Below, in pieces: positions 1 through 64,000 of a stretch of DNA of 64,000 nucleotides (the first letter of the stretch is position 1; the number at the start of each line of letters is the position of its first letter). Source of the stretch: Edaphochlamys debaryana. Taxonomy: Eukaryota; Chlorophyta; Chlorophyceae; Chlamydomonadales. The notes below the pieces were generated by a model. The model saw only the letters and a program-made list of their open reading frames with translations. It ran no database searches and was not told where the DNA came from. Made by a program: the position numbers and the translations under genes. The stretch covers positions 62,001-126,000 of the forward strand of contig JAEHOE010000008.1 in NCBI GenBank assembly GCA_016858145.1, given 5' to 3'.

Positions 1-1095
1 TGTGGGCACGGTACACCACAAGGCGCGGGGTAGAGGAGGGTGACGGCCTCAGGGGCATCAGCACTTTCAGCTGCGCATTGCTCCGGTCGTCGGCGGCAGG
101 TGACAGCTACCCCGCTGACCCGCTCCGCCCCGGGGCTCCGGTCAGGCCCGTTTCCCTGAACGCTGAAACCCCCTCCGTAGTCCTGGCAAGCTGCAGATGC
201 TCTACGCCTGCCCTGCCAGGGCCCTTCCTGATGTGGACCCTCATCTGGACCGTTGTGGACCCTGGCAGCAAGCTCCTCCTGGGCAGCTTTGGGCAACCTG
301 TCCACAGGACAGAAGCCCCACTGCTCCACTGACTGCAGTCCCCGGGAACTCGGTTGTGTTGGCGCCCGGCACAAGGCTGGTAGGCCGGTTGGGTTCAACG
401 CAGTGGCATGAGCAGCCCAGGGCGTTCGACAGTGGGCACGGCCTCACTCCCCTTGCTCTTCTACGACAACAATGCGCCCTTCGGAGCAAGTCGTGGCCAA
501 GATAGCTAGGCCGTCGACTGGAAGTAAATTTTGGGTGGCCCTTCGGCGGTGCCCCTCGATGTGCCCCTCGGGAAGAGGGCGTGCGTGCGTGTGGGAGAGG
601 GGTCCCGGACCTTCGATAAGGCTCACCTCGAGCAATGCTTGCGCGGCCTGAAGCGTCGTGGCTCCGGCTCTTCGCTCCGGCTCCGGCTCCGGCTCCGAAG
701 GGCCGCAACAGTAAATTGCACGTGCACATGCGGGCGCCCGGTCGTTGGCTGTGCACCCGATGCTCTAGGTATGTAGATCTGAGACAGACCTAAGAGTACG
801 CAGCATGTTGTCGCAAGTTCGGCGCTTTGGGGGGCGCCGGGGCTTCCGGGCACGCATGGAAAGGGCCGTCGGCAAGACCGGTGTGGGCGACCGGTCTGCA
901 ATGCGCGGGCTTCTCCGTAAGCAAAATGAGACTCTGTGGTGCGAGATGGAATATATCAGGAACAGTAACACCAAAACGTGCTGCACGCTTGCATTGCGCC
1001 GTACTTCGCGGGTCGCTGCGGCCACAAAGACCCAGCCGCTTCCCACATTCGGCCTCGTGTTGTCGCTTAGTCGCATTTCACACACAGTTGCAACC
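1..1095. other. Left-edge stretch without a recognised gene; contains GS2 promoter/5' UTR
   Basis: No open frame here resembles a known protein and none shows a credible exon chain. A short GGCTCC-type hexanucleotide run lies near 660-698. The last few hundred bases must hold the promoter and 5' UTR of the glutamine synthetase gene that starts at 1096. I see no TATA box I would defend. The first part may be the tail of a gene outside the window. Confidence 0.4.
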
Positions 1096-3115
1096 ATGGC
1101 CCTCGTGTCGCGCCTCTCGACCAAGGTAGGCCGCAGCAAGCACGCAAGGGTTCCATCGGAGGACGCGTAGAGCCTGCAGCCTAACGCGCTGCTTGCCTCG
1201 CCCATTACTGCAGGTCTCCTCGCGCCCCGGAGTTGCCCGCGCGGTGAGCTGCGCGGCACGTGCTTTCTGCTTGAGGCGCCGCCGAGAAGGCTGAACCCTT
1301 GCTGCGATAGAGTCGCTGTGTGGAGCCGGCTCGGTCGCTTTTGCTTGTACTCGTAGCTAATTGACCAGTTGGGTGGTTCACAGCCTTCCGGGGGGCCTTC
1401 TCTAACGCCATTTTGTCGTTTCGCGCGTTGTGCGCTTGCAGGGCCGCTCGCTGGTGGTGCGCGTCCAGGCCTATGGCATGAAGGCGGAGTACCTCTGGGC
1501 TGATGGCAACGAGGGCAAGCCCGAGAAGGTGAGCTGCGGCTAGGGAACCCTTGTTTGGCACGTACCCAGTGCACCCCCCAGCAAGACCGCAGTCCGTGCG
1601 CTAGCTGCGAAGCCACCGCAAGTGAGCGAGCCAGCCACTGTTTTGCTCAGGTCCCCAGCAGCGTACTAGGGACGGCCCTTGCGTTGGAACAACAAGCTGT
1701 GCCCGGACCCTTGTGCGCTGGCTGTCTCGTGCTATCCTAGCCCCTTGGCTCACCTTTGCGCCGCCCCCGCCCTCCTCTCAGGGCATGATCTTCAACGAGA
1801 TGCGGTCCAAGACCAAGTGCTTCGATGAGCCCATGGGCCTGGACGCCTCGCTGTACCCTGACTGGTCCTTCGATGGCTCCTCCACCGGCCAGGCCGCCGG
1901 CAACAACTCGGACTGCATCCTGCGGTGAGCAACGGCGCGGCAGGGGGCTAGCCGTGCAAGGGCCTGTGGGCTCAGCTGCCGTCTGAGCTTGGGACCGGCT
2001 GGACTCGGGCTGCGCCAATACGCTTGCAGTTGTCAGGCGGACAAGTTCTTCCACTCGCCGGCCCCTGATGCTTACCCTTCCTGTCCTCCCCCCCGCCCCC
2101 TCGTGCCCCCTCCTTCGCAGCCCCGTCCGCGTGGTCACCGACCCCATCCGCGGTGCCCCCCACGTGCTGGTGATGTGCGAGGTGTTTGCCCCCGATGGCA
2201 AGCCCCACCCCACCAACACCCGCGCCAAGCTCCGGGACATGATTGACGACAAGGTCGTGGCCGAGGACTGCTGGTACGGCTTCGAGCAGGAGTACACCAT
2301 GCTCGCCAAGACCACCGGCCAGATCTACGGCTGGCCCGCCGGCGGCTTCCCCGCCCCCCAGGTGCGCAGCAAGCAGGGGCGAGGGCTTCGCGAGGAGGCA
2401 GGGGTTGGCGAGCGAGGAGGGCAGGCATTGCCATGTGGGTCGGGCTCGTCTCGAGGTATGCGGTCCTGTCGCTTACACGCCCCTCTGTCCTCGTTCTCCA
2501 CCCCCTCAGGGCCCCTTCTACTGCGGTGTGGGCGCTGAGTCCGCCTTCGGCCGCCCCCTGGCCGAGGCGCACATGGAGGCGTGCATGAAGGCCGGCCTGA
2601 AGATCTCCGGCATCAACGCCGAGGTCATGCCCGGCCAGTGGGAGTACCAGATCGGCCCCGTGGGCCCCCTGGAGCTGGGCGATGAGGTCATGATCTCCCG
2701 CTGGCTGCTGCACCGCCTGGGCGAGGACTTCGGCATCGTGTCGACCTTCAACCCCAAGCCCGTGCGCACCGGCGACTGGAACGGCACCGGCGCCCACACC
2801 AACTTCTCGACCAAGTCGATGCGCGTGCCCGGCGGCATGCAGGTGATCGAGGAGGCCGTGGTCAAGCTGTCCAAGACCCACATCGAGCACATCACCCAGT
2901 ACGGCATCGGCAACGAGGCCCGCCTGACCGGCAAGCACGAGACGTGCGACATCAACACCTTCAAGCACGGTGTTGCCGACCGCGGCTCGTCCATCCGCAT
3001 CCCGCTGCCCGTCATGCTCAAGGGCTACGGCTACCTGGAGGACCGCCGCCCCGCCGCCAACGTCGACCCCTACGTCGTCGCCCGCCTGCTCATCAAGACC
3101 ATCCTCAAGTCCTAA
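1096..3115 (+). CDS. GLN2: Glutamine synthetase, chloroplast form (GS2)
   Basis: Makes glutamine from glutamate, ammonium and ATP, the entry step of nitrogen assimilation. Exons: 1096-1125, 1214-1243, 1442-1528, 1782-1924, 2121-2361, 2510-3115; 378 residues, normal for eukaryotic GS. All junctions keep frame (phases 0,0,0,2,0). The first three exons encode a basic, Ser/Val-rich leader (MALVSRLSTK...) before the mature start around AYGMKAEYLWADGNEG, so plastid import is inferred. Hallmarks seen: the DGSSTGQA loop, the GFEQEY substrate motif, NGTGAHTNFSTKSMR in the nucleotide site, and HETCDINTFKHGVADRGSS, which carries the flap and adenylate-contact region. It matches the GS2 class of green algae almost residue for residue. 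The small leader exons decide the start; an upstream untranslated exon is possible. Confidence 0.97.
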
Positions 3116-3189
3116 GCGGATCGGTCGCTCGGGAGCTGGGATCGGGGACCTCGGGAGCGGAGCTGGCGGGAGCGGGCCACAGCAGGCGG

Positions 3190-3237
3190 ACCGGCGGACT
3201 GGTCGGAGGCCTGACCGGCGGACTGGTCGGAGGCCTG
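3190..3237 (+). repeat. 24-bp tandem duplication in the GS2 3' UTR
   Basis: Two perfect head-to-tail copies of a 24-base unit beginning ACCGGCGGACTGG, lying 75 bases after the GS2 stop codon. It is non-coding and looks like simple local duplication. Confidence 0.85.
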
Positions 3238-3821
3238 AGCAAGAGGCGGCTGCCGCGGCTTGCGTCGTAACGTGGCAGCGGCTGTGGAGCCTGGAGCCGG
3301 CGAGGAGCGGTCGCGTTGGGGGGCTGTTGGGCGAGCGTTGATTGTGTATTAGCAGCGGGATATACGGGACCCTTAGCCGGGAGGAACTTGAGCGTGGGGC
3401 ATTCGGGTGGGCGGGTTTGACATAGAGGTTTGGCCCGGAAGACGGGCGGGTGACGCGGAGCGTTTCCTCAACACGAATTGACTGAGCGGCTAGCTAGCAG
3501 GAGCGGGGGCTGGGAGGACGCGGCGGCGTTGGACGGCTCCAGAAGATTTGCCCTCTGGTCGCCTACCTACTAACTGGTCTTTGGCTGACTGTGCGGACGA
3601 GTGCGCAGCATACTTACCTTTTCGCACACTTACTGGACGCGGGCCTGCCACAACAGCAGGCCCCTGAAGCCGGTCTGCTTGGCGCTCTTTCTTCTGGGGG
3701 GCACAAGAGGTTTTGGGGTTCTGGGTGGGTAACACGAGGGCACGGGAGCGGGTAGGATGCTGAATGCACGAGCGAATCGCACATGCGGCGGCCGGATTAT
3801 GCGCGCCGTGGATGGAGGCGG

Positions 3822-3826
3822 TGTAA
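3822..3826 (+). promoter_or_regulatory. TGTAA polyadenylation signal for GS2
   Basis: TGTAA is the usual poly(A) signal of green algal nuclear genes. This copy lies about 710 bases after the GS2 stop, giving a long 3' UTR. Confidence 0.55.
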
Positions 3827-3940
3827 CTGAAGTTCTGTGTTCTGTTCTGTGGGTCTGATCACCGTCAGTGTTACGGAGCACGGGCACCGCTCTTCGCAGC
3901 GGGCTGGACAGCCCAGAACGTGCATGCAGCTCTCCGCGGC

Positions 3941-3945
3941 TTACA
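3941..3945 (-). promoter_or_regulatory. TGTAA polyadenylation signal for the LCB kinase gene
   Basis: TTACA on the plus strand reads TGTAA on the minus strand, about 445 bases downstream of the kinase stop codon. Confidence 0.5.
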
Positions 3946-4389
3946 GGAGAGGTACATCTCAGCAGTCCCGCTCTGGGCATGCCACCCGCTCGTTGCATAG
4001 TTGGTTGCCCCCGGTACTCGCTGAGGAAAGTGTGCACCCGCCTCAACTACGGCAGTCCCCGCTGAAGTGCCCGTTCAGCCTTGCTCAGCCTCCTACCTTC
4101 CTTGCTCTCCATGCCTTGCACTTGCCCTCCACTCCCTGCACGCGTGCGCTCTGGATTTCTCTGCCACCATCCGCCGGGCCCCAACACGCGAAGCCCGCAG
4201 CGTCGCTCACAGCACCACAGCGTAACTGCTGCCCGCGCCCCACCATGCCCCTAGTTGCCCTCCTGTCAGCCCTCGCCTATCGCCAATCCTGCTCCTGCTC
4301 CTGGACGCATCATGAACCGTGGCCAGCGCGCAACCGTCCTGTCGGCCCTAGCCACAGTGTGCACGAGCACTCTGGCCCGGCGCGGCCCC

Positions 4390-7300
4390 CTAGCGCGGCT
4401 CCTGGAAGCTGGGCGACACCATCAGGCGGCACAGGCCCGGGTGACACTCGAGGTAGAGCGGTCGGTCGGGCACCTGGGGGCAAGGGGGTGGGGTGGGGGG
4501 TAGGCATGGGCGGAGCAATCAGGCAGGGGGGCGGGGCGGAGCGGGGCGGCGGGGTTCAGCATGCATACTGACTGCCGGCGACACTGGACGCGCCACTCGC
4601 TCCATCCCCGTAACACCTTCCGCCAATCCTCTGTAGACAAAGCTCAAGCCCTACACCTCCTCCCCATCCCTCCCCAACCGCATCGCCCCCGCCCCCCACC
4701 TGCTCCCCGTCCAGCACCGTGTACGTGGCCACATCCCGCTGCTCGAACAGCAGCGCACGCGCCTGTGGAGGGGGAGGGGGAGGGGAGGCTAAGTCGAGGA
4801 GGATCAGCGGGTGCAGCCAAGGGTTCCCGGGCTTCGCGGCCGTCAGCTGCACCGCTCCCAGGCCGTGCCCACTTAGCAACCCAGTGCCGGGCCTTCAGAC
4901 TGCCTCGCCTCGCCCCTGTGTTCTTTCCTCAACCCCTGGGGCCCCACCACCTTCACAACGCCCAACACGCGGGGCTTGGACCACAGACTCCGCACCGCTC
5001 GGTCAGCCTTGGCCCCTCGGCCCACCCAACCCCACGCCTTCTGCGTCTCACCCCCCCCCCCCAAACGCAACCCCCTTCCCCCCCCCCACCTTGACCACGT
5101 CCAGCACGCCGGGCGTGTTGGCGAAGGAGCCGTCCTCCGTGCCCAGCAGCATGCGCAGGCTGGGGGGAGGGGGGGGGGGGAAGGGGGAAGAGGGGGGGCA
5201 GCGAAGAGGCGTCAGGTGACGAATTTGGGCCGGGAGGGTCCTCGCGGCCCGCGCGTGGCTGGCTACGCACGATGCGGGGGAGGCGGGGAGCGGAGCCTTA
5301 CGGCTACAGGCGGCAGTCCAGAGAAGGGCAGGGGAAGGTTGCTGCGTCTGGGTCAAGCCCCTGCCGTGTAACCCCACGAGCCCTCCGTTGTAGCCCCGCC
5401 AGTGCCACCAGCCCTACCACACGCCCACCTGCGCATGCGCATGCCGCGGGGCGCGGGGCGCGAGGAGGCGTTGCGGCCCACCCCCGGGGGCCCCTCCATG
5501 TGCCACACGTCCCACGCGCCGTCGCCCATGCGGCCGCCCGGGTTCTGGGGACCAGGGCCAGGGGGGGGACAACACGCATGAGCAGCGGCACCGTCAGGCG
5601 CGTTGCCCATGCAATGCAGGGCGGAAGCTAGACACATATGGCATCGCTCCACCACCCGCCGATCTGCCGCCCTGGCTAGCGATCACATTGCACAGGTACG
5701 GGTCTGACACTGTGCTTAGCCCACCCGAAGGCGGGCCTGGCGCCAGGCCGCACCCCCGTTCGCCGCACCCAGGGTGCTCCCGCCAAGCAACCCCCCGTGC
5801 CCCCCCCCCCGTGGGCGCCCCCCACCATGCGCGCCCCCAGGGCCAGGTACTGCGTGTTGTATGCCCCGAACACGGCGAACGAGTCGGGCAGCTTGCGCCA
5901 GCCGGCGGGCAGGGTGTCGGTGGTGTCGGGCAGCGGCGAGGGCAGCGAGCGAAGGCCGGACAGGATGGGCAGCGGGGGGCCTGCAGGGCGGAAAGCGCGC
6001 ACGGCAAGGGCTATCGCGAGCAGCGTGCGGGGGCACGGCGCCGGGCTGCAAGCCGCCCCCCACAAGAGGTATAGCGCGGAGTCCAAGCGCCAGACCGCTG
6101 GCGCCGCGGTCCACGAAAGCACTCAGTGATCCAGGTGACTAGTCGATGCAACACAGCCCGAAACCCCGCCGTCGTCGTAGATCGGACCGGAGCGGACCCG
6201 ACCGCACCGGACGCGACACGGCCGGACGAGCAGCATACCTGCAGGGTAGTCCGAAACGGCCAAACCCGCGCCCGCGCCGGCTGCCATGTCTCCACTGCGG
6301 CTGCGCTCGTCGCTCGGGAGCAGACGCTCCTCCATGCCCCCCGCCCCCGCCTCCGCGGTCCCGGCAGCAGCACCCACAGCGCCCCGCGCCGCGGCCCCCA
6401 CGGGTACCGCCTGCGCGCCCGCCACGCCGCCAGCAGCCCCAGACCGGGGCCCCGCGCTGGCGCCGTCCGCTGCCAAGGCAGAGGCGGAGGCAGAGGCGGA
6501 GGCGGCCTCAGCCTCGGGCGGGAGGAAGAAGACGCGCGCCGAGTAGCATCGGCCGCGGATGATCTCCCACACGCCGCCCAGGTGGAAGCGCAGCTCGCCC
6601 ATCCAGCGCAGGTGCTGTGTGCCGATGTCCAGGTTGGCCTGGGGGGGTTGGGGGGTCAGGAGGAGAGGGGAGAGGGCCTGGCCGGGCTGGTTGGGGCAAC
6701 GCCTCGGTATGGGAATTGTATTGAGAGGCATGTGAGACCAACGTCCTGCCCTGACTCAATGCCTCGCATGCTGCCCAGATGACGGGGTCTCTCGTACGCT
6801 GCACGACCCACCATGGCGCCGTACACCACGCTCAGCACGCAGTAGAACCTGCGGGGGAGGAGGATCGGAGGCGTCGCACACTTGACAGCCATCTGCGACC
6901 TGGTTGCAACCAATTACCTTTCCCAAGCGGGACCGACTTGTACATGGGAGCGCAAACGACAGCGCTGACCAGCTGACAGGGAAACAGCCGAACTCAGCCC
7001 CACAATATGGTACCCAGTCCCCCACCCCACCACCACCACCACGTCCGCTACCTGCTGCCGGGGGGCTGCAGCACCGATGCCACGTCCACCGGCTCTGCCC
7101 GGCCCCGGCACAGCGCCACGACGGCCGTGTCCGCGTCCCACATGCCCGCGCTGGCCGCCACCCCGTTGCCGCTGCCGCAGGGCACCGCCGCCAGCGGCAC
7201 CCGCACCGCCGAGGCCCAGTCGGGGCGCTGGAAGAGGCCCTGCGGGATCGGGGGGGAAGCGCGGAGGTGCAAGTCGCGGGGAGGAGGCGGGGATGGGGCA

Positions 7301-8897
7301 GGTGGTGCAGGCGCAGAGGTCAGCGCTGCAGCCGCATGTTGCAAAGTTGGTTGCCGAAAGGCGGTTGGCGGGTTGGCGAGCTTGGGTGGGGAGGTGTAGC
7401 AGCTAGCGGCGCCACTGTGTGAGGCCGCCATAACCCAGCTACGGAGCGCCCCTTTCCCAGAAGCCCTCCACGCCCACCTGCAGCCCCTCGTACAGCGTGC
7501 CGTCGCCACCCACAAACACAATCGCGTCCACTCCCTCCGCCCCCTCAGCCCCTTGCCCTCCAGCCGCCGCCGCCCCTGCTGCCGCCGCCTCTGCCGGCGG
7601 CACGTTCAGGGTCAGGTCCCGCACCAGCTCCGCCGCGTGCATGGGCGCGCGCGTCTTCATCACAGTCACCCGCAGCCCCGCCACGTCACGCAGCAGCGGC
7701 AGCAGGTGGGAGTCGACCACCCTGGCCGCGCCGCCGCGGCCGCTGACGGGGTTGACGATGGCTGCCAGGTGCGGGGGCGTGGCGCGGCCCCACCAGGAGG
7801 AGGTGCGGCGGATGTGGGTCACCAGCTCCGCCACCGCCTCCACGTCGCCGGGGGTGTTGGCGACCTCAAAGCTGTGGGCAGGCCAGGGCCGGGTCGGGTC
7901 GGGAAGGGTTGGGTCGGCAAGGGCCGAGAGTAGGGTGTGTGCTGATGTGGGCTGGAAGCATGCACGCCGCATTCCGGCACCGCCAGGTCGAGTTCCACGG
8001 CGCGGTTCGGCGTGGGTGCCGTTAGAGAGACGGGGAGTGCGTTCGGCACCCACCGCGGCGTGTGCAGCAGCTTGAATGAGCGCCGCTCCACGCAGCCCGC
8101 CTTGGCGACCCGCTCCACGGCGTACCACACCGTGAAGGCCGTGCCAGCGGGGTTCTCCAGGCGGGCACCCAGGAGCTGCTCCACGGGGATGGACTGGCGG
8201 GGCGGGGGCAGGGGTGTGGGCGAACGGGTGGCTGAGCGGGTGGGAGGACCGCAGTGATTGGGGGGGCTCGAGGAAGGACGTGACAGGGGTTTAGGGGTGG
8301 TGAGGGTTAGTTGGATGTGGGGGCCCGCTCATGGGTGCTGCGAGGAACCGCGCCGGGGCCCTTGGCCTTGGGGAGGCCTCCTCAAGCCTGGAGACGTGAT
8401 GCGGCAAGCGATGCGTACCTGGGCCTTGTTGCGGCGGAAAAGGCTTGTCAGCCAGCGCAGGAACCCCGGGCCGTGCTGCACAGGGCCGGGGAGGGGAATC
8501 TGAAGCAGCAGGGAGGCGAGCGGTGGTAAGCTGGCTGAGGGTCTTGTGGCTCGGGCCGGGACCGTAGCCCGGGGGAAGGGGTGGGGGAGAACGGTTGTCC
8601 CTTTGACGTTCAGGAGCCTACCCGGGTGGGGTCCCGGTTTCCAGCTTCGCGACTCGACCCCAGGCCGCCTGTCCGCCTTCCTCCGTCGCGGTCGCGCCAC
8701 AACTAAGCAGCCATGGCCGGCGACACGCCCAAACGCACTCGAAACGGGCTCCAAGTCAAGTCAGGGGTGAAGGTCAGCCGGCGCTCCTCCAGCACCAGCA
8801 CTCCAGGGCCAGCAGGCGTCCGCACGCGGAGACACGGCCTGGCTTGCTCGACATCCAGGTTGATGCCATCACCAATCACCGCCATGGCTCCGTCCAA
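4390..8897 (-). CDS. Sphingosine / long-chain-base kinase-like lipid kinase
   Basis: Predicted to phosphorylate sphingoid bases (or a related lipid) using ATP. Exons in coding order: 8897-8739, 8499-8419, 8193-8054, 7871-7478, 7239-7052, 6848-6812, 6638-6239, 5980-5826, 5544-5429, 5159-5090, 4762-4700, 4473-4390; 628 residues, every phase consistent. The DAGK catalytic domain starts near residue 145 with IVNPVSGRGG. It continues with the nucleotide loop IVFVGGDGTLYEG, then VPCGSGNGVAASAGM, then DIGTQHLRWMGELRFHLG, which is the signature of sphingosine kinases. The C-terminal subdomain ends with DVATYTVLDGE and ECHPGLCRLMVSPSF. The family's usual SGDG loop is VGGDGT here, as in DAG kinases, so ceramide or another lipid cannot be excluded. 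An Ala-rich low-complexity linker of about 90 residues is encoded by the exon at 6239-6638. The N terminus before the kinase domain is unfamiliar. Confidence 0.88.
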
Positions 8898-9424
8898 GCT
8901 CGCCTAGCGCCTAGCTGAGGCCTCTATAGATCTAACCTAAATGTGCGGTGCGCAGCAATACATTATTAGAGCGAACAGGTGATAACGAGCGCGACAGCTG
9001 CTGCACGCGCGTCAACGTCAAGCGCTAGACAGCGAGCAGGTAGCTTCCTGATATCAGTGGCAGATCAAAAAGCTTTGGTTTGTGCGGGTGGTTTGTGCGA
9101 TCGCGCGCTCTGAGCCAACTCGCGCGAAACCCGACCGTCCCCCCGCCCCCTCCCCCCACAAAGCAAGCCAGTCAAGAGCCTTTTGCTGAGGAGGTCCAGT
9201 CCGCCATGCCGATGCGTGTGTTCATTGGGTGGGCTCGGTGGGTGGGGCCGGGGTGACGCCGGGGGCCCGGGCGGGAGGAAGCGTGCCGAAATACACGCCT
9301 GTCTCGTGTCCATGTGCGGCTTCTCGCTCAAGTCTCTCGATACACACACGACTACATCTCAGTAAACACATTAGGCCGAGGAGGCTTTCAGGCAGCGAGG
9401 GCGCCCGCTGGGGCTCGCTAGGGA
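8898..9424. promoter_or_regulatory. Divergent promoter region, LCB kinase / mS23
   Basis: A 527-base spacer separates two outward-facing start codons, so both promoters and 5' UTRs must lie here. It is less GC-rich than the flanking exons. I do not recognise specific elements. Confidence 0.5.
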
Positions 9425-10277
9425 ATGGTGTCCGCTTCCGCTTTCTTGCGCAATGGCCCGAAAGTCAAGCATCACAGTCTGATAGTCAAGCTGATGCGCG
9501 ATGTGGAGAGCGGGCAGTTCGCGGCACCACGCGCGTTTGATGTGCTCTCTCGGCAAGTCGCTGCTCGCGCTGCGGGTATTTCTTAAATGGGCGAGCTGAA
9601 GCTGAGACTTTCGGTGCTATGTGCGTGCCGCAGGTACCGCACGGAACAGCTTTCCCTAAACACATCCGACCGGCCACGGATACAGCTGCCAGAGGCGCCG
9701 TTTGTGCGGGCTTTCCTCCAAAAGTATCCGGAAGTGGGTCGCATGTCCCGTGGACTTGGGCGATGGGTGAGGGGTGTGGGCTGGTGGGGTGGGGGGGAGG
9801 GGGCCAATGCCATAAGTGACCCCGCGCGTCGACGACGTATGTTCTCGCCGCCGCCTTTAACGTCCGTCCTCGCAGGCCAAGTCCGAGCCCGTAGCGCTCA
9901 ACTCCTTTGCGCCGCCCCTGGCGCGGCAGTTCGCCCAGCGGCAGCTGGAGCTCATTCAGTCGGGGCAGGACACGGCGGCGGCCTTCGCTCAGGCGGAGAA
10001 GGACTTCGCGGCACGCATCCAAGCACTCCGCAGGTACGGGTAACCCCTGCCAACCTTCCAGCCCTCGTGGCCTTGTGCGGTTCCACCTGTGCTGGTCCAG
10101 TCCTCCTTTGCCCACCGCTCCCCCTGGCGCCGCCTCACCCGCGGCCCCCCGCCTCCCCGCAGTCGCTACCTGGCCTCCGCCACTGGCTCCACCAACCCGC
10201 TGGAGCTGCTGCGGCAGGCGGAGCAGGAGGCGCTGGACGCGGGGCTGGAGGCGCTGGCGGAGACGCAGCGGCGGTAG
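9425..10277 (+). CDS. mS23: Mitochondrial small-subunit ribosomal protein mS23-like
   Basis: A structural protein of the mitoribosome small subunit. Exons: 9425-9552, 9634-9733, 9876-10033, 10163-10277; 166 residues. Similarity to plant mS23 is clearest across IQLPEAPFVRAFLQKYPEAK, then LNSFAPPLARQFAQRQLEL and the following Ala/Glu-rich helix. The N terminus (MVSASAFLRNGPKVKHHSL) is basic and could be a mitochondrial presequence. Exon 1 must end at a GC donor (CG|GCAAGT). The only GT sites nearby are in the wrong phase, whereas GCAAGT joins in frame to the acceptor at 9633. After the stop there is a run of degenerate AGCAGCGGC-type repeats that is untranslated. The function rests on sequence resemblance recalled from the plant family. 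Confidence 0.72.
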
Positions 10278-11683
10278 CAGAGGCAGTGGGAGCAGCGGCG
10301 GTAGCAGCGGCAGTGGGAGCAGCGGTGGGAGCAGCGGCAGGGAGCGGTGCAGGCGCAGGAGTCCAGGCGGCATGCGCGGGTCCTTCAATACTGGGGGCCG
10401 TGGTGAGCAACAGCAGGGCTGTGCCGCACGCGGCTTGGCTGCCCAGCGGCTGACTGGAGAGGTGGATGCGTAGGGAAACGGACGCTGAGGAGGAGTCACA
10501 AGCCTTGGGGCTGGAGCAAAAAGAGGACTCAGGGCTGGCGGGCGTGAGGTGTACGCTTATTCGGGCGAGTCGGCTTGAACGGCTGAGAGTCTAGTGCGGC
10601 CCTGGAAACGTATGAGAAGAGAGGGAGTGGTGCGAACGCAGTGGGTGACTGCAGGGCTGGCGCGTGCCGGCTGCAGCCGTGCCGCGCAGCAGCGCACTGC
10701 GTGGGGGACACGTGGCGACGGGAGGGACGATGCTAAGCTTCCCTTGTCAGCCGCTTGTGGCCTTGTGGCCGTATGCCCCACTGCTCTGTTGGTGATGACT
10801 GCTGGGGGCGAGTAAGGAGCCGCAGACGTGGCTGAGCGTGGCCAAGGGTTGCCGTCTACGGGAGGAGGACCGGGGTTGGCACTGCACTGCGGCATTCTTA
10901 AAGGGATCAGCGTCTGAGTATGAATGAGCGTGTGTGGCGGGGGGTTGGGTGGGAGCAACAGGGGAGCAATGTCGAGGAGCGGGACTGCGGGAGCTGCGCT
11001 GGGGCAAGGTCAGGCCGATGTACCGTAGTCCTGCAATCTCGAGACATCTGAGCAGTGCCCACGCCCACTAAAGTCCAGTCAATGCAACGTATTCTAGGAG
11101 GGCAGCCGGCACAGGTCGTTTGCGTGCCGGGAGCAGACTCGCCTGCGTCAGTCCCTGCCGATAACCTGGCCCTGCCCTGGCTCCGTCTCCTCCAGAGCGT
11201 GGCACACCCTTCCCCCTCAGCAACAAAAGCCAAGTTCCAAGCATCCAGCAAGGCCAGGACACCATTCCGCAGGCTGACCACACAGAGCAAGAGTGCGTGG
11301 AGCCCTCGTCAATAGAAACAGATTTGCCTCCCTGCCTACCAAGAACCCTTTGCCTGGCTGCCCTGCCTACCAAGAACCCTTTGCCTGGCTGTATCTCTTC
11401 ATGCTAGCGTCGCCGTCCTCACTGCCGGCCCGACTGCGGCCGCACACTGCCTGCTCGACCTCCATTGAGTTCACGGCCCCCCGGTGCCCACAGCAAGTCC
11501 CGCCTACTGGCGCTCCGGATACCCCTCCTACAGTAGCTATCTACCAGTGCGAACCAGTAGCCACCAAGGCATCCCGCAATCCGCAGCAATACGGAACTCT
11601 ACCTTGGCCGCACACTGCCCTCCCGCTCGCTGCAGCCCTGCCCAGTGCCCACACACGTGCGCACGCCGCCCCAGCCGTGCCCC
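10278..11683. other. Convergent intergenic/3' UTR region, mS23 and RAD18
   Basis: No gene is recognised. It holds the 3' UTRs of mS23 (+) and the RAD18-like gene (-). GGCAGTGGGAGCAGC-type imperfect repeats follow the mS23 stop (10278-10355). I did not find a clear TGTAA on either strand. Confidence 0.4.
11331..11391 (+). repeat. 31-bp tandem duplication in the RAD18 3' flank
   Basis: Two adjacent copies of a 31-base unit starting CCTGCCTACCAAGAACCC. It is non-coding. Confidence 0.85.
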
Positions 11684-14600
11684 TCACGCCCCGTATTGCT
11701 GCTCCTGCGAGTCCGTGCCCGCACTGTCCGAGCTCCCGAGACCCTGCCCGCACCGCTGGCCCTTGGGCCCCGCCAGGCCCAGCGGCCGCTGGCTGCCGTT
11801 GCTGATGTCCGCCAGCAGGCCGCCGCCGCCGCCGCCGCCAGGGCCCCAAGCCGCAGTCTGCGCCGCCGCGGCCCCAGTTGCGGGCGGCCATGACGGCGGC
11901 GCCCAGCCGCCGGCGCCCGGGTGCACTGCCGTCGCCGCCGCTGTCAGCACCTGGTGAAGGCTGAGGCGCCGCCCGCTGCCGCCGCCACCGCCGCCGCCCT
12001 GGCCCGTGCCGCCGGGCACCTCATCCGCGTCCTCGTCCTCCTCGAAGGACGGCGTCGTGCCGTGCGGACCCCCAGACGGCCCGAGGTTCAGGGCGGGGAC
12101 GTCCACCTCGCGTGGCCCTGCGACCGGAAGCCGCTCCTCGGAGAGCTGTGCGGGGTGTGCCTCCCAGCCGGGTTCGCTGGGCGCCGGCTGGTGCCCTCGT
12201 CCGGGTCCGGAGCCTTGGGAATGGCCCAGCCCCTGGGCGGACGTGTCCCCCGCCGGCTCCTGCTCCGGCTGCGGCGACCACTCCTCTTCCTCGCCTTCCT
12301 CGCCCGTTCCCCCTCGGTCCTTGTCGTCGCGGTGGTTGCGCCCCTCCCCCGGCCCCGCCCCCGCGTCTGCCCCAACGCCACACCACCGCTCCGCCTCCGC
12401 CCCAGCCTCCGTCTCCATCGCCTGCGGGCCCGCCTCCCGCCCGTCCCCAAGCCCCGCTGCAGCATCCACCTCCCCCGGCCCCGCTGCCTCCTCGGCGCCG
12501 CCACCGCCCGTCCGGACCCCCGCCTCATCCTCGGAGTCATCTATCACGATAGCGTCACAACCGTCCGCGGCGGCGGCGTCACCGCCGCCCAAGTCGCTGC
12601 CAAGTGGGCCCGAGGCCCGAGCGCCCGTGAAGGGAGTGCCGTGGGCTGGCCCCCGGTCGGGTACCGGCGTGTGGGCAGGCGCCGTGGCGGGGGCAGGCGT
12701 GGTCGCGGCCGCGGCTGCGAGGCATAGCGGTGCCGTGGCTGCGCGGGGCGTGGGCAGCGGCGGCTGTGGCCGGGGCTCCGGCTGCTGAGGCGGCTCCGGG
12801 AGAGGGAACCGCGCCCGCATGCCGTGAGAGGACGGGCCAGCCCCGCTGGTGCCTGTGGGCGCAAGGGTGGTGTTCAAGCGAAAAAGTCAGCTTGAGGGCG
12901 GAGAACACATGTCGGCAAATCCCTGAGCATGGTAATTGTACACCCGTAAGTCCTCCGGCTGCACTTGCGCCTGGCCCGCTCACCCGGCTCTACGGGAGCC
13001 GTCGGGTCGGTGCCCGCATCCGCCTCCGCCTGCGGCCCGGGCCCGGGTGTGGGCGCCTCGCCCTCCTGCGCCTCCTCAGCAGCTGCCGGCTGGGGCGGCG
13101 GCGTGGGGCGCTGCGGCCGCACCGCCAGCTGCTGCTCCTGGGCCTTGATCTGGGCCTGCATCCAGGCCGGTGCCGCGGCAGGCTGCCTGCAAGAGGGAAT
13201 TCCCCCAACCGCACACATAGATAAGGTTAGCGTAAGTCGGACTCAAGCACAGCCCTAGGCAGCCAGCCAGCGTGGCATCAACGTCCACTCAAGAGCCTAC
13301 AAAGCCACAATGGTTTTGCGTTGTACAAGGAACAAAGCGTCGCAGATGGCCGTGGTGAACGCGGACCGAGCGCGCACCCCTTTCCGTCCGCGCACCTGCG
13401 CCCCGACTCGGCTGCGCGCTCCTTGTTCAAGAAGGCCCTCAGCAGCTGCTCCATGGAGAGCGTGGTGCACTTGTCCCGCTCGGTCTGCAGGAAGGTGCGG
13501 TACCGGTTGTACCGGTCGGCCCAGTCCTGAGAGGGTTGGGGCGCGGACGGTTGCGGGCGGGGGCTAGGGGACAAACGCAAGCGCAAGGCTGAATACGGGG
13601 AGGGCAGGCCGACCGACTCCACGGCGATGGGCGATCCCCGTTACACCCGTCGAAACGGTGAGCGGTACACGCACGGCACATACAAGCAACCGGCGAACGT
13701 GTACGCGTACCTTCTTCTCTCCGTGGGTGGGCAGGCCCATGTCCGCCAGAATTTTCTTGGCCTGCTTGTCCTTGAGCGTGTGCCACACGCGGGCGGGGGG
13801 CACCTTGACGTCCGTGGGAGCGGCCCCGGCCCCCGCCCCGGCCCCGGCCCCGGGCGCAGCGCCCCTGCCGCTGCCGCCGCCGCCCCCTGTGGCGGCCGCT
13901 CCGCGGACCATCGGCGGCGCCGCCTGCCTGGCTGGCCCCGCAGGCGCGAGCGGTGCCGAGCGGGCCGCAGGCGCCGCGGCAGGGCCTCCGGCCCGGCCGC
14001 TGCCGCCGCCGAGGCTGCTGCGCGCGAGGCACATGTTCACGTGCCCCTCCAGTTGGCCCAGAGGGTAGCGTGCGCGACACACGGGGCACTCGCCCTTCCC
14101 GGGCTCCATTGGCGCCGCCGCCGGCCCCATGCCAGCCGTATGCGTTGGCGGCGGCCCAGCGGCCTGCGCCCGCGCCTCCGCAGCCCCGTCCTGCGCGTCC
14201 GAAGCACCAGCGTCCGAGCATCGCCCCGTGCGCGCCCGCTTGCGCCCGGAGGCGACGGCGGAGGCGCGGCGGCCCGCCCCACCCCGCCCGCGGCCGCTGG
14301 GGCTGGGGCTGGGCATGTAATCCGAGTCCCCATCACTGCCACCGCCGCTGCTGCCGGCGCCGTCCACGTCGTCGTCGTCCCCGTCAGGCCCGCCCCCGCC
14401 GCCGCCGCGGCCGCTGGCCCGCCGCTTCGAAGCCGCCCGCGTCTGCGCTTGCGGCGGAGCAGCACGTGCGGCTCCCGTCCCCATGCCTGACCCGCCCCGG
14501 CGCTCGGAGAGCGAGCCAGGCCCATCCGAACCCGCCCCAGGCCCAGCGCCCGCGCCCGCGCTGCGAGCCGACGGTGCGGGCTGCTCTCCCATACCCGCGC

Positions 14601-15339
14601 TGACACTGGCGGCCCGAGCCAGCGCCGCTGCTGCCACGGACGACGGCGCCGCGCCAGTGGCTGCTCCCCCTGCGGGCCCGGGGCCAGCGGTCCGCAGCGC
14701 CTCCGCCTCCCGCTCCGCTGCAAAAACCTGTCGCTCCGCGGCCTCAGCTCTCCGCCGGAGGGCCTCCACGGCGTCGTTTGCGGTGCGTAGGGCCGCTACC
14801 GCCATGCGCAGGGCGTCAACGCGGCGGAGGTCGTTCGGGTTCACTTCCTTGCGGCACGCGGGGCACGTCTGGCGCTGGTGCTGCGCATGGCAGCAGTCCA
14901 GGTGGCCCCGGAAGCAGGCCGAGCAGACTGGAAAGCCGGGGAAGGGAGGGAAGAGTTGGTATAGGTGTGAACGGGGTCCCTCACCGCAGCCCCTCAACGG
15001 GGTGGCGAGAAAGTCCCGTCTGGCTTGGCGGGAGGGTTCAAGCCGACTACGTTGGCAAGCCCGCTTTCCGCGCCGCCATCGCTTGAAGCTTCCCAGCGCC
15101 GTCACAAGCGGCTCAAGACTCCGAGAGCCAGCCCAGCGACAACGCAAAATGTAATGCCGCCTGCGCCGCGACGAAGAGCTCCCCCAGACCCAAAGCAAGT
15201 CCCCATGAGACTTACAAGTGTGTCCACATTGCGAAGTGACGGGCCCATCAAGCAGCTCCTTGCAAACGGCGCAGACCAAGGCCTCTGCGATGCCTGCAAG
15301 CTCCGGAGTGGCCTCGAAGAAACCATCGTCGTCTTCCAT
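11684..15339 (-). CDS. RAD18: RAD18-like E3 ubiquitin ligase (RING, UBZ4, SAP)
   Basis: RAD18 with RAD6 mono-ubiquitinates PCNA at stalled forks and starts translesion synthesis. Exons: 15339-15216, 14927-13711, 13526-13396, 13186-12984, 12852-11684; 947 residues, longer than most RAD18s. The C3HC4 RING spans residues 23-66 (CAVC, CGHTFC, CSAC, CPAC) and is completed only when exon 1 joins exon 2. A UBZ4 finger (ECPVCRARYPL...HVNMC) lies near 316-342. A SAP segment (KDKQAKKILADMGLPTHG) is followed by the family's usual helical RYNRYRTFLQTERDKCTTL region. The rest is long, acidic and Gly/Ala/Pro-rich and probably disordered. It includes AIVIDDSEDE near residue 660, a good SUMO-interacting motif. 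Domain order matches yeast and animal RAD18. Nuclear localisation is inferred. Confidence 0.9.
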
Positions 15340-16635
15340 TGCTGTCTATACCATAAGAAGCGACTGGGCAGGGCACGTCGGGGCGAGACAGCGGAGGTGT
15401 GGTTCAAATTAGAGGCATCTTTTGGCGCGCAGCTTGTCGAGAGTGCAGGAGGAAAGAAGCTACAGTGCGATGACGTACTGGTCTTGCTAACAATACGTGG
15501 CAGCAGTTGCTAAGCGGTGCATCACCCCGAAACGACGTGGGGTATGGCACGCCACCCGAGACCCGCAACCCCGGCCGCCCCCGGAGGAAGGAAGTTTCCA
15601 GGATCGACCCTTCCCGTCTGGGCTTCTACTCTGTTCCCAGAGCCGCTAATATGCACGTAATGCACCCCGACTGCGATTATTAACGCGCGTCAGTATGCGG
15701 GATGGCTGCAGCTCTGCAGCGAGGGCACAAGGTTGGCCCACGCAAGCCCACAGATTCAGAGGCAAGCAGCGGACCTACCGAGCCGAGGCGCTGCTGGACG
15801 AGTCACGTAGGGAAGGCAACAGGGCATGGGTGATTACAGGGCTGCGGTTTGCACCTCAAAATCCCGCCTAGGCTTCACAGCTAGCTGAGGCGAGCAGCAA
15901 CGCCCGCCCTGTATGGTCCCATTCAAAGCCCCTCAGGTCTTCGGCGGCTATGACCTCATGGGCCTCCGGCAGCCTCCTCCACACCGCGACCGCTGTTCCC
16001 TTCTGAAACCCTCCTTCAGATGCACGACAGCTCCCGCGGCTACGCTCATAGGATCATATGCAATCCCACTCTCATCAGAGACAACGAGACCCCAGCGCCA
16101 ATGCCCCTCTCCTATCACCCCTGCCAAGGTACACACCCTGACAACTCCCTGGCATTGCTGATGCCACCTCCGGCGACCAAAGCCTAAAGCAACACCTTCC
16201 GCATGCACAGTCACAAGCTGCAAATGCGTTCCAGATTGCCTAATGCACGGCTATGCCTATACCCACCGCATCGTACACACACCCTGCACACCACTCTCAC
16301 AGCCGGAGCGAGATGCCCCCCCGCATGGCCCGCATGCATGCATGCGGATCCTGGCAATCCGAGAGACCCACGCACTTTGTGATGAGCCACAATACCAAAT
16401 GAACTGTTGCACGCCGGTGAGGTCCTGGGAGTCCCTGCACCACGTTCAGAACTTAGAACCGCCCACCCAGCACCGTCTTCGAACTCTTGTTTGAAACCCC
16501 TGACCAGGAGCGAGGGCCAGGGTCCGAAATTTGTATGCGCCTTCAGTAGCAGACTGCGTAAAAACGTGCTCCACCAAGCAAGGGGAAGGAGGGAGGACCG
16601 AATGGGCCTCCACATGGCAGATCAACCACTGCGGC
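15340..16635. other. RAD18 promoter region and 3' UTR of ZIP transporter A
   Basis: No gene is recognised. Both neighbours are on the minus strand. The part next to 15339 is the RAD18 promoter and 5' UTR, and the part next to 16636 is the 3' UTR of ZIP A. Composition drops in GC relative to the exons. Confidence 0.45.
15834..15838 (-). promoter_or_regulatory. TGTAA polyadenylation signal for ZIP A
   Basis: TTACA on the plus strand, within TGATTACAGG, about 800 bases past the ZIP A stop. The same TGATTACAGG string surrounds the signal assigned to ZIP B, as expected if the 3' ends were duplicated together. Confidence 0.45.
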
Positions 16636-19465
16636 TCAGAGGGGGGCGGGGGGGGCCTCAAGGCCGGAGGGCACGACTTCGCCCGCCACCTCCGGCTCCC
16701 CCTCCTCGGGCGCCGAGTAGGCAATGGCGATGAGGGAGCAGGCCATGACCAGCGCGCCGCACAGCACGGAGAGGGACGTGACCTGGGACGAGGTTGGAGC
16801 GAGGGGCGGGGGTGGAGAGGCGGTCATGCATTGTCGAGGTCAGGCGGACGGAGGGGAGAAAGGGCGCACGAATACCAGAGCTCAGGCACCCAAGATGCAC
16901 GGAAGCACGTCCTCTACGCTCAGAGCTGTTGATAGACTGGGCTGGGCAGGTGCACAGCGGCAGCGCCCACGCACCTTGTCCTGGGGGTCGAAGCGATGGG
17001 CGTTCGGGAGCAGCTCCTTGATGCTGACATACACCTGCGCGCAGGCCCAGGCCAGACGGGCACACCGTCAGGCAGGACATGTAGAGAAAGAGACGGCGCG
17101 GACCTGCGCGGGGAACTATAAGAGTTATGGACACGTCCCCGTCACCCCTGCGCACCATGATGCCGCCGACCAGGCCGAAGAGAATGGCGAAGACCGTGTC
17201 GGTCATCTGCCCCCCGCACACCACCGCCAGGCCGATGAGGCCGCCCAGGGGCTCCGACACGGACGCCAGCAGAGCCCTGGGTGGAGGCACGAGGGAGGGG
17301 CGGCAGGGGTGAGCCACGCACGAACCCTAGAGCGGTGGAGTCATGCAGAGCGCACGAGCTTGCATTTCCGAGGGGGCAGAGCATAGAGTTGAAGCAAAGT
17401 GCACTGCAGCGAGAGCAAGAGCGTGAGCCTTCGGCCCGCCCTCTCTAGGGCCCTGGCTGAAACCCCGGCAAGCTCCGACGCTCCCGGTGCCATACATGCG
17501 CTCACCAGAGGACGCCCTTGAGACGGGAGCCGGTGCCGGCAGTCATGGCCGAGGAGATGACCAGGCCTGACGGGGAGAGCGGGGCGGGAAGGCGAAACGC
17601 CGTCAGCAAGGTACTGGTACCGGCAGGCACAGCGCTGTACCTGTACACTTGTCAAGGTGCCGCCCAGGCTTGGTTGCTGGACCATGTGTGGGCTGGGCGG
17701 CTGGGGGCTAACTCCGCTTGGGATTAGCCGCAGCCCGCAGCACATGCAGGGCCCATCGGTCTGGGCCTTGCCTTCGGGGATGTTGTGGATGGCGATGGCG
17801 ATGGCGGTGGTGATGCCGCTGCCCACAGACTCCTGCGCGGGTGCACGACATCGGGGCCTCAGCTAGCCTCACAAGCACGGTGACGTCAAGAACAGCACTC
17901 CGCCTGCACGCCTGCGGCACTGCCCCTAGCCCGCCGCGCCCGACAGGTCTGGCCCCAACGGCCCCGGCCCCGCCCCCCTGCCCCACCCACCATGTAGCCC
18001 ACGAAAGTGACCAGACCCTCGGGCAGGTTGTGCAGAGCCACGGCGACCTGCATCGATGGCAAAGAAAGCACGGCCGGGGCGCGGGCACTGGTGAGGGCAC
18101 GACACAGGCGGGTCGGGCGGTACAGCCGGGCCCCCTGTCAGGCCAGCCCCCACAGTCAGGCCCCGCCACGGCTACAACTAGGCTCTCTCACCGCGCACAG
18201 GATGCCAGAGCGGACCAGCTTGCGCGCGTGCTCCTTGTCGAGGACCGCCTGCTTCTCATCCGCGTCCGCGCCGCCCTCCTGCCCGGCCTTGGCCGCCAGC
18301 TGCGCATCGTAGGGGCACGTGGCCGCGCGCACGGAGGCGCGGCCGAGGCCGTCCCGCGGGTCCTTGCCGTCCACGATGTCGGCGGCGGTGGAGGCATGGG
18401 TTTGGTTCATGTCCAGGCTGTGGTGGACGGCCTCGGCCCCCAGGTCCAGGTGGATGCCGGTGCCGCGAGTGCCGCGGTCGGCCAGCCAGTGGCAGATCTG
18501 GGGTGGCGGAGTGGGGGTGGGGTGGGGTGGTACGGGGCAAAGAAGCCTCGCTCACACCTCGCCGCCATAGCAGACCCTCTCGCCAACGCCCCAACCGTGT
18601 TGGCACCACTCCCTCTTCGCGAGCTCTGTCCCCCGACCCCTCACGCCGGCCTGTCGCGTAGACTGCTTCCATAACCCCCACCCTTTCCCCCTTCTCCACG
18701 TTATGCCCTACCCCCTTACCATATCGAGCACCCAGATGATGGGGAAGCCGCAGAAGAAGCAGATGGTGGCGTACGTGAACGCCAGAGCGGGCTCATAGCC
18801 GGCGTCCTCAAACATGCCCACCGACTTGCCGGCGTAGATGTCTGCGGGCAAACGTGGTGGTGTGAACCTTAGGCTTGCCGTCTGTGCTCAACGGTAGTAC
18901 GAGCCCGACATCTGGGGGCGGCAAGGCGCCCCGCTAGTGCGCCGTACAGTAAGAAGACACATGGGCTGCAGACAAGGCAGAGGTTGTGGGCCTAGGGTGC
19001 GAGGGCCTCGCCGTGTGACACGTACCGCCAATTTTCCCTCCGCGTTAGTCATCAAGGCAGATTACTCACCAACTGCAGAAATGTATAGCATCTGGGCGTT
19101 GAAGGGCGTCGAGGCGCAGAACACGAGGCGAGGGGGTGAAGGGGGCGCACTACTTAGCGGCAGAGTTCAAGACGGCGGCCCCTTCCCGCCCCGGTCGCGC
19201 AGGCCTCACGCGCCGCCGCCTGTCCCCGCCCCGTGGCTATGCCAGTCTTTACTCGTGGTCAAGAGCGGTAGCAGAACATGGCTGAGGGCACACGACTTAC
19301 CACACCAGCCGCGAAGCCGAGTGCCGCGGCCAACAGTTTTGGCGACCGACGGAAATTCAGAAGAAAGACGATCCCTGCTCCGATCATGGACGCCAGGCCT
19401 GCGCCAATGACGCAAGCGAAGGCGATACCCAGCTTCTGAGACGACACGCCTGAGCAGCCGCCCAT
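16636..19465 (-). CDS. ZIP-family (GufA/ZupT-type) metal transporter, paralog A
   Basis: Predicted to carry zinc or related divalent metals into the cytosol. Exons: 19465-19301, 19091-19070, 18841-18720, 18497-18192, 18047-17991, 17832-17772, 17566-17506, 17276-17156, 17034-16975, 16782-16636; 373 residues, typical for the family. Metal-site helices are seen: ALHNLPEGLVTFVGYM (TM4) and TTAIAIAIHNIPEGLVIS (TM5), then SEPLGGLIGLAVVCGGQMTD and a last helix VLCGALVMACSLIAIAYS. A variable cytosolic loop of about 100 residues with scattered His (HHSLDMNQTHAS) sits before TM4. Exon 2 is only 22 bases. Intron 6 uses a GC donor (G|GCAAGG). The head-to-tail paralog B lies upstream. Substrate specificity cannot be read from the sequence. 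Confidence 0.92.
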
Positions 19466-22427
19466 TTTGGTTGCAATCGTCGGCGCGAGCGACGAAGGGT
19501 CAGCGACTCCAATAATGACATGAGTGAACTGCCAGCACGTATATGTATGCATGCACGTTGGATGGGGTCCCTCGGCGGCATGCGCGTGCACGCGCGCGAC
19601 ACCACTCGGTCAGTCCCGAAAGGCGCCCATACATTAACGGTCTCCCATACACTAACCGTCTCCCTGTGGTGCGCAGGCACTTGCATTCAGCGAGCTTTCC
19701 GCCTAGCTCAACCCGGTAGCGACCGTGCGCCTGCCCTCCGGAGTCCGCCGAACCACGCGGCGCCCTCACACAGGACCCTCCGCGGTCGTCCCGCGCGCAC
19801 GCGCTCGCTTTGGCCTTTCGTCCAAGCCCGACTCGCGTGTGCTTGTTGCAAGCGGCCTGTCTACGGGACTTCGCGGTTCGTGACAGTGCGTGCCCCCACG
19901 CGTCGATTGCTGGGTACACCATATCGCGGCTCTCCACCGCGGGCGACGTTGGTCGCGACCGACGAGCACAAAACGTTGCAGAATGCGCACGGGTGGAACA
20001 CGACACGCTGTGGCGCTAGACGGTTACACGAGGCGGCGACGGCGGTGCGCGGCGGTACGCGCACAACGTGTGCTGCCCCGTGGCCCCGCCCGAAGTGCAC
20101 GTGCCGACCCCTGGGCACTGGGCGGCAGATCCCTCGTGGTAACTCTACCTGCGTCCCGCGGTGGCCCACGCCAGGAGGCTTTGCAGCCGAGGCAAGAGGC
20201 TTGCCCCGCCACGGCCGCCAGAGCCACGCAGAGCCCCAGAGCGTACGTACGCAACCAGCCTCACCCTCTCGTTCGCTCGAGGGGCTTGCTGCGCATGGAG
20301 GGCCTATTCCCCTCACTCCCCGCAATCTTCATGCAGCCAGGCTGCTTTCATTGGAGGCATGCGGCAGGTCAAGGGACCCATACCACCCGCCTCGTGCCCC
20401 GTACCTCCACTTACAGTACCCGCATGCCCACATTGCCACCTCGGGAATCGGGAGCCACTGCGCCTGTACACGCACCCTGTGGCCCGACCTGGCCCCAACA
20501 AGACTCCCAGGCTCATCCAGGCGGCGGGCACTGCTCCCGCCACGGCTCAGGCGGCGGAAGTTGCGCCCGTTTGTGCAGGGGCCATTCCTGGTCCTTCCCG
20601 CCGCCGCCACCCATCCAGCGGTTCCAGCCCATGCCACTGATCAAGCCCCATGACCCTGCCGTGACGCTGTCCAACCGCTGGTGGGCGGTGGCTTTGCCCT
20701 CGACGTTGTGAGGCTGCCCCGCCAGTCCGTGCCCCCTCATGCCCGGCAGGCTGCAGGCCTGGCACTGGCGCGCACACTGGCGGCTGCTGCCGGCCCTCCA
20801 GACAGGGCTACCAATGAGGTTGCGCAAGGAGGAACCTCCCTCATGCATTTTTGGGCTGAGCCGTTGTCAGGCGGGCGGCGAAGCCCCCCAGGGGTCTCGT
20901 GCACCCCTGCCCCTCCGCACCATGCCCCTTCTCAATCGGACAAGAGCCCTTCCTCCTCCGCCGGCCGCCAATGCAACAGATCTGCCTGCCATTGGTAAGA
21001 GGGCTGGATGGTTCAAGTGTCATTGAATCGTCACCACAGAGCACGATGCCCATGTCACAGTGTCAGGGCCCCCCACCAAGCAAGCACACCGTGGGAAAGC
21101 AACCTCCCCATGATCATCATGCTCAGGTGTCAAGGGTGCGCGACTCCATTCCCCACGATCCTCAGGCGTCTCAGTCCCCCACCAATGACAGCACCACGCA
21201 CCCCATGCTCAGCCCGCCACGCTTGGCCGCCGCCCCAGTAATGGCAGCCTTTCTTGACCTTGCCCTTGAACTGCAGTCCTCTTCTGAAACTCCGGAAGCT
21301 CCGGGCCTTGGGATGGACAATCAACTCCATGCGACCGAAACTACCTAGACTTGCAATTTCATAAGCATTCCAGGAGCACGCCGCGTGGCCGGAGGCGGCC
21401 TCCCGTTATCCCCTTCATGCCTATGCCTGGCAGATCCCTTGGTCCGCAACCAGACTGCCCGTTTCCAGACTCGCCAAATGCAAGCAGCACACACAGACGT
21501 CATGTCACTACCCCTACCGCATCCTGCACCAGGCTCACCAGGATAACCCTGCAAGCACCAGGCTCACTAAACTGACACACTTTGATCGATGAAGCACAGC
21601 GCTAGCTATGGAGCAAAATGCCCTACCTCAGACCCCAATGTCCCTCCTGCCTTGCCCCCGTACTATAGCATTTGTGAGTACCATACCAGCCTTCTGCACC
21701 GCGCGTTGCCTGAGCCGCAAAGCGCTGACCCCTGCCTCGTGCATCGTCCAACCTACCCTTTGTTACTGCACTATTACCCCGTGCCATCCCCCAAATACCC
21801 TGCTCCCTCCGTACACACGCAGCTCTTGTGCTCTGCACCTTGCCATGAATGGTTCCCTTGGCTTGCTTGTGCTTATATTGCTCAACAAACGGCACGCAAC
21901 CTCACTGCCCAGCACGCTCAGGTTAAGCATCAACACATGCATGCATGATTACAGGCCCCAATACGTGGCACAATCTGCACCGGCAGTTGCTCGCATAGAC
22001 CCATGGCACATCGACAGGTAGGTTCAACAGCGCTTTAGGTTCTTGCCCTAGCTAGGTTGTGATCTAACGTCCACGGCCCCAGGCGCTAGGAAACACCCTT
22101 TGGGAAATCATTTCCCGCATACACTTGGGCAGGTGCAATGCACTCGCGCCCCTCCTGATGGAGATCTACCCAGTCACTATGAGGGGACGACAACGCACCC
22201 TACTATTGGATGGGGACATGCCGTGAGCTGGGCAGCGCGAGAGAGCTGGGTGCACAACCACACCTAAGTTCGTGGATGGGCCAGAAATGTTGCACCGCTT
22301 ATTGGGTTCACATTGTTTATGATGCCTAGCTAAGGCTCGACCCAGCCCATGCCGTGCCAGAACATTGGCGACAGGCAGCAACTACCGCCAGAACCCACAC
22401 ACAAATCCAAGGTGGTCCGGGTATCAG
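19466..22427. other. Spacer between the two ZIP genes: ZIP A promoter and ZIP B 3' UTR
   Basis: Almost 3 kb with no supported gene. A 377-codon plus-strand open frame (19520-20653) has no family resemblance and no codon-like pattern. ZIP A's promoter lies at the left end and ZIP B's 3' UTR at the right. GC falls from about 20.9 kb onward, which resembles untranslated or intergenic sequence. Confidence 0.45.
21949..21953 (-). promoter_or_regulatory. TGTAA polyadenylation signal for ZIP B
   Basis: TTACA on the plus strand, within TGATTACAGG, about 475 bases downstream of the ZIP B stop codon. Confidence 0.45.
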
Positions 22428-25161
22428 TCATTGCGTGGTGCCCTCGTCCGTCGGGGCGGGCGCGGTCGAGAAGGCAATGGCGATGAGGCTGCAGGCCATG
22501 ATCACCGCCCCGCCCAGCACCGACACCGAGACCACCTGTAGGGGTGTGAGGCGGGGGTGGGCAGGAACACTCAGGCCCTTTACCTGACACAGGCGCATTC
22601 CCCCTTGTGACCTCATGGCATCACGGCTTTTGCACGAGAAGCAGGAGCTTGCTTTGTCAGGCATGCAGGGCCCGCACACGCACCTTGTCCTGGGGGTCGA
22701 AGCGGTGGGCTGTGGGCAGCAGCTCCTTGATGCTGACGTACACCATGATCCCCGCGACCAGGCCGAATAGGATTCCAAATACCGTGTCCGTCATCTGCCC
22801 CCCGCACACCACCGCCAGGCCGATGAGCCCCCCGATGGGCTCGGAGCAAGAAGCCACCAGCGCCCTGGGGTCGTGGGGGGAGGAAGGGGCAAGGCCAAGG
22901 CCAGAGGACAGGGCACGCTTATTAGAGGCAGAGGGAGTAGGGGCTGGTGGTGTAAGGATTTGCCCCGGCTGAGGGCTACTGTACCCATGCGGTAACGGTC
23001 TGCATGCATCGTGTCAAACTTCGCTCCTTAGGCCCTCGGGCCCTTTGGCCATTATGGTCTGGACGTGACCCGGGCCGACCCGCGAGCCTTCGCCCCCCTC
23101 ACCACAGCACGCCTTTGAGCTTCGACCCCGTTCCGGCTGACATGGCAGAGGCAATCACCAGGCCTGGAGCAAGAGGTAGGGCAGGTGATCAGTCCTTGGC
23201 AGGAACTGTCACCGGCGGGTGCAGGGATACGGTGCAGACGCGGGCAGGAGACGAGCGCAAATAGCGATTGGCGAGCCATCCGTGCTCCCTCTGCTGGGGA
23301 CGGAGGCAGCAGCACGTGCAGGGCCCATCGGTCTGGGGCTTACCTTCGGGGATGTTGTGGATGGCGATGGCAATGGCGGTGGTGATGCCGCTGCCCATGG
23401 AGTCCTGCAGGGGAACGACGTGCGGAGATTAGCTCGCCTGGACTGCAGCCCGGGCGGTTGACGTAAATGCGAGAGACCGACGCTACCTCGCTGGTCACGC
23501 CAGGGCCCTGCCCCTTGTCCACCCTCAGCGCCCCAGAGGCGAGGCCCCTGCCCCTGTCCCCCTCGCCCACCCTCGCACCCACCATGTACCCCACAAACGT
23601 GACCAGACCCTCGGGCAGGTTGTGCAGAGCCACGGCCAACTGCGGAGGCAACAGGGGAGGCCTAATGAAGACGAACACCACCCGGCCGGCAAGGGTCAGG
23701 TGCGGTGCCTGGCCTGTTGGCCCACCGCACGCAACTGCCAAGGTGCCAAGTGTCGACGTCCAGGGCTCCAGGCCCAGCCCGACCCAAGCCCCTCTACACC
23801 GTCCCCAAGCGCTCACCGCGCACAGCAGGCCGGACCGCACGAGCGACCTGGCACTCTCCGCCGACAGGCCGCTCTCCGTGCTCGAGTCCGAGACCACCAG
23901 CGCCGGCGGGCTCTTGACAGGGCCCTGCGCCATCGCCAGGCCGCTCTCCGTGTCGCGCACCGCCCACGACTCCGCCTGGCTGAGGCTGGTCACGGTCTCG
24001 GCGTCGCACGTGCAGGGGGTGCCGCAGGCGCCCAGGGCGGCCGCGGGCGAGACGGCGCAGCCGGGCGGGGCCGTGCCGGTGGACTGGTCCTTGCTTCCTT
24101 GGTGGTTGACGGGCGTGTGGGCGCGCGAGGGGGTGTCCTTGGCGGCGTGGCCGTGCGTGGGGTCGAGCAGGTCCTGAGGCCCCTCGATCTCCATGTGCAT
24201 GCCCGGCGCCCCACGGTCGGCCAGCCAGTGGCAAACCTGGAGGCCAGAGCGAGGGAAGAAGTGTGGGGGCGAAGGAGAAAGGGGATTAGGCCTGCTGGAG
24301 AGGATCCGCGTGGCGATGGCTGTGTGCCCCGAGTGTTTGCCTGCTTGCTGCGATGCTTGCAGCGGCAGGGACGACCTGTGTGCCGCTTTGCCAGCCCAAC
24401 GGTGCCAGACCGGCACCACTCTTCTCCCTTCGTAAACCCACGCACCTTGTCAAGCACCCAGATGATGGGGAAGCCGCAGAAGAAGCAGATGGTGGCGTAC
24501 GTGAAGGCCATGGCGTGGTCGAACCCCGCGCTCTCAAACATGCCCACGGACTTGCCGGCGTAGATGTCTGTACATGGGATGGGAAGAAGGCAGAGATTGC
24601 GGGACGGGGGCTCTGTAGGTGTCCGCGGAAGTGCGGGTGGTATTAGGCTGCAGCTTGGCGGGAAACCTGTAGGGCGACGCCCGTCAGCTGGGGGATTACA
24701 ACCGCCCCTCTAAGCCACTCTAAGCCCCCGCAGATCTCACCAACGGCTGAGATATACATCATCTGCGGAACGTGGCGAGGACAGGCGGGGCGAGGGGCGG
24801 AGTCAGCCGCGGAGTCCTTGGATGGACCCAAGGGCCTTTCATTACTCCAGACTGGTACCTCTTGCCGGCAGCGGGCTCCCCTCTGGTCCGATCCGGTTCA
24901 CCCCACATGGCCACAACTCCAGTGACACGTACCCCCGCGCTTCCCCGCGCCATCCTGTGCCCCCCGCCGCCGAGGGCTGCCGTCCCACGCACCCACCACT
25001 CCAGCGGCGAAACCTAGAGATACGGCCAGAAGCTTGTTGTTCTGCCGAATATTGAAGAGGCAGATGACTAGGGCCCCTAGCATTGAGGACATCGCCGCGC
25101 CCAACACGCATGCGAAGGCTATGGCAACCCGCGCGCTCGAGACTCCTGAGCACCCTGCCAT
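22428..25161 (-). CDS. ZIP-family (GufA/ZupT-type) metal transporter, paralog B
   Basis: Same family and predicted role as paralog A. Exons: 25161-24997, 24762-24741, 24567-24446, 24236-23817, 23639-23583, 23404-23344, 23163-23103, 22864-22684, 22535-22428; 398 residues. Exons 1, 2, 3, 5, 6 and 7 have exactly the lengths of paralog A (165, 22, 122, 57, 61 and 61 bases), showing a tandem duplication. Three differences stand out. The cytosolic loop exon is 420 rather than 306 bases and carries other metal-binding candidates (HGHAAKDTPSRAHTPVNH, CGTPCTCD). Intron 6 has an ordinary GT donor (G|GTAAGC). Exon 8 is one 181-base exon where A has 121 plus 60. Metal helices ALHNLPEGLVTFVGYM and IAIHNIPEGLVIAS are intact. 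Confidence 0.92.
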
Positions 25162-26789
25162 GGCAATCAGGTGGCTTTAAACTAGGCGTAAGTTAAGAAC
25201 CGGCTGCGCGGGGGTCGCAGGAAACGCTTTAGCCGGAATCCAAGCGTCGCGAGTGTCGGCGTAAGGCAGCGCTTTCTTGAAGCTGCTTCGCAATCGCTGG
25301 ATGCATGAAGAGGTGGTATTACGTGCACTACAAGTATGTCGGTGGGGCGACGCAGCTCGAAGCTAGTGATGCGCGGCGGTATAAGGGGTGTTTTAACGAC
25401 GCAGCGCGTGTCAAGCGTGTGCCCGGTCGGTCTTGATGAGCTAAGCTCTTATGACTCCCGTAACATCAGGGGGATTGCCTTTACTCAGTCCTTAGAGGTA
25501 GGCGTCTCAGCTCTTGCTCTGCTAACCCGCCGCCACTTGCGTCATGGTTGGGCCGTGATGTCCCCCAATGCTCACTTTACCGACTTCCCTTCCGACACGC
25601 GCGTCTACGTGACCATGTTAACCTTTGCGTGCCCTCAACACAGCAGATGTTGAGTTACACCGTGTTTCAGGCTGTCCGCCAGCCGGGCATCTGCTCGGAG
25701 CAGTCCTCCCGCTGCGGACTGGTAAGGTGGCAGGGTTTGCACTGGCACCTGACCGGTAGGTTGGTCCCCTTGGTCCTGACCTATTGTGAGCCCCAACAGG
25801 CCCCAGCCTTGGGGTGGGCAGCCATGGTGAGCTGCCTGAGGCGGCTCGTACCTGACCTGCTGAGGGGGGGAAAGGCGGACCTGATCAGCCGCCAGATCCG
25901 TCTGCCTGTGTTGGTCCCGAAGTCGTCGTCTCACGTCACCCCTAGGCCCACTAGCGGCTGGCACGTGGGGAACGTCCGGGAAGGCAGGGCTTTGAGCTGC
26001 TCCGAGCGCTTTACGGCTTTTGTTTTTCCACGGCCTCCAACCAACTGCCGGCGACATGTCTGGGAGCTCAACCTCCACGCGCGTACTCAGTCAGAGTGTG
26101 TTGCTAGCTAACCTTGCACAGGCCTCTGAGGGCAGTCGCGACACGGTGCTCGATGGACCATAATCATAGCGTAGCAGATGGGTGAGGGGCTCAGCCCTTT
26201 TCCGCCCCCATGGGGGCGCCCCGCTTGTCCACGGCTGGCGACTGTTATGCGTCAGAGCTCAGGGGCGAGAAGTCAGGGGCGGAAGGCCTTGTCGGGTGTA
26301 AAGCCGCTTGGGTCAGATTCTGAGCAAGGGACCGGAAGGGGGGGGCACGGGCCCTAGGAATGGCCAGCAGTGCGGGCCTGTGGAGATTGCCGGTCCCTCC
26401 GTCATGCCGTTGCGGACAGCCTCAGCAGCGAGGCAGGAACTCGACTACGTTGCCATGGCCGCTTCCGTCCGTTAAAGTGTACACGCGTGAGACTAGTGTT
26501 TGGCATTTGGCACCCCGCACCATCCCCCAACCCGCGAGGGGCACCATCGCTGACTGGTCACGACCCGGGGGCCCACGACGACGAACCCAGTTCCGCATCG
26601 AATGCCACGAGGGTACTGGTGTCTTGCCTAGCTCTTGTCTGGCCTACTTCGCGTGTCGGGCGGAGGTGCGCGCGGGTGCTGACGCTTGCATCGCGATCGA
26701 GGGTCCGCCACCTCTGGAGAGGCGTCCAATTGGCCAACTGTGTAACCTCACCACTTCACCTGTGTGCAGCAACCTCACCAGCGGCAAAG
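25162..26789. promoter_or_regulatory. Divergent promoter region, ZIP B / FKBP
   Basis: A 1.6-kb spacer between outward-facing starts. Overlapping open frames on both strands at about 25.55-26.11 kb (187 and 147 codons) have no recognisable family and no exon chain, so I do not call a gene. A transposon remnant or a lineage-specific gene cannot be excluded. Confidence 0.4.
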
Positions 26790-29493
26790 ATGGCTCTCGC
26801 GCAGAAGGTGCGCCTCTCGCTTGCATTCGTCGTCTCTCGCCCCGCCTCTCGCTCGTCTGCGACACTGCTCCGACTCACGCCGCCCGTATGTGTAATCGCT
26901 ATTGCGTTGCAGGCATCCCAGCGCAGCGGCCGTGTCGCTGGTGAGTATGCGACATGTTCCCGAGCGCGTCCCCGCTTGCTCCTCCTCCCAGCGCGGCATT
27001 ACTATAGCAGCGTCGTGCTCAAAACATGCGCGCTGCACCCGGTGCACGGCCTCTGCTCCCTGCTGCCAACAGCGTCGATCGACCACACATTCCCCACGCC
27101 ACAAACCCAGACCACCCCAGCGCAAGCGACACACGCTCGCCCCTCACCCGGCCCCCCCTACCACCCCAGTCCTTCACCCTCCCACAATATCAACCTCGTT
27201 GCAGGCCGGAGCCGTTCCAGCTCCACGCGTGTGGTGTGCCAAGCCCTCCCCGTGGATGGCGTCCGGCGGCAACTCCTCCAGGGGTCTGTGGCCCTGGCCA
27301 CTGCGGCTCTAGTCGGGTGAGGGCCCCGTTTCTCGTAAGCCACTTCTCTGCTCACATCAGATGATCCCTCCTCTCCAACTTCAACGTCCCGTTTGCCACC
27401 GAGTTCGCCTTGCTCACGGGTGTCTAACCTGCTTGCGCCCACCCGGCCAGCGCCGCGCCCGCTCTGGCGGCCTCGCTGCCGCCCCAGACCAACAAGATGC
27501 TCTGCGACGCGGACTGCACGGCGCAGCTGGAGTCCACTGAGGAGGTGACGCTGCCCTCGGGCCTCAAGTACAAGGCACGTGGGGCGGCGTGGGGTGGGAA
27601 TGGGAGTGGCCTTGCGAGTTCGACCCGAAAGCGAGAGTGATGCGTTTGCAGGAGGAGCTTGAGAGCCACTACCCGTACTAGTGGCGAAGCGTCGGGGGTG
27701 GAATTGTGTGTGCGGGAAGGCAACCGCGACAGGGGACGCACCAACAGTGATGGTCCAAACGAGGGGCTGGCTGGGGCCCGTTACTTCACCTGACCGGGCT
27801 ATCGTCTTCCGCTACGGCTGCCCTACCACAGGACATTGTGGTTGGCACGGGCGCTTCCCCCCGAGTGGGCTTCCAGGCAAGTGCGCTGCGTTACAAAACC
27901 ACTGCAAATGGGGGTGTCCCAGACAGCGGCCAGGGCTGCTCGTATGAGCCGGGGAGTCGAAGGCGGCCACGTGTGTGTCGGGCGCTCGGGCTCAGCGGAG
28001 CCAGCTGGTGGGGCGTGGGGCCCATGTCGCACGTGGCTTGCGCGGAGGACCGTGAGATTGGCGTGCCTTTAGCCATGATTGAGCCCTGCCCTCCCGCCCC
28101 TGTGCGCTGCGCGCCCCCTCCCGTGCAGGTCGTGTGCCACTAGTGAGTACCCCCGCTGCTAGCCTGCGGGTTCGGGCTTACGAGTTACGAGTTGCCCTGG
28201 AGGACGGGGGGCTGAGCGTGTGGGCGACTGCGCATCTGGTCGGGCTTCTGGGCCCGGTGACTGACCGACGCTGGGGACGTGGGGAGCTGCTATGACGGCC
28301 GAGGCTCTCTCCCACCCCGCCTCGCAGCATTGCCATGACCCCCAGCCTTCGCGTGTTCGACTCGAGCCTGGACAAGGGCCAGGTGTGCGGGGCGGAGGGC
28401 CGGGGGCGGGCGACGCGTGGGCGTGTCGGGCACGGGCCTGCGCACGGGCTCACGTGCGTGCCCGTGACGGTTGTGTCAGCTGCATGCTGCAAGGGTGCCG
28501 TAAGCTCGTGCAGTCCGCTATCGCGAAAAATGTGAACACAGCTGCCCTGAGCGCTGTGGTCGGCCATCGTGACACGTGTGTGGCTCCCCGGCCCGGCCGC
28601 GTGTGCGTACTGCAGGTGTACGACATCCGCGTTGGCGCTGGCCAGGTGAGGCTTGGGCCTTCAGGGGGCCTCGTGCCTCGCCATGGGTTAAGGATCCCGG
28701 GGTGGTGAGATCGGTAGCGAAGAGACAGAGCGCGCTATATGTGCGACCACCCGTCGAGCGTGCTGCCTCGAAGTGTCTGGCGGCGAATGGTGCTGGGTCA
28801 GCGCACCGGAGGTGCGGGCTTGGCCCCCCACCCACCTCCTCGTCGTTGTGTCACCGCGCCCCAGGTCATTGCCGGCCTGGATGAGGGCGTGCTGGGCATG
28901 AAGAGCGGCGGCATCCGGCGGCTCTACATCCCGGGCAACATGGCCTTCCCCAAGGGCCTCAAGGCCGCCGCGGGCCGCCCCTCGGTGCCGCCCTCCAGCC
29001 CCGTGGTGTTCGACGTCAAGGTGGGGCGGGGGAGGGAGCAGCGGGGCGGGGCGGGGGCCGCGGGGCGGTGGGGCGGGGCGGGGGAGCAGTGGGGCTGGGG
29101 TGATGGCAGCGGGCGGTGGGGTGGGGCGGGCTAGGGAGCAGCAGGGCGGGGCGGGGGCAGCGGGGCGGTGGGGGGGGGGGGGCGGGGCAGGGACAGCGGG
29201 GCGGGGCGGGGGAGCAGCGGGGCTGGGGCGGCGGGGCGAGGGGATGCGGGCGAGCGGCTTGGGCCGCGGGAGAGGGAGCTGGCTAGCGAAGCGGTGTGAC
29301 GTCAGTCTGCGGTGCACCCTGGTCTGCGGCCTTGGGCATGGGGCGGGGTCCAGGGCGGCGGGGCGGGAGGGGAGCACCGGGTGTGAGCAGCTCCCTGCGG
29401 GCAACCCTGCCCTGACCACGTCCTCGTGCCGGTACTCCCTGCCCGGCCCCGCAGCTCCTGTACGTCCCGGGCCTCGACGATGCCGACGAGTGA
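26790..29493 (+). CDS. Thylakoid-lumen FKBP-type peptidyl-prolyl isomerase
   Basis: Catalyses or assists prolyl isomerisation during folding in the thylakoid lumen. Exons: 26790-26807, 26913-26940, 27205-27316, 27451-27574, 27832-27876, 28129-28142, 28328-28382, 28616-28645, 28865-29020, 29455-29493; 206 residues. A bipartite leader is visible: a Ser/Arg-rich stroma-targeting part, then twin Arg at 36-37 and a hydrophobic stretch (RRQLLQGSVALATAALVG) ending in an AxA-type site, the pattern of a Tat substrate. The FKBP core follows: GLKYKDIVVGTG, HYIAM, VFDSSLDKG, GQVIAGLDEGVLGM and RRLYIPGNMAFPKG. The usual Trp of the VIPGW motif is Leu, so catalytic strength may be low. The ending VVFDVKLLYVPGLD recalls plant FKBP16-3. 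Introns 4 and 5 need GC donors (AAG|GCACGT and CAG|GCAAGT). Confidence 0.93.
29021..29454 (+). repeat. G-rich low-complexity intron 9 of the FKBP gene
   Basis: This 434-base intron is made largely of imperfect GCGGGGCGGGGGCAG-type repeats on the transcribed-sense strand, interrupted by (G)9-11 runs. Such tracts can form G-quadruplexes in DNA or pre-mRNA. No coding signal is present. Confidence 0.7.
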
Positions 29494-30555
29494 GCGCCTC
29501 GGGAAGGCCTGGGGAGGCCAACTCTGAGCTGAGGGGTGGCACGGATCACGGATGGAGCTCGAGCATGCAATGGCACTGGCCAGGGCTAACGACAGGCTGC
29601 GGGCCGTGGGGGCGCTTGAGGAGGAAGCGGAGTGGTTGAGGCAGAAGGACGGACAGGGCAGGGGCCGGCGGGGTCCCAGGTTTCTTGGGACTGCCCCGCC
29701 CCGTTGGCAACCGCGGGAATGATAACACTTGGCCCAGGAAGGACACCAACTGTCGGCTGTGCGCAGTGGCTGTCTCTGCCTTCCCGGGCAAACGGCCTGT
29801 GACTGCCTGGAGGGTTTCGGATGGCGAGGTGCAGTTTTGTGTTAGCGCCGGGGCCGGATGATGAGTTTTGCAAGCCCCGAGGCAGTTTTGTAAGCGCCAG
29901 CACGAGCATGAGCCCTGAGAGTGTCGGTGATTCGTGGGGCCTCCGTGGGCTCGGGAGCAATGGGCAGCTGCCCCCTGCTAGCCCACGGCCCACATCCCCC
30001 AGCTGCTGGGGCTGGAGGGTAACTGATCACGGCTGGATGCAAACAGACTTGGTTCATGAGCGACATGGGGAACCTCCAGTTGCGGGCTGCCTCGCTCGCG
30101 GAGCTGGGCCGGGTAGGTTGTGCGCGCTGTGGGGCTGGCCGGGGCAGTGCCGGTGCCGCACCGACGCCACGTGGTGTGCCCAGCAGGGGCACGGCACGGC
30201 AAGTCAGCGAGCGTTCACCCATTGCGTTAATGGAAACGCATGCGGCTCCTGTGCAGGGTTATGCGGGCAGCGGGACCGGGGGTGCGGGTCCGCGAGTCCG
30301 GGCGCGACCATTCGCCGGGCCAAACGGTAAAGTCCACGCCCGCGCCCCGTTGCCCCACTTGACACCAGCCGCATAGCGTTCACTGCCATCGCGCAGTCGC
30401 GGCGAAAGGTACCTCAGGCTCTGTAGGAGGAGAGCAGGAGTGGTCGGAGGCTTGCTTTGCAAGCCCGCAGCCGCAGCTCAGGCGTTCTTTGCTCACAACG
30501 ACAGCTTGCATCAATACCCTTGTCAAGCTTCCCAATTCGAGCCTGCTCCGGAGGG
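29494..30555. other. FKBP 3' UTR and promoter of the FtsH-like gene
   Basis: No gene is recognised. The left half holds the FKBP 3' UTR, and the right half the promoter and 5' UTR of the next plus-strand gene. The frame of the FtsH-like first exon stays open upstream to 30457, but the first ATG in that frame is at 30556. Confidence 0.45.
29889..29893 (+). promoter_or_regulatory. TGTAA polyadenylation signal for the FKBP gene
   Basis: TGTAA (in TTTTGTAAGCG), about 395 bases downstream of the FKBP stop. A near repeat of the surrounding GCAGTTTTGT string occurs about 57 bases upstream. Confidence 0.5.
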
Positions 30556-33500
30556 ATGGCGTCGCCTCAGATGGGGCGGCCTCTCGCCACGACCGCTACC
30601 GCCCACGCTGGGCATCGCAACGTCGCTCCACTCCTACTAGCTCGTCTCTGTGGTCCAGCGCCACGCCTACCGTGTGCACGGCACCATCAGCAGGGAGGAG
30701 GGTTGTCGCGTGGCGAGCAGCGCGTCAGCGTCAGCTGCCCGGCTACGAAGGACTCACGCGAGGGCAAGCGCAGCGACTCCGACGGAGGCTCGAGCGACGT
30801 GTCCACGTCCTCGGCGGACCCCAACCAGGCGTCCGCCCCTCCTCCACAGCCGTGGTTCCTAGCCCTGCTCCAGCGGCTCCGCGTTCCAAAGCAAGTCATT
30901 GACTTCATCGCGGCATGGGTCTTCCCGCCCGCTGGCTCTCGAGCCGCGCCGCTGGCCCGGGCCATCTGGGTGACGCTGGGCTTCTGCTGCGTGGCCATGA
31001 CCCGGGAGCTCTTCTTCCCCACCGCCCGCGTGGCGCCACGGGAGGTGCGTGGCTCGGGGCTCCGTGACGAGGACACGGGCATCTTGGAGCTCTTCCCCCT
31101 TCTTGGCGGCTCTGTGTCGGCGCTGGTTCGGCAAGGGCTGGTCACACGGGCAGAAGGGAGGGCCGGAGGCGCCGGAGGGTGCCTGCCTCCATCCCACATT
31201 CCCACTCCTTTTTTGCCTCTCACCGTTCTTTCCCACCCGCGCCCCCTCCCCACGCAGGTGCTGTACTCGGACTTTGTAACACTCCTCGACACGGGCCGCG
31301 TGCGCGCCGCACGCCTGGAGGCAGGCACGTCCCGCCTTTACTTCGACGTGGTCCGCCCGCCCACCCCCGCCCCCGCGGCCGCCACCCCCGCCGCAACCGC
31401 GGCCGCGCCCGCAGCCCTGGCCGCCACGGCCACCGTCGCAACCGCAGCCGCAACTGCGGTACCCGCTGCCCTGGCCGCCGCCGCGCCTGCCGCCGCGGAG
31501 GCCGCCGCTGCCTCCACGTCGGCTGCGGTGGGGTCCTCGACGGCGGTCGCGGCCGCCCCCCAGCGGCAGCGCTTCCTGAAGCAGTTCTACATCAAGCTGG
31601 CCGACAAGAACGACAACGTGCTGCTCATGCGCCTGCTGCAGGTGCGCAGTCGCGCGCTTGCGTGGTGCATGTGCGCTTGCTCCCTTAGCTAACCGCCCAG
31701 GCATATCGGTTGTTGCTTGGGCATGGCGTTTGGGCATGGCATTTGTGTAAGGTACAAAGCCGTCCGGGCGCGGGGCACCAGGGAAACGGCATGCCATGTG
31801 GGTCGTCCTTGTGACGCCTCCCAACTGTTCGCGCACCCAACCACAATTACCTCGGGAACCCCCCCCCCGGCAGGCCGGCGTGGAGTACTCGGTGCTTCGC
31901 GCCTCCCTGGCCGCCTCGGCCGCCAACGCCTTCCTGACGGCCCTGGCGCTGTGGATCCCGCTGCTGCCCATGATATGGATGCTGCGCCGCATCATCGACC
32001 AGCGCCAGGGCACGGGCCGCGCCAAGAAGGCCGTGACGCCCGGCGCCAACACGCCCACCACCACCTTTGCTGACGTGGCGGGGGTGGACGCCGCCAAGCA
32101 GGAGCTGCTTGAGGTGGGGCCGTGGGGGGCTGGGGGAGGGGGGGGGGAAAACGGGGGCGGGGCCGGTCGGTGGAGGAGGCGAGGGGCGGAAGCCGAAGGC
32201 TGGCGGCATGGGGCCAGCGGTAACTGCCCGCTGTTGTGGGTTGGGTGGCGGTGGAGGCTGACCCTAACCGCATGTGTTGCCCGGCTGCTGCAGGTGGTAA
32301 CCATCATGCGCCAGGCCAACGCCTCCACCTCCAAGCTCAAGGTGGGGGAGGGGCGGGAGAGGGCTGGGTTGGGAGGCAGGCCTACAATGAAGGGCAGCCG
32401 GGCAATGGAAGCCTGGCAGCCCATGCCCTTGCCTTGATAGGGTGCACCGGGGCTGGCAGCGTGGGGTTGGGGGGCTGGGCCTGCAGTTGCGGAAAGCAGC
32501 GCTGCGGAGGCCTGGCAGCCAGTGCCTTCCCCTGATCATCATAGCGACCGCTGTCATGTTCTTGCCGTCCCGGCCGCGCAGGTCAAGATGCCGTCGGGTG
32601 TGCTGCTGTGCGGACCGCCCGGCACAGGAAAGACGCTCCTGGGTGAGTCCCGGGCAGCAGCTGTCGCCGGGGGTGGGACCGCACACGTGAACACGCGTTC
32701 AGAGACAGCAGCCCTGGCCGGAGACTGTAGCCGCCGTAGCGGTGCACGGTTGCTAACCGCCTCCAATACCAATCGCTGCCCCTACCACCACCCCCCTCCT
32801 GCAGCCAAGGCGGTCGCGGGCGAGGCGGGGGTGCCCTTCTTCGCCGTGAGCGCCTCTGAGTTCGTGGAGCTGTTCGTGGGCCGGGGCGCGGCTCGCATCC
32901 GGGAGCTGTTTGCGGAGGCGCGCAAGGCGGCGCCCTGCGTGGTGAGGCGGGGGGCGCTCCTACCTGGCGGGGCGGGCGCGGGGCTAGAGCGGTGACACGG
33001 CCGGGGCCGCCCAGATCTGGCTCCAGGGGTGGGCTTTGAGCTGAGCATGGCTTGCGTGGGCGGGAGTGATGCGGGCGCTTGGGGGAGGGCTGCGCTGGGC
33101 GGGGGCCTGCGTGGTGAAGCAGCGGCCTCCTAGGTTGCTGCGGCACCCACACCTCCCTCCCTCCCGCCGCCCTCCCGCCGCCAGGTGTTTGTGGACGAGC
33201 TGGACGGCGTGGGCAGCCGGCGCGGCTCGGGCTACAACGACGAGCGCGACCAGACCCTCAACCAGCTGCTCACGGAGCTGGACGGGTTCGACGGCCGGCC
33301 GGGTGGGTTGCGGAGGCGGACGGGCGGTTGCGCAGCGGGGTGTTGGTGGGCTACGCGGCAGGGGGAGGGTGGAAGGAGAGGGAGAGGTGCTTGACGCCCC
33401 CGAAGGCAAGCGAGCAGCTGCCGAGGTGCTCGAGGCCCGCGGGGCAAAGCAAGGAGTCTCGTTGCGTCACGGCAGCTACCATTAGGGGCAGCAGATGGAG

Positions 33501-34877
33501 GCAATCTACGTCCCGCGTGTGCCAACCCCGCACCCCTCTCCCCGCGTGTGCCAACCCCGCACCCCTCTCCCCGCGTGTGCCAACCCCGCACCCCTCTCCC
33601 CGCGTGTGCCAACCCCGCACCCCTCTCCCCGCGTGTGCCAACCCCGCACCCCTCTCCCCGCGTGTGCCAACCCCGCACCCCTCTCTCCGCGTGTGCCAAC
33701 CCCGCACCCCTCTCCCCGCGTGTGCCAACCCCGCACCCCTCTCCCCGCGTGTGCCAACCCCGCACCCCTCTCCCCGCGTGTGCCAACCCCGCACCCCTCT
33801 CCCCGCGTGTGCCAACCCCGCACCCCTCTCCCCGCGTGTGCCAACCCCGCACCCCTCTCCCCGCGTGTGCCAACCCCGCACCCCTCTCCCCGCGTGTGCC
33901 AACCCCGCACCCCTCTCCCCGCGTGTGCCAACCCCGCACCCCTCTCCCGCCCTCTATTGCGCCGTCCGCAGGCGTGCTCTTCCTGGCGGCCACCAACCGC
34001 ATCGACGTGCTCGACCCCGCCCTGCTGCGCCCCGGCCGCATCAGCCGCAAGGTGGGCCCCCGGCTGCGGGTGCCCGCGAGGTTGCCCAGGGGGTGCCGGG
34101 GAAGTGCGTACGGTAGTAGCAGGGACAACGAGGACGTGTGACGCAGGCAGCGGTAACACGCAGCGTTCCCACGTGCACGGTTCCCTTGACTTCACCGAGC
34201 AGCTCCTGACACACTCAAATCTTGACTCCGACCCTGGCCTCACAGGTGGTGGTTCCTCTGCCCGACGTGTCGGGGCGCGCTGAGATCATGGGCGTGCACC
34301 TGCGGGGCGTGCCGCTGGAGGAGGGGCTGGACCTGCAGACGGCCTGCAGCACCGTGGCGGCCGCCACAGAGGGCTTCAGCGGCGCGGAGCTGGCCAACGT
34401 GGCGGAGGTGGGGCGGGGCCGGCCGGGGGCGTGGGCTGGTGGGCCGCGGACTCCTCGCTGAATCTAGCTATGTGTACCCCAACTCGTCCGGCCTTCGCCA
34501 ACCCTTTCAAAGCGCCCCTCGCTGTCCTCCCACCCTGCAGGAGGCGGCGCTCCTGGCCCGGCGCGAGGACCGCGACGAGGTGTCCCTGCGCGACCTGCTG
34601 GGGGGGGCGCAGCGCACTCGCTTCGGCGTCAACGGCCGCAGCGGTGAGGGGGGACGCGGCTAGGGGGGGCCTGACTGGTGGGTGCGCATGAAGGATGGCA
34701 GCCACTTGTGAAGCCAGCTTGGCCCCGTCATGCGTCTGAATCCCTGTCTTCTCACTCTGTGTGACGCCAGGTGGCAACGCGTTCGGCGGCGGCGTGGCTC
34801 AGTGGCTCCAGCAGCGGCTGTTGGACGCTGCTGCCCCGGACAAGCGCCTGGTCAAGGTCGGCAGCGGATCGGGCTGA
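30556..34877 (+). CDS. FtsH-like AAA ATPase lacking the M41 peptidase domain (FtsHi-type)
   Basis: Exons: 30556-31044, 31258-31641, 31874-32113, 32294-32341, 32582-32642, 32805-32941, 33185-33302, 33972-34051, 34246-34407, 34541-34643, 34771-34877; 642 residues, all phases consistent. A Ser/Arg-rich leader suggests plastid import. Two hydrophobic segments ([13 protein letters not shown] near 140; [20 protein letters not shown] near 305) flank a soluble domain with an Ala/Thr-rich insert, as in FtsH. The AAA module has [15 protein letters not shown], Walker A GPPGTGKT, Walker [12 protein letters not shown] and the second region of homology [20 protein letters not shown]. The usual FDRQ after RPGR is ISRK. 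The lid ends at [20 protein letters not shown]. The protein then stops within about 60 residues with no HEXXH, so proteolysis is not expected. An ATP-driven chaperone or import-motor role, as for plant FtsHi proteins, is inferred. Confidence 0.88.
33514..33948 (+). repeat. 29-bp minisatellite, about 15 copies, in intron 7 of the FtsH-like gene
   Basis: Tandem unit of 29 bases beginning CGCGTGTGCCAACCCCGCAC, nearly perfect; one unit carries a C-to-T change near 33684. The unit is not a multiple of three, so long periodic open frames appear in several frames on both strands. None is a gene. The array lies inside an intron that separates the Walker B exon from the exon with the second region of homology. 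Confidence 0.95.
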
Positions 34878-35990
34878 GCAGCTGGCGCCTGGCTCGGGCT
34901 GGTCTGGCGGTCGGGTGGGGGCTATGGGCGTGGAAAGGGCAGCGGCCGGGTTTGGGATTGGGGCGAAGTGCGGCAGGAGGCGGCGCAAGCGCAGGCGCCG
35001 GCGGGGCGAGGGGGGCGGGGCGGAGGCAGCAAACAGCCTAGGCAGGGGCATTGCCGCATCGGGCATCGAGAGGAGCACCTCATTTGGACGCGCGGGAGTG
35101 ACGCATGAGAGAGACGGTTGGTGTATGTGGTGGTGAGGTGTGCAGTTGGGCCGGTGGGGCCATGTATCGTGCAATACCGATGGTGAGTCAGTCGTTGTGC
35201 TGAGAGGGAGTGCTGTGGTTGAGACAGCAGTTTTGCGTTGCGTTATGCCCATGTACGTGTAGGCACTCAGGAACGTGCATGGTGAGGTGCTGCCGATGCT
35301 GCTACTGTGTTCCTCGATTCACTCGCACTGCGCTTGCTGCCGACGGTTGCTCTTGGGGCGTCCGGACGGATAAAGCCGCCAAGGGAGCGTCTAGCTGACT
35401 TGGCGGCGAGAGGGTGTGCAGGGACGGGCTTTGTCGTGGCCCAACTGCCGTGTAGATGTCGGTTGAGCCTGGACCGCTGGCTGGGATGGAGAGAACGCCC
35501 CCGGCTGCGCGAGAGACTCTACAGCTCCCTTGTAAGACCACTACGTTGATGACGTGCTGGTCCGCCTCAGTCCGTCCCGGCCTGCCACGGCCTGCCCTTA
35601 CCCGCCTGGCCGCCTCCCGTGCCTGGCCTCCCCGCCCCCCGGGGGAGTGAGCCAAGCCCCTCGTGCGTGGGGCATGAGCCCCAGGCGATTGCGAGAAGCA
35701 CAGGAAAGCACATCGGGGACCGGACCGTGTCTACGAACCGCTGAGTACGGCAGAAACTCACACTGCTTGTTCTCTGGGCCATACAGGCCCGCATCACACT
35801 CCAAGAACGTATGTCAGCACTACTCCTGTGACAAGCGACGATTTGGACGAGTGCTCGGGTTTGTCCCCGCGCGATATGCTCAAATAGTTCACGTTCTGGC
35901 GAACACACCGTTGAAGACCCGAGACTCTGAGATGTTGACAAATAGCTCTCTTGCTGCTGCTGCAGCGGCCGCGGCCGCACAGCGTTGACC
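34878..35990. other. 3' UTR of the FtsH-like gene and promoter of the TRP-like channel
   Basis: No gene is recognised. The 3' UTR probably ends just after the TGTAA at 35531. A GCTGCTGCTGCAGCGGCCGC block lies directly before the next start codon. Confidence 0.45.
35531..35535 (+). promoter_or_regulatory. TGTAA polyadenylation signal for the FtsH-like gene
   Basis: TGTAA (CCTTGTAAGACC), about 655 bases after the stop codon. Confidence 0.45.
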
Positions 35991-38900
35991 ATGTCCGGAC
36001 GCGCGGACTCCCCGCAAGCTCTACCAGGGCTTCCAGAAGCACCTGACAATGTAGAGAGGCAGCCAGATGCTCCAGGGCTTCCGAGTGTGACGCGGCCAGG
36101 GTCACGCGTGTCTCACTCGGGGGGCGAGCGTCCATCACCCGGCGGTCACCCCACGGTCCTTGTGGCGGAGCCCCCGGCGCCCGCGGTTGCAGTCCTGGAG
36201 GCAAGCCCAGGCAGCGCGATCGGCAGCCCCTTCAGCCCGCCCCTGCCAAGCCGTGGCGCTTCCGGCCGTGGGGCGGTGCCGGCCGTGAGCAGTGACGCTG
36301 ACGTGCAACGAGGCAGCTCAGGGCGCCATCCCAGCGCCGATGCAGCCGGCCCTCTCCCTCCCTTACTCCCTGCCGGGACCGGCTCGGGCCGGCGCCTTGT
36401 GTCTTCCGGCTCGGGACTGGCGCCAGCACCCTTGCCCAGTTCCCGGACCGGCTCGGGGCGCCGGCCGGGGCCAGCTGCCGCGGGCGCTGCGGCCTCCCTA
36501 ACGGCCAACGGGACCGGCTCGGGGCGTCGCTTGGGAGCAGCTGCCTCGCCCGGGGACGGGGCCGTTGGGCCCTCGCGTGGTCCTCGCGACTCGGACGATG
36601 ATGATGTGATATGCATGGCGCCGGGGGCGGCGCCCAAGCCCGGGCGCAGCCTGCCGCAGGCCGTGCCAGCGTCACGGGTCTTCCCCGATGCAGGTGCGGT
36701 AGCTGCGGCGTTGTTCGTCTAAGCAGCCGGGCTGCTACTCTCCAGGGTCAAGAGTCGGTGTGATTGCCCCTGTGTAGAGCCTCACATGGGGTTGTTCACC
36801 CATCTCCTGTGACCCCGGTGGCACCCTCGTCCACAGACCCGGCCTATGATGAGACGAGCGTGGCTTCAGCCGCGGACCTGGCGGCGAAGTACGGGCTGGA
36901 CTGGATGCGTAGGGCCCTGCCGGGGCGCGTGCGCTGCGGGCCCCACCCGCTGTTCGCCGTGACGGTGCGGCGGGGCAGGGACCAGGGGCCATATAGTTTG
37001 ACGTGGACGCCCCCATACCGTCCTCGCTCACAAGGGTGGAGGGTTGTGGGCTGTCAAGCTCCAAGGGAAGGCACGATCTGTGCATGTAGCAAGCTCCTGT
37101 TTCCTGATCCTGGAGGGACTCCCGTGCATCCCTCCTCGCAGGTGCGCCACGTGGATGGGTCCATGAGCCTGGTGCGGGCCGGGGACATGAGCCCGCTGAA
37201 GGTGCGGGCTGCCCAGGGAGGCGGGGGCCGTGGAGAGGGGCCGTGGGGGTTGCGGTGGAGAGTTGCAGGACTGCTAGTGAGGTGATGCCTGTGGGGGCAG
37301 GGCCAGGGGGGCATAAGCCCGGCTCTGCCTACGTCCTGACCCCCACGCAGGCGGGCTGTCAGCTGTACAGCGGCGGTGAGGCCCGGCTGTTGGGGCTCCA
37401 CAACCAGGTACCGCCGGGGCTGCACTACCACGCCGCGTCGATGCAGGACTTCGGTGCGTGCGTGCGTGCGTCGTGCGCCGGGGAAGGAGAGAGGTATGCG
37501 TGCTATGCCACGCCGCGTGCGTCTTGCATCTGGACCGTCGGGCGGCGCTAGCGTGGAGACTGCGCGCGACGATGAGAGGGCATTAAAGCGAAGGCACAAC
37601 CCCGGCCCAAACTTCCCTGTTTGCAGGTACGGCGGACCCAAGCTTTGTGACGGTCCACTTTGCCAGCCCGGGGCGGCTGTACGTGCTACTGGGGGAGGAG
37701 ACCGTGGAGCCCAGGCGAGGACAGCATGGCGGGAGGGCTCCACACAACGACCGGGGCTCTGACCAGTTGCTTCAGCTCGGCGGAGGGTGCATAGGGAACC
37801 TTGCCGAGCTACTTACCTCTGATGCGTCTCTGGCCTCGTCAGGTGGCTGCGGGAGCTGTTCTTCAAGCTCAGGGAGCCTGTGTACGGCGGCAGGGTGGGT
37901 GATCCGTATAAGCCTCCGGCGAAGTGGACAGCAAGCAGCTAGCTGAAGCCCATCAGCGCGCAAGGGCTCAATTTTTGGCCTGACCCACCCTGACTCTTTG
38001 CTCTTGTTGCCTGGCCCGCGCGCGCACAGGTGCGGCTGCCGGTGCGGTGGCGGCTGGGCGGCCTCATGTCTGTCATACACGCCATTGCGTCATCGCAGCG
38101 GCCCCGGGGGCAGCAGCAACAGATGCTGGTCTTCAAGAGCAAGAGGGTGCGCGGGAGCGGCGGAGAGGGAGGATGGGCCAGGGGTGGTGGGCGGCCCGAG
38201 GACCGGGCATGCTGGGTGCGGCCATCTTGCCAAGGTGCATGCTCTCCCTTATCCAGATCCACTATCCACTCGCCGCCCACGTTCCATGCTCGGCCATGTT
38301 GCCGAGCCGCCTGCACTCTCGAGCCCAGGTCCACCACCCATTAGACGCGCTGCCCGCGCCACCCTCCAGTCTCTGTGGTCCCCCACCCACCCGCCCCACC
38401 CCAGCGCCCACGACCCCGCTTGCTCCCGCTCGCCCGCCGCCCCCAGGTGTACCGCTGCGGTGACATGGTGCGGCTGGGCGGGCTACCCACGGCCCACGTG
38501 ACGGACGGGGTGTACGTGGTGGCAGCGGCCTGCGAGTCCCTCAATGTGGGTCGGGCCGTGGGCTCAGGGGGCCAGTGCAGAGCTATGTGTCGAATCATGG
38601 ACTAATCGAGGTAGCACAGGGGCAGGAACAGGCATGACGGTAGGCATGCAGGCATGAATGTCCTGCACGAGAGCTGCATTGGCGGCTCGCCAGCTTGTTA
38701 ACAACCCTTGCCCCGAATCATGGCTGCGCAGTGCGAGGGCGGGCGCGTGTGTGCGCCGCTGCCCAGCAGCAACGTTGCGGACTGGGCTGTGTGGCACTCG
38801 CGCATGATCAAAGCCATCCGGCGGAGCAGGGTGGACGACGTCAAGTCCCTCCTGCAGGCCGGTGGGTACCGATAGGGGAAAAACACCCAGGGGCCATAGC

Positions 38901-41900
38901 TCAACCATACTCTCATGAGTCATGACATGCCCCCGACCGCATATCCGCGTGTCCGCAGACGCGTGGGTGCACCGGCCGTTCCGCGCCGACCCCCTGAGCT
39001 GGCTCCCGCCCGACGAGCCCGGCCCCTCCCCGCTGACGTCCGACCTCGCCGCCGCCACCCACAACGTGGAGCTGCTGGCCCTGCTGGTGGCCGAGTGCCA
39101 CTGCCAGCTCAGCATGAAGGGGCTGAGGCTGATGGTGCGGAGGTGGGAGGAGGTCACGGCGTCCTGCGGAGGCCCCGTGGTGAGACTGGGCTGGCTCTGT
39201 CCAGAGCATTGGCGCGCTGCACCTTAAGGCATGGATGGCCATGTACACGGCCCCCATCCCTTTTCTGCTCCACTCCTGAAGCCCCTAAAGCCCAGCACGC
39301 CATCCCGGTCATCCCCCGCAGGAGGTCCTCATAGGCGTCGTGCGGCGCTGCGCCCGGCCGCTGTCCACCGTGGCGTGCGTGCTGACCGCGCTGCGGTACG
39401 AGGTGGACGTGCGGGAGCGCGCGCGCAACCGCAGCACGCTCGAGCTGCGGGCCGCGCTGCGCAAGTTTCAGGACCTCCAGGTGAGGCAAAGCAACACCAG
39501 CAACCCACCCTTCCGCCCTTCCCCCAACAACGGCTACGTCTCAAACCCTCATCAACCACATTACGCACCCCCCTGGCCCCAACCACCACCCCCAGACGGC
39601 GCTGCTGGATGCCGTGGGCGACACTGCGCGCCGGGGCCAGCCCGACGCCGCCTCCTCGCCCGGCGCCCCCGCTCCCTCGATGAGCCTGGCCTGGCTGCAG
39701 GGGGTGCTGGACCCCCGCGCGGCCACCGGGCCCGTGGCGCTGGCCGACCACAGGTGGGGCGGGAGGGGGGTGATGGACGGGTGGTGGGGGCCGGGTGGAG
39801 GACGGGACACGGGTCTCGCCGGATGAGTCCTGTGGCGGGTTACTTGTTGGGGGAGTGGATGTGGTGGGAAGCTGGGTTTGGCAAGGAGTGGCAAAAGCCG
39901 TGCTGGCCCTGCGCCTTGGCGTGGCGGCTCCCAACACCGCTTCCCTACTACTTTCTGACCCTGGTCCGCCTCCGCGCAGCCCCCTGCGCATCGCCTTTGA
40001 GGACCGGGACTACGGCTTCGCGGCCTCAGCCGTCATGGAGGCGTACGTGAGGGAGCAGGTAAGCCCGGGGATGCAGAGGACCTTGCTGATGCGCAGGTGT
40101 GTGGCTTTTAGTCGCCCCTGCCGCCTGGCCCCTGTCTAGCTGCACATGCCGTGCTGCTGAACATGCGTTGGGTTACCTGCCTGATAGATGCATGCCGTGC
40201 CGCGCCATGTCAAAGCCTAGCCCCTGTCCAGTTGTGTCCCTGGCGCGTTCGCTCGGTGTGCTTGCTCGTTGCAAACCCAGACCCCACCCCCTCCTCGACA
40301 GTGGCTGGGCGCGGCCTTGCTGGCAATGACCCCGCGGGACGGCACGCGAGAGGTGGGCCTCTGGGGTGTGGGACACCAGGGCACTAGGTTGCAACGTGTA
40401 CAGCATCTGCAAGGCTGCGCAAGCCACCCATCTCTCGTTGCGAGTCTGGGAGGGCGGCTTGCGTCGGCGACGTTAGACTCAGCCCGTTTGCCCCCTCTTT
40501 ACACCCCCAGATGACGGTGCTGGACCCGCTGGTGCTCCACACCGCCATGGCCCGCTCCGGTCTGGTGGCGCCAGAGGGGGTGGTGTCGGTGTGCGTGGAG
40601 GGCGCCCTGCGCGGCTGGTACCTGGTGTGCGTGGTGCCGGCGCCCTTCATCAACAGCCCGCGCGGCAGGTGGTGAGTGTAGTGAGTGCGGCGGAGGGCGG
40701 TGAGGATGCGGCTCGATTTGGCACCGTTTTGGACCTTTTGACGGCTGCTTCTTACCATCTTAAGCCATGGGATACCTTAACGCGGGCCTTGAAGACGAGG
40801 GTCAGGAGCACGTACGGTATGCCTTTCATTCGTACACCCGCCGTACAGCAGTACTCTTCCCCGATTTTGTTCCGTTCGGCCTGTGCGCCCCAGGTGCATG
40901 CAGATCATGAGCGGCATCGCCTTCATCCTGGCCTACAACATCGCCCTCGGCGGCGACTACAAGCTGCTCAGCACGCGGCTGACCCTGGCTGGCATCTTGT
41001 GCATCTTCCTGCTGGGATACCTGGTGGGGCCCCGGGCTTGGCGCTTGGAGACCGCTAAGCCGGATGACGGGATGGGCCCACCTGCCGCCCTTCCCGCCAG
41101 CCGACCATGCGGCAGGTGGCGGCCTCGGCGAACCCAGGGGGAAGGGGCGGAAGCGGAAAGCGTCCGGTAGGAAGCAAGAGGTGCCGCCGCCGCGCAGACC
41201 CCCACGCGTCTCCTGACCCCTACAGGTGGAGACGTTTGAAATCATCATGGTGGCCTATGGGGGCTCTGTGTCCAGGTGGGAGGCGTCTGGAGCACAGGGT
41301 GTTTGGGGCGGGCTCGGCTGTCATGGCGCCCGCCGTGACTGCACGGGTTGCCGCCAACGCACCTCTCACCCCCTGCACCCTGCTGAGCAGCGGAGGGGTA
41401 CAACTGCAAGTGCGCCTGACAGATGGGGTATCAATTACGACGAACCCTCCCCAGGTACTTCAAGCGCAACCCTCAGGAGCTCGTGTTCCTGCTGTGCGAC
41501 AGCCTGCTGCTGGGCCTCTCGGTGCTGCACATGCTCTATATCTCAGACCTGTGAGTGGGGGACCCGCAGGGGCGCGGGGGCAGAGCAGGCCGGGCGGGGT
41601 GGGGGCCAGAGGGTGGCGGGCAGAGCCCATTTTCCGGGCGCTTGGGACTTGAAGTCGCCAGTTGAACCAGCAGAGCATGCGCTCCAAACAAACATGACGC
41701 GTAATGACCACCGCTCCGTTACCCCCAGCACGAACCTGAGTCCCATGACCTACATGCGGCTGCTCATGATCTGGAGCGCCCTGGCGGTCATCGTGTACGT
41801 CAAGGTACGCACCGGTACCGCCGAATGGGCAAGCGAGCGGACGACAAGGGCACACTGTGCAGGGAAGGCATTGGCTTGGCACGCGCTGCCACCCTCTGTA

Positions 41901-44900
41901 CCATCCTCTCCCCGCCCTCCCCGCTTCACGCTCCCGCAGCTGCTCTACACGCTCATCCCGCTAGTCCAGCGCCTGGGTCCGCTGCTCAACACGGTCACCA
42001 ACATGATGTCCGAGCTGTTCGTGTTCCTGCTGCCCTTCATTGTGATAACTTGTGGTTTTGCAACCGCCCTGTGAGTCTCTGCGACGCGTGTGTTGCACCC
42101 CGCGCTCCGGGGGGTCCTGCTTTGTGTTGCATTGTCCTGACAGTCTGGTGGCATGTGCTGGGTGTGCTCTGCCCCAGGTGCGTGGTTTTCCGTGGCCAGG
42201 CGGTCGATACGGGCACGAACACGTTTCCGGAGTCATTCCTCATGCTCTTCCAGGCAAGGCGGGGCCTGGGCTGGGCCTGGGGACGGGCCGCCCGCGGAGT
42301 TGAGGACGGGCGTCGATGCCGGTTTGCCAAGACCGGTATGCAACTGGGCGTCCACATGCGGAGCCATCATCAACGCTGGCGCCCTCGTGCGGTCCGCGGA
42401 CGCGTGATACATTTGGCGTGTCGCCGACACAACGTGCTGCTGCGCGTTTTGTGGGTCAGCGAGGTGCCTGGTAACGGTCGTTCCGCGCGGCCTCCCCCCA
42501 ACCGCGGCCCCCTGCGCCGCCCGCGACCATCCATACGCACCCCAAATGCACCGCTCCTCAGGGGGAAGGGGGAAGCCCCAAGGGCTGCGCACCTCAGCGG
42601 TTAGTTTGACATCGGTTGTCAAACGCGCCGTGGTGTGACTCGTGATTTGAAGCTGCCAAGCATTGCCCCCCAATGCCGACTGCAGGCCTTCCTGGGGTCC
42701 TTCGACCTCACCATCTGGGACGGTGTGATCCCGCCCATGCGGATATACGGGATCTCCGTGACGGTTATCTACCTCGTCATCGCTGGAATCCTGCTTGCAA
42801 ACCTGCTGATTGGTGAGCGCCCTGACCTAGCATTGAGTGGCATTGCGTCCGTCCCTCTAGTCCGGCATTGCTGTCCTTGGCAATCCAGGCCCCATGGGGG
42901 AGGCACCGTGCAGGCCGGTACCCCGAACTCTATTGCTGCCCCAAATTGCGTTCAAAGTACTAATACTATATAATTATAGTAATGACGAACCTCAGCGACG
43001 CAGTTCCTCGCGGTCCGCCCACTAAGATTTAACAAAGCATGTCTCACGAGGCGTCGAGCGCTTCTCTTGCTAGACGCGTTAGCTTGCTTTAGCTGTTACA
43101 TAACTCATAAGAACCTTCAGAGACGCTCAGGCTCGAAGAAATGGTACAGGAAATGGTCCCCGCGGTGTCGTACAGTGTCGTACAGTTGTACTGTAGGGCC
43201 GCAAGTGGTCATAGGTATATTTGCAAGTGAAAGCCGGTGCTGCTATGGCCATCAAGGCCCTGATCCTGTGCCTAAACCACGATTTCCAGCCTAAAACACC
43301 CCTTGCCTTAGGTGCCGTACGCCGTACACTAGGCCGTACGGAAGACTGTCGTACACTATGCGGAAAGTTAGAGGGCTTCGAGAGGAAGCCGGCCTTGTGG
43401 TTGGTTGCTGTCTTCCCGCCGGCATGTTTGATAGCCCCTAAGTTGCTTCATCCCATGTGAGGCGCCTCCCCCATGAGGATCCAGGCCAGCAAGCTGCTAA
43501 CCAGCTTGAAAGTCCTTCCGTGCCTACCTCACCCCCGCAGCCATCATCAGCTACAAGTACCGGCCCGAGGAGGTGGCGGCGCAGTCGGTGTTCGGTCTGG
43601 CAGAGGTGGTGGACCGACACCAGATGCAGGTGGGGCCGGGAATCACTGCACGGATGCATGCCTCCACGGGGCTCGGCCTTAAATGCATGCCCTTCACAGT
43701 ACTTGACGGTGCCCATTGTGTCTAGCCTGTGATGGCTGCCCTCGATGGTGCCTGCTGCAGGTGGACGGAGCGCTGCTGTGCAGCCCCTTCTGCCTGCTCC
43801 AGGTAGGCTTGGGCTTGGGCGTTGGGGTAGTGGACGCAGTGTTGACCACTGGCCGTTCTCAGGAACCTTACGAGCCCGTGCGCTCAACTACCGCAGATCC
43901 CCGTCAACCTGCTGCCCGCTGGGACGCGGCCCGCCATCCTCCCCTACACGCTCCTGCGCATGGGCATACCGCCCATCGAGGGCTTCCGCCCCGCGGCGCC
44001 GCACCTCAACACCGTGGCTACCGGGCGGGCGGCCGTCCCGCAGCTCCTATTTCATCTCACCCTCCACCCCCTCATCCTCGTGAGCGGCGGCGTGCTTTGG
44101 TCTGGACTCCGGGGTTTGTGATCATTGCCCTTAGCTTTTACGCATGCCATGGCCCTAAAGAAGGCTTTAACACGCAACCACTGATCCGTACAACACCATG
44201 CGCCCCGCCGCCCGCCCTCCTCTCCTCCCAGCTGGCCGTCAACGTCGCCTACTACGCCCTCAGCCCCCTGTGCCTGCTGTACTTCACCCTGCACGGACAC
44301 AACCGCATCTTTGACCGAGTCAGCGAACGACTGGCCTCCGCGCCGGCCGCCCCCGACGTCAAGGGCCTCGCCGGCGTGCCCGTGCCCTCCGAGCGGCGGC
44401 GGCAGAAAGCGGCCGGCGCAGGGTCGGAGGCCGAGGGAGGGGAGGACGGGCAAGAGGACCACGCAGCGGACGGAGAGACGGAGCCGGGCGGGGCGCCAAG
44501 CGGGCGGGGCTCCAGCGCCGCCCCCAGCGGTGGCCGTTCGGCGGACAGCTTTGGCAACGACGCACCGCCAGCGCCGGGCGCCGAGCACACGGGTGGCGAC
44601 CCCTGGAAGGACGTGATCCGGCACTGCACGCTGCAGGTAAACGTGAAATGATCATGGCCTTTCACGCACTGCGGCTAATCCAGGGGCAGTCCTGTGTGGT
44701 GGGCATGCGTGGCTACCGGGCTTTGGCATGTGGCAGCTGCACGGGAGCTTCATCCGATCACCATGTTTGCCCGCGCTTCGCAGGGCTTGTTGCTGCTGCT
44801 GCGGGCGGCTGTCCGCATGGTGGTGGCCTTCTTCTGCGGCATCTTCCTGGTGTACGGCATGATCGGGGCGCTGCTCGTCACGTTCGGCGGGATCTGGATC

Positions 44901-46919
44901 TGGTGAGCGGGCCTCGCCCCAGTCCCTGCCACCCCAGCGCACCAACGCACCACGCTACGGACCGCGCACCAGCCCTTCTTCACCCGCGTGCATGACCCTG
45001 GGACACCAGACCCCGGGGCACCAAGCCACGTTTCGTTAACGCCAGGCTCCGTAGGGAACTGCGAACCCACCTTCATTGCTATGAAACCCTATCTCCCTCA
45101 GGTGCTGGTGCGTCCTCCTCAGCACCTACAGCGTCCTCTACGAGCCCGTCGCACGCATCGGCCGGGCCCTGCGGAGCGCCTCCTCCCATAAGCACGGCCG
45201 CAACGCAGTCGCTGCCGGGCCCGAGGGGCCCCACGACATGGGCCCGGGCGACGGGGCCCAGAGGCCAGGCATTGGCCGGTGGACGGGCGGGGCCGGGGCC
45301 GGCGGCGGGGTTGGCGGGGCCCGGCCCAGGTCGGCCGCGGGCGCCAGCCGCACCAAGCTGACGTCCATGCAGGTGGAGCAGCGCTGGCGGGAGGTGGAGC
45401 GGGAGGCAGCCACCAGGCGCAAGGTGCGGCGCGTGCGATGAACACCTGGCGTGGGGCAGATGCTGTGAGGCTCACGCTTGACGGGCTCAGACCCCCCGCC
45501 GCCGTCATCGGTTTCACAGCCCGCTCAGAGCGTTCTGCCCCGCCCCATGTCTCGCCCCCTTTGCCCCCGCCTCCTTGCCGCTGCAGGCTATGTGCGCGCG
45601 GTACCTCTCCCGCGCCCAAGTGGACGACGCCATCGTGCGCGTGTTCGCCCTGGACGGTCTGGCGTCAGCCCTGGGCGGTCTGGGGGGTGCCGGTGGTGGC
45701 GTGCTGCCGCCTGGCGTTGTTGAAGGCATCACCTTTGACGGGGCCGGGCAGGGCGGGGTGCTGGGGGCGGGCCGGGCCAGCCGACCCAGCACTGCCGTGT
45801 CGCGGCTGCGTGCCAGGCAGGCCACCCGGAGGGCGAGCGCCGCTGCATCGGAAGCGGCTGCCCGGCTGGAGGGACCGGACGCGGTCGGGTTCGAGGCCGG
45901 CGGCGGCGTGGGGCGCAAGACGGTGCGGCACCGGGATCCCGGGCCGGGGGCCGAGGCGGGCCGGGCCAGCCAGCCACACAGCGCCGCCGCCCGCAACCGC
46001 GCGGGGTTAGCAGCTGCACGAGAAGCCGCTTCTCAGAGCCTGCAGCCGCTGCCGGAACACGGAGACGCCTCGACGGGTGACCGTGCCGCCGCCGACGCCG
46101 GGCCGACAGCTGCAGTGCCCGCGGGTGGAGATGGTGCCGTTGGCGCTGCCCTGGCGGCGGCGGGGTCGGCGGGCCAGTGGCAGCCTCTGGTGGCGGCGCT
46201 CGCGGCACCGCTGGCGGATCAGGTGCAGCAGGTGAGGCGCGGTCGCGGTGGGCCCTGGGCACATGCACTCAACACAGGATCAGGGTCGGCGACTCGACAC
46301 GGGTAGGAGATCGTGCGACGGCGCGACGGGGGAGCGCATGGGGTTCAAGCTCCCGGGCCCAGAGTACAAGAGCCCTCTCCTTCACGCCTTGGCAGTCCGG
46401 TTCTTCCGGAGAGCATCGTCCCTTGCCACGTGCGTCAATCAACCATGCGCCCCACAGGTAACGCGGGCCATGAACGAGCGAATGGAGGCGCAGGAGGTCG
46501 AGCTGCGGGAAGCGAGAGGGGAGCTGGCGGAGCTGCGAGACCTGCTGGGTGAGGAGGAGGGGGCCACCGGGCGAGGCTGCTGGGGCTGGGACTGCGTGCA
46601 CCTTAATGGCGCCAGGGGGTTAACCGGCGTTGCTGTAAATGCAGCTGAAGGGGAGCTCGTGAAAGCCAGGGGCCGGGTGTGAGATGGCCGCATGGACTAC
46701 CCGCCCGTTCCTCTGGCCTCTGGCCTGTGCGTCCTGCGCCTGCGTGCCTACTCAGCGCCCTGCTTAGCCCCCTGATCCTGCCCGCCCTCCTCTGCCTGCC
46801 CCCTTCCCGATCCCCCTTCCCCTGCAGGTCTCGCTTTGGGGAGGCTGCAGGAGGCAGACGGCGCGGCGGAGCGGCGGCGCATCGTGCTGGGGGCTGCCTA
46901 CGGCAATGAGAACTACTAA
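35991..46919 (+). CDS. TRP-like cation channel, large, 31 exons
   Basis: Probable Ca2+-permeable sensory channel. Exons: 35991-36693, 36837-36964, 37142-37201, 37351-37453, 37627-37714, 37843-37894, 38030-38146, 38447-38545, 38732-38861, 38959-39179, 39322-39480, 39596-39753, 39980-40058, 40302-40352, 40511-40671, 40894-41023, 41226-41275, 41455-41550, 41729-41804, 41940-42070, 42178-42253, 42686-42812, 43541-43629, 43761-43802, 43897-44079, 44232-44636, 44784-44902, 45102-45423, 45587-46231, 46458-46548, 46828-46919; 1660 residues. Residues 1-240 are low-complexity with a TGSGRR motif repeated. A soluble region follows with a weak ankyrin-like stretch near 485-560. Six helices lie at about 770-1000, with S5 ending VFLLPFIVITCGFATAL, pore part FPESFLMLFQAFLGSFD and S6 YLVIAGILLANLLIAIIS. 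Two further hydrophobic segments lie near 1100 and 1260. A charged helix (EAQEVELREARGELAELRD) lies near the end. Introns 5 and 21 use GC donors. Confidence 0.85.
42813..43540 (+). other. Long AT-richer intron 22 of the TRP-like gene
   Basis: At 728 bases it is the longest intron of this gene. Its middle part (about 42950-43400) is clearly less GC-rich than its surroundings, with an AT-palindromic stretch around ACTATATAATTATAGT and several GTCGTAC or CCGTAC motifs in both orientations. This may be an old mobile-element insertion. I could not define its ends or target-site duplication. Confidence 0.4.
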
Positions 46920-47132
46920 GGCCGCCTGCCGAAGTAAACTGCTACCGTACATGCGAGCGCACTTGGCAGCGACGAGAACTCCAGAGCGTGAATGGCTGCT
47001 CAATGAGCGAGGGAAGCGTATCGTATTCCCAGCGTGTGTGGCAGGGGTCCAGGCGGGCGCAGGCTTTGTGGGGCAGGCACTGCGCGCAGATTGGCATGAG
47101 GACTGGGAAGAGGAGTCGAGCGTGTGTGGTCT

Positions 47133-47137
47133 TGTAA
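47133..47137 (+). promoter_or_regulatory. TGTAA polyadenylation signal for the TRP-like gene
   Basis: TGTAA about 215 bases past the stop codon; a second TGTAA lies at 47260-47264. Either could be used. Confidence 0.5.
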
Positions 47138-47812
47138 TGGGCCAGTTTGTTAGGGCAGGGCGATCTGCAGTTTGCCGTGTACGTGGGGCTTGCTCGGACT
47201 GAAGTTGGATCAAGATCGCCCGATTGGCACTGGGGAGGGACCGGGTACTGGCTGCCAACTGTAATCGGTAATCTAGTACCATAGTTCTGTACAGACGCAC
47301 TGCTAGCATTATCAGGTGAGGGTGGCGCAGGTTTGGATTCCAGCGTGGGAAGGCCGGAGAAGGGCCGGCGTGGCAACACCCCGCGCAGCATACTGGCACT
47401 TGAATCACTGGCGAATCTGACCTCCGACGGCCCGCCCCCCCCGCTCCAAGAGTCTTTTTTTTTTCTGAGAGGGATTACATGGACAGGAGAGAAGGGGGCG
47501 AAGCCAAGCGGACCTGCCTCTGATGGACAGGCCTGAAACCACCGAGATCCCCGCAAACTCTGGAAGAAATAACCGCAAGAGATGATGAGCTGCCAGCAAT
47601 CAACCACTCAGCCAGGACAAGGACGGGTGCCGACAGGAAGGAACGATAGGAAGACGCGGCACCATGAGAAAGGCCGGACCCCCACGGCGCAGGAAGAAAG
47701 AGTAGACCCTTGGGCCAGAAAACCCATGACCCCGGCCACAGCCACGCACTGGGACAGGGCCGTTCCCTGAAGCTCCCTCTCAGAAGACACCACCTCCGGT
47801 CAGGTCTAGCTA

Positions 47813-47901
47813 TGCCCAGCTGAGACGTTCTGGGCACCTGCACCGGGTTCCTAACCACCAGACGCAGGCCATGACTATGCCCAGTCCTCAAATCCTGGGC
47901 A
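47813..47901 (+). repeat. Tandem pair of 7-bp hairpins (TGCCCAG/CTGGGCA)
   Basis: TGCCCAG at 47813-47819 pairs with CTGGGCA at 47830-47836. The same stem recurs at 47878-47884 with 47895-47901. Loops are 10 bases each, and ACCTGC follows each stem. They lie 65 bases apart in the intergenic A/C-rich tract. The function is unknown. Confidence 0.6.
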
Positions 47902-49113
47902 CCTGCTCTCTGGCCCCCACACCTACAACAAACCGCCCACAAACAAGACCTCCGCACCGACCCTCAACTGTCAACACCACAGGAAGAAGTAAAGAGCCCC
48001 ACTATGAGTAAAACGAAACACAGGCCTGATAGCAGAAAGCAAAAGCACTTCCTCCATCGTCAGACTCGCACTCCCGGTTGACCGGTCACGTCTGTCCATG
48101 GCCTAACATGCACCCCCCAGAAGAGGAAGAAACAACCAGGGCACTTAACTAGGCCGCCCCGCGCCACCCAGCCACCGCACTAGAGGACCCCCCCAAAAAC
48201 GTCTAGGACCCTCAACTTAGCCGCCACACACCCCCCAACCATTGCACAAGAGACAATCCAAAGGAGAAGAGAAACCTGCATACGAAGGACCACAAGCCCG
48301 CACCCTGATTCTGAAGACTGGAAAGGCTGGCGCAGCTGACTGCGGCGGGGAAAACAGAACAGGGCGGACCCACAACCAAAACCCGCCGCTGCTGCACCAG
48401 CTCATAAATATGGAAAGCTCTCAAACCCGCCAACTAACCAGCAAGACGCACACACCTGATATGCTCCACAGGTAGCGACCCTATGCGTGCCCCCCAGTCC
48501 AAGACCATCAAACACCGCCAGAGCACCGGTGGTTCCCGGCCTCTCTTATTGCCCTCGGTCACTGAGGTAGCCCTGCTCCCGTCTCGCTGCCGTCCCCTTC
48601 CGGCACAGTGGATGGTGCCAGGCGCTCCCCAGAGTCAACTGGGTGCGGCATTCAACTGTCGCCGCAAGCAGCGGTATCCTGGAGCGTGCCTTCGTGCACT
48701 GCGCTGCATTGCACTTTGCTTCAATCCTGGGGCGGGCAAACGGCAGTGGCACTGTAGGTTGGCCGCGAGCAGCGGCGCCGAAAGGCTCTGCCGAGCTCTG
48801 CTCCAGCCCCCGACGCCCCCTGCCCCCTCCTCCAACCCGCCAACTGCTACTCCTCGCCTCTGACCTGGGGAGCGGGGGGGCAGCAGGTTGCGGGGCGATT
48901 CCCTTCCGCGGGGTTATTATAGACAACGGGGCGTAGTGCCGCGGTGACTGGCGTCGCATTATGTTGGCCGACGCAGAATCCCCTTCCGCGGGGGCTGGGG
49001 GGGCAGCAGTATTGCAATGGGGCACGCAGTACGGCAGTGTGCGCGCCCGCGACCTTGCAACGGTAGCAGCTTACTGTCTCCGCAGTCCAACACGGGCTCG
49101 AACCAGCAACAGA

Positions 49114-52100
49114 ATGACGGTGGAAACGAGCGAGGAAGTCTCGCTGCGGCCAATGGCCCTGCGGCCAGGCGGCAATGCTGCCAACCCGTTCTCAGCCTTC
49201 GGCAAGGGCCTCGGCTTTGGCATCAAGGGCAAGGCCAAGGTGAGGCCGTGCTGGTCTTGGCTGCCGAGGCGCGCAGGCACTCGGGAGGGATCTTTTGCGC
49301 GCTCACCACTTGGCGGCGCTCTGCCAAATTGCGCCCTGAGCAGGCCACCTCCACCCTGGACGATAAGCCTCCCAAGAAGAACAGCGAGCGCATTCGGTAT
49401 CCCAAGGAGTTCCTGCTGAAGTTCATGGAGGTGGGGGCGATGGCGGACTGGAGCTGCTACCCCCCGATCGTCCGCAACAGCGGCATGCGATGGACATGCT
49501 GACATCAACTCTTGCCTTCCTGGCCGCAGAAATACAACAACTGCCCCAGCGAGCTGGAGCAGCTGAACCTGGAGATTGTCGTCTCCGGGGAGGACCGCCA
49601 GGCGCAGCAGGAGGTGCTGCAGGCAAGCCGGAGCAGTCTTACGGGCGGGCGGGCATCTGGGCTGGTGTCGTTTCGCGCCAGGAGGCTGGCATTGCCCGCC
49701 GCCGTGGTGTTGCACCTAGCCGCAGAGTTTGGGCTCCCCGTCGCGCGGGCGCTGACCTGTGCGCTTCATGAATGCAGAAAGTGGCCGAGGAGATCGACGA
49801 CCGGGACTGGCGCTCTCGCACGGGCCCGGGCAACTACCGCGAGCCGCGCGAGGAGCGCGAGTTCCGCGAGCCCAAGCCCCAGCGCGAGAACAGGTGTGCC
49901 ATGCGGCCTAGGGCAATGGGCGTCACGGGGGCAGGGATGCCGTTTCATCGCCCCTGTGAGCCATGTGTCCATCCTTGGAGCCATCCTCACGGGCCGTGTT
50001 GAATCCCTCTGCAGGGAGCCCGCGGAGCCGCGCCAGCCCCGCCCGGCGCCCACGCCGTCAGCTGCTTCGGCATCTCAGGCGGCGGCGCCCTCGCAGCCAG
50101 CGGCGCAGCCGTCCAGCGGCGCCCAGGCTTCCGGGGAGAGCTCGCACGCGCGGGAGGTGCGTGGTGCCTGGTGGGGTAGGAAACCCTCCGTCTGTAGCCG
50201 GCGACGCCTGGGGTGCGGCACTACCTGCCGCTGGAGAGGCAGGGAGACTTGGACGGGGGAGACCTGCGCAGGGCGGCAACTCGCTTCAAAGGTCGACGCA
50301 GCTGGGGCCAGAGCTGGGCGTGTGGTGCCTGCGTCAGGCATGCTTGACCCCTCTGCAACCGTCAGGTCCGGTGCAATTGACTGGTGTGGCCCCTGCTTAT
50401 GGCTCGCAGGACTTCGGCCGCTTCGCCAAGGCATCGGAAATGGGCCGCGAGGCGTACCGCGTGGGCGGAACTCTGACGGCTGAGGAGCGGGTGAGCGCTC
50501 GGCGCGGCAGCGGGGGGCTCGCGGCCAGAGGGGCCGGAGCAGGGGTGGCCGCAGCATGAGGGGTGCGGTATGGCAGCAGCAGGCCAGCAGGAGCTGGAGG
50601 CAGAGCGAGCCAGGATTGGGACGGCGGTTCGGAAGGCAGCGGCGACACAGGAGCGGGCGCGGCGGTTTCACTGCGGCGGGGTTGATGTCGACTGCTGCGG
50701 GGGTTCGTGAGGACGAGCCTGCAGCGTCTGCGTTTCCAGGGCGCCTTGCTGGGATCTCGAGCCTCGTGCGCGTGTGCCGACAGCCCCACCTCCCGCCCTC
50801 GTTACCTCGTCCTGGCCAGGCCGTCCGCTCGGTCAAGGGTATCCTGAACAAGCTGACGCCCGAGAAGTTCGAGCGGCTGCTGAACCAGCTGCTGGAGGTG
50901 ATCACGACCGCGGACGTGCTGCAGAAGACGATCGCGCTCGTGTTTGAGAACGCCGTGGAGCAGCCCACCTACGTGGCCATGTACGGCGAGCTGTGCGTGT
51001 CGCTCTCGAAGGAGCTGCCGCACTTCCCGCCGCCGCCCGGCTCCGACAAGCCGCTCACGTTCAGGCAGATTCTGCTGAACACGTGCCAGGACGAGTTCGA
51101 GGCGGCCTCGGAGGCGCGCGAGGTGGGGCTGCAGGACCGGGACGGGGGGGGGCGCTTGCTTGGGAGGGAGAGGGCGCCTTTGTGGGAGGGGGATGTGGGT
51201 CGGCGCAGGGGGGAAAAGGGTGAGCGGGATTGGAGAGCAGAGGGGCAGTCGTGGTGCGGCGGAGAGGCGAGGTGAGGTGAGGCCTTATTTGCTCGTGGCG
51301 AATGGGCAAGAGGATGCCTTTGCTGCGCCTGCCGCTGCCGGACGCGCGGCTGGAGACAGCAGCGGCCAGCGGCAGCGCCCAGGCGCAACGCATCGGAGCC
51401 GGTCTGGAGCCGGCGTGGAGGGCCCGGCGTGCCTCTGGCGTCTGAAGGAGAGCCCGCTGCGACTCTTCCAGCGCCGCGCGTACGCTGAAGTTCTGCACGG
51501 AGCGGGTGCCCCTACCTGGCGAACAGCAGCAGGGCACGGGGCGCCGGCGGCGGCCCCTTGGTCGCCGGCGGCTCTTGCAGGAGGGCAGCAGCAGCGGCAG
51601 TGGTGCGGCGGGCGATCTGGCGAGCCACCGGGTCCTCGCGCTGGGCTTTGTGGAGCGGCCCTGGGAGCAGCCGGAATGCGAGCAGCGCAGACGGGGACGG
51701 AGCACGCAGTGGCGCCGCCACGCATGTCGCTGCCTCTGGGGACCGGGGCAGGGCCCCCCTTCCCAGGGGGCGAACGAGCGTGTCATCGTGGAGCCTGCCA
51801 GTCCAGCAGCCGGGGCGACCACCGCTCTTGGGGCAGCCTCCAGAGCTCGGCTGCGCTTGGGCATGGGCCTGGCCGCAGCCTCCAGTCGGCTCCGCTCAAC
51901 CGAGCACTCGCGGCTACTTGGCCCCCGCGCCCAGGCCTTCTTAGGCGCCCCGGCGGCTCCCATACGCCTGTTCCACTCCCCCGCAGCCCCCCGAGTCTCT
52001 GCCAGCCTTTCCCTCACGGTTCTGTCCCCGGTGCTGCCCACAGGAGATCGCGTCCGTGTCAGAGCCGGCTGAGCGCGAGGAGGCCGAGCGGCGCGTGAAG

Positions 52101-55100
52101 AAGCGCGTGCTGGGTAACATGCGCCTCATGTCGGAGCTGTACAAGAACGAGATGGTCAAGGACTGGATCATGGTTACCTGCATTGACGAGCTGCTCTCGT
52201 CTCGCGCCACCAAGTCGGCCAAGACGCCCCCGGAGGACAACATCGAGGTGGGTGGCTTGACGCCACTGGGTTGGGTTGCGACTCGGGGGCTTGGGGAGGC
52301 GAAGCCCGGTGGAGGTGTGACTGTTCTGTTGGGGCCCAGCCGACGAGCACTAGCGGGGATGTCGGGGTTGTGCAGACGGGGCCATCTAACGGGGGAGCTC
52401 TGGCGTCGGGCACAGCGCAAACGCACACGTTCTACACAGTTGCGATGATGAAAACACTTATTCCTCGTTCAGAACATCCGCTGACGAGACAACGAAGACA
52501 AGCATATGACTGAGCAACTTTGGGCCCCGTTGGTGCACGTATGCATAGCTTGGAGGTAGTTTGCATAAGTGCAGGGTTGATAGCCGAACGGCAGGCTTTC
52601 AGGCTTTCGCAAGGGCAAGGGGTCAACCCATACCGGTACCCATACATCAGACTGGACAAACGACGTTTGCAGTGATGAAAACACTTATTCCTCGTTCAGA
52701 ACATCCGCTGACGAGACAACGAAGACAAGCATATGACTGAGCAACGTCCGGCTGGCAATCTGCGCACATGTGTCAGCTCCTTTGGGCACGGCCGTCTGGG
52801 GGGGGGGCAGGACTGGGCGTCTGCGGATACTGCACTGCGCCCAACGAGGCTTCCCACAACACACGGTTGCAGTGATGAAAACACATATTCCTCGTTCAGA
52901 ACATCCGCTGACGAGACAACGAAGACAAGCATATGACTGAGCAACCGCCTCGTGCCGCACCCCCGTCTACCCCAGCCCCACCTCCACACCGCCTCCCTGC
53001 TCTCTTCTGCTAACTGCCAACACCTCTTCTCGCCCCTCCCATCCCCACCACCCTTCTCCGCAGGCCGTGCTGGAGATCGTCAAGCTGTCGGGCAACAAGC
53101 TGTCCAAATCGGACAAGCCCGAGACGATCAAGAAGCTGAACAAGGTGATGACGACGCTGGAGAGCCTCATGTCGGACAAGTCCAACGGCGTCTCGACGCG
53201 CGTGCGGCTCGCGATCAAGGACGTGATCGAGCTGAAGCGCGCGAACTGGATCCCGCGTCGCGAGGCCTACACGGCTAAGAAGCTGGACGAGGTCCGCGCC
53301 CAGGCCGAGGCCGAGCTGGGCATGATCTCGTCCACCATCGCCGCGTCGCTTCCGTCGCTGCCCAGCGGGCTGCCGCGGTACGGCGAGCCGATGGGCGGCG
53401 CGGGCCTGGGCGGCGGCGCGGGCGGGCGCGACGACGGGGGCCTGTTTGGGCTCATCCCGCCGCTGCGCTCCGACGCCGCGGGCGACGTGGCGCTGTTCCC
53501 GGCCTTCCGCGGCGACGCGGCGGACCGCGGCTTCAGCGGGCAGTCGGCGCTTCTCGGGGACTACACGCCCCCGCCGGAGCGCGTGCGCATTCCCCAAGCC
53601 AAGCCGCAGGAGCCCGCGCCGCAGCGGCCGCAGGAGCCGTCCAGGTGGGGCTGCGGGCGGGGATGCACCAGTCTGCGGGGACCGTAGAGGGGCTTGCCAA
53701 GCAAAGCCTGGCTGCTCTGAACCTGTCACCGCACGGGGGGGGGTCGGGGGGGGGGGGGTACAAAAACAACTAGCTGGTGAAAGGCTGGCTTTAACGTATC
53801 GACCAGCTCGCTCTTTGCCATGCATGTTTGACAAGCTCACGCTTCGCCTTGTAACATCTTAATGCTGCGCCCGTTCCCTTCAGGCCCGCGCCCGCCGCCG
53901 CGCCCGCTCCCGGCAAGGCTCTGTCTGACGAGGAGCTGCTCCGCAAGGCGCAGAACCTGTACCAGGAGTTCTGCTCCACGCTGGACAAGGGGGAGGCCAC
54001 GACCTGCGTGCGGGAGCTGGGGGCGCAGCACCTAGCAAAGGTGGGGAGCGGATGGTGCGAGGGAGGGAGCGGTGAAGGGCGCAAGGGAGACGGGTTCGGG
54101 AGCAACCTGCAGCACCCACTGCTCGCGGGAGCGGTGTTCGGAAGAGTGTACAGACGTGAGACGTTACAGCGCTCGAGCAAGGATGGGTGGTGCAGGGGCT
54201 TGGCCAGCGAACGCTGACAGCTCGGCGCCTGTGCACCCGGGCGGCAGCTGAGAGGGGAGGGCAAAAGGCGGCTGCTGTGGCTGATCCCTTACACCAACCG
54301 CACGCCTGACGCACTGCTTGGCCCGCCAGGTTGTGGAGATCGGTCTGGACCAGGTGTTCAACTCGCTCAAGGAAAAGGAGCAGGACGCGCTGCTGGACCT
54401 GCTGCTGGCACTGCACGAGGCGGGCGCCATCTCGAGCGCACACATGGTGGAGGCGCTCACAACCTACACCACGCAGCTGGAGGACCTCAGGTGGGGAGCG
54501 GTTGGGACCCAGGCGGCGGGAGCCGGGGCTGGGCACTGCGCTGCACGAGGCGCGCGGCAGAAGCCCGTCCTAGGAGTCGATGGCGGAGGGGGCGGCGTGG
54601 GGTCCGCCGGAGGCGGGCAAGGGAAGGAGGGCGATCCGCGCGGCAGGAGGGCAGTCCTAGGGCGGGGTCACCACAATCCGGGCAGCAGGGTCTGCCGTAG
54701 TGCGAGGTTGAGGTCAAGGCCAGGGTGGAGCACCTCTCCTGGGGGCTCTCGCTGGCTCTCACCATCCACATGCCCGCCTCGCCCCGCCCTCCTTCCTTCA
54801 CCACTCACGCGCCCGTCCCTCCCGCTCCGCCCCTCCTCCAACCCCGCAGCATGGACGTGCCCAAGGCGCCCCTGCTGCTGGGCCGCTTCTACGGCTCCTG
54901 CGTGTCCCGCGGCATCGCCGGTCTGGACCTGCTGCCGCAGCTCATGGAGGGGGACGCCTCGGTGGAGCCCAAGCGCAAGTTCAGCGGCGCCGCGTTCAAG
55001 ACGCTGCGGGCGGCCAAGGGCGACGCGGGCCTGGGCGACCTCTGCAAGGAGGCCGGGCTGGCTGCCGGCGGCTTCCTGGAGGCGGATCCCGAGTTCGACA

Positions 55101-55165
55101 AGGACGAGCCCAAGCTGGAGGAGTGGCTCAAGGCCGAGGGGTTGGCGGGCATCGTGCCGGTCTGA
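49114..55165 (+). CDS. EIFISO4G: Translation initiation factor eIF(iso)4G
   Basis: Scaffold that bridges cap-binding eIF(iso)4E, eIF4A and the ribosome. Exons: 49114-49239, 49344-49430, 49530-49622, 49778-49893, 50015-50156, 50410-50490, 50820-51122, 52044-52247, 53064-53644, 53884-54040, 54330-54490, 54850-55165; 788 residues, very close to plant eIF(iso)4G. Seen in order: VSLRPMALRPGGN near the N terminus; an eIF4E-binding motif YPKEFLL (YxxxxL plus a hydrophobic residue) near residue 60; a MIF4G domain at about 216-430 (SVKGILNKLTPEKFERLL, LCVSLSKELP, RVRLAIKDVIELKRANW); a Gly/Pro-rich linker; and an MA3-like domain from about 590 (LSDEELLRKAQNLYQEF). Intron 3 uses a GC donor (CAG|GCAAGC). 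Intron 8 hosts three snoRNAs. The start is the first ATG that reads into the conserved region; an upstream non-coding exon is likely. Confidence 0.93.
52438..52519 (+). ncRNA. U27: Box C/D snoRNA, U27/snR74-like, copy 1
   Basis: Intronic snoRNA predicted to guide 2'-O-methylation of 18S rRNA. Closing stem AGTTGC (52438-52443) pairs with GCAACT (52514-52519). Box C is ATGATGA (52445-52451), D' is CTGA (52481-52484) and D is CTGA (52510-52513). The guide AGACAAGCATATGA (52496-52509), directly before box D, is complementary over 14 bases to TCATATGCTTGTCT of 18S rRNA. The fifth base from box D faces the A methylated by human U27 (A27) and yeast snR74 (A28). A good C' box is not obvious. It would be released from the spliced eIF(iso)4G intron by exonucleases. 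Confidence 0.9.
52662..52748 (+). ncRNA. U27: Box C/D snoRNA, U27/snR74-like, copy 2
   Basis: Same internal sequence as copy 1 from box C to box D. The closing stem GACGTT(T)GC (52662-52670) pairs with GCAACGTC (52741-52748), with one bulged T. Box C is GTGATGA (52672-52678), D' is CTGA (52708-52711) and D is CTGA (52737-52740). The guide is at 52723-52736. Only the stem bases shared with the other copies are constant. The outer stem is different but still paired. Confidence 0.88.
52864..52947 (+). ncRNA. U27: Box C/D snoRNA, U27/snR74-like, copy 3
   Basis: The closing stem CGGTTGC (52864-52870) pairs perfectly with GCAACCG (52941-52947). Box C is GTGATGA (52872-52878), D' is CTGA (52908-52911) and D is CTGA (52937-52940). 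The guide is at 52923-52936. It differs from copies 1 and 2 by one base in the region between C and D' (CACATATTC instead of CACTTATTC). It ends about 115 bases before the intron's acceptor. Confidence 0.9.
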
Positions 55166-56883
55166 GCGGGTCGAGAGCGGCGGAGCGGGGCGGTGTGGAA
55201 CGGGGCAGGCCTGGGCGGGGTGGTTGCAGGGGGAGGGGAAGGCAAGAGGGAGAGGGAAATGGGGTGATGGGGAGGGCATGAGCGGCCGCGGGGGGCGCGC
55301 GGCGTAGGACGCAGGACGTGTTTAGCTGCGGTTGAGGAGCGATCGAGGAGCGGGGGCAGGAGGACGTGGTTTGGAGCTTGAAGGCGGTAGACGGCCGAGG
55401 AGGATGCAGCCATGCAGGGGCGGAGCCTGCGCCGCACCCAAGCGGTGGCGGCGTGGGGCGATTGGGGGCCAGGCCAGCGCGCGGCGAGCGTGCGCTGGGT
55501 CGCGGCTCCAGATGACGACGAACGCGCACAGTCCAGACAGAGGCCGTGGTGCGGGCTGCATGCAGGCAAGGTCGGCCCTGGGTTGCTGGGGGCGGCGACG
55601 GCCCCTTATTGTTGAGTAGACGAACGCCTGTTTGGCCCTTCCATCGCCCCGCGCCGCACTGCATGCATTGCAGCAAACCAGGACAGGGCTGAGCAGCCGG
55701 CCAGCAGGCAGGCGTGGCCACATGCAGCCTGCAATCAGGCCACGGTAATTCGCGACGACCCGACAGGCTGTGGGGCACAGTTGGGCGTGGACAAATGGCA
55801 GGGTAGACTGCATCGGTTGACCAACGGGACAGGGAGCTATGTCAACGCAGCCTTTGGTAGACAGTCCGATATGGCGAACCTGACACGGACCGGGGCCCCA
55901 CACCTCTCGGCCAGGCTGGAATGCAGAGTACCCAGGACTCATGCACTTCCTTCTGCGCCGACATCCCCACGACTCTAAACCCCAACCCGCTCAGCCCCCC
56001 AGACCGCTCAGCCCTGCAGCCGGACCAAGTGCCCTTCCCATGTACGCCCGCTCCAGCAGCATGGCACTCACAGGGGCGACGCTCCAATGAGGGTGTCTGG
56101 CCCCGCAGGCGGGCGGGGAGGAAGGCAAGGCTGGGCGCAGCGGGCAGCACACACGCCTTCCTTCCTTCACTGTCCAAGTAAACTACCCTATGCGTCCCAA
56201 TCCACGTTTCCTCGGAACATGCCGGAGGAGCCTCCTCAGCTGAAGTGCGGGGACACATGAGTGACATGACTAATACATGACAGTGAGCCTGCCATTCCTG
56301 GGCAACTTCTTACATGGGCGTTGTGCCCTCCCTACAAGTTACTTAGGTACCCCGCCCTCCTTGCAAGCACCGCAGTCATTGATACAAACAAGATCCCTAT
56401 TGAGACATGGCCACAGGTCTGGGATTAACCTGCAAGCCACGCCTGCAAGACCATCAGCAAGTAAAGGGCTGCGTGTCACAGCGTCCCTTGCTTTGCCCGT
56501 GGGGCCTTGCCACAGCCGGCTGCTAGTGGTATGAACGTGTTCTCCCTCGCCGTCAGCCTGCTAACCCCGGGTAAATCGCCGACATATGTGGCGCACCTTT
56601 GTGGCCCTAGGCCCCTCTGTTCATCACCGCCGATCTAGTATAAGCCAGTACGCCAACAACAGTAAGCTAAGTTTGTAAACGTCGGTACGTTGCCTGCCCT
56701 CCCTCCTCTCGGGCCCCAGCGCCCTCCTCTCCCTGCTCCTCTCCTTCAGCCAGCGAGCACCCACCATACCCTCTCCTCTTCACAGTTCACCACCTCCCAC
56801 GCATGTCTAGGTCCACGGGACTGCGTGTCCTTCTAGTCCTGCCTTATGCATTTCAACGCAACCACCCCTGCCCCAACCCACGC
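55166..56883. other. Convergent 3' UTR region, eIF(iso)4G and WSC-domain gene
   Basis: No gene is recognised. It holds the eIF(iso)4G 3' UTR (+), with no TGTAA close to its stop, and the 3' UTR of the minus-strand WSC gene. A plus-strand TGTAA at 56674-56678 lies inside the latter region. Confidence 0.4.
56310..56314 (-). promoter_or_regulatory. TGTAA polyadenylation signal for the WSC-domain gene
   Basis: TTACA on the plus strand, about 570 bases downstream of the WSC gene's stop codon. Confidence 0.45.
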
Positions 56884-58120
56884 CTAAGCCAGCTCCTCGG
56901 TGGGCGGAGGGGCAAAGTCCACCGGCGGTGGGGTGAAGTCCATGGGCGGGGGGGCGCCCTCGAAGTCGTTCAGGTGGTACACCGTCATGAGCCCAGGCCC
57001 CCCGCACATGTCGAACTGGAAGCCCGGCCGGCTGCAGTACTGGCACGCGTCCGAGGCCTCAGCGGCGTTGCCAATGGACTTGACGGCGAAACACCGGTTG
57101 CCGTCGACAAAACCCGCGAAATTGAACTTGGTGTCACCCACGAGCGCCGCGCGGATGCACTTGAGCGGGTTGAAGGTGGCGGGATCGGTGGTGGAGGCGT
57201 TGACCAGCTCGGGCCCTTTGATGGCCTTGCTGGGGAACAGATAGCAGCCGCGGGGCTGGACGTTGTTGAGGCCTGCGTGGGGAGGCAGGGGCACGAGGGC
57301 GTGTGGGGACGGAAATGTGAGGGACAAGGGTCGGGGTGGCAGACGGGGCCACACAGTGCAGAAGGCCCAGAGGGAGGTGAGGAAGCAGGTGGGAACGGGC
57401 TGCAAAGGATTGGAGGGCCCGGGTGCGGAGTTGGGTGGCTACAGTGCGGCAGGGGTCGGCAGGGCCCGGTCACACCGACCCAGATCCCAGAGTAAGTGTT
57501 GAACGGTGGCGACCTAGGGAGCGGCTTACTGGGCAGAGGCGACCGTGGGGGCAGAGGGCTCCGTGGAGGCTTAGGCTGGCGGGGATGGCGGGGGGGCGGC
57601 GGGGATGGCGGAGGTGGCGATGAAGGAGTGGCAGGTGGGTGTGGAGAGGACGGAATGGACGGCGGAGGGGGAGAGGAAGGCGTTGAAGGAGGGGGTGGGG
57701 AGGGGTCGGAGTGTGCGAGCGGGTAAGTCGGAGGGTACGTCGCGCCCGCGTAAGTAGGGGGATAGACGGGTGGGCCGTATGCACCGTATCCACCGTAGGC
57801 CGGTCCGGTCTCCGCTTCGACCAGGTTACGGAGACCTGCGGCAGCGACAGAGGGACCCCGATGGCAAGCTGAGTCGATGGAAGCAGCAGCTGTGGGTGCC
57901 AGGACGACCCACAGACGAGCACGGACAGGCTAATTGCAATCGTGCCTTGACCTATCATAGCAGCAACTGCGATAAATTCCAGCTGCGAGGATCTGTTGCG
58001 CTTTGTGGGTCGCCGTGACCCTTGGATTCCCAACAGTCGCGTGACCCCACCTTGGCGCGAGCTGTTGGCGACGCCGGCGTAAGCCACGAGCGCAACGGCA
58101 AGAGCAGTGACGTATTTCAT
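56884..58120 (-). CDS. Secreted proline-rich protein with C-terminal WSC-like domain
   Basis: Likely extracellular or cell-wall protein. Exons: 58120-58051, 57835-57530, 57272-56884; 254 residues, phases 1 and 1. The start MKYVTALAVALVAYAGVANSS is a clean signal peptide. An in-frame ATG 20 codons upstream (58180) would add a basic extension and cannot be excluded. A Tyr/Gly/Pro segment (GGYGAYGPPVYPPTYAG) leads into an SPPPP/PPPPS rod of about 60 residues, like hydroxyproline-rich algal wall glycoproteins. A Cys-rich module follows, beginning RGCYLFPSKAIKGPELV and ending SRPGFQFDMCGGPGLMTVYH. This spacing and the final CGG...VY fit the WSC carbohydrate-binding fold. The tail is a short PPPMDFTPPPVDF repeat. 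Not a pherophorin by its C-terminal domain. Confidence 0.78.
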
Positions 58121-58699
58121 CGGCCGCCGCGACGCTCGGCGCCTCGGGCCGGACCCCGGGCATCGTGCGCTGAATGCCATGCTAGCACTGGCAACTAGTA
58201 ACAGACAGCCGCTGCGCGTAACGCTTGGATCTCTAGAGAACTAGTGCTGTGGGTTCTGTGTGTTACTTCTACGCGGACAGCCAAGGTGGGATGGCTCCGC
58301 TCACTAAGGACAGACGCACAGTGACGTGAGCTAAGGACCTCGCGCAAGGTGTGTGCAGCGAGGAGTGTTTGCAGAGTCTTGGGCCCGCGGGCCCATTTGT
58401 ACCCGGGTTCGTGCCCGGTAGTGCGCCGATGGGAACTGGCCGATCCCCCGTCTCGGCCCATCGGTGACCCTTACGTACGGCCGCGCCAGTTGTGTACACC
58501 AGCAGCACTCTCGGCATCAAATCGCAGTTGTGTCACAGGAGACTAGGAGCGCGGAACGGTTCGGAGCCCCGGTTGCCGCCGGCCCGGCATCACCGAGGTT
58601 GCAAAACGACCCCAACTAGCCAGCACCACACATACAGAGTAAAGTTCAGATAGCACACAGAATGCAAAGGTCTCGACACCAAACGTGGCAAACGCGCAC
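58121..58699. promoter_or_regulatory. Divergent promoter region, WSC gene / protein kinase
   Basis: A 579-base spacer between outward-facing start codons. It must contain both promoters. No specific element is recognised. Confidence 0.5.
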
Positions 58700-61600
58700 A
58701 TGACGGAACCGGCCGGTGGTCCGGGTGGACGTGGCCCGGCCCCCGCGCGACCTGCGCTGCGCATCAAGCGGCAGGTAAGGGCGTCTCCTGGGACAGGCTG
58801 CTGAGCACTTTCCTACCAGCCATCTCTGAGGTTAGAGCTCACCGTTTCGCGGACGTGAACTCTGCAGTGCGGACGCGGAGGCTTTGCGACAGTGCACCTG
58901 GGCGTCCTCGAGGATGTGGGGGCCGTCGCTGTCAAGGTGCTGCGTCCCGGGCCTAAAGTGCCTGCAGAGCTCGCAGAGACGCTCTTCCTGCGTGAGGCGA
59001 AGACCAACATTTGCCTTCAGGAACACCCGTAAGACCCGCAGGGCTGGGGCACGCTCGGCATACCACCGACCCCACATGGCCGGGTTTTGTCGGCATCCGG
59101 CTCACGCAAGCGCCCTGTTTCTGCGCGCAGGAACCTCGTCAAAGTGAGGTGCAGCATGGAGCCTGAGCAGGGGGGCCAGAAATCTAGTTGAACCGCGTGC
59201 ATACGCTAGAACCGAAAGGAAGGTCTCTGACACACTCTTCGCCCCCGCACCTGACGTCCTGACACGCCGCCCCGGGTTCCGCTCCCCCAGTGCTATGGTC
59301 TCACGCAGGTCAACCCAAACCAGGTGGTGGGCCTCATCAGACCGGCATGGGCCCTGATCTTTGAGTACTGCGGGGTGAGAAGAGCGCTGGAAGAGGGCCT
59401 GTACGCAGGCTGGCCGGGTGCGAGCCACTCCGTGTACGCCCTCCGCTTTACACGGCCCCACACCCCACGCCAGGCGGGAACGCTGTACGAACGGATCGCG
59501 GCGGCGCAGACAGGACAGGGCCCAGCGTACACCGACGCAGAGGCTATCTCCTGGTGGGTTGGCCTCCGTAACCAACCCTGAACCCCGTAATCTTACGGTA
59601 CCCACTTCGGACACACCGGTAGGTTAATCCTTTTCCCCCGATCAACCTCACAGGCTTCTGGACGTGGCCCGGGCCTTGGAGCACCTGCACGGCCTCAACC
59701 CGCCAGGTGCGCCGCAGCGCTGGGTGGCTTCGGAAGAAGCCAGCCCGCTGAGGCCGCCCCCGCTACCCCGTCCCGCGCCCGCCCTTTCCACCGCCTCTCT
59801 CACTTGCGTCCTCCCTTTTCCGCGCATTCCCACAGTCATCCACCGCGACGTCAAAGGTACATTTCAGCGTGGTCGGGTAGCCAGGGAGCCTTGGGGCTGA
59901 GGGAGCGCGTTGCCGGGATGGGGTGCAACACGGCATGGAGAAGGGGAGCTGGCTCAATCGCTTCAGGTACATAACCCAACTGTGGGCCCATCCTTCTCCT
60001 CCACTCCTGTACCTCACAGCCGAAAACGTGCTCCTCAAAGCGGACGACGTATCCGGTGGAGGCGTGCACCTGCAGACGGGCGATGACCTGCACCCCCAGC
60101 CTCAGGCGCAGGCGCACTCCCAGCAGCTGGCCGGGTTCGTAAACACGGCGTCCGGGCTGCAGCAGCAGCGGCCCCCGCGGATGCTGGGGGCGCAGTCACG
60201 GGGCATGTACTCTTCGGGGGGCAGCGCGATCGGGGCAGGGCGCGGCTCCGACGCCAGCGGTGGCCACCCGTACGTGCACGTGCACCTCACGGCCAAGCTG
60301 GCGGACCTGGGCATCCACGTGGTAGGGCTGGGGGGCGGAGTACGACAGACTTGCGGGACGAGACTGCGGTCTGCCGGAATCTGGGTGGGCTCCCCGGGGC
60401 ACACGTAGGGCCGTGTGTCGCTGTCAGGACACACGGATGGCTCCGCAGGCCCAGCGCGGGCGTGGTGGGTGTTGAAGCGGGGTGTGTTGGCCCTGACGCA
60501 TACTGCTGCTCCCTTGCCCCCCATGCCCCGGCCGCAGGTGGTGGGTGAGGAGCGGTCTGTGATGCTGCGCGCACGCCACAGCAGCGTGTCGCTGCAGGGC
60601 ATGGCCGAGGGCGCGCCGCCCACCTTCATCGGCATCGCCTCCACGGACGGCCTCGCGCCGCCCTTCCCCGTGCCCGCGTCGGGCGTGGGCGAGAGCCTGG
60701 AGCTGGCCCGCTGCAGCGCCCAGCAGGGGGCTGCCGACGCGGCCGCGCTCCACCACGCCAGCAGGGAGGGGGCCCGCGACTCGCCGTCGCCGCGGCCCCG
60801 GACCTCCAACGCCAGCATGCCCCTCCACAGCTACGGTCACGGCCCTGGTCACGGTCACGGCCCGGGGCAGGGGCAAGGGCAGGGGCTGGGTCAGAGGCAG
60901 GGGAACGGGTCCCGGCCGCGCCTCTCGCTGGCGAGCCCGTCGTTGGGAGTGGAGGAGCCGTACCCGGCGGACGTCGGGCGAGGGCCGGGGCAGGGGTGCG
61001 GCGGGGTGTCGCCGAGCGGGCGCCCCTACGTGCCCACCTCTGCCCCCAACATGAGCGCGGATGACGTGCCCGTGCCGCTGAGCCAGCTGCTGCCCGAGGG
61101 AAGGCTCCACGGCTCAGGCGCGAACGGCCTCTCGGCGCCCGACGCCGTGGCCTCCGGCGCCTCACCCAACGCAGCGCCCGCCAGCACAAGCGGCAAGGTT
61201 GACGCAGCCATGCTGATGCACAGCTCGCCCCCGAGCGGCCGTGTCAGCCACGCGACCAGCCAGCCAGCTAGTCAGCCGTCGCCTCGGTCGACCGTGGGGC
61301 GGCGGGACACGTCCGAGCTCCAGGGCGCGCCCAGCCTCGGGTTCAGTGCTGGTGGGGAGACGGGCGAGAGCCTGATAATGACCAGCTCGCAGCCTTCGCC
61401 CACGCAGCGCATCCCGAGCCAGACAGCCAATGGCCAGCCGCCGAGCCGCTGGTCGGGGCAGGGGTCTCGTCACATGCTCCTCGGCGGGACCGGGCCGGGC
61501 CCCAGCCCTCCCGACTCGGCCCCGAGCTCCGCGCCCCGCCTGCTGCCCCGCCCCGGCGCCAGCAGCGGAAACGGTGCCGCTCCCAGCTCCGCCCATCCCT

Positions 61601-62003
61601 CGGGGGCTGAGTCGCCGGCGCCCCGAGCCTCTTCCTCCACCGGAGGCCCCCCGGGGCCCCTGGGGCCGGGCGGGGGCGTGGAGTCGGGGGCCGCGCCCGG
61701 GGTGCACCGGCCGCGCTCTACACCCGGGATGAACCCCGCAGCGGGGATGCTGGGCTCCTCCCACTCCCGCGGCAGCGCGGCGCTGAACCATCGCGTGACG
61801 CGCGCGTTTGCCGAGTCGGGCGTTCCCGCCGCCAGCGAGGCCGCCCTGTCTGTGATCACGGAGTCAGAGGTCAGCGGCGGCGGGTCCTTCCTCGAGACGT
61901 CGCTGGAGGACCGCAAATCGAACGGCGGCAACGCGGTTGGGGGCACGCCTCAGCGGACTATGCAGGCGCGCACTCCGAGCGGAGTCAACGCGGGCAGCTC
62001 GGT

Positions 62004-62034
<31 letters not shown>

Positions 62035-64000
62035 TGGAGTGGGGTATCAGCTCCTTTGACTTCTTCCATCGGGGCGAGCCTGCGGGACCGTCTCAATGAG
62101 GCGGCCATGGAGGCCCGGGCGCACGCGGCGGCTGTTGCGGCGGCGGCGGCAGTAGCAGGGCTGCCGCGGTCCTCCAGTGGCGGGCAGGGCCGGCGGCGGC
62201 CGCCGCCCTCCGCCGCCAGCCCCATCCCCCGCCACCGCGGCGTCATGGGCATGGGCATCGGCGTCTCTGCGGTCGCCCTGCACGTGCACGACATTGAGGA
62301 AAGCGCGGAGGAGGGCGAGGGGGCGTGCGAGGCCGCGGCCGCAGCCGCAGCCGTGGCGGCGGCCGAGGCGGACGGCCTGCTCCGCAGCTCGCCGCTGCCG
62401 CACCGGGGCGTCTCCCCGTGCAGCACGGGCATCGCGCGGCCGCCGCGGGCCTCGCCCTCGCCTGTGCTCCGCTCCACACCGGTCCGGCCCTCCAGCGCCG
62501 CGCCCGGCTCCGTGGGCGTTGAGGACGGGCTGGGCCTCGGAGGGCCCCAGCACGGCGCGGCTTCCACGGGCCGGCCCCGCAGCCGCCCCGCCAGCTTCGC
62601 CTCCGTGGCTTCCATAGCCTCGAGTGTGGGCGTGCTGCGGGAGGACTCGCTGCTGCAGATGTTCGTCGGCCAGGCGGCCGCGGCCTTCGACCTCCACGCG
62701 CCGCCCGTGCTGCCGCCGCTCGGACACCAATCGCAGCCCCTACTGCCGCCCATCCGCAGCGCCTTGCCCGTCGGGGCCATGCCGCCCGTCAGCAACCCCA
62801 ACAGCAACTCCAACAGCACCGCGAACGCCATCACGATCACCAGCCAACTGAACACGGTCAACCTCAACCTCAGCACCGGCGAGGAGCCTGGCAGCCACGC
62901 GCTCCCGCCGCTGTCGCTGGACCCCGCCCAGCCCTGCCCCTCCACGGGGCACAGCGTGTCGCTCTCGTTCGGGCTCGGCCAGCATCGCGCGCACCCGCCC
63001 TCCCGCCTCCACCTCACCACGGCCAACAACGCCCTGTTGGTGAGTCATGAGGCGGACCAGATCGCGCGCGCCGAGGAGCAGGCGGAAGCTGAGGCGGCTG
63101 TAGCGGGCCTCGCAGCGGGCCACACGGGTGCCACGGGCGCCACGGGCGGTGCCACCTCCTCTGTGGCAGCCCCCAACCCCGGAGGTGACCCCACGCACGC
63201 CAGCGTGACGCCCTCGGAGCTTCTGGACTCTCGGGACTGCCCGTCCGGGCCCTCCACGGTTGGCGTGGAGCGAGCGCTGTGCAGCCAGCCGCCGCCGCCG
63301 CACCGCAGCAACAGCCGCGGCGTGCGGTCGATGCCGCGGATGGGCGCCGGCGGCTGCAACGGCTGGGGCAGCGTGGGCGTGGGGCTTGGGTCGGCCGCGC
63401 ACCGTGCGGTCAGCAACGGCTCGCAGCAGGCCCTGGAGCACATGTCGTCGATTCGGTCCATCGTGCTGGAGCAGGGGCGCGACGGCGAGGTGGACCTGTC
63501 GCACTACATGCGGCGCGTCAGCAGGTGCGCTGGGAGCGTGCCGTGTCTTGAAGGCTGCTGGTGTGTGTTGGGCTGCGCATGCACACCAGGGAACCTTGCC
63601 CGCGTGTGTGAAGGGCTGCTCGTGTACACGTCGCGCCGTTTCGGGGCTGGGCTGGTCCTGGTGGGGTCTGGTCTGGGCCCGTGCCAAGTCCCGTGTGAGG
63701 CGATCACGGGGCTGCTGTGCTGTCCGTTCCGCCGACCCTGTCCCCCTCTCTCCGCCCCCCCTGCGCCCCCAGCATCACCAAGCTGCTGCACAGCGAGGGC
63801 GCCGGCCGCCTGCCCGAACCCAACGGCTTCCAGTGGGTCTACGGACTCACGGGCAAGGCCGGCAGCTGCATGTACATGGTGCGTGGGGACGCGGCGAAGT
63901 CTATTGTGGCTGCGGGAAGGGGAGCAGAACTGGCCCTGCCGCAAATTCTTCACAAGAGCCCTGCCGCAGAGCGCGTGATCCGCAACTTCCCGACGTGGGC
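58700..64000 (+). CDS. Protein kinase with giant activation-segment insertion (partial, runs off the right edge)
   Basis: Ser/Thr or TKL-type protein kinase. Exons: 58700-58774, 58868-59028, 59131-59143, 59291-59374, 59474-59553, 59654-59706, 59836-59856, 60020-60321, 60538-63524, 63773-63878, then 63958 to the window end; at least 1308 residues. Kinase subdomains are seen in order: glycine loop CGRGGFATVHLG, VAIK-type AVAVKVL, helix C LFLREAKTN, NLVKCYGLTQV, hinge LIFEYCG, DVARALEHLHG, catalytic loop IHRDVKAENVLL and metal site KLADLG (DLG for DFG). About 1,025 residues of Ser/Gly/Pro/Ala-rich sequence then follow before LTGKAGSCMYM, the usual end of the activation loop. Exon 9 (2987 bases) is not divisible by three, so skipping it would break the frame. 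A smaller insert (about 80 residues) sits between HRDVKAEN and DLG. The APE region appears as SPAAE, using the acceptor at 63957. Confidence 0.82.

Follow-up and report, generated by a model that had tools for sequence, protein, structure and literature searches.

Clusters of snoRNAs in Chlamydomonas reinhardtii were reportedly described by Chen et al. in 2008. Multi-copy snoRNAs of this alga are grouped in introns (PMC7671301). Methylation of the 18S rRNA at Am28 is guided by snR74 in yeast, U27 in human (where the site is Am27), AtU27 in Arabidopsis and CD18 in Dictyostelium (PMC8817022). For Ostreococcus, the caption of a review gives Am28 as mapped, whereas its text describes the Ostreococcus sites as predictions (PMC11542601). 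A1579 of the 18S rRNA is methylated in Arabidopsis, and plant SnoR8 is assigned two 18S sites, U1264 and A1579 (PMC8053127); A1579 is also methylated in tomato and tobacco (PMC11542601). A 2016 survey dates snoR8 and U27 as late, hypothesises that snoR8 is a recent innovation and reports that land-plant snoRNAs, with very few exceptions, are not found in green algae by homology search (PMC5122169). In that survey snoR8 is an orphan for which no target was found, whereas SnoR8 has two mapped 18S sites in PMC8053127. Guides can be carried by one RNA in some lineages and by two in others: U24 is whole in some and split in others, and Neurospora CD5 does the jobs of yeast snR72 and snR78 (PMC2780460).

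Here, we describe a locus in a 64,000-nt stretch of the Edaphochlamys debaryana genome (contig JAEHOE010000008.1, positions 62,001 to 126,000; hereafter the window). One intron carries three near-identical sequences of 82-87 nt each, which are very probably tandem intron-encoded genes for a single dual-guide box C/D snoRNA, predicted to direct methylation of 18S A28 and of the equivalent of A1579. In the main texts of the literature searched, as far as these were available, no description was found of one RNA guiding both A28 and A1579; an earlier description is possible.

Materials and methods

The genome searched comprised 141.89 Mb in 502 contigs. The target sequences for both guides were taken from published primers and not from E. 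debaryana 18S rRNA; a search for 18S in the E. debaryana assembly, using typed query sequences without a positive control, gave no matches. In the published assembly rDNA is present solely as separate contigs (PMC8226300). Exons were counted by mapping the deposited 719-residue host protein, exons 2 and 4 being placed by eye and not by a tblastn row.

Host gene

The intron has the following position (window coordinates).

52248-53063, plus strand: host intron of the eIF(iso)4G gene HYH03_003011, 816 nt, GT...CAG, phase 0

The exons on either side (52044-52247 and the one starting at 53064) are joined in frame inside the MIF4G domain. When spliced, the host gene encodes a protein that matches HYH03_003011, as deposited for E. 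debaryana (719 aa), and has MIF4G and MA3 domains. Two of its algal relatives are named iso-4F subunit p82-34, others isoform 4G and one '4 gamma 1'. Given these names, eIF(iso)4G is a fair name, and the host proposed in an earlier note on this DNA is supported. The intron had been numbered 8 there; mapping of the deposited protein makes it the sixth coding intron. The deposited model (window 49500-55165) is shorter than eight of the nine next-best volvocine relatives listed (776-813 aa; Tetrabaena 600 aa), which suggests that it may lack its first exons.

An Rfam match to the tick-borne flavivirus xrRNA at 53312-53386 on the minus strand (26 bits, cut-off 46.5) is antisense to GC-rich coding sequence and was taken as chance.

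Copies, boxes and terminal stems

The three copies and their boxes were located as follows. Bit scores are those of a model built from these copies; boxes C and D were read from the sequence and from the box/stem scan described below, boxes D' and C' from the sequence.

52438-52519, plus strand: snoRNA copy 1, stem AGTTGC/GCAACT (6 bp), 116 bits
52662-52748, plus strand: snoRNA copy 2, stem GACGTTTGC/GCAACGTC, 110 bits
52864-52947, plus strand: snoRNA copy 3, stem CGGTTGC/GCAACCG (7 bp), 118 bits
52446-52513, 52673-52740 and 52873-52940, plus strand: core of copies 1, 2 and 3, box C TGATGA through box D CTGA, 68 nt each
52445-52451, plus strand: box C ATGATGA of copy 1
52672-52678 and 52872-52878, plus strand: box C GTGATGA of copies 2 and 3
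52470-52473, 52697-52700 and 52897-52900, plus strand: box D' CAGA of copies 1, 2 and 3
52482-52487, 52709-52714 and 52909-52914, plus strand: box C' TGACGA of copies 1, 2 and 3
52510-52513, 52737-52740 and 52937-52940, plus strand: box D CTGA of copies 1, 2 and 3

Both strands of the window were scanned for box C and box D with a stem of 4 or more contiguous bp. The scan returned copies 1-3 and nothing more, in agreement with the placement in the earlier note. At 5 bp two matches remained (copies 1 and 3), against none in any of 60 random windows generated by a first-order Markov model. The copies contain 44-46% GC in a window of 67% GC, and an equally low content occurs in 0.4% of 82-nt windows. 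Nothing stands out in their folding energies (z -0.8 to -2.6).

Copy 2, searched against the whole genome, had at least four matches, namely the three window copies and one on another contig.

G000:C18:1234585-1234660, minus strand: snoRNA copy 4
G000:C18:1234588-1234655, minus strand: core of copy 4 (positions 4956-4889 of the extracted locus L008)

Copy 4 lies inside a 410-nt intron of a gene unrelated to eIF(iso)4G. The host product, as spliced here, gave two matches, one of them a Volvox relative without known function (69% of the query aligned at 73% identity), and has no Pfam domain above its cut-off.

Boxes C, D', C' and D and a terminal stem are present in all four copies, box C (RUGAUGA) and box D (CUGA) adjoining the stem. 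With the guides in register, as set out below, this bears out the earlier assignment to the intronic box C/D class. Copies 1, 2 and 4 share the same 68-nt core, from which copy 3 departs by one base (T-to-A at 52885), outside the boxes and guides. The flanks of the four copies are unrelated (15-35% identity in register).

Contiguous stems measure 6, 4, 7 and 5 bp in copies 1-4, respectively. The GTTGC/GCAAC of copies 1 and 3 is replaced in copy 4 by GCTGC/GCAGC, a single pair having changed on both sides from U-A to C-G; this apparently compensatory change adds some support for a functional RNA. The earlier note had held that the outer stems differ between copies yet stay paired, and that such covariation was strong evidence. 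The pairing stands for copies 1 and 3, but in copy 2, whose arms are 9 and 8 nt long, pairing over the full 8 bp needs one bulged T (read by eye). Its contiguous stem adjoining the boxes is 4 bp, and in its minimum-energy fold the six outer pairs (GACGUU/AACGUC) lead into an internal loop. A bulge is required for a longer stem in copies 2 and 4. The evidential weight given to covariation was too high: in addition to the 4 bp common to all, the four copies together have six contiguous pairs (P about 0.09 under random flanks), and on five covariation measures 17 to 84 of 500 shuffles attain the observed value, the covariation score itself being attained by 17. We take the strong evidence to lie in the guides and boxes and not in stem covariation.

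The whole core is near-identical, spacers included, which is beyond what selection on boxes and guides needs. This would suit a functionless dispersed repeat or a set of snoRNA retrocopies, identical through recent duplication and not through selection, an explanation that we consider very improbable. A search of 142 Mb found at least four copies and no more were seen; both guides and all boxes are intact in each of the four; and the differing stem pair of copy 4 is changed on both sides. Inspection by eye showed no A-tail, and none of the copies is flanked on both sides, within 45 nt, by a direct repeat of at least 7 nt, so retroposition was rejected. Copies of one gene within one genome cannot separate selection from recent copying. 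Our guess is that the identical spacers arose by local duplication and then concerted evolution.

Guide sequences and predicted targets

The guides of the window copies are listed below.

52496-52509, 52723-52736 and 52923-52936, plus strand: D guide AGACAAGCATATGA of copies 1, 2 and 3, facing 18S A28
52460-52469, 52687-52696 and 52887-52896, plus strand: D' guide ATTCCTCGTT of copies 1, 2 and 3, facing 18S AACGAGGAAU (plant Am1579)

The D guide (14 nt) lies immediately 5' of CTGA and is the complement of TCATATGCTTGTCT. In a primer survey GGTTGATYCTGCCAGTAG is yeast 18S 6-23 (PMC3940700), and the primer GTAGTCATATGCTTGTCTC, used on the 18S of the green alga C. sorokiniana, overlaps the end of GGTTGATYCTGCCAGTAG and then extends (PMC11085138). 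Because the overlapping primers place TCATA ending at A28, the fifth base of the D guide faces 18S A28. The 14-nt match reported in the earlier note, with its fifth base opposite A27/A28, is upheld by this register against the primer-placed 18S.

With up to two mismatches allowed, AGACAAGCATATGA has three matches in the window, all exact (shuffles average 0.06). The pattern of D guide plus box D matches four places in the whole genome, all of them these copies (reversed control 0), and a separate U27 gene elsewhere in the genome was therefore rejected. Bacterial matches of the 18-mer (L005-L007) were taken as chance; viral contigs gave no matches to it.

The second guide, unreported in the earlier note, is ATTCCTCGTT (10 nt), immediately 5' of CAGA and unchanged in all four copies. 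It complements AACGAGGAAT, which is yeast 18S 1569-1578 and opens the yeast stretch 1569-1586 (coverages 61.3 and 95.7 in two tables; PMC3940700). The D+5 rule picks yeast A1573, which lies 66 nt before C1639 (yeast Cm1639). Arabidopsis Cm1645 is the counterpart of yeast Cm1639 (PMC11542601), so the target corresponds to Arabidopsis A1579 (Cm1645 minus 66), assuming no gap in those 66 nt. SNORD82/A1678 was also considered as the D' target and was discarded after the position had been fixed. The Rfam snoR8a consensus has AAUUCCUCGUaCUGAA after box C, at D', in the same register as ATTCCTCGTT. From the D+5 position and the published assignment of SnoR8 to A1579 (PMC8053127), we infer that the snoR8a D' guide is the SnoR8 guide for this site.

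A guide is expected to pair over at least about 10 nt at D or D' with its fifth base on the methylated nucleotide; here, pairing extends over 14 nt at D and 10 nt at D', in this register. Chance probabilities were obtained by simple counting, which ignores base composition and the number of ways of looking: 4e-7 for the 14-nt match, 1e-4 for ten matching nt in register with any of the 111 Arabidopsis sites mapped, and 0.005 if the 10 nt may match at any position of the rRNA (about 5400 nt).

When box D' is allowed to be loose, the D' pattern occurs at nine places in the whole genome, four of which are these copies. Its reversed control gives seven, so the other five places are at chance level, and a separate snoR8 gene was rejected. 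At G000:C176:205766-205779 (L022), ATTCCTCGTACTGA resembles the plant snoR8 guide plus box, with no box C within 130 nt upstream; it is probably a chance match.

Box D' departs from the consensus (CAGA, not CUGA), which counts against a dual-guide reading. The RNA could instead be a single-guide equivalent of U27 in which the D guide alone works, CAGA is inactive and the D' match is a coincidence or a relic. The table of PMC11542601, limited to plant-shared sites, gives no entry for Am1579 in human, yeast or Ostreococcus, and this too would suit a single guide. We regard this explanation as unlikely, as it leaves to chance (about 1e-4) a D' match of 10 nt that has the exact D+5 register for a site mapped in three plants, lies at the structural place of the snoR8a guide and is unchanged in four of four copies.

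Family assignment

The earlier note had proposed a covariance-model check of the intron against the Rfam C/D families. In the Rfam search of the window no family attains its gathering score. SNORD103 had the best permissive score (27.7 bits against a cut-off of 45) and outranked snoR8a and U27; identity with SNORD103 or SNORD12 was rejected, these matches being taken as shared boxes with guides that mismatch by eye. SNORD27/U27 (RF00086, gathering score 52 bits) gave 20.4 for copy 2, 18.8 for copy 4 and 18.1 for copy 1, and copy 3 is absent from its listed matches in the window search. The whole-genome search with RF00086 gave no match, and no control genome matched either. For snoR8a (RF01284, gathering score 37 bits) copies 1-4 scored 23.3, 21.9, 22.3 and 20.2, respectively; the genome-wide search with this family gave no match and missed these copies too.

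In its antisense (GACAAGCAUAUG-N-CUGA), target A and register the D guide equals those of U27/SNORD27, snR74 and Neurospora CD21, and this register fits the SNORD27/U27 function, guidance of 18S A27/A28. In the Rfam U27 consensus and in CD21, however, the A28 guide adjoins D', in the C-to-D' half, whereas the algal guide adjoins D, in the C'-to-D half. Box C' TGACGA aligns to box C of Rfam SNORD27 (copies 1 and 4 aligned). Unlike Arabidopsis U27, which is assigned U6 A43 too, the algal RNA has no such guide, as judged by eye against U6. The label 'U27/snR74 type' in the earlier note is thus apt for the target of the D guide but not for the family (18-20 bits against 52, and antisense by D and not D').

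The D' guide AUUCCUCGU stands at the same place after box C as in plant snoR8a, between C and D', where a guide for 18S A1579 is predicted. Copy 1 also begins with the shared GUUGCGAUGAU, and CAGA aligns to the CUGA of Rfam snoR8a (copies 1 and 4 aligned). Unlike snoR8a, the algal RNA has no convincing 3'-half match, has CAGA in place of CUGA at D' and scores 20-23 bits against 37. By class, on the sequence features examined, it is a box C/D snoRNA; by family, on these alignments and scores, it appears to be neither U27 nor snoR8. It looks like the first half of snoR8 joined to the guide half of U27.

Discussion

In the dual-guide reading, the eIF(iso)4G pre-mRNA would be spliced and each snoRNA, if expressed, would be trimmed from the lariat as far as its terminal stem. 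Fibrillarin, Nop56/58 and the 15.5K protein would assemble on it, as is general for box C/D snoRNAs. The D guide would then pair with the 5' end of the 18S rRNA and direct 2'-O-methylation of the A equivalent to yeast A28, and the D' guide would pair near the 3' end and target the SnoR8 site, the A that corresponds to Arabidopsis Am1579, for the same modification. The multiple copies probably serve dosage. Multiple copies clustered within an intron are also a feature of the C. reinhardtii snoRNAs.

The predicted guides for A28 and A1579 reside on one RNA in this alga, against two guide RNAs in Arabidopsis. U24 and CD5 similarly carry on one RNA two guides that occupy two RNAs in other lineages; the site pair here, 18S A28 and A1579, differs from theirs. 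There is about an even chance that the RNA arose as a fusion or represents an ancestral dual guide, composed of the C-to-D' half of snoR8 and the guide half of U27, the latter shifted from D' to D. In that case, the Am1579 guide would be older than land plants, and either one ancestral RNA served both ends of the 18S rRNA and was later split in land plants, or the algal lineage fused two.

The locus is very probably a real RNA gene of an ordinary kind, which the earlier note recognised correctly, and its second guide makes the RNA more informative than that note supposed. Both guides occur in one alga on one RNA that scores below the Rfam cut-offs of both families, an indication that the register of guides against mapped sites allows them to be traced where whole-RNA homology fails. 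It also raises a testable question, whether volvocine algae methylate the Am1579 site of plants.
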